Shown one piece after another: positions 1-44,532 of a stretch of DNA of 44,532 bases (its first letter is position 1; each line of letters opens with the position of its first letter). Position numbers and translations under genes: made by a program. The notes beneath the pieces were generated by a model. It did not search any database and was not told where the DNA came from. It was given only the letters and a program-made list of their open reading frames with translations. This DNA comes from Oscillospiraceae bacterium. Its GTDB lineage: Bacteria > Bacillota > Clostridia > Oscillospirales > Ruminococcaceae. Location of the stretch: contig JAFUNR010000056.1 in the NCBI GenBank assembly GCA_017472965.1, forward strand, positions 1 to 44,532. Direction: 5' to 3'.

Positions 1-566
1 CGGCTCCGGGGCTCCAGGAAGTCGGTATTCTCCAGCAGATCCTGCACCCGGTCGGCATACTTGGAAAGGCGGAAGAAATATGCCTCTTCCTCAGCGTCCT
101 GCACTTCCCGGCCGCAGTCGGGGCACTTGCCGTCCACCAGCTGGCTCTCGGTCCAGAAGCTTTCGCAGGGCTTGCAGTATTTGCCGGTGTACTTGCCCTT
201 GTAGATATCGCCGTTCTCATACATCTTCTTGAAGATCTTCTGGATGGCGGCCACATGGTAATCGTCGGTGGTACGGATAAAGCGGTCGTGGCTGATATTC
301 ATCAGCTTCCACAGATCCAGCACGCCGCGCTCGCCGGTGACGATGTTATCCACAAATTCCTGCGGGGTGCAGCCGGCCTCTTTGGCCTTGTCCTCGATCT
401 TCTGGCCGTGCTCGTCGGTGCCGGTCAGGAACATGACATCATAGCCCTGCAGGCGCTTGTAGCGGGCCATGGTATCGGTGGCCACGGTGCAGTAGCTGTG
501 GCCGATGTGCAGCTTGGCCGAGGGGTAGTAAATGGGGGTCGTGATGTAAAAGGGCTTCTTTTCCAT
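1..566 (-). CDS. metG: Methionyl-tRNA synthetase, N-terminal part (cut by window start)
   Basis: Class I aminoacyl-tRNA synthetase that charges tRNA-Met with methionine in the cytoplasm. About 188 residues are visible and the 3' end lies outside the window. The start reads MEKKPFYITTPIYYPSAKLH and runs into the HIGH signature at residues 20-23. Further on comes the GTDEHGQKI stretch typical of MetRS, then a zinc-knuckle region with two Cys-x2-Cys pairs (CKPC and CPDC). The start ATG (complement of 564-566) is preceded by AGGAGG about 10 bases upstream. A methionine-type T-box leader with its own promoter lies immediately upstream, which fits the identification. The KMSKS loop and anticodon domain are off the window, so integrity of the 3' end cannot be judged. 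Confidence 0.97.
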   Translation of the reverse strand, partial: MEKKPFYITTPIYYPSAKLHIGHSYCTVATDTMARYKRLQGYDVMFLTGTDEHGQKIEDKAKEAGCTPQEFVDNIVTGERGVLDLWKLMNISHDRFIRTTDDYHVAAIQKIFKKMYENGDIYKGKYTGKYCKPCESFWTESQLVDGKCPDCGREVQDAEEEAYFFRLSKYADRVQDLLENTDFLEPRS

Positions 567-950
567 GAGATACATTCCTCCTGTTGTGTTGCGGGGCCGT
601 CCAGTCTTGTAAAACAGAAAAGACCGCCCCCGGCATATTTCTGCCAAGGGCGATCTGTTGGATCGCGGTACCACCTTGTTTCGGCAGCTTCTTGCAAAGC
701 TGCCCTCGCTGCCCGGCAGACACCGGGCGTGCGCGGTAACGGGCGCACCCGCCGCAGGCTATGCGTTTTATGGATAAAGGCGGCGGAGCTGCTTCCGCAC
801 GAATCCTGCCGCCAAACCGCATCACCGGCGAAACTCCGGGACCATGTTCCCCCGTGCGGCAGGCGCCTGCTTTCAGCCGGTGGCAGGCTCTCTGTCAGCC
901 GTTCGCGGCGGGGTACTCTTCCCATCAAAGTTTTTAGGCATATTGATGTA
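567..950 (-). ncRNA. T-box riboswitch leader of metG (methionine specifier)
   Basis: Untranslated leader that senses uncharged tRNA-Met and permits read-through into metG when methionine charging is low. Read on the minus strand it holds, in order, a Stem I region with the GCTGAAAG element, a specifier-loop context GAACATGGTCCCGGAG with ATG at the complement of 843-845, a CCGTTA element, the T-box core GGTGGTACCGCG (complement of 661-674), and an intrinsic terminator. The order and spacing match transcription-attenuation T-boxes of Firmicutes. Reading ATG as the specifier is inference from its conserved flanks and agrees with the downstream gene. This leader and promoter account for the 459-base gap between metG and the next gene. 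Confidence 0.92.
614..655 (-). terminator. T-box-controlled terminator ahead of metG
   Basis: On the minus strand a hairpin pairs GATCGCCCTTGGCA with TGCCGGGGGCGGTC around a short AGAAATA-type loop, followed by TTTTCTG. It follows the T-box core closely and is the stem that would be replaced by the antiterminator when uncharged tRNA-Met binds. Confidence 0.85.
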
Positions 951-956
951 TTTTAT

Positions 957-986
957 ATTATATCCGCTTTGGCCCCGGCTTGTCAA
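957..986 (-). promoter_or_regulatory. Promoter of metG/T-box leader
   Basis: Minus-strand sigma-A-type promoter: -35 TTGACA (complement of 981-986), an 18-base spacer, and -10 TATAAT (complement of 957-962). Both hexamers match the consensus exactly. It lies only 39 bases past the end of the preceding minus-strand gene and drives the T-box leader. Confidence 0.88.
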
Positions 987-1025
987 GAGGCTTCCGCCGC
1001 CCTGCCAGCCCGGATTTCAGGCGCT

Positions 1026-2486
1026 TCAGGGCGAAATACCCACATAGCCGGTCTCTTCGATGATATACTGCCCCTCCTCCGACAGGATCCACCCCAGCAG
1101 CCGCTCCACATTCTCATTTTTATTTCCTTCATAAGTCACGGCATACATCGGTGTGACGATGGGGTACCTGCCGTTGCGGATGTTCTCTGCCGTGGGAGCA
1201 ACGCCGTCGACAGAAAGCACCTTGATATCGGGATTTTGGATGATCCCCTCCACATAGTAGCGGAAGGAAAATCCGATGGAATTGGATTTGCTTCTGTAGC
1301 TGGACACCTGCTCAATGATGCCCGACATCATGTTGTTTACCCTTTCTGTGGGCGCTTCCATGATGGGGGTATCGCCCATAAAGCGCTGCAGCATGCTCTG
1401 GCTGCCGCTGCCCTCGTTGCGCTGAAATGCCGCGATCTCCTCATTTTTGCCGCCGAGCTGCTTCCAGTTGGTGATCTCGCCGGAATAAATGCCTTTGATC
1501 TGTTCTGTGGTCAGATTGTCAATGGGATTATCCTTGTGAACAAAGAACACAAAGGCTTCCGTTCCCACAGGCGTATATATGAAGGTGGTATCACACTCCC
1601 CGGCATAGGCTTTCTGCGCTTCGGAGGGATAGACGCCGAGGAACAGATCGATCCTCTTTTCCGCCAGCAGCTGATAGCCGCCGGGGGTGTTGTTGTACTC
1701 AAACACGCCGTCATAGAGCTCCGTTGTTTCGGGATAGACCGCATTGACGAAGGCGGAGTACACCGGGAAGAAGGCGGCTGCTCCGTCGATCACCGGCAGA
1801 TCCTCTGTGAGCTTCAGGGTCCGGCTGTCGATCTTCACGATTTTGGACTCCTCTTCAAAGGGCAGGTATTCATATACATTGATATTGGGGGCGGTATTGA
1901 CGGTGATGCTTTGGTCGTACTTTTCCAGACCGTAATGCACCCCCAGGGCAGCGAAGTAGAGCGCTGCGGGGATCAGCCAGAGGAGCAGGAATTTCTTTCT
2001 CTTTTTCAGCCAGATAAGCGGCAGCAGAAGGGATGGCAGAACAAGCATTCCGATATAGGCGAACGCCTGATGGATGCCCTCTGCTACGAGGATCATCCCG
2101 CCGATGATCGCCGCGTAGCCGCTGAATATAAGGACAAGGACCGTCAAAGCGATCTTCGCAAAGAATATAAGAGCTTCTTTATTCGAGCCTGCGGTCTCAT
2201 CCGCATCCCGCTTTTTCCACAGGTAAACCCCAAGGCTGAAATAGAATACCAGCAGTGCCGCGCCGATCAGTATCTCGATGCCGCCCCGGTAGATCATATG
2301 CAGCGCGGGAAAAGCGCCGAACACGCCGCCCCAGACGATCTGCTTATGAAGCAGAACAGCGGCAAGCAGGAAGCAGACCTGCCAGAGCAGGATCATGGAA
2401 TACACCATGCCTGTACCGGTGAGCCATGAGAAAAGATAAAGCGATAAAGAGAGTATCGCCGGGATATAGCCCAGATATTTTTTCAT
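1026..2486 (-). CDS. Polytopic membrane protein fused to a PstS-like substrate-binding domain
   Basis: 486 residues. The first about 185 residues hold five or six hydrophobic segments (for example residues 5-25, a stretch after VYSMILLWQ, and LPSLLLPLIWL), ending in a KKRKK cluster. From about residue 195 to the end the protein resembles a periplasmic-binding-protein domain of the PstS/PBP-like type. The phosphate-binder signature appears as RNEGSGSQSMLQRF, and FVHKDNPIDNLTTEQIKGI and IYSGEITNWKQLGG are typical of PstS. Normal PstS is a lipoprotein; here the domain is tethered by a multi-span membrane region, and no PstC/PstA/PstB genes are beside it. It is the last gene of the BlaI/M56 operon, so a sensory or ligand-presenting role is a guess. 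True ligand unknown. Confidence 0.8.
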   Translation of the reverse strand: MKKYLGYIPAILSLSLYLFSWLTGTGMVYSMILLWQVCFLLAAVLLHKQIVWGGVFGAFPALHMIYRGGIEILIGAALLVFYFSLGVYLWKKRDADETAGSNKEALIFFAKIALTVLVLIFSGYAAIIGGMILVAEGIHQAFAYIGMLVLPSLLLPLIWLKKRKKFLLLWLIPAALYFAALGVHYGLEKYDQSITVNTAPNINVYEYLPFEEESKIVKIDSRTLKLTEDLPVIDGAAAFFPVYSAFVNAVYPETTELYDGVFEYNNTPGGYQLLAEKRIDLFLGVYPSEAQKAYAGECDTTFIYTPVGTEAFVFFVHKDNPIDNLTTEQIKGIYSGEITNWKQLGGKNEEIAAFQRNEGSGSQSMLQRFMGDTPIMEAPTERVNNMMSGIIEQVSSYRSKSNSIGFSFRYYVEGIIQNPDIKVLSVDGVAPTAENIRNGRYPIVTPMYAVTYEGNKNENVERLLGWILSEEGQYIIEETGYVGISP

Positions 2487-2488
2487 TT

Positions 2489-2596
2489 GTCAGCCCTCCC
2501 CGGGTGGTCACGGAATACCGGCAAAGCCGCCGCTTGCGGCTTCATCCGGATGCACAGTCCCGCATCGGCCAATCTGCCGCTTCGTCAGCCCTCCCC
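2489..2596. repeat. 13-bp direct repeat and small hairpin in the M56/PstS-like gap
   Basis: GTCAGCCCTCCCC occurs at 2489-2501 and again at 2584-2596, 95 bases apart. On the coding (minus) strand one copy carries the stop codon of the M56 gene and the other supplies the GGGGAGG ribosome site of the next gene. Between them a 7-bp hairpin (2524-2530 with 2536-2542) is present without a T-run. This could be a relic of a duplication or an intercistronic structure. Confidence 0.45.
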
Positions 2597-5263
2597 GCTC
2601 AGATCCGTCACCGTCTGTGCTGCGGGATCGTAGACGAAATGCGCAAGGCTCTCTCCGGTCAGATTGACGGTATCATCCGCCCGCACCGTGAGCAGGCCGT
2701 CCTGCATCGTGAAAAAGTGGAGATGATTTTCAGTAAACGGGATGCCGGTGGAGACGATGCGCTCCACCCCGCCGCCGTGGCGACAGTGCACAATGCTGTA
2801 AACACGCTGTCCGGTCGGGCCCTCGGCAAAAATCAGCAGATAGCTGTCTGCCGATGCATCGTAAACGGCGTGCAGCAGCTCGCCCGCCTGCGGCGGAAGC
2901 GTCCACTCCAGCGGGTAGGCGTAGCCGTCCGCCGCCGAAAAGCTGCAAAGGCGATCCGCCGTCCACGCAAGGATGCTGTCATCCGGTAAAAATGTGCCCC
3001 ACGCAAACGGGCCCAGATACCGGCCGGTGCTGTGGCGGACATCCTTCAGCACCAGTCCGCTGACACCCTCCGGCGTATTGACGGCGCGCAGCTCCGTCAG
3101 GCCGTCGCCTGCGGTACCGAATGTCGTCCACAGATCCGATCCGTCCGTTGCAACGCCGTTTTCGTCCAGCCATGTCCACTCCATCAAAAAGGAATCAAAC
3201 CGTGCCTGCAGCGGCACGGGCGATGCATCCGTCTGCAGGGTCAGAGTCACATAACGACCTCCATAAACACTGTGGTCCCAATCGAGAGTCTCCCCCAATA
3301 CGGAGGAAACGGCGGAAAGAAAGATTTCGCCGTTTGGCCTGACACAGCCCACCCGCTGCCCTGCGGCAAAAAAGAACAGATCGGAGCCTGTCATTTCCAG
3401 CCGCGGCAGATAGAACCACTCCTCCACAGTGGAGGAGAAAACCGGCTGAATCCATTGAAGATCACCGTTTTCATCCGTGCACTGCAGATTACCCTGCACA
3501 AAAGCATAGGTCAGGTTCTCCCATGTGCCAAGCTTTTTTGTCTCCAAATCGGGACGGGATGGATCGCACCAGCAGTCCTCCACCGGGGGAACGCTCCACT
3601 CCGTCACCAGCCAGCGGCCGTCCTCCATACGGGAAAGCTGCACCACGGACGGCTGCTCTGCGTGAACCTCCCACCATTCCGGCTCGATCTCCAAAAAGAT
3701 GGCATCCTCCGTCATCTGTGTGATGTGCAGCGCAGGCAGCGCCGTCTGCTCAATCAAACCGGCTGTTTCCAGCCAGACAGGTGAAACAGCTACCACCCAA
3801 TCTTCCCATGTGGATGTCTTGCCCGCCGGCCAATCGAATGGCGTGACACAGTGCAGTGCTTTGACCTCAAACGCATAGCGCTGCATCTCCTTCGCCAGTG
3901 CCGGGCCCATAGCGGCACACTGCGCATCCTCCACCGTCACCCACGCCAGCCCTGTCCGATACCAGCGGAACTTCTCACCCACCATCGATGTACTCCAGAT
4001 CTCCGTTCCGACAGACAGGTCGATCCCCGTCTGCTCCAGCGACCACTTTGCCAGCCATTTTGGATCGCGGTAAAAAGCCGTGCGCCAGAAACGGGTCTGC
4101 TCCAGCGCGGCAAGCTGCTCCGCGGTCAGTGCGCCGGCGTCTGTTTTGTCCTTATCTGCAAAGGAAAACGGCTTTTCTCCCTCTGCTGTTCCCGCCGTCA
4201 CCGCCACAATACCGCCGCCCAGCAGCGCCAGACACAGCACGGCGCAAAGCACCGCGCGGCCGGGGTACTTTGCCGCGGTGGAGCAGATGGCGGCAAAGCG
4301 CTGCTTCAGCGTTTTTTTGCCGCAGGCAAAGCCGGTGGAAAACAGCGGCTGGTGCTTGTTTGCGGCGGCGGCCGCCGCTTTCAGAATGCTTTGCGCATAG
4401 GCGGCGCGGTAATCGGCGGATCGATTTTCCAGCACCGCCTCATCGCAGGCAAGCTCGGCATCCTGTGCGGCAAGCCGCCGTGCCAGCCACACCAGCGGAT
4501 CGTACCAGTGCACCAGCACCGCCAGATTCATGATCAGCTTGCGGAGAATATCGCCCCTGCGGATGTGCTGCAGCTCGTGCCGGCAGATCATCTCCAGCAC
4601 GGCGGGAGTGTATTCCTCTGCAGGCAGCACCAGCCGCGGCCGCAGCAGTCCCAGCACCAGCGGCGTGTGCGCCGCAGCGCTGCGGTGGACGGTGATCCTC
4701 TGCCGGATGCCCAGCTCGGCGCACAGTGCACCGACCGGTACATCCTCCGTCACCAAAACCGCATTTTTCAGCAGGCGGTTCTGCTCATACACGCAGGCGG
4801 CAAGCTGCCACAGCGCCAGCGCCGCCGCACCGGCAAGCCACAGAGCACACAGCACCTGCGGCAGCGTGACGGTATGCCCCGCCTGCCGGCGGGCGGCATC
4901 CACCGTCTGTTCGTATACGGTCACAGCCTGCCGGTAATCCTGCAGCTGCTGCCGGTAATCCTCCTGTATGCCGGTTTCACCGGGAGGCTGCGGCAGCTGT
5001 GGCGCGGCAAGCTGCGGCAGCTTCTGCTCATCCACCGCCACAACATACGCCGTCTGCGGCAGCTGCAGCTGCATGGGCGCGGTCTGCCGCGGCAGCCGGA
5101 GCTGCACCGGAAGCAGCAGCAACACCGCCGGCACCAGCCACAGAAGGCTGAGCAACCGTGCGCGGTAGCGCCTTTGCAGCCACGGCCGCGCCAGCGCCAG
5201 CAGTGCGATCAGCACCGAAGCCGGCAGCGCTGCACCAAGATATCTCATAAACAGCTGTGTCAT
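2585..5263 (-). CDS. BlaR1/MecR1-like M56 membrane metallopeptidase with large C-terminal beta-rich domain
   Basis: 892 residues. Membrane protease that in known systems cleaves or triggers cleavage of a BlaI-type repressor. The N-terminal half has membrane segments (about 10-30, 38-55, 135-157), the zinc motif HELQH at residues 229-233, the likely third ligand Glu270 in DAELACDEAV, and a last membrane span near 330-360. The remaining about 530 residues face outward and look beta-rich, with many Trp/Asp-containing turns. They lack the penicillin-binding STxK domain of BlaR1, and the protein is about 300 residues longer than BlaR1. Downstream of the BlaI gene by 91 bases, so it is the partner of that repressor. 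The signal it senses is unknown. The ribosome site upstream of the chosen ATG is weak. Confidence 0.85.
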   Translation of the reverse strand: MTQLFMRYLGAALPASVLIALLALARPWLQRRYRARLLSLLWLVPAVLLLLPVQLRLPRQTAPMQLQLPQTAYVVAVDEQKLPQLAAPQLPQPPGETGIQEDYRQQLQDYRQAVTVYEQTVDAARRQAGHTVTLPQVLCALWLAGAAALALWQLAACVYEQNRLLKNAVLVTEDVPVGALCAELGIRQRITVHRSAAAHTPLVLGLLRPRLVLPAEEYTPAVLEMICRHELQHIRRGDILRKLIMNLAVLVHWYDPLVWLARRLAAQDAELACDEAVLENRSADYRAAYAQSILKAAAAAANKHQPLFSTGFACGKKTLKQRFAAICSTAAKYPGRAVLCAVLCLALLGGGIVAVTAGTAEGEKPFSFADKDKTDAGALTAEQLAALEQTRFWRTAFYRDPKWLAKWSLEQTGIDLSVGTEIWSTSMVGEKFRWYRTGLAWVTVEDAQCAAMGPALAKEMQRYAFEVKALHCVTPFDWPAGKTSTWEDWVVAVSPVWLETAGLIEQTALPALHITQMTEDAIFLEIEPEWWEVHAEQPSVVQLSRMEDGRWLVTEWSVPPVEDCWCDPSRPDLETKKLGTWENLTYAFVQGNLQCTDENGDLQWIQPVFSSTVEEWFYLPRLEMTGSDLFFFAAGQRVGCVRPNGEIFLSAVSSVLGETLDWDHSVYGGRYVTLTLQTDASPVPLQARFDSFLMEWTWLDENGVATDGSDLWTTFGTAGDGLTELRAVNTPEGVSGLVLKDVRHSTGRYLGPFAWGTFLPDDSILAWTADRLCSFSAADGYAYPLEWTLPPQAGELLHAVYDASADSYLLIFAEGPTGQRVYSIVHCRHGGGVERIVSTGIPFTENHLHFFTMQDGLLTVRADDTVNLTGESLAHFVYDPAAQTVTDLSGEG

Positions 5264-5354
5264 TTTGTTTCACCGTGCCTTTCGAAAAAACGGAAGCGCC
5301 GCCTGTGCGGGCTGCGGTTCCGGCGGGGTATGCAGAAAACATTCTGTAAGGCTC

Positions 5355-5738
5355 TCACAGCCCGCGCTTGAGCTCATCCAGATATTGCTGCAGCTCCTCG
5401 ATATCGCTGCGGGTCAGCTTTTCCTCGCTGTTCAGCGCCGCCATAAAATTGCGCGCGCTGCCGCCGAACAGCTTTTCCAGAAAGCTGCGGCTGGCCTGCG
5501 GAAGATAATCCCGCTGCGCCACGGCGGCGCTGTAAAGATAGCCCCGCCCCTGCTTTTCGCGTGTGACAAAGCCCTTGTGCTCCAGCCGCTGCAGCAGCGT
5601 CAGAACCGTGGTATCCGCCCAGCCGTGGGCCTGCTTGAGCTGCGCGGCGATCTGCGCACCGCTCAGCGGTGAAGCTGTCTGCCACAGCACATTCATCACA
5701 TCCTGCTCGGTATCCGGCAGGCGGGTATGCTCTTTCAT
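5355..5738 (-). CDS. BlaI/MecI/CopY-family transcriptional repressor
   Basis: 127 residues, the usual length of BlaI. The first about 75 residues form the winged helix (LPDTEQDVMNVLWQ then GWADTTVLTLLQRLEHKGFV), in which the DTTV segment is the classic recognition-helix region. The rest is the dimerisation helix set. In this family a dimer binds TACA-N2-TGTA and is inactivated when the partner M56 peptidase triggers its cleavage. Here two perfect operators lie between this gene and its promoter, and the M56 gene follows, so autoregulation is strongly suggested. GGGGATGAGGGC before the ATG gives only a moderate ribosome site. Confidence 0.95.
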   Translation of the reverse strand: MKEHTRLPDTEQDVMNVLWQTASPLSGAQIAAQLKQAHGWADTTVLTLLQRLEHKGFVTREKQGRGYLYSAAVAQRDYLPQASRSFLEKLFGGSARNFMAALNSEEKLTRSDIEELQQYLDELKRGL

Positions 5739-5757
5739 GCCCTCATCCCCTTTTCTC

Positions 5758-5767
5758 TACAATTGTA
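5758..5767. promoter_or_regulatory. BlaI operator 2 (TACAATTGTA)
   Basis: Exact palindrome TACA-AT-TGTA, flanked by a further matching TC/GA pair, located about 10-20 bases downstream of the predicted transcription start. This is the core recognised by BlaI/MecI repressors. Confidence 0.85.
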
Positions 5768-5784
5768 GAACTTCTTTCATTTAC

Positions 5785-5813
5785 ATTCTACATTTGTAGT
5801 GCGATCGTGTCAA
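5785..5813 (-). promoter_or_regulatory. Promoter of the blaI-M56-PstS-like operon, overlapped by operator 1
   Basis: Minus strand: -35 TTGACA (complement of 5808-5813), 17-base spacer, -10 TAGAAT (complement of 5785-5790). The palindrome TACATTTGTA at 5789-5798 overlaps the -10 and the adjacent spacer, so a bound repressor would block polymerase. The second operator lies 31 bases away centre to centre, about three helical turns, which suits cooperative binding of two dimers. Confidence 0.88.
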
Positions 5814-5909
5814 TCCGCATACCGCCAAAGATCCTGCGGGATTTTTGTACATTCTGCCGCTGTGCTTCGCTTTCCGCATTCCCTTTTTTCTCCAACCTGT
5901 ATTTCCGCA

Positions 5910-5945
5910 ATGACAAATGAAGGAAAATGGTGTACAATGTATAAT
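5910..5945 (+). promoter_or_regulatory. Probable promoter of addBA
   Basis: ATGACA at 5910-5915 and TACAAT at 5933-5938 are 17 bases apart. A second -10-like TATAAT lies at 5940-5945. Together they sit 50-85 bases ahead of the addB start. The -35 departs from consensus at one position. Confidence 0.6.
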
Positions 5946-5993
5946 ATAAAAAACAAAAGAGTTCATCTTGCATTTTTTCGGGAGAGTGTGGAT

Positions 5994-8900
5994 ATGCTGC
6001 AATTCATTGTGGGCCGTGCAGGCACGGGCAAGACCACCCGTGTGTGGCAGGCCATCCGCGAACACGCCGCCGCGGGCAGGCGCTCGCTGCTGCTGGTGCC
6101 GGAGCAGTTCGCCAGCACGGCGGATCTGACCGGTTATCTTCAGCTGGGGGACGAGCTGCACAGCTTCCTGAAGGTGTGCAGCTTCCGCAGTCTGACCGGC
6201 ATGGTCGAGGACCGCTTCGGCGGCGGCGCGCTGCAGGATATCAGCGATGCCGGCCGCATGGTGCTGATGCGCCGCACACTGTCACAGCTGGGGGAGCAGA
6301 TCGTCTATTTTCACCGCAGCCGCCGCAGCGCACGCTTTTGCGCCGACTGTACCGAAGTGCTGCAGCAGCTGAAATACTGCGGTGTTGCGCCCGAGCTTCT
6401 GGAGACCGCCGCCGGCGGCGCAGGCGCGGGCCGTGCCCGCCGTCTGCGGGAGCTGGCGCTCATCTACCGCGCTTATGAGGAAGCCCGCGACCGCACCGGC
6501 CTTGAGCCGGTGGACCGCATCAGCCGCGCTGCCGGACGGGTACAGCCGGATTTCTGGGCCGGCACCGCCCTTTTTGTGGATGGCTTCGGCGAATTCACCG
6601 CGCCGGAGACCGCGCTGCTGCGGCACGCCATCGCATACGCCGAGCAGGTGACGGTCACCCTCACCTGCCCCGATGACGATTTCGGCGCCCATCGCTTTAC
6701 GGTATTCTCCCCCGCCGCCGCCACCGGCCGCTATCTGCGCACCATGGCCGCACAGGCGGGCGTGCAGGAATCCCCCGCCATTGTGCTGCGGGGCAACCGG
6801 CGTACACTGCATCCGGCACTTGCGGCTGCGGAGGAATTCCTTGCCTGCGGCGCTGTGCAGCAGGCAGCCGGAGCCAAAACCGCCGGGGCGGAGACTGCCG
6901 GAACGCAGCCCGCGCCGGCGGATGCCGGCCTCACCGACGGCATACTCTGCTGCGCTGCCGACGGCATCTACGAGGAAGCCATGTTTGCTGCCGCCCGCTG
7001 CGCCGCACTGGGCCGCGCCGGCGTTCCCTATGAACAGATCACCGTGCTGTGCCGCGATCCTGCGGTGTATCTGCCCGCGCTGCAGCACGCCTTTGCCCTG
7101 TATGAGGTACCGCTTTTCACCGGCAGCACCGTCAGCGCGGAATATGCCCCCATGGCGGTATTTCTGCGGGCGGCACTGGGCATAGCCAAAAACGGCCTGA
7201 CCGGCGACGGTCTTCTCGCGCTGCTCAAAACCGGGCTGTGCAGTGCCTCCGAGGCGGCCCTCAGCGCACTGGAAAACTATGTCTACACATGGAATCCCCG
7301 CGCCGCCGACTGGCGCATGCCCTTCACACAGAACCCCGCCGGCATGGATGCGGGTGAACCGGACGAGGCCGCGCTGCATCTGCTGGAACTGGCCAACAGC
7401 CTGCGGGCGCACATTGTGCCGGCAGCAGAGAGCTTCCGCGCCGAGTGCGGGAAAACGGGCCGCAGCCTTTCCGCCGCACTGTATCACCTGCTGCTGCGTG
7501 TGGGTGCGCAGGAAACAGTGGAAAACTGGATCAACGACGAGAGCGCGCAGGGTCTGGGCGGCTTTGACAGCGCCCGTATGTGGCAGACGGTGATCGGCTT
7601 TCTGGACGAGATGGCCGGTCTGCTGGGTGACGAGGAGATCACCCCCGCCGAATACGACGATCTGCTGTGCACACTGCTGCGCAGTGCCGAGATCGGTCAG
7701 GCGCCCCACACCCAGAATCAGGTGCAGCTGGCCGCTGCCGACCGTGTCCGTCTGGACAACCCCGATCACATCCTTGTCCTCGGTCTGAACGAGGGGATCT
7801 TCCCCGCGCCCATCGGCGACAGTCCGCTGCTGACCAACGACGACCGTGCGCAGCTTTCGGCGCTGGGTGCACCGCTGAGCGGCGACTATGAAAATATGGT
7901 GCTGCGGGAGCAGATGCACCTGTACCGCGCCCTGACCGGTGCGCGCCGCAGCCTGATGCTCTCGTGGCTGGATAAGAAAAACGGCGTGCCGCAGAGTGTC
8001 TGCGCACCGGTACAACAGCTCTGCGCCGCGTTGGGCCTTGCAGTCCGGAATCCCACAACAGAGGAACTGGCGCTGACCCCCGATGCCGCGCTGGAGCTGC
8101 TTTGCGCCCGCTGGCGGGAGGACAGCCCCCTGACCGCTGCGCTGCGCCGCGCACTGGAAGCCGACCCCCGCACCTCCCCCCGGCTGCGCACGCTGACCGC
8201 CGCTGAACAGGACACTGCCTTCCATGTGCAGGATACCGGTGCGCTGCGCACTTTGCTGGGCAGCAGCATGACGGTCAGTCCCAGCCGTATGGAAAGCTAT
8301 TACGAATGCCGCTTCGGCTATTTTCTGCAGTATGTTCTCGGCGTGCGCCCGCGCCCCAGGGCCGAACTGGGCATTCCCCAGAGCGGCACACTGGTGCACT
8401 GGCTGATGGAAACGCTGCTGACGGATTTCCCCGCGCTGGAGGGACTCAGTGACGAGCAGCTGGATGCACAGGTACGCTGCCGCATCGTCGCCTACGCCGC
8501 CGAAAAGCTGCCGGGCCAGAGCGGCCGCCGCTTTGAATACCTGCTGCAGCGCATCGGCGACAACGCGGTGCGCCTGCTGCTGCACATCCGCGATGAACTG
8601 GCGCAGGGGCGCTTTGTTCCCCGCGCCTTTGAGCAGCCGATCGGCCGCGAGGAGGGCATCCCGCCTCTGGAATTCACCGGAAGCAGTGGCCAGAAGATAC
8701 GCATCATCGGCACAGTGGACCGCGTGGACACCATGGAGCAGAATGGCCGCATCTGGCTGCGTGTCGTCGATTACAAAACCGGCTCCAAAAGCTTTTCGCT
8801 GGATGATGTCTGCTTCGGCATCAACACCCAGATGCTGCTTTACCTGTTCACCCTGACGAAAAACGGCCGTGAAAAATTCGGCGAGGCGACCCCTGCCGGC

Positions 8901-9335
8901 GTGCTGTATCTGCTCAGTGATCCGGCGCCGGCCTCCGATGAGAAAAAGAGCGTTTTCTCCGTGGACGGCATCGTACTGGATGACGAAGCCGTACTGCTGG
9001 GTATGGATGCAGACGGCAGCGGCCGCTGGCTGCCGGAAGGGGTAAAGATCGTGGATGACCGTCCCGTGGGCGACAAGCTGGTCAGTCTTGCCATGCTGGG
9101 CAGCATTGCCCGCCGGCTGGAGGAGCTTATCGTGCAGATGGCGGACAACCTTTACAGCGGCGATATTGCCGCACAGCCGCTGCGCCACAGCAAAGAGCAT
9201 ATTCTTCGGTGCGGCACCTGTGATTACCGCACCATCTGCCGCCACCGGGACGGCGAAAACGAAACAGAGGTGCCGCGCGGGATCTGGAAAACCATCCTCT
9301 TTGGCGAAGATGAGAAAAAGGAGGCGAAGCCATGA
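5994..9335 (+). CDS. addB: ATP-dependent helicase/deoxyribonuclease subunit B
   Basis: 1113 residues. Subunit B of the AddAB helicase-nuclease that resects double-strand breaks for RecA-mediated repair. The start is MLQFIVGRAGTGKTT with a Walker A at residues 7-14, as in AddB; an in-frame upstream extension has no family resemblance and was rejected. The C-terminal nuclease carries VVDYKTG (Asp926, Lys928). The iron-sulphur cluster cysteines are Cys772 in YYECRFGYF and Cys1073, Cys1076 and Cys1082 in RCGTCDYRTIC, the arrangement known for AddB. GGGAGAG upstream is a fair ribosome site. It overlaps addA by four bases (ATGA), so the two are co-translated. All-family length; nothing broken. Confidence 0.96.
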   Translation: MLQFIVGRAGTGKTTRVWQAIREHAAAGRRSLLLVPEQFASTADLTGYLQLGDELHSFLKVCSFRSLTGMVEDRFGGGALQDISDAGRMVLMRRTLSQLGEQIVYFHRSRRSARFCADCTEVLQQLKYCGVAPELLETAAGGAGAGRARRLRELALIYRAYEEARDRTGLEPVDRISRAAGRVQPDFWAGTALFVDGFGEFTAPETALLRHAIAYAEQVTVTLTCPDDDFGAHRFTVFSPAAATGRYLRTMAAQAGVQESPAIVLRGNRRTLHPALAAAEEFLACGAVQQAAGAKTAGAETAGTQPAPADAGLTDGILCCAADGIYEEAMFAAARCAALGRAGVPYEQITVLCRDPAVYLPALQHAFALYEVPLFTGSTVSAEYAPMAVFLRAALGIAKNGLTGDGLLALLKTGLCSASEAALSALENYVYTWNPRAADWRMPFTQNPAGMDAGEPDEAALHLLELANSLRAHIVPAAESFRAECGKTGRSLSAALYHLLLRVGAQETVENWINDESAQGLGGFDSARMWQTVIGFLDEMAGLLGDEEITPAEYDDLLCTLLRSAEIGQAPHTQNQVQLAAADRVRLDNPDHILVLGLNEGIFPAPIGDSPLLTNDDRAQLSALGAPLSGDYENMVLREQMHLYRALTGARRSLMLSWLDKKNGVPQSVCAPVQQLCAALGLAVRNPTTEELALTPDAALELLCARWREDSPLTAALRRALEADPRTSPRLRTLTAAEQDTAFHVQDTGALRTLLGSSMTVSPSRMESYYECRFGYFLQYVLGVRPRPRAELGIPQSGTLVHWLMETLLTDFPALEGLSDEQLDAQVRCRIVAYAAEKLPGQSGRRFEYLLQRIGDNAVRLLLHIRDELAQGRFVPRAFEQPIGREEGIPPLEFTGSSGQKIRIIGTVDRVDTMEQNGRIWLRVVDYKTGSKSFSLDDVCFGINTQMLLYLFTLTKNGREKFGEATPAGVLYLLSDPAPASDEKKSVFSVDGIVLDDEAVLLGMDADGSGRWLPEGVKIVDDRPVGDKLVSLAMLGSIARRLEELIVQMADNLYSGDIAAQPLRHSKEHILRCGTCDYRTICRHRDGENETEVPRGIWKTILFGEDEKKEAKP

Positions 9336-12300
9336 GCCGGCAGTGGACCCCCGAACAGAAGCAGGCCATCGATGACCGCGGCGGCGCGCTGCTGCTTGCC
9401 GCCGCTGCAGGCAGCGGCAAGACCGCCGTACTGACCCAGCGGGCGGTGGAACTGATCGCCGATGAAACCGCCGGCATCACCGCTGACCGGCTGCTGATCG
9501 TCACCTTTACCAACGCCGCAGCCGCCGAGCTGCGCCAGCGCATGGCTGCCGCACTGGATGAAAAGCTGGCCGCCGCCCCCGGCAGCATCTGGCTGAAGCA
9601 GCAGAAGCTGCTGCTGGGCCGCGCTGCCATCTGCACGGTGGACAGCTTTTGCATCGACCTTTTGACCCAGCATTTCACCGAGACCGATCTGCCCGGCGAT
9701 TTCACCGTCATCAAAGCCGCCGAGGAAGAGACCCTGCAGCAGGAGGCGCTGGCCGAAGCCCTGGAGGAGGCCTATGAAAACGCCGCGTTCCGGCAGTTTG
9801 CCTCGCTGTACGGCAAGGCCCGCAGCGATGCCGCCGCTGCGGATGCGGTACTGCGGCTGTACGATATCGCCCGCTCCATGGCCGAGCCGGAGCGCTGGTG
9901 GCGCAGCCTTGCCGACGATTACCGGGTGATGAGCTCCCCCGCCGACACCCGCTGGGGCAAAGAGCTGCTGACCGATGCCGCCCTGCAGCTGGAAGCGGCG
10001 CATACCCGGCTTGCCCATGCACTGGCGCTTTCGCAGGAGGATGCGGATCTTGCCAAAATCACCGAGGTGCTGCAGGCGGAACTGGCTCAGGCCGACCGCA
10101 TTCACGAGGCCGTGACCGCCTGTGACTGGCAGCTGGCCTGTGAGCGCTGCCGGGCCGCCGTCTTTGCACGGTTTCCCGCCGTCCGCAAGGGTGATGCTCA
10201 AATCAAAGGCCGCATCAAAGAGCTGCGCGGCGAGTGCAAAGATATGGTGACCGGTCTTGCCAAAAAGATCTTTATTACGGACGAGGAGGAATTCCGTGCC
10301 GAGCAGGCGATCTGCCTGCCCATGGTGGAGGCCCTGAGCACCGCCGTACAGCGGTTTTCCGCGCTACTTTTCGAGAAAAAGCTGGAACTGAAAGCCTTTT
10401 CCTTTGACGATTTCGAGCATGCCGCCCTGCGCCTGCTGCAGAATGAGGACGGCAGCCGCACCCCCCTTGCGCAGGAGCTTGGCGAACGCTGGGCTACGGT
10501 GATGGTAGATGAATATCAGGACACCAACGACCTGCAGGACAGACTGTACCGGATGCTGGCACGGCCCGATGGTTCCAACCTGTTTTTCGTGGGCGATGTC
10601 AAGCAGAGCATCTACGGCTTCCGTGAAGCAAAACCGGAATGCTTCATCGCCAAAAAGGATACCTTTGCCCCCTATGACGGGCAGCAGTATCCTGCCTCCA
10701 TCCTGCTCAACCGGAATTTCCGCTCCACCGCATCGGTCCTGCACGCCATCAACGATCTGTTTGAGCCGGTCTTTTGCCGTGGAGTCGGCGGTGTGGACTA
10801 CACCTGCGGCGAGCAGCTGGTTCCAGGGCTTGGCGAGACTGCGCTGGAGGAGCCGGTACGCATCGTCATCACCGAAAACGATGCCGCCGGTGCAAACGAT
10901 GCCGAAACCGTGGCGCAGCTGATCGCCGATATGCTGGCCGGGGGCACCCCCGTGCGGGACGGCGCGGGGACCCGTCCCTGCCGCCCCGGGGATTTCTGTA
11001 TTCTGATGCGTGCCCCCGGCGCCAAAGGCCGGCTTTACACCGAAACGCTGGAGCGCCGCGGCATCGGCGCCATGTGCCGCGCCGAGGACGAGCTGCTGAG
11101 CGATATGCAGGTACAGCTGCTGCTGTGCTTTCTGCGGGTACTGGATAACCCCGGTCAGGATATCCCCCTCACCGCGCTGCTGCTGTGCCCCGTATACGGC
11201 TTTTCGCCGGACGATCTGACCGCCGTGCGCCTTGCATGCCGCAAGGGCACGCTCTACGCCGCACTGCTGCGCTGCTGCGGCGAGGACGGTGAAAGCGCTG
11301 CAGCGGACGACCTTGCCGCACGCATTCGCGCGTTTCTTGCCTCGCTGCGCACACTGCGCCGCCGTGCACTGGGTATGCCGGTGCAGGAGATCTGTGCCAT
11401 GCTGCTGTACGAAACCGGCCTTTACCACCTGGCAGGGGCCCTGCCCGGCGGCGAGAGCAGTCAGCAGAACCTGCGCACCTTTCAGAGCGTTTGCGGCGAA
11501 TACGCCGGCAGCGGCGGGCTTTCCGGCTTTCTGCGGCTGGTGGATGCCTGCAGCAAAAACGGCCGTCCGCTTGCCGACAGCCGCGGCACAGGCAGCGCTG
11601 CCGACCGGGTACAGCTGATGAGCATCCACTCCAGCAAGGGGCTGGAATTCCCCATCGTCATTCTGGCCGATGCCGCTCACGGCTTCAACACACGGGATAT
11701 CTACGGCAATCTGCTGCGGCACAGTGAGCTGGGCGTGGGATTCAAATTGCAGACAGTCGGCACACGCACGCTGGTGCCCACACTGGCGCTGCGGGCCATC
11801 GCTTCCCGCATGCAGCGGGATACGGCAGACGAGGAGATGCGCCTTTTGTATGTGGCGCTGACCCGTGCAAGGGACAGGCTGATCCTTTCGTGGTGTGAGA
11901 AAAAGCCGCTTTCCTCTTTCAATGAATGCGCCCTGACGCTGGATGTATGCAAAAAACCCGACCTGTACGCACTGCGCACCGCGCCCTCCATGAGCCACTG
12001 GCTGCTGCTGGCGCTGCTGCGCCACCCCGATGCCGCCCTGATGCGGCAGCTGAGCGGCTGGGAGGATCTGAACCCCCGGCTGGATACGGCGGGACATTTC
12101 ACCGTGGATTTGTGTGCCGCCGCGGAGACTGCGGAGGAAGTCTGCACCGCCGTGAGCCGCACCGCACAGCCCGATGCGGAGCTTACTGCCGCCCTGCAAA
12201 GGAATTTTGCGCAGCAGCCCTCTGCCGCTGCGCCGCTGCCGGTCAAGGTGAGCGTTTCGGCGCTGAGTCACAAAAACGCCGCGCCGGTACTGGAAAAGCC

Positions 12301-12832
12301 GGCCTTCCTGCTCAAAGAGGGCATGACTGCCGCCCAGCGGGGTACGGCGCTGCACCGTTTTCTGCAGCTGGCGGATCTTGCCGCTGCACGGCGGGACAGC
12401 AAAGCCGAACTGGCGCGGCTGGTGGACGGCGGCTACATCGCTCCCGATGCCGCCCGTGCCATCGACCGGCAGGTGCTGCAGCGCTTTCTGCAAAGCGAGC
12501 TGCTGGCGCGGATGCTGGCCGCCCCCGTGCTTTTGCGGGAGTATGAATTCATCAGCCGCATCCCTGCCGCGCTCGCCGCACAGCAGCCGGAGGCCGGCGC
12601 ACAGGACACCGTCTTTCTGCTGGGCATCGCCGACTGCGTGCTGCTGTACGGCGATACCGCCGAGCTGGTGGATTATAAAACCGACCGCGGCAAGACCCCG
12701 CAGCAATTTCTGGATGCCTACGCCGCCCAGCTGGCGCTGTACCGGGATGCCATCGAAAAAAGGCTGAAGGTCACTGTGACACGCAGCGTCATCTACAGCT
12801 TTGAGCTGGGGCAGGAGATCGTAATACCCTGA
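9332..12832 (+). CDS. addA: ATP-dependent helicase/nuclease subunit A
   Basis: 1166 residues, superfamily 1 (UvrD/Rep-like) helicase plus RecB-type nuclease, partner of AddB. Visible motifs: Q-motif WTPEQKQAI at the start, Walker A AAAGSGKT at 24-31, Walker B VDEYQDTND (Asp393, Glu394), motif III GDVKQSIYGFR, motif V SIHSSKGLEFP, motif VI YVALTRARDRL, and the nuclease motif ELVDYKTDRG (Asp1114, Lys1116) near the C-terminus. AAGGAGG lies 9 bases before the ATG, inside the end of addB. A strong terminator follows directly, closing the addBA unit. Confidence 0.97.
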   Translation: MSRQWTPEQKQAIDDRGGALLLAAAAGSGKTAVLTQRAVELIADETAGITADRLLIVTFTNAAAAELRQRMAAALDEKLAAAPGSIWLKQQKLLLGRAAICTVDSFCIDLLTQHFTETDLPGDFTVIKAAEEETLQQEALAEALEEAYENAAFRQFASLYGKARSDAAAADAVLRLYDIARSMAEPERWWRSLADDYRVMSSPADTRWGKELLTDAALQLEAAHTRLAHALALSQEDADLAKITEVLQAELAQADRIHEAVTACDWQLACERCRAAVFARFPAVRKGDAQIKGRIKELRGECKDMVTGLAKKIFITDEEEFRAEQAICLPMVEALSTAVQRFSALLFEKKLELKAFSFDDFEHAALRLLQNEDGSRTPLAQELGERWATVMVDEYQDTNDLQDRLYRMLARPDGSNLFFVGDVKQSIYGFREAKPECFIAKKDTFAPYDGQQYPASILLNRNFRSTASVLHAINDLFEPVFCRGVGGVDYTCGEQLVPGLGETALEEPVRIVITENDAAGANDAETVAQLIADMLAGGTPVRDGAGTRPCRPGDFCILMRAPGAKGRLYTETLERRGIGAMCRAEDELLSDMQVQLLLCFLRVLDNPGQDIPLTALLLCPVYGFSPDDLTAVRLACRKGTLYAALLRCCGEDGESAAADDLAARIRAFLASLRTLRRRALGMPVQEICAMLLYETGLYHLAGALPGGESSQQNLRTFQSVCGEYAGSGGLSGFLRLVDACSKNGRPLADSRGTGSAADRVQLMSIHSSKGLEFPIVILADAAHGFNTRDIYGNLLRHSELGVGFKLQTVGTRTLVPTLALRAIASRMQRDTADEEMRLLYVALTRARDRLILSWCEKKPLSSFNECALTLDVCKKPDLYALRTAPSMSHWLLLALLRHPDAALMRQLSGWEDLNPRLDTAGHFTVDLCAAAETAEEVCTAVSRTAQPDAELTAALQRNFAQQPSAAAPLPVKVSVSALSHKNAAPVLEKPAFLLKEGMTAAQRGTALHRFLQLADLAAARRDSKAELARLVDGGYIAPDAARAIDRQVLQRFLQSELLARMLAAPVLLREYEFISRIPAALAAQQPEAGAQDTVFLLGIADCVLLYGDTAELVDYKTDRGKTPQQFLDAYAAQLALYRDAIEKRLKVTVTRSVIYSFELGQEIVIP

Positions 12833-12836
12833 TTCC

Positions 12837-12885
12837 AAAAGGGCGTGTTGTAAAATTTCCATTTTGCAGCACGCCCTTCTTTTTT
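12837..12885 (+). terminator. Intrinsic terminator after addA
   Basis: AAGGGCGTG pairs with CACGCCCTT across an AT-rich centre that can also pair (AAAAT with ATTTT), followed by CTTTTTT. It separates addBA from the pyruvate kinase promoter. Confidence 0.88.
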
Positions 12886-12895
12886 CGCCTTTGCA

Positions 12896-12925
12896 TTGAC
12901 AGAAAATTGTGGTATACTATATTAT
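12896..12925 (+). promoter_or_regulatory. Promoter of pyk
   Basis: Consensus -35 TTGACA at 12896-12901. The -10 may be TATATT (12918-12923, 16-base spacer) or TATTAT (12920-12925, 18-base spacer). A TATACT at 12913 could pair instead with TTGCAT at 12891. Confidence 0.7.
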
Positions 12926-12987
12926 GGAATAAAGTTTGATGTACAGGCCGGTTTTTCCGTTCTGATCAAGTCAAAGGAGATACTTTC

Positions 12988-14403
12988 ATGCGCAAAACCA
13001 AAATCGTCTGCACCGTCGGTCCCGCCTGCGAGGATGCCGCCACCCTGTCGGCCATGATCCGCGCCGGCATGAATGTGGCTCGGCTGAATTTTTCCCACGG
13101 CACCCACGAGCAGCATCAGCAGAAGATCGATCTGCTCAAGCAGGTGCGGGAGGATCTGGGCGTTCCGCTGGCCATCATGCTGGATACCAAGGGGCCGGAA
13201 TACCGCATCCGCACCTTTGAAAACGGCAGCGTGGAGCTTACGGAGGGGCAGACCTTCACCTTCACCACCGATCAGAGCATTATCGGCGACAATACCCGCG
13301 TGGCCGTGAGCTACGAGGGCATGACGGCGGATCTGGCTGTGGGCGATACCATTCTGGTAAATAACGGCCTGCTGGTATTCCGGGTGGACAGCCTTTCCGG
13401 CGCCGAGGCCGTCTGCACCGTGCTGGAGGGCGGCATTATGTCTGACCGCAAGAGCATGGCCTTCCCCGGCAAGGTCCTCAAGCAGGTGTACCTGAGCGAG
13501 CAGGATAAGGCTGACCTGCTGTTCGGAATCCGCAACGATGTGGATTTCATCGCCTGCTCCTTTGTCTCCAGCCGGCAGGATCTGCTGGATGTGAAGGAAT
13601 TCCTGAATGCCAACGGCGGCGGGCATATCGACATCATCGCCAAGATCGAAAACCGCTCCGGCGTGGAGAACATCGAGGAGATCTGCGCCGAGTGCAACGG
13701 CATTATGGTCGCCCGCGGTGATCTGGGCGTGGAGATCCCCTACGAGGAGCTGCCCGCCATCCAGAAGCTGCTCATCGACAAATGCCGGCTGCTGGGCAAA
13801 CGGGTGATCACCGCCACCGAAATGCTGGAGAGCATGATCCACAATGTACGCCCCACCCGGGCCGAAATCTCCGATGTGGCCAACGCCGTGTACGACGGCA
13901 CCAGCGCCATCATGCTTTCGGGCGAGACCGCCGCCGGTGAGCACCCTGTGCTTGCGGTGGAGGCTATGGCCCGCATTGCCGAGCGCACCGAGACCACCAT
14001 CAACTACGAAAAACGGTTCCGCCAGTCCGAGTTCCGCATCCGCAGCACGGTGGATGCGCTTTCCCACGCCACCTGCGGCATGGCCATCGATATCGGCGCC
14101 GCCGCCATCGCGGTGTGCACCCTTTCCGGCATGACCGCCCGCATGGTATCCCGTTTCCGCCCGCCGGTGGATATCACCGGCCTGACCACCGATGAGCGCA
14201 CCTGGCGGCGGCTGGCGCTTTCCTGGGGCGTGACCCCGGTACTGTGCGAGATGTTCAACTCCACCGATGTGCTGTTTTACACCGCCAAAAATCTGACAAA
14301 ACAGACCCTTGGTCTGAAAAAAGGCGACCGTCTGATGCTGACCGGCGGCATCACCAACGGATGCTCCGGCAACACCGACATCATCAAGCTGGAAACTGTC
14401 TGA
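12988..14403 (+). CDS. pyk: Pyruvate kinase
   Basis: 471 residues. Final step of glycolysis, phosphoenolpyruvate + ADP to pyruvate + ATP. The sequence is diagnostic: KTKIVCTVGP at the start, ARLNFSHG near 31-38, LDTKGPEYRI, IIAKIENRSGVENI, the catalytic GIMVARGDLGVEIP, then MLESM, PTRAEISDVANAVYDGTSA and MLSGETAAGEHP, with an allosteric C-terminal domain. It is the short bacterial form; the extra PEP-utiliser domain of Bacillus pyruvate kinase is absent. The DTKGPE box is followed by YRIR rather than the usual IRTG, a small deviation. AAAGGAGA lies 7 bases before the ATG. No terminator separates it clearly from the downstream aminopeptidase 72 bases away, so they may be cotranscribed. Confidence 0.98.
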   Translation: MRKTKIVCTVGPACEDAATLSAMIRAGMNVARLNFSHGTHEQHQQKIDLLKQVREDLGVPLAIMLDTKGPEYRIRTFENGSVELTEGQTFTFTTDQSIIGDNTRVAVSYEGMTADLAVGDTILVNNGLLVFRVDSLSGAEAVCTVLEGGIMSDRKSMAFPGKVLKQVYLSEQDKADLLFGIRNDVDFIACSFVSSRQDLLDVKEFLNANGGGHIDIIAKIENRSGVENIEEICAECNGIMVARGDLGVEIPYEELPAIQKLLIDKCRLLGKRVITATEMLESMIHNVRPTRAEISDVANAVYDGTSAIMLSGETAAGEHPVLAVEAMARIAERTETTINYEKRFRQSEFRIRSTVDALSHATCGMAIDIGAAAIAVCTLSGMTARMVSRFRPPVDITGLTTDERTWRRLALSWGVTPVLCEMFNSTDVLFYTAKNLTKQTLGLKKGDRLMLTGGITNGCSGNTDIIKLETV

Positions 14404-14475
14404 GCCCTGCAAAAAGAGAAAAAGCCGTTCTTCCCAAAAATCAAATAAAACAAAACATACCGGAGGAAACTCACC

Positions 14476-15711
14476 ATGAATCAGGAAGCCATCCGCAAAT
14501 ACGCCCGCTTTGCCGTGCGCATGGGCAGCGCCGTGCAGCCCGGCGAGACCCTTATCATCAACGCCCCCATCCACACCGCCGCCTTTGCCCGCCTGTGCGC
14601 CGAGGAGGCCTACGCCGCAGGCGCACGCGAAGTCGTGGTGCACTACAGTGACGAGCAGCTGGCCCGTATGCGTATGGCATACGCCGCCGAGGAAGCGCTG
14701 GATGATGTCAAGCCCTGGATCCAGGACAGCTATACCAGCTACATGAAGCACCCCTCCGGCGCCTGTATGCTCTCCATTTCCAGCGCCGATCCCGAGATCT
14801 ACAAGGGCATCGATGCCGCCCGCATCGACCGCGCCGCCCGGGCACGCGCCATGGCCATGACGGAATACTACAAGTATGTGATGAGCAATCAGGCCAAGTG
14901 GACCATCGTTGCCATCCCCAGCCCCAGCTGGAGCGCCAAGGTATTCCCCGGTCTGCCGGCGGAGGAAGCTGAGGAAAAGCTGTGGGAGGCCATCTTCTCG
15001 GTGTGCCGTATCGATGAGAATGATCCTGTGGAAAACTGGCAGGCCCCGCTGCACACCATGCACAGCCGTGCCGACTGGCTGAACAGTCTGCAGCTGGATG
15101 CGCTGCACATCACCAGCGCCAACGGCACCGATCTGACCATCGGCCTGCCCAAAAACCACATCTGGGCCGGCGGCAGCGAATTCTCGCCCAAGGGGGTGGA
15201 GTTCCTTGCCAATATCCCCACGGAAGAAGTTTTTACCGCACCGGATGCCCGCCGCACCGAGGGCGTTGTATACAGCACCAAGCCCTATGTTTTCAACGGC
15301 AGCCTGATCGAGGATTTCTGGGTGCGCTTTGAAGGCGGCCGCGTGGTGGAATACCACGCCGAAAAGCGGGAGGATCTGCTGGGCATGCTGGTCTCCATGG
15401 ATGAGGGCGCTGCCCGTCTGGGCGAGATCGCTCTGGTGCCCGCCACCAGCCCCATCAACCGCAGCGGCATCCTGTTCTACAACACTCTGTTCGATGAAAA
15501 CGCCTCCTGCCACATCGCCTTCGGCAAGGCGTACCCCGTCTGCGTGCAGGGCGGCAGCGATATGACCGCCGAAGAGCTGGATGCAGCCGGCATCAACCAG
15601 TCCAACACCCATCAGGATGTGATGGTGGGTGCCGAGGATACCAACATCGACGGCATCACCGCCGACGGCCGCATCATCCCCGTGTTCCGCGGCGGCGTCT
15701 GGGCGGAGTGA
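14476..15711 (+). CDS. M29-family (AmpS/PepS/aminopeptidase II) metallo-aminopeptidase
   Basis: 411 residues, the normal size for thermophilic-aminopeptidase (M29) enzymes that release N-terminal residues from peptides in the cytoplasm using two metal ions. Family hallmarks seen: VQPGETLIINAP at the start, NGTDLTIGL in the middle, EFSPKGVEFLANIPTEEVFTAPD, and the C-terminal metal-site blocks SGILFYNTLFDENASCHIAFG and SNTHQDVMVGAED. CGGAGGAAAC precedes the ATG. It follows pyk by 72 bases and ends at a bidirectional terminator. Substrate preference cannot be told from sequence. Confidence 0.93.
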   Translation: MNQEAIRKYARFAVRMGSAVQPGETLIINAPIHTAAFARLCAEEAYAAGAREVVVHYSDEQLARMRMAYAAEEALDDVKPWIQDSYTSYMKHPSGACMLSISSADPEIYKGIDAARIDRAARARAMAMTEYYKYVMSNQAKWTIVAIPSPSWSAKVFPGLPAEEAEEKLWEAIFSVCRIDENDPVENWQAPLHTMHSRADWLNSLQLDALHITSANGTDLTIGLPKNHIWAGGSEFSPKGVEFLANIPTEEVFTAPDARRTEGVVYSTKPYVFNGSLIEDFWVRFEGGRVVEYHAEKREDLLGMLVSMDEGAARLGEIALVPATSPINRSGILFYNTLFDENASCHIAFGKAYPVCVQGGSDMTAEELDAAGINQSNTHQDVMVGAEDTNIDGITADGRIIPVFRGGVWAE

Positions 15712-15748
15712 TCGCCTTCCGCATATTGCCAAACACCTTCCATACGCC

Positions 15749-15786
15749 AAAAAACCGCCGCTGCCAAATGACAGCGGCGGTTTTTG
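15749..15786. terminator. Bidirectional terminator between aminopeptidase and serine hydrolase genes
   Basis: AAAACCGCCGCTG pairs with CAGCGGCGGTTTT around a short loop, with an A-run before and a T-run after, so it can stop transcription from both converging genes. Confidence 0.92.
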
Positions 15787-15800
15787 TATGGGTAAAGCCC

Positions 15801-16898
15801 TCAGGTGCGCTGCCCGGTGTACTCCTGCACGGCGGCAGCATAAAATGCACGGCGCAGCGCAAACCAGCGGCTGCGCTCCCGGCCGAAGTGCACCGCATTG
15901 GTCAGCACCACGCCCCACACGCCGGCAGCGGCATCCACATACAGAGAGGTTCCGGTAAAGCCGGTATGTCCCCAGCTGCCGGCGGAAAGCCCCTCGCCGC
16001 CGTGGAATGTCCCCGCCGCACCCCGCAGCTGCAGCGCAAGACCGCGGCTTTCGGCAAGGCCGGGGGTGTAGTCTTTCAGCATGGCCGCGGCAGTTTCCGG
16101 CCGCAGGAAAGCTTCTTCGCCTTTCACCGGCACAAGTCCCTTCTGCCCCAGCATGGCAGCAAAGCGCTCCATATCCGCCAGCGCGGAAAATACACCCGCA
16201 TTGCCGGAAACACCTCCCAGAAACGCAGCATTTTCATCGTGCACCGTGCCGCAGATACAGCGTCCGTGCGGGTTGGGCCATTCGGTGGCGGCGATGTCCG
16301 TATATCCCTTCTCCTGCGGGCAGTAGCACGTATTGCGCATACCCAGAGGCTCAAACACCCACCGCTGTGCCAGCACATCCAGCGGCGCACCCGCTGCCTT
16401 TTCCAGCACCCGCTGCAGCAAAATAAAACCGAGACAGGAATAGTACACCTGTTCTCCCGGCATACAGACAGGTGCAGAGAGCAGGATCGCCTTTGCCGCA
16501 TCTGCCGGACACCCGCAGCACTCCCACAGCGGGATGCCCGGCGCAAAACCGCCGGTGTGGGTCAGCAGCTGCCGCAGCGTCACCTGCCGCCGCACCTGCC
16601 ACAGGGCGGCATCCGGACAATCCGATGCCAAAAAATACTTCTCCAGCGGGTCGTCCGGGCCGATCACACCGCACTGCATCAGCCGCAGCGCCGTCATACC
16701 CGTGGCCGTCACCTTGCTCAGCGAGGCCAGATCCCACAGTGTATCCGGTGTGACGGGCAGCTTTTCACCATGCACCTGTCGGTGCCCGAAAAAGCCGCGC
16801 GCCAGCACGGTATCCCCCACGCCGACCGCCGCTGCCGCCCCGGGGATGACCCCATCCTCCACACCCTGCTGCAGCAGGGAAAAAGTCTTTTCAAACAT
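15801..16898 (-). CDS. Beta-lactamase-fold serine hydrolase (class C/esterase type)
   Basis: 365 residues. Belongs to the beta-lactamase/DD-peptidase/esterase EstB superfamily. The nucleophile motif SLSK (Ser59, Lys62) is clear; the second motif, normally Y-x-N, reads YYSC (Tyr153 to Cys155); HTGG near 113-116 and a GHTGFTGTSL block near the C-terminus are typical. No signal peptide is visible, so it is probably cytoplasmic, which argues against a role in antibiotic resistance and for an esterase or peptidase. It has its own consensus promoter and ends at the bidirectional terminator. The ribosome site is modest (AGGCGGG). Confidence 0.88.
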   Translation of the reverse strand: MFEKTFSLLQQGVEDGVIPGAAAAVGVGDTVLARGFFGHRQVHGEKLPVTPDTLWDLASLSKVTATGMTALRLMQCGVIGPDDPLEKYFLASDCPDAALWQVRRQVTLRQLLTHTGGFAPGIPLWECCGCPADAAKAILLSAPVCMPGEQVYYSCLGFILLQRVLEKAAGAPLDVLAQRWVFEPLGMRNTCYCPQEKGYTDIAATEWPNPHGRCICGTVHDENAAFLGGVSGNAGVFSALADMERFAAMLGQKGLVPVKGEEAFLRPETAAAMLKDYTPGLAESRGLALQLRGAAGTFHGGEGLSAGSWGHTGFTGTSLYVDAAAGVWGVVLTNAVHFGRERSRWFALRRAFYAAAVQEYTGQRT

Positions 16899-16924
16899 CG
16901 CCGGTCCCGCCTTTCGTTTTTTTC

Positions 16925-16953
16925 ATTGTACCGCGCCGGATGTGCTGTGTCAA
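16925..16953 (-). promoter_or_regulatory. Promoter of the 15801-16898 serine hydrolase
   Basis: Minus strand: -35 TTGACA (complement of 16948-16953), 17-base spacer, -10 TACAAT (complement of 16925-16930), about 30 bases before the start codon. Confidence 0.88.
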
Positions 16954-16984
16954 TCCGTGCGCCCGCTCCCGATGCCGCGCCTCC

Positions 16985-17800
16985 TCAGCCTTTTCCCTCC
17001 TGCTTTTCACGGATCCGCCTGCTGGGAGGACAGCCCACCTTTTTCCGGAACACCTTTGAAAAATAAAGCGCATCGCCATACCCGCAGGCATACGCGATCT
17101 CCGAAACGGATCGCCAGCCCTCATCGATCAGTCTCAGTGCATACTGTATCCGCAGGTTGTTGACATACTGCGTAAAGCCGATCTGCATATTTTTCTTAAA
17201 AAGAAACGACAGATATTTTTCCGTATAAGAAAAGATATCCGCTACCCGCTGCAGCGACATTCCCTGCTCCCGGAAATGTCCGTTGATATACTCCGTGATC
17301 ATCCGGAACATCTTTTCCGTATCGTCCCTGTGCTCTGCCGCCGGCACGCCGCTGAGGAAGGACAGTGTGTACAAAAGCACGCTCTCTGTCAGAAAATTGG
17401 CATTCACACCGCTGCAGCGCGAGATGGCCGAAAACCAGAATTCCGTCACCTGCGCCATGCCTGTATACACCGGCGAATCGTATCCGATGCCCATCTGCTC
17501 CAGCAGTGCCCCTGCACAGGAGCCGAAAAAGCTGATATACATATACCGCAGCTCCCCCTGCGCCGCAAGCTCAAACGGACATCCGGGAAACGAAAAGAAC
17601 ACATCGCCCGCGCCGACACGGTATTCCTTTCCGCACATCCGCAGCACCGCTGCGCCACCGGTCACCAGATGCAGATAATACAGCGGATGGAGAAACGGCT
17701 GCCGAAGCGTTTCATGCTCTGTTTCATACACAAAATGCACGGTCTGCAGATCGTCCGTGTAGTTTTTTGCCGGCATGAACCGGCAGATGCTCTCACTCAT
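16985..17800 (-). CDS. AraC-family transcriptional regulator
   Basis: 271 residues from the chosen ATG (complement of 17798-17800), which has AAGGAGG 8 bases upstream; a longer in-frame start 31 codons upstream lacks a ribosome site. The N-terminal half is a cupin-type effector-binding domain (HPLYYLHLVTGGAAVLRM, then GDVFFSFPGCPFEL). The C-terminal about 100 residues form two helix-turn-helix units, with ISYACGYGD-like SEIAYACGYGDALYFSKVF being the family signature. Such regulators usually activate sugar-use genes in response to a small ligand. It diverges from the EamA permease/oxidoreductase pair and sits at the edge of the carbohydrate cluster, so it is the obvious candidate regulator. 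Ligand unknown. Confidence 0.93.
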   Translation of the reverse strand: MSESICRFMPAKNYTDDLQTVHFVYETEHETLRQPFLHPLYYLHLVTGGAAVLRMCGKEYRVGAGDVFFSFPGCPFELAAQGELRYMYISFFGSCAGALLEQMGIGYDSPVYTGMAQVTEFWFSAISRCSGVNANFLTESVLLYTLSFLSGVPAAEHRDDTEKMFRMITEYINGHFREQGMSLQRVADIFSYTEKYLSFLFKKNMQIGFTQYVNNLRIQYALRLIDEGWRSVSEIAYACGYGDALYFSKVFRKKVGCPPSRRIREKQEGKG

Positions 17801-17859
17801 CGGCGACCCCTCCTTTTTTACTATCATCGCTTCTTTTTCACCGAAAATCAAGACCTTCC

Positions 17860-17891
17860 GGATTTTTTCCTTACCAAACCGGAAAAAATCC
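17860..17891. repeat. Perfect 11-bp inverted repeat in the AraC/permease intergenic region
   Basis: GGATTTTTTCC at 17860-17870 and its exact complement GGAAAAAATCC at 17881-17891, with a 10-base loop. Its place between the two divergent starts suggests an operator. A hairpin in either leader RNA is an alternative. Confidence 0.6.
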
Positions 17892-17976
17892 ATCCCTTTC
17901 TCCCTGCCGCCGTGATATGATAAAATTGAAATCCGGCATTTCCTCCGGCCTGTTTTTGAAAAGGAGGCATCGCCTT

Positions 17977-18849
17977 ATGCCCGCTTCCGTTTCTGCCCTG
18001 CTGCTCATCCTCCTCGGCACCGGTGTACACCAGCTGGAGGGCGTGATGACCCGGAAGTACAATGAGAAAAATGCACAGGGAGGGTTTCTCTTCACAGCGA
18101 TGGTCTCCCTGTTCGCCATGCTGTTCTTTGTTTTTTCCGCCCGGGACGGCCTGCAGTTTTCGCTGCAGCTGCTGCCTTACGGCCTTGCCGCAGGGCTTTG
18201 CTACTGCACCGCCTCCCTTCTGACCTTTGTCGCACTGGGGTGCGGCTCCTTTGTTCTGTCCAATCTGTTTTTGTCCTATGCATTGCTGTTCTCCGTGGGC
18301 TACGGCGTATTTTTTCTGAAAGAGCCCGTGAGCCTGACCACCGGCGCCGGCATCGCCCTGAGCCTGCTTTCCATTTTTCTTGTCCGCGGCGAAAAGCAGA
18401 ACGACAAGGCCGCCGGCTTCAGCATTAAATGGCTGGTGTGCATCCTGCTCTCCTGCATCGGCTCCGGCATGCTCGGCGTGCTGCAGAAAATGCAGCAGGT
18501 GCGGTTTTGCGCCGCAGCCGACAACGAGTTCATGGTGATCACGCTGGGCTTTTCCGCCCTGTGTCTTTTTGCGGCGGGGCTTGCAAAAAACGCGCGCATG
18601 TCCGGCCGCACCCTGCTCGGCAGCGCCCCTTACGCCATCCTTGCCGGACTTTCCAACGGTGCCGCAAATCTGCTGAACCTTATCGTCAACACCATGCTGC
18701 CCCTTTCCGTTGCAGCGCCCTCCCGCTCCGGCATCAAGATCCTGTTCTCCCTTGCGCTCGCCCGCCTGCTCTTTCACGAAAAGCTGTCTGCACGGCAGCT
18801 GGCCGGTATTCTGGCAGGCACAGCTTCTCTGATCCTTTTGAACCTGTAA
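17977..18849 (+). CDS. EamA/DMT-superfamily permease
   Basis: 290 residues, about ten hydrophobic segments, the layout of drug/metabolite-transporter proteins formed by two five-helix repeats. The start chosen has AAGGAGG 9 bases upstream (17961-17967); an upstream in-frame ATG has none. Charged loops such as TRKYNEKNAQGG and RGEKQNDKAAG separate the spans. It diverges from the AraC regulator and is followed 24 bases later by a Gfo/Idh/MocA protein, so the three probably act together. In this context it may import or export a sugar or sugar acid, but the substrate is not predictable. It is the only transporter in the whole carbohydrate cluster. Confidence 0.85.
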   Translation: MPASVSALLLILLGTGVHQLEGVMTRKYNEKNAQGGFLFTAMVSLFAMLFFVFSARDGLQFSLQLLPYGLAAGLCYCTASLLTFVALGCGSFVLSNLFLSYALLFSVGYGVFFLKEPVSLTTGAGIALSLLSIFLVRGEKQNDKAAGFSIKWLVCILLSCIGSGMLGVLQKMQQVRFCAAADNEFMVITLGFSALCLFAAGLAKNARMSGRTLLGSAPYAILAGLSNGAANLLNLIVNTMLPLSVAAPSRSGIKILFSLALARLLFHEKLSARQLAGILAGTASLILLNL

Positions 18850-18873
18850 TCAATCTTCACGGAGGTACCCGCT

Positions 18874-19968
18874 ATGAAAAAAGAACCCGTCCGCTTTGGC
18901 ATCGTCGGTTTAAAACGCGGCCTGTGCGCGCTTTCGCTGCTGCGGGAGGACAATGTCCTCCTCACCGCCGTCTGCGACAGCGACCCCGCCGCGCTGGCTG
19001 CCGCAAAGGAAACGATCCGTTCCGAGCTCGCCGCCTGCGGCAAAACGCAGGAGGTGGGGTATTTCAGCAGCTATGAAGAGCTGCTGCGCACGGATGTGGA
19101 GGCTGTCTACATCGCCAACTACGCCACCGAGCACGTGCCGCTGGTCATTCAGGCGCTGGAGGCCGGCAAGCATGTCATCAGCGAGATCCCCACGGTTGAT
19201 ACGCTGGAGGAGGCCCGCGCACTGAAGGCGGCCGTTGCCGCCCACCCGGAGCTGAAATACATGGCCGGCGAAAACTGCTGCTACTGGGCCTTTATTCAGG
19301 CGTGGAAGCAGATGTACCGGGAGGGAAAGCTGGGACAGGCGGTCTATGCGGAGGCCGAATACCTCCACTGCGCCGACTGGCGCAGCATGAAGCCGGAAAA
19401 TTATCCCCGCGAGCACTGGCGGTTCGACCATCCCGCCATCAAATACCTGACCCATTCTCTTGGCCCTCTGCTGGATATTCTGGATGACCACTGCGTCAGT
19501 GTCTCCTGCATGGTGCCGGATGTAAAGTACAATCCCTACCGCGACAAGCCCAAGACCGGCGTTGCGCTGTTCAAAACCGCCAAGGGCGCAGTCATCCGCA
19601 TTCTGATCGGCTTTGATGCCTATGTGGGCATGGATCATAACTACTACGTCATGGGCACCCGCGGCACCCTTGAGACCGACAGGACCGCCCCGCTGGAGAC
19701 TGCCTCCACCTATGCAAAATTCGCCGATGTACCCGGCACCTATTACAACAAGCTGGAGATCCCGCTGCATCTTTCCTTCCCCGGCGAAAGCACCGCGGGC
19801 CACGGCGGCGCCGATCATAAAATGCTGATGGATTTTATCCGCTGTATTCAGGAGGACACCCGGCCTCCGCTGGATGTGGATGCCGGTATCCGGATGTCCC
19901 TGCCCGGCATCATCGCCCATGAATCCTCTCTGCGGGGCGGCGAGCTTCTGACGATCCCGGAGCTCTGA
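18874..19968 (+). CDS. Gfo/Idh/MocA-family protein with altered catalytic motif
   Basis: 364 residues. N-terminal Rossmann fold, C-terminal beta-sheet domain, as in NAD(P)-dependent sugar dehydrogenases. The nucleotide loop near residues 9-16 reads GIVGLKRG, one glycine short of the usual GxGxxG. The catalytic EKP is replaced by EIP at 104-106. The later block HPAIKYLTHSLGPLLDILDD retains the conserved histidine of the family. The loss of the EKP lysine recalls NAD-using glycosidases (GH109 has EVP), so it may be a glycosidase or lyase-type member and not a simple dehydrogenase; this is inference. GGAGG precedes the start. It follows the permease by 24 bases, so they form one transcript, and ends before a terminator. 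Confidence 0.88.
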   Translation: MKKEPVRFGIVGLKRGLCALSLLREDNVLLTAVCDSDPAALAAAKETIRSELAACGKTQEVGYFSSYEELLRTDVEAVYIANYATEHVPLVIQALEAGKHVISEIPTVDTLEEARALKAAVAAHPELKYMAGENCCYWAFIQAWKQMYREGKLGQAVYAEAEYLHCADWRSMKPENYPREHWRFDHPAIKYLTHSLGPLLDILDDHCVSVSCMVPDVKYNPYRDKPKTGVALFKTAKGAVIRILIGFDAYVGMDHNYYVMGTRGTLETDRTAPLETASTYAKFADVPGTYYNKLEIPLHLSFPGESTAGHGGADHKMLMDFIRCIQEDTRPPLDVDAGIRMSLPGIIAHESSLRGGELLTIPEL

Positions 19969-20032
19969 TCTTTTTTCAAAAAGGCCGCGCGAAATTTTGT
20001 TTCGCATCAGCTTGTCGAAAAAGCCACCGGGA

Positions 20033-20074
20033 TGTCATTCTGATGGCGCAGTGAACATTGGCCTCGGAATGACA
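20033..20074. repeat. Degenerate palindromic repeat element (TGTCATTC ... GAATGACA)
   Basis: TGTCATTC at 20033-20040 and its exact complement GAATGACA at 20067-20074 bound a 26-base middle rich in GCGCAGTGAA. This resembles, from memory, the small dispersed palindromic elements that begin TGTCATTCTGAG and contain GCGCAGCGAA in many gut bacteria. Only one copy lies in the window. It accounts for part of the 318-base gene-free stretch at 19969-20286, with a terminator and a promoter filling the rest. Confidence 0.5.
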
Positions 20075-20102
20075 GAAAAAACAGGTTTACCGACAGTCTC
20101 GA

Positions 20103-20141
20103 AGGCAGCATGTTTTCATTTGAAACCATGCTGCCTTTTGC
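20103..20141 (+). terminator. Intrinsic terminator after the Gfo/Idh/MocA gene
   Basis: AAGGCAGCATG pairs with CATGCTGCCTT, and the sequence continues TTTTGCTG. It lies 135 bases after the stop codon and before the next promoter. Confidence 0.75.
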
Positions 20142-20219
20142 TGTTATGCAATTTTGCAGCAGCTCCGTTCCCCTGTGCGGGCGCGGCAAAAAATTTACAG
20201 CCGGTTCATCGGCTGCTCC

Positions 20220-20248
20220 TTGATTTTTTCCTGTGCAGGGCTTACAAT
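20220..20248 (+). promoter_or_regulatory. Promoter of the beta-helix/propeller/MBL unit
   Basis: -35 TTGATT at 20220-20225, 17-base spacer, -10 TACAAT at 20243-20248, 38 bases before the start codon of the beta-helix gene. Confidence 0.75.
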
Positions 20249-20286
20249 AAAGCCATCAAACGCACGCCGAAAAGGAGAATGCTTCT

Positions 20287-21318
20287 ATGGATAACCTGAA
20301 CTGCCGCCCCGGCTATATCGTTGTGACCGATCACATCCCCGCGGACGGCTCCGCGGATGTTTCCGACGCCATCCAGCGCATCATTGATGAAAATCCCAAC
20401 CGGACGATCTATTTTCCCGACGGTCTGTACCGCATCAGCAAGCCCATCCTGACCCCCGCCCACCCCGAAAAGAGCGTGGCGCTGCGGCTTTCCAGCTATG
20501 CCGTCATTCAGGCGGCGGATGACTGGAGCAGCCCCGAAGCGCTGATCCGTCTGGGGGCCATTCACTTCGCCAACGACATCCGCACCAACGGCAGCAATTA
20601 CTCCCTGGTCGGCGGCATTCTGGACGGCCGCAATGTGGCGGGCGGCGTATCCATCGACGGCGGCCGCGAGACCATGATCCGCGATGTTTCCATCAAGCAC
20701 GCCACCATCGGCCTGTATATCAAGACCGGCGCCAACAACCGCTCCTCGGATGCGGATGTTTACAATGTGAACATCATCGGCAGCGGCGCACCCGATTCCG
20801 TCGGTGTACTGCTGGAGGGCTTTGACAACACGCTGAGCAATATGCGCATCGCCGATGTACAGCACGGCGTGATCCTGCGCTCCTGCGGCAATATGCTGCG
20901 CAGCCTGCACCCGCTGTACACCTGCCGCTATGAGGATTACGAAAACAGCTGCGGCTTCTGGGATCAGGCCGGCAACAACTGGTTCGATTACTGCTATTCC
21001 GATCATTTCGCCATCGGCTACCGCACCGCGCCGGGGGTCTCCAGCACCTATCACAACAGCTTCTGTATGTGGTATGCGCCGAAAGGGGCTTCCCACACGG
21101 TATTCCGCGCGGACGGTGCTTTCAATTCCATCGTGAGCAACCTGCGGGTGGGCTTCCACGAGGAATTTACCAACAACCGGCTGCTCTCGGTGGAAAAACC
21201 GGGCGGCCGCGGCACAATGGAGAAGGTCTGTGTCAGCCACACCCGCCTTGCGGATGCCGCGCATGAGCCTTATCTTACCGGCGAGATCCTTTCGCTGGCC
21301 GATCTGGATCCGAGATGA
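20287..21318 (+). CDS. Pectate-lyase-superfamily right-handed beta-helix protein
   Basis: 343 residues. The N-terminus has the Pectate_lyase_3-type opening: an ADGSADVSDAIQRIID segment followed by IYFPDGLYRISKPI. It continues as short, regular turns with Asn, Gly and Asp (for example NGSNYSLVGGILDGRN and TIGLYIKTGANN), as expected of a parallel beta-helix. No signal peptide, so it acts inside the cell. Catalytic residues are not identifiable by eye; the family contains lyases, hydrolases and epimerase-like proteins acting on uronate-rich glycans. AAAAGGAGAAT precedes the ATG. It is first in a three-gene unit with the propeller and MBL proteins (45- and 51-base gaps). Confidence 0.8.
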   Translation: MDNLNCRPGYIVVTDHIPADGSADVSDAIQRIIDENPNRTIYFPDGLYRISKPILTPAHPEKSVALRLSSYAVIQAADDWSSPEALIRLGAIHFANDIRTNGSNYSLVGGILDGRNVAGGVSIDGGRETMIRDVSIKHATIGLYIKTGANNRSSDADVYNVNIIGSGAPDSVGVLLEGFDNTLSNMRIADVQHGVILRSCGNMLRSLHPLYTCRYEDYENSCGFWDQAGNNWFDYCYSDHFAIGYRTAPGVSSTYHNSFCMWYAPKGASHTVFRADGAFNSIVSNLRVGFHEEFTNNRLLSVEKPGGRGTMEKVCVSHTRLADAAHEPYLTGEILSLADLDPR

Positions 21319-21363
21319 CCGTTTTTTGCACTTTGAACCAAACCGTTACAGGGAGGACACACC

Positions 21364-22341
21364 ATGACCCGCAGTGAAGAGATCCTGAGCAAAAAAAGCT
21401 ATCCGAAAAAGCCCGTCATCCGCAAGCTGGGCACCATTTCCTGCAACAACATCGTGGAGACAACACCCATCGTTTTCCGCGGCGAGCTGTACCGCTTTGA
21501 GGTGGTGCGCCGCAAGAGCTTCACCTCCGCCTGTGCCGGTATGGCGACACGCTGGCATGAGCTGGATGACGATCCCTGTCTGCGCTTTATCCATGTGCGC
21601 ACCAATACCTCCACCCCGCTGTTTGCCGAAAAGCACACCTTCGGCTTCCCCATCGTAGTGGATGACACCATGTATGTGGTGACCGGCGCTTCCAGAGACT
21701 GGGGCGCGGACACGCTGGCGTTTTTCCGTTCCGACGACCTGATCCACTGGGAAAAGTACACCGAGGTCCACCTGCCCGGCTGGAAGATCTTCAACATGAA
21801 CATCGCAAAAATGGGCAGCACCTACACCCTGATGGTGGAGATCAACGCCCCGGAGGAGGAGTGCGGACCGCGTCCGTTCACCTTCCGTTTTCTGCAGTCC
21901 GCCGACATGACCAGCTGGACCCTCACCCCCAGCGAATGCGTTTTTCAGAAGGACCGCTACGCCGGCAGTCCGGCGCTGTATACGCTGGAGGATGACCCCC
22001 ACTATTATGTGGGCTATCTGGAGGCCTATCCCGGCGATTGCTATGCCAACTGCATCGCCCGTTCCGCCGATCTCATCCACTGGGAGTACAGTCTGCTGAA
22101 CCCCGTGCTGATGTACGACGAGTATGAGGATAAAAAGATCGCCTCGCCCTTCCTGACACCGGAGGACCGCGCTTACATCAACGGCGCACTGGATATCAAC
22201 AACAGCGATATGGAACTGTGCGAATATCTGGGGCGCACCATCATCTACTACAGCTGGGGCGACCAGCTCGGCCACGAATTTCTGGCCGAAGCCTGCTTTG
22301 AAGGCACGATGAAGGAATTCCTGACCGGCTTTTTTGAATGA
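21364..22341 (+). CDS. GH43-like beta-propeller glycosidase-related protein
   Basis: 325 residues. Three copies of a blade motif are visible: RSDDLIHWEK, QSADMTSWTL and RSADLIHWEY, the S-x-D-x3-W pattern found in five-bladed propellers of the GH32/43/62/68/130 group. FRGELYRFEVVRR near residue 40 and AGSPALYTLEDDPHYYVGYLEA later are consistent with that fold. No signal peptide, so cytoplasmic. The catalytic Asp/Glu set could not be assigned with confidence, and membership of an exact GH family remains open. GGGAGGAC precedes the ATG. Neighbours suggest action on a pectin-type oligosaccharide. Confidence 0.7.
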   Translation: MTRSEEILSKKSYPKKPVIRKLGTISCNNIVETTPIVFRGELYRFEVVRRKSFTSACAGMATRWHELDDDPCLRFIHVRTNTSTPLFAEKHTFGFPIVVDDTMYVVTGASRDWGADTLAFFRSDDLIHWEKYTEVHLPGWKIFNMNIAKMGSTYTLMVEINAPEEECGPRPFTFRFLQSADMTSWTLTPSECVFQKDRYAGSPALYTLEDDPHYYVGYLEAYPGDCYANCIARSADLIHWEYSLLNPVLMYDEYEDKKIASPFLTPEDRAYINGALDINNSDMELCEYLGRTIIYYSWGDQLGHEFLAEACFEGTMKEFLTGFFE

Positions 22342-22392
22342 GCCGCACACGGCACGCGTTCCGGCGCATCAACACATAAAAAGGAGCATACT

Positions 22393-23187
22393 ATGAAACT
22401 GCTGTTCCTGGGCACCGCCGCCGATGACTGGTATGAAAAACCGGAGGAAGAACTTACCGATACCGACCGCCGCCGCTGCTCGATGCTGATCGACGGTCAT
22501 ATTCTGATGGATGCGGCGCGTTCCAGCTACGATTTTGCCCGCCGGCTGGGAGTGGATACCGCAAAGATCACGGATGTGGTCATCTCTCACAGTCATTCCG
22601 ATCACCTGAGCGCCGAGGCGCTGCTGAAATTCCGGCGGGATGCCGGTGCACCCATCCACATCTGGTGCCACACCGGTGCGGTGGAACGGCTGAGACTTTC
22701 CGAGGAGGAAAAGCAGCTGTTCTGCATCCATCCGCTGACCGTCGGCGAACGCTTCACCGTCAGCGGCTACAGCGTGCTGCCGTTGGCAGCCAACCACGGC
22801 ATGCCTGCCCCCGAGCAGGCGCTGCACTATGTGTGGAGCAGGGATGACACGCACCTTTTCTACGGCTGCGACGGCGCGTGGATCATGAACGAAAGCTGGC
22901 GGTATTTGAAAGACATCCCCTTTGACTGCATGATCTGGGATGCCACCTTCGGCGATGTGTGGGATCCGTTCTTCCGCAGCAAGCTGGGTGACTGCGGCCA
23001 CAACACCCTTTCCATGCTGAAGCTGCTGATCCCCATGGTAAAGGAGCACGGCTGCACCAAAGAGGGCTGCATCCACATCGGCGATCATTTTTCCCGCCAG
23101 ACCCATGAAGATCACGCCGGCACCGAAAAAATCCTTGCCGCCATGGGTATGCGCATGGCCTATGACGGCATGACGCTGGAGCTTTGA
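22393..23187 (+). CDS. Metallo-beta-lactamase-fold hydrolase (PhnP-like)
   Basis: 264 residues. The metal motif HSHSDH occupies residues 66-71, with a later histidine in AANHGMP, an aspartate in YGCDGAW, and a C-terminal IHIGDHFSRQ block. The N-terminal RRRCSMLIDGHILMD resembles the strand order of PhnP-type phosphodiesterases and lactonase-like enzymes. It acts in the cytoplasm with two metal ions, probably Zn or Mn. As the third gene of a carbohydrate unit it could hydrolyse a sugar lactone or cyclic phosphodiester, but the substrate is not predictable. AAAAAGGAGC precedes the ATG. The next promoter begins about 90 bases downstream. Confidence 0.82.
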   Translation: MKLLFLGTAADDWYEKPEEELTDTDRRRCSMLIDGHILMDAARSSYDFARRLGVDTAKITDVVISHSHSDHLSAEALLKFRRDAGAPIHIWCHTGAVERLRLSEEEKQLFCIHPLTVGERFTVSGYSVLPLAANHGMPAPEQALHYVWSRDDTHLFYGCDGAWIMNESWRYLKDIPFDCMIWDATFGDVWDPFFRSKLGDCGHNTLSMLKLLIPMVKEHGCTKEGCIHIGDHFSRQTHEDHAGTEKILAAMGMRMAYDGMTLEL

Positions 23188-23278
23188 AAAACTCCGGAAG
23201 GTCTCAAAACACTTTCCAACGTTTCATAAAGCCCCCCGCACAACTGAAAAAAACCAAAAATCACCGCTGCCGCGGCTC

Positions 23279-23307
23279 TTGACAAAACCCGGAAAAGATG
23301 CTATATT
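23279..23307 (+). promoter_or_regulatory. Promoter of the threonine-type T-box leader
   Basis: Consensus -35 TTGACA at 23279-23284, 17-base spacer, -10 TATATT at 23302-23307. It starts the leader upstream of the DUF4091-type gene and thrS. Confidence 0.88.
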
Positions 23308-23313
23308 TAACGC

Positions 23314-23570
23314 AATATCGGACAAAACCCTGAAAAGGGACACGACGTTCGGCATGGTTTTTCCAAGAGAGGCTCTCCCTTGTGGTGCAAGAGAGCTGAA
23401 AGGCCGCGGAACGCTACCACCCTTTGAGTGCGGCCAATACCCGCCGGCCAAGGCCCGTTACCGCCTTGCAAAGTGGCGCATACTCTGTGTGCGCAAGCTG
23501 GGTGGAACCGTGGAGTGTTTTTTATCGCTTCATCCCTCGTTTTTTGCGTGGGATGGAGCGTTTTTTATTC
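23314..23570 (+). ncRNA. T-box riboswitch leader with predicted threonine (ACC) specifier
   Basis: The leader shows an AGAGAG bulge region, the GCTGAAAG element, a specifier context GAACGCTACCACCCTTTGAG with ACC at 23416-23418 followed by A, a CCGTTA element at 23455-23460, the T-box core GGGTGGAACCGTGG at about 23500-23513, and a terminator. The parts and their order match transcription-attenuating T-boxes. ACC codes for threonine, and thrS lies 1.6 kb downstream in the same direction, but the first gene after the leader is a DUF4091-type hydrolase. Specifier assignment rests on conserved flanks only. This leader fills most of the 407-base gene-free gap. Confidence 0.9.
23526..23567 (+). terminator. 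T-box-controlled terminator
   Basis: CGCTTCATCCC pairs with GGGATGGAGCG around a T-rich loop, followed by TTTTTT. It follows the T-box core by 12 bases and lies 27 bases before the DUF4091-type start codon. Confidence 0.9.
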
Positions 23571-23594
23571 ACACCGAAAGGCAGGGCAGTTTCC

Positions 23595-25151
23595 ATGAAA
23601 TACACCTGTGTCGATCCCTCCGAATATCTGTATCCCGATATCACCGCTTACAAAAGCGGTACAGAAAGCATTCACATTCTGACGCCGCGGGGCAGTTATG
23701 CCTGTGCCCAGATCTTCCTTTTCGAAGGGGAAGGCACCGTCAGCATCGAATGTGAGGGCTGGGCTCCGGAGATCTATGAGATGGTGCCCATTCCCGTGGA
23801 GGAAAATATCCAGATCACCGATGAGACCCGTACCCCGTACACCCCCGTGCGGAACGCACCCTTTGAGGTTTTTGACTGCCTGAAGCCGTATGACGGCTGC
23901 GTAAGCTTCAAAAACGGTGTGGCTGCGGTCTATTTCTCGCTGCCGGTGCCGCAGGATGCCCCTGCCGGGATCCTCCGCGGCCTCGTGAAGATCGGCGGTA
24001 TGCGCATCCCCGTCACCGTGGAGGTCTCCCGCGCCGCCGTGCCGCCGGAATCCCTTTCCGTCCTTCTTTATTATGTACGGGAAAATGTGAGCCGGTATCA
24101 CAATGTGCAACCGGACAGCGATGCTTTCAACCGGCTGGAGACCGCTTACCTGACCATGCTGCGGCGGATGCATCAGAATGCGCTCTGGATCCCGGAAAAT
24201 GATCATTTCCCCATTGTCACTGCGCTGGGCGATAACCGCTACGATTTCGATTTCACCGAGATGGCCAGTTACATCCGCAAAGCTTTCGCCCTTGGATACA
24301 AGCGGATCTATCACAGGCTGGGTTACCGGAAAAGCTGGGAGGAATCCGCCATTCTGGTGCACGGACTTCCCAGCACAAGCTATGAAGGCTACTGCTGGCT
24401 GGCGCAATATCTGACAGCACTGTACCGCTTCCTCAAGGAAAACGGCTGGCTGGAAAGCTATATGCTCAGCGTACTGGACGAGCCGCGCGAGGTCAACGCC
24501 GCGGAATACCGTTCCCTGTGCAACACTATCCGGAAATTCGCCCCGGGTATCAAGCTGATCGATGCCATCTCCTTCGGCTTCGTGGACGGCAGCATCGATA
24601 TCTGTGTACCCCTGAGCGAGGAATTTGAAAACCACCGGGCGGATTACGAAACCTACCGCCGTTTTGGTGACGAGATCTGGTATTACGACTGCTGCGGGCC
24701 CCGCGGCCGCGGTTACATCAACCGTTTCATGGATTATCCGCTTCTCGCTACCCGCTATCACGGCTGGGCCAACTACGCCTACAATCTGACCGGTTATCTG
24801 CATTGGGCCGCCAACCATTACCAGCCAAATCACGACCCCTTCCGCCAGAGCTGCCCGCTGCACAGGAATACCAATCACGAATCCAAAATGCCCGCCGGCG
24901 ACACGCACATCATGTACCCCGGCACGGACGGGCCATGGATGTCGGTGCGTATGGAAAACCAGCGTGCCGGTTATGAGGAGTACGAAATGCTGCGCGCTCT
25001 TGCCTGCCAAAAGAAAGAACTGGCAGATACGATCTGTGCCGCCGGCTTCCGTTCCTTCCGGGATGTGGAATACGATCCGCTGTCCTTCCGCACCGCCCGA
25101 AATGCGCTGATCCGTGCACTGGAAGCAGTTCAATCCGAAGAAAACCGCTGA
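23595..25151 (+). CDS. DUF4091-type glycoside-hydrolase-like protein
   Basis: 518 residues from the ATG at 23595, after the T-box terminator; a longer in-frame start would overlap the riboswitch and was rejected. N-terminal beta-sandwich (about 1-160) then a TIM-barrel-like region with YMLSVLDEPREV near residue 290, where the Asp-Glu-Pro is the conserved acidic site of DUF4091 and related GH barrels. The C-terminal part has WMSVRMENQRAGYEEYEMLRALA, the characteristic DUF4091 ending. No signal peptide, so cytoplasmic. Its substrate is unknown, but the setting suggests an uronate-rich glycan. It is the first gene behind a threonine T-box and 51 bases upstream of thrS, an odd pairing. Confidence 0.8.
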   Translation: MKYTCVDPSEYLYPDITAYKSGTESIHILTPRGSYACAQIFLFEGEGTVSIECEGWAPEIYEMVPIPVEENIQITDETRTPYTPVRNAPFEVFDCLKPYDGCVSFKNGVAAVYFSLPVPQDAPAGILRGLVKIGGMRIPVTVEVSRAAVPPESLSVLLYYVRENVSRYHNVQPDSDAFNRLETAYLTMLRRMHQNALWIPENDHFPIVTALGDNRYDFDFTEMASYIRKAFALGYKRIYHRLGYRKSWEESAILVHGLPSTSYEGYCWLAQYLTALYRFLKENGWLESYMLSVLDEPREVNAAEYRSLCNTIRKFAPGIKLIDAISFGFVDGSIDICVPLSEEFENHRADYETYRRFGDEIWYYDCCGPRGRGYINRFMDYPLLATRYHGWANYAYNLTGYLHWAANHYQPNHDPFRQSCPLHRNTNHESKMPAGDTHIMYPGTDGPWMSVRMENQRAGYEEYEMLRALACQKKELADTICAAGFRSFRDVEYDPLSFRTARNALIRALEAVQSEENR

Positions 25152-25202
25152 AAATTACGGTTTTATCATAAGAAACACACTGTCATATAAGGAGAAAACA
25201 CT

Positions 25203-27146
25203 ATGATCAACATCACCCTGAAGGGCGGCGTCGTCAAGGAATTTGAGGCCGGCGTCTCTCCCATGGACATCGCCCGCGGCATCGGTGCGGGTCTGTTCAA
25301 AGCCGTCTGCGCCGCCGAGATCAACGGCGTGGTCTGCGATCTGCGCACCCCCATTTTTGAGGATGCCGAGGTCAGCCTGCTGACCTTTGAGGACAAAGAG
25401 GGCAAAAAGGCCTTCTGGCACACCACCAGCCATCTGCTGGCACAGGCTGTCAAGCGCCTGTTCCCGGATGCCCAGTGCGCCATCGGCCCCGCTGTGGATG
25501 ACGGCTTCTACTACGATTTCGATGTGAAGAAGCCTTTCAGCCCCGAAGATCTGGCCAAGATCGAGGCCGAGATGAAGAAGATCGTCAAGGAGGGCCTTGC
25601 ACTGGAGAAGTTCGAGGTTTCCGTTGACGAGGCCCGCGAGCTGGTCAAAGGCCAGCCGTACAAGGAGGAGCTGCTGGAGAAGCACGCCGCCGAAGGCGCC
25701 GCCATCAGCTTCTACCGTCAGGGCGAGTTTGTCGATCTGTGCGCCGGCCCCCATCTGCCGGATGTCTCCCGCATCAAGGCATTCAAGCTGACCAGCGCCA
25801 CCGGCGCTTACTGGCACGGTGATTCCAGCCTGCCCATGCTGTGCCGCGTGTACGGCGTCAGCTTCCCCAAGGCCAGTGAGCTGGAGGAGCATCTGACCCG
25901 TCTGGAGGAGGCCCGCAAGCGTGACCACAACAAGCTGGGCCGCGAGCTGGATTACTTCACCACCGTGGATTCCATCGGTCAGGGCCTGCCCATCATGCTG
26001 CCCAACGGCGCCCGCGCCATTCAGCTGCTGCAGCGCTGGATCGAGGACGAGGAGCAGAAGCGCGGCTACATTCTGACCAAGACCCCGCTGATGGCCAAGC
26101 GCGATCTGTACCGTATCAGCGGTCACTGGGATCACTATCTGGACGGTATGTTCGTGCTGGGCGATCCCATGGACGAGGAGAAGGAATGCTTCGCCCTGCG
26201 TCCCATGACCTGCCCGTTCCAGTATCAGGTGTATCTGAGCAAGGCTCGCAGCTACCGCGATCTGCCCATGCGTCTGGGCGAGACCTCCACCCTGTTCCGC
26301 AACGAGGATTCCGGCGAGATGCACGGTCTGATCCGTGTGCGCCAGTTCACCATCAGCGAGGGCCATCTGGTGCTGCGCCCCGACCAGCTGGAGGAGGAGT
26401 TCAAGGGCTGTCTGGATCTGGCCAACTACTGTCTGGAAACGCTGGGTCTGAAGGAGGACTGTTCCTTCCGCTTCAGCCAGTGGGATCCCGCCAACCCCGG
26501 CAACAAGTACGAAGGCACCCCCGAACAGTGGGAGCTGGCTCAGTCCACCATGAAAACCATTCTGGACGATCTGGGCGTCAACTACACCATCGGCATCGAC
26601 GAGGCCGCTTTCTACGGCCCCAAGCTGGATATCCAGATCAAGAATGTCTTCGGTAAGGAGGACACCCTGATCACCATCCAGATCGATATGCTGCTGGCCG
26701 AGAAGTTCGGCATGGAGTACACCGACTCCGACGGTCAGAAGAAGCGCCCCTACATCATCCACCGCACCTCCATGGGCTGCTACGAGCGCACGCTGGCCCT
26801 GCTGATCGAAAAGTATGCCGGTGCTCTGCCCCTGTGGCTGATGGGCACGCAGGTCAAGGTACTGCCCATCACCGACCGCGCACTGGAGGCCGCCAACGCC
26901 CTGAAGGATAAGCTGGCCGCCGCCGGTATCCGCGTGGAGGTGGATGCCCGCAACGAGAAGATCGGCTACAAGATCCGCGAGGCCCAGCTGAACAAGATCC
27001 CCTACATGGCCGTTCTGGGCGACAAGGAGGCGGAGAACGGCACGGTTTCCGTCCGTACCCGCAAGGCTGCCGATCTGGGCGCCATGCCTGTGGATGAGTT
27101 CGTTGCCCGCGTGGTGATGGAAAACGCCACCAGAGCCCGTGACTGA
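25203..27146 (+). CDS. thrS: Threonyl-tRNA synthetase
   Basis: 647 residues, full length. Class II synthetase that charges tRNA-Thr and edits mischarged serine. Domains in order: TGS (1 to about 60), editing/SAD domain with HTTSHLLAQAVKRLFP and the HLPD-type metal motif, catalytic core with RPMTCPFQYQVY (zinc-binding Cys) and LRNEDSGEMHGLIRVRQF, and the anticodon domain from about 545 (VKVLPITDRALEAA). AAGGAG lies 8 bases upstream of the ATG. No convincing promoter was seen in the 51-base gap before it, so it depends on the upstream unit and its T-box. A strong terminator follows. Confidence 0.98.
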   Translation: MINITLKGGVVKEFEAGVSPMDIARGIGAGLFKAVCAAEINGVVCDLRTPIFEDAEVSLLTFEDKEGKKAFWHTTSHLLAQAVKRLFPDAQCAIGPAVDDGFYYDFDVKKPFSPEDLAKIEAEMKKIVKEGLALEKFEVSVDEARELVKGQPYKEELLEKHAAEGAAISFYRQGEFVDLCAGPHLPDVSRIKAFKLTSATGAYWHGDSSLPMLCRVYGVSFPKASELEEHLTRLEEARKRDHNKLGRELDYFTTVDSIGQGLPIMLPNGARAIQLLQRWIEDEEQKRGYILTKTPLMAKRDLYRISGHWDHYLDGMFVLGDPMDEEKECFALRPMTCPFQYQVYLSKARSYRDLPMRLGETSTLFRNEDSGEMHGLIRVRQFTISEGHLVLRPDQLEEEFKGCLDLANYCLETLGLKEDCSFRFSQWDPANPGNKYEGTPEQWELAQSTMKTILDDLGVNYTIGIDEAAFYGPKLDIQIKNVFGKEDTLITIQIDMLLAEKFGMEYTDSDGQKKRPYIIHRTSMGCYERTLALLIEKYAGALPLWLMGTQVKVLPITDRALEAANALKDKLAAAGIRVEVDARNEKIGYKIREAQLNKIPYMAVLGDKEAENGTVSVRTRKAADLGAMPVDEFVARVVMENATRARD

Positions 27147-27174
27147 TCCCCAATAACATCACCGCTGTTTTTTC

Positions 27175-27207
27175 GGTCCCCCGGCTGCATCGGCCGGGGG
27201 ATTTTTC
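27175..27207 (+). terminator. Intrinsic terminator after thrS
   Basis: CCCCCGG pairs with CCGGGGG around CTGCATCGG, followed by ATTTTT, 30 bases after the thrS stop codon. Confidence 0.88.
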
Positions 27208-27245
27208 CATGCAGCTTTCCTGCGGATTTTTCATCACAAACCGTA

Positions 27246-27274
27246 TTTACACCGGCGAACGGATGCCTTATAAT
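27246..27274 (+). promoter_or_regulatory. Promoter of the serine hydrolase-GH36-SGNH-GH28-uxaBA operon
   Basis: -35 TTTACA at 27246-27251, 17-base spacer, consensus -10 TATAAT at 27269-27274, about 60 bases before the first start codon. No second promoter was seen in the short gaps of the six-gene operon. Confidence 0.82.
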
Positions 27275-27332
27275 AAAGATAAATCTTTTTCCGGCAAAAC
27301 CGGCCCTTGCCGGCACAAAGGAGGCTGATACC

Positions 27333-28496
27333 ATGGATTTCACCAAACTGAAGCAATGTATGGATGATCTGTGCGCATGGCGCATTCCCGGCAACTCCGT
27401 CATCGTGTATAAGGACGGCAGGCAGGTTTTCTCCTGTCAGTCGGGCTATGCGGATCTTGCGGCACAGCGGCCCATGGCAGGCGGCGAGGTTTTCCACCTG
27501 TACTCCTGTTCCAAGCCCATCACGGTGGCAGCGGCGCTGACACTGTTTGAAAAAGGGCGCTATCTGCTGAGCGATCCCCTGTACGAATACCTGCCCGAAT
27601 TCCGCCATATGTGGGTAAAGCGCCCGGACGGAGAGGTGGAGGAAGCGAAAACGCCCATCACGGTGAAGGATCTTTTCTGCATGACAGCGGGCTTCGACTA
27701 CTCGCTTTCCCGCCCTGCATTCGATCGGGTGCGGGAGCAGACCGGCGGCCGGATGCCCACCCGCGATGTCATCCGCGCACTGGCGGATGAACCGCTGGAT
27801 TTCCACCCGGGTGAACACTGGAGCTACAGCCTGTGTCACGATGTGCTGGCCGGCTTTACCGAGGTCGTGGCAGGCAGGAAATTCCGCGACTATGTGAAAG
27901 AGGTCATCTTTGATCCGCTGGATATGCGCGAAAGCGGTTATCACCACGACTGCACCGACCCCCGCATGGCGCGGCAGTACCGCTTCGTGCCGCAGGGACA
28001 GCCTGTGCCCTCCGGCGTCTTTGCCGAAGATCGCTGCGGCGGCAGCATTGTGGAGCACGGACAGGACAATGCGTATATCCTTGGGGCGGAATACGACAGC
28101 GGCGGCGCAGGTGTGACCGCCACGCTGGAGGATTACGGCAAATTCGGATTCGCGCTGGCGCACGGCGGCGTGGGCATGAACGGCGAACGCATTCTGGGCG
28201 CACGCACCATAGACCTTGCCCGGCAGGATCACCTGACCCCCGCGCAGGCGGCGGATTTCAACTGGCCGCAGTTCCGCGGTTTCAGCTACGGACTTGGACT
28301 GCGCACCATGGTGGATACCGCTGCAGGCGGTACCAACGGCTCTTTGGGTGAATGCGGCTGGGCCGGCGCTGCCGGTGCAACGCTGCTGGTCGATCCCACC
28401 GAACGGCTGGCACTGGTATACACCCACTATATGCTCAACCCGCAGGAGGAATATTATCAGCCCCGTCTGCGCAACTCCCTGTATTCCTGCCTGTAA
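27333..28496 (+). CDS. Beta-lactamase-fold serine hydrolase within the carbohydrate operon
   Basis: 387 residues. Same superfamily as the hydrolase at 15801-16898 but clearly distinct. The nucleophile motif SCSK lies at residues 58-61 in HLYSCSKPITVAAA, and the Tyr motif reads WSYSLCHDVL (Tyr165). A Gly-rich block near the C-terminus (ECGWAGAAGATLLVDP) replaces the usual KTG/HxG. No signal peptide. As the first gene of the uronate operon it may be a deacylating esterase that removes acetyl or methyl groups from oligosaccharides; this is inference. AAAGGAGG lies 8 bases before the ATG. Confidence 0.86.
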   Translation: MDFTKLKQCMDDLCAWRIPGNSVIVYKDGRQVFSCQSGYADLAAQRPMAGGEVFHLYSCSKPITVAAALTLFEKGRYLLSDPLYEYLPEFRHMWVKRPDGEVEEAKTPITVKDLFCMTAGFDYSLSRPAFDRVREQTGGRMPTRDVIRALADEPLDFHPGEHWSYSLCHDVLAGFTEVVAGRKFRDYVKEVIFDPLDMRESGYHHDCTDPRMARQYRFVPQGQPVPSGVFAEDRCGGSIVEHGQDNAYILGAEYDSGGAGVTATLEDYGKFGFALAHGGVGMNGERILGARTIDLARQDHLTPAQAADFNWPQFRGFSYGLGLRTMVDTAAGGTNGSLGECGWAGAAGATLLVDPTERLALVYTHYMLNPQEEYYQPRLRNSLYSCL

Positions 28497-28545
28497 ACAC
28501 AGGTTTTGCTGATATCCATCAAAAAAAGACAGTGAGGTAATCTTT

Positions 28546-30570
28546 ATGCTGCATTACAACGCTGAAGCCTCTGCCGCCGGACGGCTGGAACGCTTTCTGA
28601 AGGAATCCTTCCGCCCCGGCACATCCCTGCCCTTCTCCTTTACCTATGACGGCAAAAGCTCCCGCGAGCTTCTGACGGACTGGACCTTCGAAGCCACCGG
28701 CGACGGCGTTTCCTTCACCGCGCCGGACGGTCTGCGCGCCGCTGTGGAGCTGCGCACCTTTGAGGATTTCGACGCGGTGGAGTGGCTGCTGACCTTTGAA
28801 AACACCGCGGATAAAACCAGCGCCCTGCTGCAGGATGTGAACGCGCTGGATCTGTATGTGGAGACCGCGCCCTTCCGCACCGCCGGCACCCGCCAGTACG
28901 GTGCGCTGGACAATATTCTGTACTACAGCGGCGGCTCCGACTGCAAGGCGGATGACTTCATCCCCTGTCAGGAGATCCTGCACCACATCTCGGCGCGGGA
29001 GGAGATGAGCTTCGGCAGTATGCACGGCCGTCCCACCTCCGGCTCACACGGCTCCTTCCCCTATTTCAATCTGAAAACGCTGAACTGCGGTGTATTCTTT
29101 GCCATAGGCTGGTCGGGGCAGTGGGCCATGACCCTGCGCACCCGCCAGCAGGAAACCCCGGGGGCTGCCACCGCTTTCCGCTTCACCGGCGGTATGCCGG
29201 GGGTTTCCACCGTACTGTACCCCGGCGAAAAGATCCGCACCGCCCGCATCCTGCTGATGCCCTGGGACGGTGAGATCGGGGATTCCAATAACCTCAGCCG
29301 CCGGTTCCTGCTGAAATACCACACCCCGCATGTGGACGGCAAGCCCGCCGTGCTGCCGCTGAGCCTGCAGAGTTGGGGACACGATGAACAGCGCGGCAAG
29401 GCGGAGATCGACGAGGGCGTGCGCAGTGGCCTGCCCTTTGATACCTACTGGACCGATGCCGGCTGGTACGGCCCCGCGGGCAGCCACTGTGACGATCCGC
29501 TGTGCAACGACTGGAGCGACAATGTGGGCTGGTACAGCCACGATCCGCTGCGCTACCCCGGCGGCGAGGGCGCTGTGGGCAATTATGCCCATGAAAAAGG
29601 CCTGCGCTATCTGCTGTGGCTGGAGCCTGACCGTGCCGTGGAGGGCACCCCGAATATCACCGAGCATCCGGAATTCTACCTGAAAAAGACAACCGTAGCC
29701 AACTCTCATATGCTGAATCTGGGGCGCGAGGATGCCTACAACTGGGCACTGGAGATGCTCAGCGACAAGATCGCCAACTGCCCGCTGGATATCATGCGCA
29801 TCGATTACAACATCGGGCCGCTGGCAAGCTGGCAGGAAGAGGATACCGAGGATCGCCGCGGTATGACGGAGATTCGCGCAGTGGAAAACTTCTACCGCCT
29901 GTGGGCCGAACTGCGCCGCCGCTTCCCCCATCTGCTCATCGACAACTGTGCCTCCGGCGGCCGAAGGCTGGATTTTGAGGCCAACACCCACAGCGTTTCG
30001 CTGTTCCGCACCGATTACCTCTGTTACGCTGATTCCGATGCCACCGGTATGCAGCTGCAGACGGCAGGCCTTGCCCCCTTTGTGCCTCTGAACGGCCTTG
30101 TCTTCAAATGCTTTGACGGCAACCCCACGTGGTATGATTTCCTCAGCTATCTTGCCCCCGGCTTTGCGCTGACCCCGGCCCTGCTGAAGGACCTGCTCGC
30201 CGATGAAAGCAGACTGGCCATGATGCGCCGTATGCTGCAGGTGCTGCTGCGGGTGCGCCCGCTTTTCTGCGGCGATTTCTACTGCTTCACCTCCGTCACG
30301 CTGGATGAACGCGACTGGTTCGCCTATCAGCTGAACCTGCCGGAGGAGGGCAAGGCCTGTGTCTTCAGCGCCCGTCGCTCCCAGTGCGCCATGGGCGCCG
30401 CCGTCTACGCACTCAAGGGGCTGGAGGCCGATGCCATCTACCGTCTGGAGGACGCCGAGACCGACACCGTGCTGGGCGAGATCCCGGGCGCAGAGCTGAT
30501 GACCAAAGGTCTTTGTGTCACTCTGCCCGAAAAAGAGACCGCCAGCCTGATCTTTGTCACCAAAATCTGA
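28546..30570 (+). CDS. GH36-type alpha-galactosidase
   Basis: 674 residues. Retaining alpha-galactosidase of the GH36/melibiase clan. N-terminal beta-sandwich to about residue 260, then a (beta/alpha)8 barrel opening with YWTDAGWYG (about 301-309). The predicted nucleophile is Asp420 in IMRIDYN, and the predicted acid/base region is DNCASGGRRLDFE (466 onward) with Asp490 in FRTDYL. A short C-terminal beta domain follows. No signal peptide, so it acts on internalised sugar. In the operon it would remove alpha-galactose side units from imported oligosaccharides. The GDSNN and DTYWTDAGW blocks argue for GH36 over GH27. Specificity for galactose over related sugars is inferred, not shown. Confidence 0.88.
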   Translation: MLHYNAEASAAGRLERFLKESFRPGTSLPFSFTYDGKSSRELLTDWTFEATGDGVSFTAPDGLRAAVELRTFEDFDAVEWLLTFENTADKTSALLQDVNALDLYVETAPFRTAGTRQYGALDNILYYSGGSDCKADDFIPCQEILHHISAREEMSFGSMHGRPTSGSHGSFPYFNLKTLNCGVFFAIGWSGQWAMTLRTRQQETPGAATAFRFTGGMPGVSTVLYPGEKIRTARILLMPWDGEIGDSNNLSRRFLLKYHTPHVDGKPAVLPLSLQSWGHDEQRGKAEIDEGVRSGLPFDTYWTDAGWYGPAGSHCDDPLCNDWSDNVGWYSHDPLRYPGGEGAVGNYAHEKGLRYLLWLEPDRAVEGTPNITEHPEFYLKKTTVANSHMLNLGREDAYNWALEMLSDKIANCPLDIMRIDYNIGPLASWQEEDTEDRRGMTEIRAVENFYRLWAELRRRFPHLLIDNCASGGRRLDFEANTHSVSLFRTDYLCYADSDATGMQLQTAGLAPFVPLNGLVFKCFDGNPTWYDFLSYLAPGFALTPALLKDLLADESRLAMMRRMLQVLLRVRPLFCGDFYCFTSVTLDERDWFAYQLNLPEEGKACVFSARRSQCAMGAAVYALKGLEADAIYRLEDAETDTVLGEIPGAELMTKGLCVTLPEKETASLIFVTKI

Positions 30571-30620
30571 GGCTTTCTTTTGCAAACACCACAACAGTTT
30601 TATAAATAAGGAGAAACACC

Positions 30621-31184
30621 ATGAAAAAAGTCGTACTTCTCGGCGATTCCATCCGTCAGATCGGCTACGGCGCCCGTGTGGCGGAATTGCTGAAAGATGA
30701 ATTCACCGTATGGCAGCCGACGGATAACTGCCGCTTTGCCCAGTATACGCTGCGCGGTCTTTTTGACTGGCAGTCGGATATCGAGGGCAGCGACATCATC
30801 CACTGGAATAACGGTCACTGGGATCTGTGCGAGCTTTTCGGCGATGGCACCTTCACCCCGGTGGAGCGCTATGTGGAACTGATGGTGCGCATCGCCAAGC
30901 TGCTCAAGCAGCGGGCCAAAACCGTCATCTTTGCCACCACCACCCCCGTGCTGCCGCAAAACCCCTACAACCGCAACGAGGTGATCGCCCAATTCAATGC
31001 GGCGGTGGTTCCCGAGCTGGAAAAGCTAGGTGTGGTCATCAACGATCTGAACACCCTGCTTGCCGCCGACATTCCCGCCTGCATCCGTGAGGATGACATG
31101 ATCCACCTGACCGATGCCGGCATCGAGCTGGCCGCCGCACAGGTGGCCGCCTGTATCCGCACCGAAGCGGAAAAATTGAAATAA
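30621..31184 (+). CDS. SGNH/GDSL-family hydrolase
   Basis: 187 residues, compact single-domain esterase. Block I is LLGDSIRQ with nucleophile Ser10. A WNNGHWDL stretch (about 62-69) carries the Asn of the oxyanion hole. The C-terminal DMIHLTDAG provides Asp159 and His162 of the catalytic triad. No signal peptide. Enzymes of this type often remove acetyl groups from polysaccharides such as rhamnogalacturonan, which would fit the neighbours, but the acyl group and sugar are inferred. AAGGAGA lies before the ATG; 50 bases separate it from GH36. Confidence 0.9.
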   Translation: MKKVVLLGDSIRQIGYGARVAELLKDEFTVWQPTDNCRFAQYTLRGLFDWQSDIEGSDIIHWNNGHWDLCELFGDGTFTPVERYVELMVRIAKLLKQRAKTVIFATTTPVLPQNPYNRNEVIAQFNAAVVPELEKLGVVINDLNTLLAADIPACIREDDMIHLTDAGIELAAAQVAACIRTEAEKLK

Positions 31185-31220
31185 GACAAACACTTCCACC
31201 GGTAAGGAGCACTGAATACC

Positions 31221-32600
31221 ATGGATCATTCCGGACTTTTTGACGTGACCGCTTTCGGCGCACAGCCGGACGGCACCACCCTTTGCACCGCTGCGGTACA
31301 GGCGGCGGTGGATGCCTGCGCCGCAGCCGGCGGCGGCACCGTCAGTTTTCCCGAGGGCGATTATGTGCTCGGCAGCGTTTTTTTGAAAAGCGGTGTACAT
31401 ATCGAGATCACCGAGGATGCCCTGCTGCTGGGCAGTCTCGACTTTGCCGATTACGCCCCGCACGAGCCGGTGGATTATCCGCTGTATCAGGATGCCTCCC
31501 ACAGCTTTTTCCACACCTCCCTGTTCGTGGCGGAGGGATGCACCGATCTTTCCTTCTCCGGCGGCGGGCGCATCGATATGCGTTCGGTCTGGGATGAGGA
31601 AAATGTACGGGATATGGCGCACCGCGGCGCAAAATGCATCGCGCTGAAAAACTGCCGCAGCGTAGAGATCTGCGAACTGGATATCCAGAACGCCACCGAT
31701 CTTGCGGTGTATTTCGCCGGCTGCGAGGAGGTGGATATCCACCACCTGACCATGCGGGTCTACATCGACGGCATCAGCCCGGACAACTGCCGCAGTGTGC
31801 GCATCCACGACTGCGATATTGAAAGCGGCGACGACGGCATCGTTTTCAAAAGCTCCTATACACTGAACCGGCTGGGCGTGTGCCGGGATATCCGCGTGTG
31901 GAACTGCAATGTGAAAAGCCGCTGCAACGCCATTAAGTTCGGCACCGAGACCAACGGCGGCTTTGAGGATATTCTGGTGGAGGATGTGCGCATCTTTGAT
32001 GTGCGCATCAGCGGCATCGCCATCGAAAGCGTGGACGGCGCCGTCATCGACGGGCTGACCCTGCGCCGCATCGCCATGGTCAATGTCAACGCCCCGCTGT
32101 TCATCCATCTGGGGCAGCGGATGCGCGGTCCTGCAGGGCGCGGGATCGGCGCGATCCGCAATGTTCTGCTGGAGGGCATCTCTGCCGACGGCCCCTATGA
32201 TGAATACAATGTCATCGCATGGAACTATGACACCTTCAAAAAGAAGGATTTCCATCAGAAACCCTGGTGCTTCCTTGCACCGGAGGATTCCACCCCCGAC
32301 AGCGACTGGCAGATGACCTCCAATGTGTGCGGTCTGGCCGGACACGATCTGGAAAACATCACCCTTCGCAATATCAGCCTGCGGCTGGACGGCGGTGTAA
32401 AGGAATACGCCCCCGATGTGCCGGACAAGGCTCCGGAATACCCGGAGGTGTATGTTTACGGCCGCATCCTGCCCGCCAAAGGCATTTTCTTCCGTCACAT
32501 CAACGGTCTGACACTGGAAAATGTCACCGTGAAAACATTCCGCCCCGACGCCCGCGAGGATTTTGTCTTTGCCGACGTCAAAGATCTGAAACGAGGTTGA
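31221..32600 (+). CDS. GH28-like (polygalacturonase-type) beta-helix hydrolase
   Basis: 459 residues. Opens with FDVTAFGAQPDG and TAAVQAAVDACAAAGGGTV, as GH28 proteins do, then forms a right-handed beta-helix. Of the GH28 acidic residues, Asp183 in YIDGISPDN and the pair Asp204-Asp205 in SGDDGI are present. The usual catalytic histidine motif GHG is replaced by CNAIKFGTETNGG (about 235-247). The protein lacks a signal peptide and so would act in the cytoplasm on imported oligomers. The missing histidine points to an exo-acting or divergent specificity. AAGGAGC precedes the ATG. It lies 6 bases before uxaB, so the two are tightly coupled. Confidence 0.87.
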   Translation: MDHSGLFDVTAFGAQPDGTTLCTAAVQAAVDACAAAGGGTVSFPEGDYVLGSVFLKSGVHIEITEDALLLGSLDFADYAPHEPVDYPLYQDASHSFFHTSLFVAEGCTDLSFSGGGRIDMRSVWDEENVRDMAHRGAKCIALKNCRSVEICELDIQNATDLAVYFAGCEEVDIHHLTMRVYIDGISPDNCRSVRIHDCDIESGDDGIVFKSSYTLNRLGVCRDIRVWNCNVKSRCNAIKFGTETNGGFEDILVEDVRIFDVRISGIAIESVDGAVIDGLTLRRIAMVNVNAPLFIHLGQRMRGPAGRGIGAIRNVLLEGISADGPYDEYNVIAWNYDTFKKKDFHQKPWCFLAPEDSTPDSDWQMTSNVCGLAGHDLENITLRNISLRLDGGVKEYAPDVPDKAPEYPEVYVYGRILPAKGIFFRHINGLTLENVTVKTFRPDAREDFVFADVKDLKRG

Positions 32601-32606
32601 TGCACT

Positions 32607-33986
32607 ATGATCAAGATCCTGCAGTACGGCGAGGGCAATTTCCTTCGCACCTTTGTGGATGCCTATTTCGACTGTCTGAACAAGGAAGCGGGCGAAAAGA
32701 AATACGAGGTCCACATCGTCAAGCCCATCCCCTTCGGCACGCTGGATGCCTTTGCCGACCAGAACAACCGTTACCACACCGTTCTGCGCGGTGCGGTGGA
32801 CGGCAAGCCGGTGGAGCTGGTGCATACCATTGATGTTGTAGCACAAGCCATCGACCCCTTTGCCGATGATGCTCCATATTATGCACTGGCCCGCGATCCC
32901 GAGCTTGCCATCATCGTCTCCAACACCACCGAGGCGGGCATCTGCTTCAGCGAAAAAGACGATATCGGCGGCTTTGCAGAGATCACCTATCCCGCCAAGC
33001 TGACCAGGCTGCTGCTGGAGCGCTGGCGTGCCGGACTGCCCGGCGTACATCTGCTGCCGGTGGAGCTGATCGATTCCAATGCCGATGTGCTGGCGGACTG
33101 CGTGGAAAAATACATCGACCTGTGGCAGCTGCCGGAGGAGTTCCGCCGCTGGAACGCACAGCAGAACCATTACTGCAACACGCTGGTGGACCGCATCGTA
33201 TCCGGCCATCCCCGCACGCCGGAGCTGAAGGCCCATCTGACCGGGCTGATCGGCGAAGAGGATGCGCTGTGCAGCGTAGGCGAGCCCTTTGGCCTGTGGG
33301 CCGTGGAAAACAAGGGCAATGTGGCTGCGCTGCTGTGCGAGGGCGTGCATGACATCGAGGTGGTGCTCACCGACGACATCCTTTATTACAAAAAACGAAA
33401 GGTACGCGTACTCAACGGCAGCCACACCAATCTGGTCCCCGCCGGTCTGCTGCACGGCGCAGTAACGGTGTACGACTGTCTGACCGATGAAAAGCTGCGC
33501 CGCTTTGTACAGGATACCCTGACAGAGGAGATCAACCCCTTTGTTTCGGACGATCTTGCCGCCACCGCCGCCTTCGCAGCCTCCGTCACCGACCGCTTCG
33601 GCAATCCCTATCTGGATCACCAGCTCACCAGCATCGCGCTCAACTCCATCAGCAAATGGAAAGCCCGCGTGCTGCCCACCTTCAAGGATTATTTTGCCGC
33701 CCGCGGCATGCTGCCCCGCCGGCTGACCATCGGCTTTGCCTATCTGATGGCGCTGTATGCTTCCGTGTACAAAACGGCGGATGGCTATGCCGCAGATGTA
33801 CCCGGCCGCACCGTCGCCCTGCAGGACGATGCTGCGTATCTGGAATACTTTACCGCCGGCGGCAGCATTGCCGGATTTATGGCGGATACCGCCGTCTGGG
33901 GCGAGGATCTGACCGCTATTCCCGGCTTTGCCGATGCAGTCGCCGCCCATGTCGCCGCTATCCGCCGCGGGGAGGAGCTGCTGTGA
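32607..33986 (+). CDS. uxaB: Tagaturonate reductase (altronate oxidoreductase)
   Basis: 459 residues. Converts D-tagaturonate to D-altronate with NADH in the galacturonate branch. It belongs to the mannitol-dehydrogenase family: N-terminal ILQYGEGNFLR nucleotide-binding start, the family block CNTLVDRIVSG near the middle, and KVRVLNGSHTNLVPAGLL, which contains the catalytic Lys/Asn/His region. It is a little shorter than E. coli UxaB. Ribosome site CGAGG is weak, but the gene starts only 6 bases after the GH28-like gene and may rely on coupling. It overlaps uxaA by four bases (GTGA). Mannonate reductase (UxuB) is the closest alternative; the uxaA neighbour favours UxaB. Confidence 0.9.
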   Translation: MIKILQYGEGNFLRTFVDAYFDCLNKEAGEKKYEVHIVKPIPFGTLDAFADQNNRYHTVLRGAVDGKPVELVHTIDVVAQAIDPFADDAPYYALARDPELAIIVSNTTEAGICFSEKDDIGGFAEITYPAKLTRLLLERWRAGLPGVHLLPVELIDSNADVLADCVEKYIDLWQLPEEFRRWNAQQNHYCNTLVDRIVSGHPRTPELKAHLTGLIGEEDALCSVGEPFGLWAVENKGNVAALLCEGVHDIEVVLTDDILYYKKRKVRVLNGSHTNLVPAGLLHGAVTVYDCLTDEKLRRFVQDTLTEEINPFVSDDLAATAAFAASVTDRFGNPYLDHQLTSIALNSISKWKARVLPTFKDYFAARGMLPRRLTIGFAYLMALYASVYKTADGYAADVPGRTVALQDDAAYLEYFTAGGSIAGFMADTAVWGEDLTAIPGFADAVAAHVAAIRRGEELL

Positions 33987-35404
33987 ACGATATCATCCGC
34001 ATCAACGAAAAGGACAACGTTGCCGTAACGCTTTCCGGCACCGGCGAGATCCCCGCCGGCCACAAACTGGCGCTGCGGGATATCACCGCCGGCGACTATG
34101 TGATCAAATACGGCCAGATCATCGGCCGCGCCAAACAGGATATTCCCGCCGGTGCGTGGGTGCACACCCACAATGTGGCATCCCATCTGGATGAGGCGGT
34201 GGAATATCATTACAAATTTGCCGCCGACACCGTTGCGCCGCAGCCCGGCTTTTTTCAGGGCTATCCCCGCCAAAAGGGACGCGCCGGCATCCGCAACGAA
34301 ATTTACATCATTCCCACCGTGGGCTGTGTGAACAACGTGTGCATCCGGCTGGCCAAAGAGGCGCAGCAGTATGTGCACGGCAATCTGCACGGCATCTACG
34401 CACTGACCCATCAGTTCGGCTGCAGTCAGCTGGGCGAGGACAACGAAAACATCAAAAAGCTGCTGTGCGCCATCGCACTGAACCCCAACGCCGCCTTTGT
34501 ACTGATCGTCGGTCTGGGCTGTGAAAACAATACTCTTGCCGGGATGCAGGAATACCTTGCCCCCTTCGAACGGGACAACATCGTCAGCTTCAACTGTCAG
34601 GAGGTGGAGGATGAGCACACCTTCGGCATGGAGCTTCTGCGAAAGCTTGCCGACCGCGCTGCAGCGATGCAGCCGGAGCAGGTGCCGCTTTCCCAGCTGT
34701 GCATCGGGCTGAAATGCGGCGGCAGCGACGGTTACTCCGGCCTGACCGCCAATCCGCTGGTGGGCCGCATCTGCGACCGCGTGGTGGCCGCAGGCGGCAG
34801 TGCCATTCTGACCGAGGTGCCGGAGATGTTCGGCGCCGAGCAGCTGCTGATGAATAAATGCAAGGATGTGCCCACCTTTGAAAAGTACCGCAGCATGATC
34901 GAAAATTTCAAGCGGTACTACACCGATCAGGGCTTCCCCGTGTATGAAAATCCCAGTCCCGGCAACAAGGCCGGCGGCATCACCACACTGGAGGAGAAAT
35001 CGCTCGGCTGTATTGAAAAAGCAGGCTCCACCGCGCTGGTGGGCGTGCTGGATTACGGCGAGGTGCTGGCCGGCGGTGAACGGATCGAAGAAAACGGTGT
35101 CTTTGCGCTGAATGCGCCCGGCAACGATCTGATCGCCGCCACGGCGCTGGCCGCCAGCGGCTGTCAGCTTGTACTGTTCACCACCGGAAGGGGCACGCCG
35201 TTCTCCACCTTTGTGCCCACCATGAAGATCGCCACCAACGACCGTATCGCTGCCCACAAATCCGGCTGGATCGATCACAACGCCTATCCCATGGACGAGG
35301 ACGCACTGTATGAGCTGGTGATGCGCACCGCCTGCAACACCTACACCTGCAAAAGCGAGGATGTCCGCGAGATCGCTTTCTACAAAACGGGTGTGACGCT
35401 GTGA
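33983..35404 (+). CDS. uxaA: Altronate dehydratase
   Basis: 473 residues from a GTG start that overlaps the uxaB stop (GTGA) and has GGGGAGGAG 6 bases upstream; a longer ATG-started reading would run inside uxaB and has no family match. The first about 90 residues are the SAF domain (DIIRINEKDNVAVTLSGTGE ... HTHNVASHL); the rest is the UxaA catalytic region with GYPRQKGRAGIRNE, GCVNNVC and GLKCGGSDGYSG. It dehydrates D-altronate to 2-keto-3-deoxygluconate, probably with Fe2+. It ends the six-gene operon before a bidirectional terminator. Confidence 0.94.
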   Translation: MNDIIRINEKDNVAVTLSGTGEIPAGHKLALRDITAGDYVIKYGQIIGRAKQDIPAGAWVHTHNVASHLDEAVEYHYKFAADTVAPQPGFFQGYPRQKGRAGIRNEIYIIPTVGCVNNVCIRLAKEAQQYVHGNLHGIYALTHQFGCSQLGEDNENIKKLLCAIALNPNAAFVLIVGLGCENNTLAGMQEYLAPFERDNIVSFNCQEVEDEHTFGMELLRKLADRAAAMQPEQVPLSQLCIGLKCGGSDGYSGLTANPLVGRICDRVVAAGGSAILTEVPEMFGAEQLLMNKCKDVPTFEKYRSMIENFKRYYTDQGFPVYENPSPGNKAGGITTLEEKSLGCIEKAGSTALVGVLDYGEVLAGGERIEENGVFALNAPGNDLIAATALAASGCQLVLFTTGRGTPFSTFVPTMKIATNDRIAAHKSGWIDHNAYPMDEDALYELVMRTACNTYTCKSEDVREIAFYKTGVTL

Positions 35405-35420
35405 TCCTTTTGCCGCACGC

Positions 35421-35473
35421 AAAAACCGCCGCTTCGGGAAGTGTTTTCCCCACAAGCGGCGGTTTCGTTTTTG
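35421..35473. terminator. Bidirectional terminator between uxaA and folA
   Basis: AAACCGCCGCTT pairs with AAGCGGCGGTTT, with an internal GGGAA/TTCCC pair that extends the stem, and A- and T-runs on either side. It serves the converging uxaA operon and folA. Confidence 0.9.
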
Positions 35474-35486
35474 CAGATAAACAGGA

Positions 35487-36032
35487 TCACAGTGCGGCCA
35501 GCGGCTGTGTATTGGTATACCGGCAGATGCGAAACGGTACCCCCTCCTTCGTACTGACAAGGCTTTCCCCCGTGTGCGTAAGCTGCCATCCTGGTTCGGC
35601 ATCCAGATCGGGACAGAAGCTTTCCGCAGGCATCTGCAGCTCCATTCTGGTGATCCACGCACCGGTACAATAGGGCAACAGCTGCCGGTACACCTGTCCG
35701 CCGCCGATCACATACACCTGCGGCATGCTTTCGCCCGCAGCGATGCGCTCCACCGCGATATCTGCCGCAGCACGCAGCGCTTGCGCCGCACTGTGTACCA
35801 CACACGCGCCCGCACAGGTGTATTCCGGATTTCTGCTGAGCACGATATTATTCCGCCCCTTCAGCGGCCGTGCATCCGGCAAAGCTTCCAGCGTGGCGCG
35901 GCCCATAATGACGATCGCTCCCGCCGTCATGGTACGGAAGAAAGCCATATCCTCAGGCAGGCTGCACAGCATGCCGCCGTTTGCCCCGATGCCCCAATCC
36001 TTTGTCACCGCTGCGATCAGATTCAATTCCAT
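35487..36032 (-). CDS. folA: Dihydrofolate reductase
   Basis: 181 residues. Reduces dihydrofolate to tetrahydrofolate with NADPH. Family blocks: NLIAAVTKDWGIGANGGMLCSLPEDM at the N-terminus, then IVIMGRATLEALP (NADPH site) and VYVIGGGQVYRQLLP, followed by the typical C-terminal strands. The normal catalytic Asp/Glu lies at LPEDM. Slightly longer than the common 160 residues, but within range. CGGGAGG precedes the ATG by 6 bases, and a clear promoter lies upstream. No thyA neighbour. Confidence 0.95.
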   Translation of the reverse strand: MELNLIAAVTKDWGIGANGGMLCSLPEDMAFFRTMTAGAIVIMGRATLEALPDARPLKGRNNIVLSRNPEYTCAGACVVHSAAQALRAAADIAVERIAAGESMPQVYVIGGGQVYRQLLPYCTGAWITRMELQMPAESFCPDLDAEPGWQLTHTGESLVSTKEGVPFRICRYTNTQPLAAL

Positions 36033-36078
36033 ATTTTTCCTCCCGAATGCCGGCGCTCCGGCCTACATCTCTATTTTC

Positions 36079-36107
36079 ATTATAGCGGATAAAATCCGTG
36101 AAAGCAA
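36079..36107 (-). promoter_or_regulatory. Promoter of folA
   Basis: Minus strand: -35 TTGCTT (complement of 36102-36107), 17-base spacer, consensus -10 TATAAT (complement of 36079-36084). Confidence 0.82.
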
Positions 36108-36127
36108 TGCTCTGTTCCCGCTTTTGC

Positions 36128-36156
36128 TTGCACTGTTTTTTCGAGTGTGTTATACT
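36128..36156 (+). promoter_or_regulatory. Promoter of the glycosyltransferase operon
   Basis: -35 TTGCAC at 36128-36133, 17-base spacer, -10 TATACT at 36151-36156. Divergent from, and 21 bases away from, the folA -35. Confidence 0.82.
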
Positions 36157-36195
36157 GATACAAATAAACATCACTGTTATCAAGGAGGTCTCCTT

Positions 36196-37140
36196 ATGTC
36201 CACGATTTCTGTTGTTGTTCCCTGCTACAATGAAGCGGCCGTTCTTGATCTTTTTTACGAGCGGATCACCGCTGTCGCGGCCGGTATGCCCGTTGATTTC
36301 GAATTTCTGTTTATCGATGACGGTTCCCGGGATGGAACGCTGCAGGTTATCAAGCGACTGCGTGAAAAGGATACGCGAGTAAGGTATGTCTCCTTCTCCC
36401 GCAATTTCGGCAAGGAATCCGGCATTTTTGCAGGTCTGGAAAACGCCACAGGCGATTATGTTGCTGTAATGGATGCCGATTTGCAGGATCCGCCTGAGCT
36501 GCTGCCCGAAATGTATGCTGCGCTGACACAGGAGGATTTCGACTGCGCCCGCACCCGCCGTGTGGACCGCAAGGGCGAGCCTCCCATCCGCAGCGCTTTT
36601 GCCCGTCTTTTTTACCGGCTCATCAACCGGATCTCCAAAGCGGAGATCGTGGACGGCGCACGCGACTTCCAGCTGATGAAGCGCAAGGTCGTGGATGCCG
36701 TGCTTGCCATGGGAGAATACAACCGTTTTTCCAAGGGCATCTTCGGTTGGGTCGGTTACCGAACCAAATGGATGGAATTTGAAAATGTGGAACGGGCTGC
36801 CGGTGAAACCAAGTGGAATTTCTGGTCGCTGATGCTGTATGCCATCGACGGCATCATCGCTTTCTCCACCGCACCGCTGGTCATCTCCTCTCTTTTGGGA
36901 ATGCTGCTTTGCCTCCTTGCTTTTGTCATGATCCTTGTCATCATCATCCGGACACTGGTATTCGGCGACCCCACCAGCGGCTGGCCCTCGCTGGTCTGCA
37001 TCCTTTTGATGGTCAGCGGCATTCAGCTGCTGTGCATCGGCATCCTTGGACAATATCTTTCCAAAACCTATCTGGAAACCAAACGCCGCCCTCTGTATCT
37101 GATCCGCGAAGCCGAACTGAAAGAACGCTCTGTGCACTGA
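36196..37140 (+). CDS. GtrB/DPM1-like family 2 glycosyltransferase
   Basis: 314 residues from the ATG at 36196, which has AAGGAGG 8 bases upstream; a longer in-frame start would run across the divergent folA promoter. Cytoplasmic GT-A domain: SVVVPCYNEA at the start, FIDDGSRDGT, and the metal-binding DADLQDPPE. Two C-terminal membrane spans (about 230-260 and 270-295). Known relatives transfer glucose or another sugar from a nucleotide donor to undecaprenyl phosphate for cell-surface decoration. The next gene encodes a large multi-span protein that could be the acceptor-side transferase; sugar and target unknown. Confidence 0.92.
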   Translation: MSTISVVVPCYNEAAVLDLFYERITAVAAGMPVDFEFLFIDDGSRDGTLQVIKRLREKDTRVRYVSFSRNFGKESGIFAGLENATGDYVAVMDADLQDPPELLPEMYAALTQEDFDCARTRRVDRKGEPPIRSAFARLFYRLINRISKAEIVDGARDFQLMKRKVVDAVLAMGEYNRFSKGIFGWVGYRTKWMEFENVERAAGETKWNFWSLMLYAIDGIIAFSTAPLVISSLLGMLLCLLAFVMILVIIIRTLVFGDPTSGWPSLVCILLMVSGIQLLCIGILGQYLSKTYLETKRRPLYLIREAELKERSVH

Positions 37141-37180
37141 GCTCCAGCCGGACAAAATCAAAAACCGGAGGAAATTCATT

Positions 37181-38932
37181 TTGATCTCACTTCCCAGTAA
37201 AAAGACAGCTGCTGCCACTGTCCGCAAATTCTGCTGCGGCGCCGCACTGGGCGCACTGGTTTTTGTGGCCATATACGGCTTTGCCACACTGAACCCCACC
37301 TATGACAGCTGGATCCGCTGCGGCTATGTGGAACAGGATGTGCTGCAGCACTATGCCGCATGGCAGTATCTGCGCAATGCCTCCTGGCAGCTTCCGCTGA
37401 CATGGCTGGACAATGCCGCTTCCCCCACCGGCACAGCCGCCGCGTGGGGCGATCCTTTGCCGTGGGCCGCGCTTTTCTTCAAGCTTCTTTCGCCCATCCT
37501 GCCGGCCACCTTTCAGTATATCGGCATTGTCAGCCTGCTGCACTATATGCTGCAGGGCGGCTTCGCCTGGCTGCTGGTGGATCTGTTTGACAGCCGCATC
37601 GGTGTCTGCATCCCGTCCACGCTGCTTTTCTGCGCATGGCCCGTGCTCATTGAGCGCACTTTCCGCCACACCTCGCTTTCCGCCCAGTGGCTGATTTTGT
37701 GGATGCTGTATCTGTATTTCACCGCCCGCTGTCAGAAGCGGCTGCCCTGGTTCAGCTGGTGCATCCTGTTCGGGCTGATCCCCGGCATCCACGCCTACTA
37801 TCTGCCCATGGCTTTCGGTTTGTTGTGTGCTTCAGCGCTGGAATATCTGCTGCGCACCCGAAAGCTGCTGCCGCCCGTGCTGCTGGCGGGGGGCTGTATT
37901 GGTCTGACGCTTTGCTGTGCCCGTGTGCTGGGTGTAATTATGCCCAACATCACCACTGTAGGCGACGGTTACGGTGTGTATTCCATGAATCTGAATGCCC
38001 CGTTCAATCCATCCAGTATGGATCTTTACACTGTCTCCGGCAAGCTGGACTGGTCATTGCTTCTGCCTCAGCTGGCTCAGATCCAGCGGCAGTATGACGG
38101 CTTTAACTACCTTGGCCTGGGTGTTCTGCTGGGACTGGCGGCTGCACTTGTGTACGGTGTCATCCTGCTGATCCGCCGCGGCCCCGGAGCTGCGCTTACC
38201 CGGCTGCTGCGCTCTCTGTGGGATCACATCGGTCTGGTGATCGCCAGCGTGGTGTTCACTGTTTTTGCAGCCTCTCACATCATGTACTGGGGCGAAACGC
38301 TGCTGTGCCGCATTCCGCTGCCCGAAAGCATCTGGGCCTTTCTGGGTACTTTCCGCGCTTCGGGGCGTATTTTCTGGCCGGTCGGCTACACACTGGCATT
38401 GGGTGTCATCGTTTTCATCGCCCGTATGCTGCCGAAGGAAGGACGCGGCAAACATCTTGCCGTACTGGCGCTGTGCTTTCTTCTGGCAGTACAGCTTGCC
38501 GATCTGGGCGGTGTTCTCTCTTACAAGGCCGCTCATTTCCGCACCGGCGGGCAGCTTGTCCCCACCAGCGAATTCGAAACCCAAAAGGCGGAGCAGCTTA
38601 TTTCCTCTGCAGATGAAGTACGCTGTCTTGGCCGGCTGATGTATTATGATCTGGCAGAGAGCCTGATCCGGTATAATCCGGATATCCGGACGGATATCGC
38701 GTTCTTCACCCACGGCAACTACGGCATGGTGCTGCTGCGATACGAGGACAGTCTGGCGCAGCTGCAAGGCGGCGCACCCATTGCAGAGGATGTGCTGTAC
38801 ATCGCCTGCGACCGGGAAACCTGCGATGCTGTGCTTGCCGCTGCTCACGAGGATGTTGTTGCGTGGCAGATCGAGAACTTCTATTTCTTCGGTGTGGCAG
38901 CCGAAGGCCGTCCCGCGCCCGATTATACCTGA
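37181..38932 (+). CDS. Multi-span membrane protein, probable GT-C-like glycosyltransferase (DUF6311-like)
   Basis: 583 residues from a TTG start that has CGGAGG about 9 bases upstream. Around ten or more hydrophobic segments, with a large extracytoplasmic C-terminal part (about 450-583). The WIRCGYVEQDVLQHYAAWQYLRN loop after the first span and DNAASPTGTAAAWGDPLPW resemble the GT-C/DUF6311 layout, in which an acidic residue in the first loop acts on a lipid-linked sugar. Recognised only at fold level. It follows the GtrB-like transferase by 40 bases, consistent with a lipid-carrier glucosyl-type surface modification pair. Confidence 0.72.
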   Translation: MISLPSKKTAAATVRKFCCGAALGALVFVAIYGFATLNPTYDSWIRCGYVEQDVLQHYAAWQYLRNASWQLPLTWLDNAASPTGTAAAWGDPLPWAALFFKLLSPILPATFQYIGIVSLLHYMLQGGFAWLLVDLFDSRIGVCIPSTLLFCAWPVLIERTFRHTSLSAQWLILWMLYLYFTARCQKRLPWFSWCILFGLIPGIHAYYLPMAFGLLCASALEYLLRTRKLLPPVLLAGGCIGLTLCCARVLGVIMPNITTVGDGYGVYSMNLNAPFNPSSMDLYTVSGKLDWSLLLPQLAQIQRQYDGFNYLGLGVLLGLAAALVYGVILLIRRGPGAALTRLLRSLWDHIGLVIASVVFTVFAASHIMYWGETLLCRIPLPESIWAFLGTFRASGRIFWPVGYTLALGVIVFIARMLPKEGRGKHLAVLALCFLLAVQLADLGGVLSYKAAHFRTGGQLVPTSEFETQKAEQLISSADEVRCLGRLMYYDLAESLIRYNPDIRTDIAFFTHGNYGMVLLRYEDSLAQLQGGAPIAEDVLYIACDRETCDAVLAAAHEDVVAWQIENFYFFGVAAEGRPAPDYT

Positions 38933-38983
38933 CCGTCTGCCCTGCTTCACCCGATCCGGTCTGTGCAAAACAAGGAGGACCTT

Positions 38984-39643
38984 ATGCGATACACCCATAT
39001 CTTTTTCGATCTGGACGGCACTCTGCTGAATACTGCGCCCGGCATCAAGCATTCCTACCAGTACGCCCTGTGCCAGCTTGGGCTGCCGGTACTGGCTGAG
39101 GATGAGCTGGACTTCGTCATCGGTCCGCCGCTTTTCTGGGTCTTTCACGAAGCACTGGGCTGCGATGAGGCCACCGCTCAGCGCGGCGTGGATCTTTACC
39201 GCGAATTCTACCGTCCCACCGGCATGTGGGAATGCTCTCCCTATGAAGGCATCCCCGAGCTGCTGCACGCACTGCACGCCGCCGGTATCCGGCTAGGCAT
39301 CGTGACCGGCAAGACGCAGGAATTCGCCACAAAGCTGGCGGAGCATTTCGGCCTTGCGGAGCTTTTCGATGTGATCATCGGCACCACCTTTACCGACAAG
39401 ACCGCCGACAAAAAGCAGATGCTGGAAAAGGCCTTTGCCCTGTGCGGGCTGGATGAAACCACAAAAACCGGCGCGCTGATGGTGGGTGACCGCTGCTTTG
39501 ATATCGATGGCGCCAACGATGCCGGCATTGACAGCATGGGGGTTCTGTACGGCTTCGGCTCCCGTGAAGAACTGACCGCCAGCGGCGCCACCCATCTGGT
39601 GCAAAGCGCGGCCGAAGCACAGGCGCTGCTGCTGAACGGCTGA
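38984..39643 (+). CDS. HAD-superfamily phosphatase (phosphoglycolate-phosphatase type)
   Basis: 219 residues from the ATG at 38984, with AAGGAGG 7 bases upstream. Motif I FFDLDGTLLNT (Asp nucleophile and Asp acid), motif II VTGKT, Lys motif and motif IV GDRCFDIDGAND are all present, with an alpha-helical cap between about 20 and 85. Substrate in this family ranges from phosphoglycolate to sugar phosphates. It is the last gene of the glycosyltransferase unit, 51 bases after the membrane protein. Confidence 0.92.
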   Translation: MRYTHIFFDLDGTLLNTAPGIKHSYQYALCQLGLPVLAEDELDFVIGPPLFWVFHEALGCDEATAQRGVDLYREFYRPTGMWECSPYEGIPELLHALHAAGIRLGIVTGKTQEFATKLAEHFGLAELFDVIIGTTFTDKTADKKQMLEKAFALCGLDETTKTGALMVGDRCFDIDGANDAGIDSMGVLYGFGSREELTASGATHLVQSAAEAQALLLNG

Positions 39644-39670
39644 TCGGTTCTCCTGTAAATATTTCAACAA

Positions 39671-39725
39671 AAAAATGCCCCGCGGCTGTGAAAGCGCTTC
39701 ACCGCTGCAGGGCATTTATCTTTTC
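39671..39725. terminator. Bidirectional terminator between HAD phosphatase and YitT genes
   Basis: AAATGCCC pairs with GGGCATTT and an inner stem forms around GAAAGCGCTTC. T-runs flank both sides, so it can serve both converging genes. Confidence 0.85.
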
Positions 39726-39764
39726 TCTGGCAGGCTGTATGCCGCCCTATTGTATGTACAAAAC

Positions 39765-40634
39765 TCATTTATGGAACCGACCGAACACCTCATTCACCTT
39801 GGTAAAGCTGGTAAAGGTATCCGGATAGCTGCGCAGCAGACGGATCATCTCGCTGACATGGCGTTTGCGCACAATGCAGATCAGGATCTTGCGGCCGGAG
39901 CGGGTGTACATACCCTCCCCCTCCACCATGGTAACACCGTGGCGCGATCGGGACATGATCTCCTGTGCCAGCTCTTCGGCATGGTCGGTGACGATCTCAA
40001 AGCGGTAGCCGGTTTTAACGCCCTTGATGGCTTCATCCACCACCGTATTGGCAATGAACAGGTTGATCAGGGTGCACAGCGCCGGCTCGATACGGCAGCC
40101 GTACACCACAAAAACCACCGCCACCACGGCGCTGTCCATGGCAAAGGCCAGCCATGCGGCATTGGCAGCGGGATGCGCCCGCTTGATGAGCGCAGAAATG
40201 GCATAGGTGCCGCCGGATGCACCGAAGTGACGCAGCATCAGCGCATAGCCCGCACCGGATACCACACCCGCGCCGATGGCGGCAAAGATCAGGTTGGTAT
40301 GGGTTTCGTAGTAGGGAAAGCTGACGGCCTCCAGCACTTCAAACATCAGCGACTGCGCCAGCAGATAGATGCTGAGATACACACCCAGCTTGCGGTCAAC
40401 AAAAACAGACATCGCCGCAAAAAGCGGCAGATTGAAAGCCAGCAGCAGCAGGCTTTTACTGATATGGATCAAATCGGAGAGCACAAATGCAATGCCGCTG
40501 ATACCGCCGGGATAAAAATCATTGAAGTTGGCAAAATAATGCAGACCCACTGCCACCAGTGCGCCTGCCAGCACCGCAGTCCCCAGATCTGCGAAAAAGT
40601 TTTTCAATTTCTGTTGGCTTTTTGTTGCGTTCAT
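39765..40634 (-). CDS. YitT-family membrane protein
   Basis: 289 residues from the ATG at the complement of 40632-40634, chosen because the region upstream has no family resemblance and carries the promoter. Five to six membrane spans in the first about 185 residues, with FYPGGISGIAFVLSD typical of YitT, then a cytoplasmic DUF2179 domain (YRFEIVTDHAEELAQEIM onward). Function of the family is not established. Weak ribosome site (AGGGACGG). The gene converges with the HAD phosphatase and diverges from degV. Confidence 0.93.
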   Translation of the reverse strand: MNATKSQQKLKNFFADLGTAVLAGALVAVGLHYFANFNDFYPGGISGIAFVLSDLIHISKSLLLLAFNLPLFAAMSVFVDRKLGVYLSIYLLAQSLMFEVLEAVSFPYYETHTNLIFAAIGAGVVSGAGYALMLRHFGASGGTYAISALIKRAHPAANAAWLAFAMDSAVVAVVFVVYGCRIEPALCTLINLFIANTVVDEAIKGVKTGYRFEIVTDHAEELAQEIMSRSRHGVTMVEGEGMYTRSGRKILICIVRKRHVSEMIRLLRSYPDTFTSFTKVNEVFGRFHK

Positions 40635-40677
40635 CCTGTACCGTCCCTGTCTGTTTTTCGCTTTTTTCTTTTGATTT

Positions 40678-40706
40678 ATCATAACACACACCGTGTCCAA
40701 ATGCAA
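40678..40706 (-). promoter_or_regulatory. Promoter of the YitT-family gene
   Basis: Minus strand: -35 TTGCAT (complement of 40701-40706), 17-base spacer, -10 TATGAT (complement of 40678-40683), 44 bases before the start codon. Confidence 0.8.
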
Positions 40707-40770
40707 GAAAAAGCCCCTCAATGCCGTATACTTCCCCCATAAGCGCTTCTGCTTGCCGCACACGGTTTCG

Positions 40771-40799
40771 TTGACTTTATCCATGGAATATGGTATAGT
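40771..40799 (+). promoter_or_regulatory. Promoter of the degV-type gene
   Basis: -35 TTGACT at 40771-40776, 17-base spacer, -10 TATAGT at 40794-40799. Confidence 0.82.
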
Positions 40800-40861
40800 A
40801 ATTGCGATATTGAGCCTGTTTTTCCGGCACAATGAAGCAAATATATTCACGGGAGGCCACC

Positions 40862-41716
40862 ATGCAAAAAATCGCCGTCGTCACTGACAGCAACAGCGGT
40901 ATCCGACCCGAGGAAGCCAAAGAACTGGGGATCGGTCTGATTCCCATGCCCATCTACTTGAATGATAAGCTCTATTTTGAAAATCTGACCCTGCACCACT
41001 CGGAATTTTATGAAAAGCTGCGTGCCGATGCAGATGTTCGCACTTCTCAGCCATTCCCCGCCGATCTGACCGAGCTGTGGGGCCAGCTGCTGGAAAAAGC
41101 CGACGCCGTGGTGTATATTCCTATGTCCAGCGGACTTTCCGGCTCCTGCGAGGTGGCGAAAGCGCTGGCTGCCGAGGAATTCCCCGGACGGGTATTTGTG
41201 GCAGATAACCGCCGCATCTCCGTTTCGCAGCGCCAGTCGGTCCTGGAAGCTCTTGCTTTGGCCGAACAGGGCATGGCTGCTGCCGCCATTGTCCAAAAAC
41301 TGGAAGCCGAATCGCTGAACGCCGGCATCTATATTGCCGTCAGCACCATGAAATACCTGAAAAAGGGCGGGCGTGTCACCCCCGCCGCCGCAGCCGTTGC
41401 CGCCGCGCTGAACCTGAAGCCGGTGCTGCAGATCCAGGGCGACAAGCTGGATGCCTACAAAAAGGTGCGCGGCATGGAGGCCGCCTGTACCGCCATGCTG
41501 GATGCGCTGCACACCGAGCTGGAAGGGCGCTTTGCCGGTCAGAAAGTACGACTTTACGCTGCCTACACCGGCGATGATGGTGCGGCAGAGCCGTGGCTGC
41601 AGCGTGTGCGCGAGGCTTTCCCCGGACAGGATATCGGGTGTTATCCCCTGCCGCTGAGCGTCTCCTGCCATCTGGGCGAGGGTGCTCTGGGCGTAGGTGT
41701 TGTCAAATGTATCTGA
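40862..41716 (+). CDS. DegV-family fatty-acid-binding protein
   Basis: 284 residues from the ATG at 40862, with GGGAGG 6 bases upstream. DegV proteins bind a fatty acid between two domains and, in Gram-positive bacteria, can serve as FakB that presents it to the kinase FakA. Signatures: KIAVVTDSNSGI at the N-terminus, TSQPFPADL, IPMSSGLSGSCEVA, and the C-terminal GEGALGVGVV. No fakA neighbour, which is usual. It has its own promoter and terminator. Confidence 0.93.
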   Translation: MQKIAVVTDSNSGIRPEEAKELGIGLIPMPIYLNDKLYFENLTLHHSEFYEKLRADADVRTSQPFPADLTELWGQLLEKADAVVYIPMSSGLSGSCEVAKALAAEEFPGRVFVADNRRISVSQRQSVLEALALAEQGMAAAAIVQKLEAESLNAGIYIAVSTMKYLKKGGRVTPAAAAVAAALNLKPVLQIQGDKLDAYKKVRGMEAACTAMLDALHTELEGRFAGQKVRLYAAYTGDDGAAEPWLQRVREAFPGQDIGCYPLPLSVSCHLGEGALGVGVVKCI

Positions 41717-41722
41717 GTTTTG

Positions 41723-41757
41723 CGGCTCCGCTTTTCCAGCGGGGCCGTTTCTTTTTA
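41723..41757 (+). terminator. Intrinsic terminator after degV-type gene
   Basis: CGGCTCCGC pairs with GCGGGGCCG (one mismatch position) around TTTTCCA, followed by TTTCTTTTT. Confidence 0.88.
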
Positions 41758-41799
41758 TTCTATGTCACCCCTGTCCGCAAAACCCTGCACAGATTTTTC

Positions 41800-41827
41800 T
41801 TGACAATTTCGCATACTGTGCTATACT
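41800..41827 (+). promoter_or_regulatory. Promoter of the csoR-type/ATPase operon
   Basis: Consensus -35 TTGACA at 41800-41805, 16-base spacer, -10 TATACT at 41822-41827. The palindromic operator begins 17 bases downstream, around the transcription start and early leader. Confidence 0.85.
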
Positions 41828-41843
41828 GAAAGCAAAGAAATTT

Positions 41844-41860
41844 ATACCCCCCGGGGGTAT
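41844..41860. promoter_or_regulatory. CsoR-type palindromic operator
   Basis: ATACCCCCCGGGGGTAT is a perfect palindrome with 8-base arms around one central base. G/C-run palindromes bounded by TA are what CsoR/RcnR-family repressors bind. It lies between the promoter and the repressor start codon, so it should autoregulate the operon. Confidence 0.85.
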
Positions 41861-41879
41861 GCAAAAAGGAGCGATAACC

Positions 41880-42164
41880 ATGACTGAACGGCATACATGC
41901 GCCCATTCCGCCGATGTGATGCGGCGGCTTTCCCGCATTGAAGGGCAGATCAAGGGCATCAAGGAGATGGTGAGCGACGGCCGCCACTGTGAGGAGCTGC
42001 TGACCCAGCTTTCCGCGGTGAGCAGTGCCGTGACACAGGTTGCCCGCGTGATTTTGACCGAGCATCTGGAGCATTGCATCGCCGAGGGCTTTGCAAACAA
42101 CGACGAGGAGGGCGTGCTGCAGAGTCTGGAGCAGGCCGTTGACCAGTTTGCCAAGCTGAAATAA
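41880..42164 (+). CDS. CsoR/FrmR-family metal-sensing repressor
   Basis: 94 residues from the ATG at 41880, with AAAAGGAGCG upstream. All-helical repressor of the CsoR family: DVMRRLSRIEGQIKGIKEMV then GRHCEELLTQLSAVSSAV, with the first Cys near residue 37, and the His-x2-Cys pair in EHLEHC. This Cys-His-Cys set is the copper-binding triad of CsoR; RcnR and FrmR have different sets. An N-terminal HTCAH adds further metal-type ligands. It lies 17 bases before the P1B ATPase. Its most likely ligand from residues is Cu(I), but the ATPase points to Zn/Cd; this remains unresolved. Confidence 0.93.
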   Translation: MTERHTCAHSADVMRRLSRIEGQIKGIKEMVSDGRHCEELLTQLSAVSSAVTQVARVILTEHLEHCIAEGFANNDEEGVLQSLEQAVDQFAKLK

Positions 42165-42181
42165 GGAAAGAGGGCTTTTTC

Positions 42182-44344
42182 ATGTCGAACCTGCACGAGC
42201 AACACGAACCCATCGAAGAAACCGAATGCTGTTGCTGCCACAAGCACGCGCATGAGCATAATCACAGTGCGTGCAGCTGCCACGAACAGCATGAAAATCA
42301 CGAGCATCACGAGGGCTGCGGGCGCCATGAGCACCACGAGCATCACGAGGGCTGCGGGTGCCATGAGCACCACGAACATCACGATAGCTGCGGCTGCCAT
42401 GAAGACGGACACAAACATCACGGCTGCGGTTGTCACGATCACGGCGATGACGGCTGCGGCTGCGGGCATGACCATAGCCACACCGCCGATGCCGGCGAGA
42501 TCCGTGCACTGGGCATCCGGCTTGGCATCGGTGCGGTACTGCTGACCGCCGCGCTGCTGACCGGCCGGCTTCCGGTCTGGTGCAGCGCCATACTGTACGG
42601 CGCTGCCTATCTTGTCATTGGCTGGCCCATCCTGCGCGAGACAGTCGAGCATCTTCCCCGCGGCAATATCTTTGACGAAAATCTGCTGATGACGGTCGCC
42701 AGCATCGGCGCATTTATACTGGGCGACCGGCTGGAGGCTGTGGCCGTTGTGGCGCTGTACCAGCTGGGTGAGCTGCTGCAGGGATTTGCGGTAGCCAAAA
42801 GCAAAAAGAGCATTGCGCAGACCATGGATATCCGTCCCGACCACGCCAATCTGCTGGATGAAACCGGCTCCGTACTGACCGTCCCGCCGGAAACCGTACC
42901 CATCGGCAGTCTGATCCTGATCCGTCCCGGCGAGCGCGTTCCGTTGGATTGCACGGTGGTGGATGGTGCTTCCGCGCTGGATACCGCCGCACTGACCGGC
43001 GAAAGTTTGCCGCAGGAGGCCGCTGCCGGCGACAACCTGCTCAGCGGCTGCATCAACCTGAACGGCGTGCTGACCGCCCGCACCACCCAAAGCTTCGAAT
43101 CTTCCACCGTGCAGCGCATTCTGAAGCTGACGCAGGAAAGCGCTGCGCACAAATCCACCGCCGAAAAATTCATCACCCGCTTTGCCCGGATATATACGCC
43201 CACCGTCTTTGCGCTGGCGGCTCTGCTGGCGTTGCTGCCGCCCGTGCTGGGGCTGGGCAGCTGGGGAGAGTGGCTGTACCGCGGGCTGGTGTTTCTTGTG
43301 GTCAGCTGCCCCTGTGCGCTGGTCATCTCGGTACCGGTCAGCTTTCTGGCCGGCATGGGCGGCGCTGCACGGCATGGCGTTCTGCTGAAGGGCGGCGACG
43401 TGCTGGATCGACTGTGTGGAGCAAGATCCGTGGTATTCGATAAAACCGGCACTCTGACCATGGGGCGCTTTACCGTCCGTGCCGTGCTGCCTGCCGACGG
43501 AGCCGGCGAGGAGCAGCTTTTATACGCAGCCGCGGTATGCGAGACGCACAGCACCCATCCCATCGCACATTCCGTACTGGAATACTGCACCGGCCGCATC
43601 GAGCTGCCGGAACCGGATTCCTGCACCGAGCATCCCGGTGAAGGCATCCGTGCCGAAGCCGGCGGTAAAGAATATCTGGCCGGCAACCTGCGGCTGATGG
43701 AAAATGCCGGTATTTCTCTGCCGGAACTCCCTGCCCTGCAGGCCGCCGGCGGCACCGTGCTGTACCTTGCCTGTGACGGCCGATATCTGGGCGCACTGCA
43801 CATTACCGATACCGTCAAACCCGAGGCGCAGCAGGCGCTGCTGCAGCTGCGCCGTGAGGGTGTGCACAGACTGATGCTGCTCAGCGGCGACCGCCGCGCC
43901 GCTGTGGAGCAGCTTGCCGCGGAGCTTGCGCTGGATGACTGGCGCGCCGGGCTGCTGCCGCAGGATAAAGTCGCCGCCTTTGAGGAACTGTGCAGCGGCG
44001 AGGGCCCGCACCTGTATGTGGGTGACGGCATCAATGATGCGCCTTTGCTGGCACGGGCGGATGTGGGTATTGCCATGGGCGGTATCGGCAGTGATGCCGC
44101 CGTGGAAGCCGCGGATTGCGTGCTGATGAAGGACGATCTTTCCGGCGTGGCGCTCGCACTGCGCTGCGCCCGCCGTACCCGCGGCATTGTGCGGCAGAAT
44201 ATTATCTTTGCACTGGGAGCCAAATGCGCGGTGCTGATCGCCGCCGCGCTGGGCTATGCTCCCATGTGGCTGGCCATCTTTGCCGATGTAGGTGTGGCAC
44301 TGCTGTGCGTGATCAATGCCACCCGCGCACTGACGGTTCACTGA
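42182..44344 (+). CDS. P1B-type heavy-metal ATPase with His/Cys-rich N-terminal tail
   Basis: 720 residues. Exports a heavy-metal ion across the membrane using ATP. The first 100 residues hold 31 His and 15 Cys in imperfect HEHHEGCGCHE repeats in place of a normal HMA domain. Core motifs: TGES actuator, membrane ligand motif SCPCALVIS, phosphorylation site DKTGTLTMG, the soft-metal HP motif THSTHPIAHS-type block, and the GDGINDAPLL hinge. The last spans carry Lys (GAKCAVLIAA) and Asp (IFADVGVALL), the pattern of the P1B-2 group (Zn, Cd, Pb), and lack the Tyr-Asn and Met-Ser-Ser residues of copper pumps. It follows the CsoR-type gene by 17 bases; a terminator follows. Confidence 0.94.
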   Translation: MSNLHEQHEPIEETECCCCHKHAHEHNHSACSCHEQHENHEHHEGCGRHEHHEHHEGCGCHEHHEHHDSCGCHEDGHKHHGCGCHDHGDDGCGCGHDHSHTADAGEIRALGIRLGIGAVLLTAALLTGRLPVWCSAILYGAAYLVIGWPILRETVEHLPRGNIFDENLLMTVASIGAFILGDRLEAVAVVALYQLGELLQGFAVAKSKKSIAQTMDIRPDHANLLDETGSVLTVPPETVPIGSLILIRPGERVPLDCTVVDGASALDTAALTGESLPQEAAAGDNLLSGCINLNGVLTARTTQSFESSTVQRILKLTQESAAHKSTAEKFITRFARIYTPTVFALAALLALLPPVLGLGSWGEWLYRGLVFLVVSCPCALVISVPVSFLAGMGGAARHGVLLKGGDVLDRLCGARSVVFDKTGTLTMGRFTVRAVLPADGAGEEQLLYAAAVCETHSTHPIAHSVLEYCTGRIELPEPDSCTEHPGEGIRAEAGGKEYLAGNLRLMENAGISLPELPALQAAGGTVLYLACDGRYLGALHITDTVKPEAQQALLQLRREGVHRLMLLSGDRRAAVEQLAAELALDDWRAGLLPQDKVAAFEELCSGEGPHLYVGDGINDAPLLARADVGIAMGGIGSDAAVEAADCVLMKDDLSGVALALRCARRTRGIVRQNIIFALGAKCAVLIAAALGYAPMWLAIFADVGVALLCVINATRALTVH
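42296..42403 (+). repeat. Three tandem 36-bp coding repeats
   Basis: Units at 42296-42331, 42332-42367 and 42368-42403 share the 12-residue frame HHEHHEGCGCHE-type sequence; the second and third differ at a few bases, and the first starts with a different codon pair. They encode the metal-binding tail of the ATPase. Confidence 0.82.
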
Positions 44345-44369
44345 ATGCATCTCCTGTTTCCGTTACCTA

Positions 44370-44418
44370 AAACGCCCCCGGACGGGAAATCCCGTCCGGG
44401 GGCGCTGCGTTTTGAAAA
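44370..44418. terminator. Strong terminator after the P1B ATPase
   Basis: A 14-bp perfect stem (CGCCCCCGGACGGG with its complement) around AAAT. A T-run follows on the minus strand (TTTTAGG), while on the plus strand it is followed by CTGCGTTTTG, so it is likelier to act for the minus-strand gene, and may act for both. Confidence 0.85.
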
Positions 44419-44437
44419 AGGTTAAACCGGAATTGCT

Positions 44438-44532
44438 TTACTCCTCATTGCCGCCAAAGCGAATACGTGCCATCTCGCTGTAGACCACAATTGCCTTGCA
44501 CAGATCCACAACGGTACCGGTGGATCCCTTCA
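44438..44532 (-). CDS. C-terminal end of an unrecognised protein (cut by window end)
   Basis: About 30 residues are visible, ending in VVYSEMARIRFGGNEE before a TAA stop. The reading is open to the window edge, the composition is coding-like, and a terminator follows on the minus strand. The fragment is too short to assign a family. Confidence 0.6.
   Translation of the reverse strand, partial: KGSTGTVVDLCKAIVVYSEMARIRFGGNEE

Follow-up and report, generated by a model that had tools for sequence, protein, structure and literature searches.

Organization of the thrS locus

The window analyzed here is a stretch of 44,532 nucleotides from contig JAFUNR010000056.1 of an Oscillospiraceae bacterium (assembly GCA_017472965.1, a draft of 63 contigs with a completeness figure of 85). 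It contains a threonyl-tRNA synthetase gene (thrS) separated from a T-box leader by a glycosidase gene, with genes for pyruvate kinase, an M29 peptidase, and pectate-lyase-like, GH36-like, GH28-like, mannitol-dehydrogenase-like, and altronate-dehydratase proteins around them. The features of the locus are the following:

23279-23307, + strand: sigma-70-like promoter TTGACA-17-TATATT (11/12), with TG before the second hexamer
23321-23540, + strand: T-box leader, Thr-specific (Rfam RF00230), aligned with 22 other thrS leaders
23416-23418, + strand: specifier codon ACC (Thr)
23503-23506, + strand: bulge sequence UGGA, able to pair with UCCA, the 3' end of the three tRNA-Thr genes read
23510-23517 / 23526-23533, + strand: competing (antiterminator-side) helix, -10.4 kcal/mol, z -0.85
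23526-23566, + strand: intrinsic terminator with U-run (hairpin 23526-23560, -23.8 kcal/mol, z -7.9)
23595-25151, + strand: GH123/DUF4091 beta-N-acetylgalactosaminidase-like gene, 518 aa (Pfam PF13320)
25152-25202, + strand: 51-base spacer with Shine-Dalgarno-like AAGGAG, without usable promoter or stable hairpin
25203-27146, + strand: thrS, threonine-tRNA ligase, 647 aa (TIGR00418, E 2.4e-189)

The leader starts 13 bases 3' of the promoter-like site, the GH123 ATG follows the end of the U-run by 27 bases and the thrS ATG follows the GH123 stop codon by 51, so that both the order (T-box, DUF4091 gene, thrS) and the distances given in an earlier, sequence-only reading of this DNA were correct. 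The ThrS protein matches TIGR00418 along its full length at the equivalog level (630.9 bits, cut-off 383.65) and is of the type usual in the family, with about 70% identity to the proteins of many relatives. Downstream of thrS the window holds a sugar and sugar-acid cluster (27333-35404) made up of beta-lactamase-family, GH36-like, GDSL-like (below cut-off), GH28-like, mannitol-dehydrogenase-like, and altronate dehydratase genes, with a promoter-like site ahead of it (27246-27274, 11/12).

The protein encoded between leader and thrS contains the Pfam domain GH123_cat (PF13320; E 5.8e-45, 154.5 bits against a cut-off of 23.1). Its best PDB match by sequence, covering residues 78-507, is 8k2j (E 8e-53), named in its entry as an oligosaccharide/monosaccharide-releasing (OR/MR) beta-N-acetylgalactosaminidase, and the catalytic DE motif is found as D295-E296 in SVLDEP, aligned to the DEP of 8k2j. 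Passages of PMC11087588 place the OR/MR beta-NGAs in Group 3 and report the DE motif in 94% of 734 DUF4091 sequences. With the GH123_cat/DUF4091 domain and the DE motif in common with enzymes of the 8k2j type, the window protein is predicted to have beta-N-acetylgalactosaminidase activity. Neither a signal peptide nor a hydrophobic N-terminus was evident in it by eye.

A threonine-specific T-box leader

The sequence-only reading had proposed a complete T-box leader with an ACC (Thr) specifier at this place, and a search with Rfam/Infernal supports the T-box, with a reservation as to its score. At permissive settings on a 521-base stretch (23180-23700), RF00230 was matched over its full length at 23321-23540 (+) with 60.7 bits (E 8.1e-13, or 1.0e-12 for the same leader when the whole genome was scanned), a score that falls below the Rfam gathering score of 93. 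Because of this, a default Rfam scan of the window displays one T-box alone, at 643-937 (-), which by eye adjoins a metG-like gene, in agreement with the earlier statement that the metG leader lies directly against metG. There are 14 other RF00230 matches in the genome, ten above the cut-off and four below it, the latter including the leader of a second thrS on contig C5 (70.8 bits, see below).

For the specificity of the leader we aligned 23 sequences, namely the window leader, that of the second thrS of this genome, and 21 relatives picked from loci with a T-box match. Both the ACC specifier (23/23) and the UGGA of the bulge are invariant among them. The tRNA-Thr genes found among 30 fetched loci of the 41 tRNA matches in the genome (GGU, UGU, and CGU) all end in UCCA, with U as discriminator, and the discriminator therefore pairs with UGGA, following the rule, in passages of PMC7778990, that the UGGN bulge pairs with the discriminator of the cognate tRNA. 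By motif search (C56 duplicate left out, see below), 11 of the 14 own T-boxes examined have UGGU instead of UGGA; in the ileS leader the string picked up by the search turned out on inspection to be stem I, the bulge being UGGU. The thrS leader thus combines a specifier matching its synthetase with a bulge matching the cognate discriminator.

At its 3' end, the strong terminator is accompanied by an overlapping helix, as in the terminator and antiterminator alternatives of a T-box; the competing helix shares bases with the terminator and its stability is no greater than that of shuffles. Stem I ACC, UGGA bulge, terminator with competing helix, and a TTGACA promoter-like site just upstream are all shared with the T-box leaders (RF00230) of Bacillota thrS, from which the window differs in having one extra gene between leader and synthetase.

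Probable insertion of the GH123 gene

The nearest relative of the window thrS within the family (L026 of genome G058, 73% identical) has its T-box directly ahead of the synthetase, with the model end 35 bases 5' of thrS and a matching terminator, TTTTTTATTC included. The leaders of these two loci are 66% identical, compared with 41-53% between the window leader and the other 21 aligned leaders. No other GH123 match more than 34% identical appeared in two family samples of 247 and 396 genomes (which overlap and include the source genome), and the nearest homologues (55% identical) belong to two genomes from another family of the same order, where the stretches fetched gave no T-box match. We considered whether the T-box had arrived together with the GH123 gene, and rejected it, as our thrS leader model (R1, see below), run with an E limit of 1, matched nothing in the sequence fetched for 17 loci of GH123 relatives, and the window leader has its best counterpart in the locus of the nearest thrS relative.

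By these comparisons the leader goes with thrS, and GH123 would be the later arrival. The comparison supports the earlier proposal of a glycan-use gene placed between leader and synthetase: most likely the GH123 gene was inserted there, and it was probably acquired by transfer. Its GC3 is 0.70 against 0.84 in thrS, a gap that fits a recent arrival but equally weak expression. With regard to a mobile-element origin of the insert, a near-mode search of a phage collection gave no match. When related thrS loci were compared, as the sequence-only reading had advised, inserts were found to recur in this position (see below), but the order T-box, GH123, thrS was seen in the source genome alone.

Promoters and the probable transcription unit

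In the consensus scan, no promoter-like site on the + strand starts between 23280 and 25179 and none lies wholly inside the 150 bases 5' of thrS, so the claim that thrS has no convincing promoter of its own holds for the spacer and for these 150 bases. By consensus scans, then, there is a promoter before the leader and none convincing before the synthetase. Were thrS driven mainly by its own promoter at the end of the GH123 gene, the T-box would control GH123 alone, and two sites could be cited for it, one of 9/12 at 25180-25207 and another, TTATCA-17-TATAAG, seen by eye and missing the final T. However, the second hexamer of the former overlaps the thrS start codon and the -10 of both sites stands at the Shine-Dalgarno or start codon, which would yield transcripts without a ribosome-binding site. 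Such a promoter is quite improbable, also in view of the relatives.

Of the 25 thrS loci of the family that carry an insert (see below), 23 have a promoter-like site of at least 10/12 before the T-box and two have one before thrS, shuffled sequence giving an expectation of 1.0 in either place; the regions tested were about 80 bases 5' of the T-box and 150 bases 5' of thrS. At a threshold of at least 9/12, the corresponding values are 24 (5.1 expected) and seven (5.0 expected), and such a site before the T-box is also present in 54 of 61 direct thrS leaders. This enrichment before the T-box, with chance level before thrS, argues that in the insert-bearing loci cargo and thrS are transcribed from the leader promoter.

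At the window locus, the promoter-like site, leader, specifier, tRNA match, terminator, and gene order make up an established architecture, from which we infer co-transcription of GH123 and thrS and their response to threonine. Very probably, the two genes form a unit with one promoter and one threonine T-box, in which a foreign GH123 gene has been inserted between the terminator and thrS. Uncharged tRNA-Thr would pair with the ACC in stem I and use its UCCA end to bind the UGGA bulge, allowing the antiterminator to form and RNA polymerase to continue through GH123 into thrS, so that transcription of both genes is expected with uncharged tRNA-Thr. With charged tRNA-Thr, transcription would stop at 23560-23566, leaving both GH123 and thrS off.

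Inserts between T-box and thrS in the family

We collected the upstream regions of 109 family thrS genes, which were the better-ranked matches (244 genomes matched, some loci at contig ends skipped), with up to 1500 bases for 29 loci and up to 2500 for 80. They were scanned with R1, a covariance model trained on the 23 aligned leaders; the training rows match by construction, but most of the distant T-boxes among these rows had first been detected with Rfam. Of the 109 regions, 94 contain a T-box in the orientation of thrS, the other 15 having no match within the stretch fetched. The gap from the end of the model to thrS is at most 154 bases in 63 of these 94 loci (gene start uncertain in two) and 217-1984 bases in 31. 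It is in the long gaps that the inserts appear: 25 of the 31, that is 25/94 T-box loci, have same-strand ORFs, and they come from 17 genera (mapped by hand). The remaining long-gap loci (L030, L032, L040, L100, L157, and L158) have no convincing same-strand gene and were not counted, although antisense ORFs are present in L030 (122 aa) and L032 (157 aa).

The genes found in this position are of very different kinds. Pfam families above cut-off were assigned in 12 of the 25 insert-bearing loci, all on the thrS strand, and comprise VanW, DUF3795 with radical SAM, Ham1, DUF815 (three loci), NUDIX (two), GNAT, GNAT with DUF6572, SUFU (L109, where a longer antisense ORF without family lies opposite), and methyltransferase. 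In the remaining 13 loci the ORFs are putative genes for small membrane, acidic, or other proteins, none with a Pfam family above cut-off and some shorter than 130 aa. This way of counting partly presupposes co-orientation with thrS, which is an independent result only where a Pfam family was assigned. A weakly conserved family of small membrane proteins with a YW motif lies between T-box and thrS in L047, L096, L112, and L131, and also in L133, L135, L137, and L140, and matches nothing in Pfam above cut-off. In L089, L092, L123, and L166, the gene that comes first behind the thrS T-box encodes a DUF815 AAA ATPase.

A second (named) set of 80 thrS loci, overlapping the first (e.g., L170 and L083), gave a T-box match in 66, with gaps of 412-3198 bases in eight of them; DUF362 genes were found here in L201 (T-box match weak, E 0.004) and L209. 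In a thrS tree (FastTree only), 27 of the 112 rows were dropped (no T-box, long gaps, or outgroup; loci fetched only for their gene start were not in the tree), and the 85 rows with a clear state (11 insert, 74 direct) require at least eight label changes, a count that is blind to gain versus loss. One pair is L180 (direct) and L181 (insert), with near-identical thrS and leaders 88% identical (that of L180 truncated 5' by the contig end), in which a DinB_2-like ORF (below the Pfam cut-off) stands between terminator and thrS in L181 and is absent in L180.

This variety of cargo bears on the regulatory link that the sequence-only reading had raised between threonine starvation and the breakdown of a particular glycan, for example threonine-linked O-glycans. 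If the coupling were adaptive, the substrate of the glycosidase would supply threonine or a precursor (e.g., from glycopeptides) and the link would have been selected. Threonine and this glycan could be connected biologically, as the GH123 gene is intact, keeps its catalytic DE motif and sits amid sugar-use genes (GH36-like, GH28-like, altronate dehydratase). However, unrelated genes occupy the same slot in relatives, which leaves the proposed link unsupported, and the GH123 insertion was seen in the source genome only. The mucin GalNAc-O-Thr linkage is of the alpha type. By contrast, GH123-type enzymes hydrolyze beta-GalNAc linkages (passages of PMC11087588), and together with the lack of an evident signal peptide and the changing cargo this led us to set the O-glycan example aside. 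We thus regard adaptive coupling as unlikely; any gain from tying glycan use to the supply of threonine is probably incidental, since GH123 is one of many unrelated genes in the slot.

The arrangement could also be an artefact of assembly, with the GH123 gene of another strain mis-joined into the thrS leader. The genome is a draft in many pieces, and the same contig shares 1197 identical bases (306-1502, metG-type T-box included) in reverse complement with the end of contig C56, due to strain variation, duplication, or assembly overlap. Nevertheless, frame, leader, and spacing are intact at the locus, a single contig carries leader and frame without a break, arrangements of this type occur in 25/94 other T-box thrS loci, and the insert-bearing assemblies include some of about 8 and 10 contigs (G145 and G167), making a mis-join highly unlikely.

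Inserts behind other synthetase T-boxes

Inserts are not exclusive to thrS. In the source genome itself, the tyrS T-box (contig C21) is followed by a metallo-beta-lactamase-fold gene (Lactamase_B_3, L003:1664-2413) and then by tyrS. Control loci were scanned with R1 at E up to 0.01, and gaps were taken by hand from the coordinates, the long ones being rechecked; recall was low because R1 was trained on thrS leaders, and it missed the source genome's own ileS leader. For tyrS, a T-box was found in 26 of 30 loci, seven of the 26 with gaps above 300 bases, and four of these seven have a same-strand ORF (endonuclease V and GNAT included), while L274 and L275 have antisense ORFs of 165 and 121 aa. 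Out of 18 ileS loci scanned (30 fetched), seven gave a T-box, with two gaps above 500 bases, one of them with a same-strand ORF; for valS there were 16 T-boxes in 30 loci and a single gap above 300 bases. The idea of thrS as a special slot was dropped, given the inserts in tyrS loci and in the tyrS of the source genome.

The GH123-thrS locus is most likely one case of an event common in this group. As a tentative generalization, which we hold to be possible but somewhat doubtful, the site after synthetase T-box terminators (thrS, tyrS, perhaps ileS) in Oscillospiraceae-type Bacillota may be a recurrent gene-capture slot, where unrelated genes would be inserted co-directionally, placed under the control of uncharged tRNA, and quickly lost or exchanged, as a "starvation cargo" of each lineage. 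The insert counts refer to T-box-synthetase gaps alone and are not a gain rate relative to operons in general.

Relation to known T-box operons

A T-box operon in which the synthetase is not the first gene is an architecture already known. In the material of Wels et al. (2008; PMC2494555) considered here, the legend of Figure 4 ("light green") covers operons with a T-box of matching specificity in which the synthetase gene does not come first, and Table 2 has non-synthetase and hypothetical genes under synthetase-type T-boxes, spr1471 (Thr) of S. pneumoniae among them. This Thr case is annotated as "Thr-tRNA ligase related hypothetical"; in the window, the first gene is instead a foreign-looking glycosidase, within a family whose slot genes vary. 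The passages of PMC3766115 considered make no mention of the synthetase-not-first architecture. In the literature searched by title and start of abstract, no paper dealt with repeated capture or with T-box control of a glycosidase, and earlier reviews may describe cases.

Functions of genes that follow a T-box are inferred from its specifier, for example in PMC2494555. If genes enter the slot by positional chance, a threonine T-box is no proof of a role in threonine metabolism, and in these bacteria amino-acid starvation may act as a switch for genes with no relation to it. This is directly testable, since a single promoter seems to serve leader, cargo, and synthetase.

A second thrS in the source genome

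The source genome has a second thrS on contig C5 (G000:C5:27067-29101), with its own T-box directly ahead, and the copy behind GH123 may therefore not be the sole housekeeping one. The products of the two copies are about 37-39% identical. Bacillus subtilis has two threonyl-tRNA synthetases in one genome (thrS and thrZ), with a T-box before each. Two copies each behind a T-box are likewise found here, with the difference that one has an intervening gene. Among 112 thrS proteins compared, the C5 ThrS is most similar (44%) to that of the genus's other genome, in which no further thrS was found.
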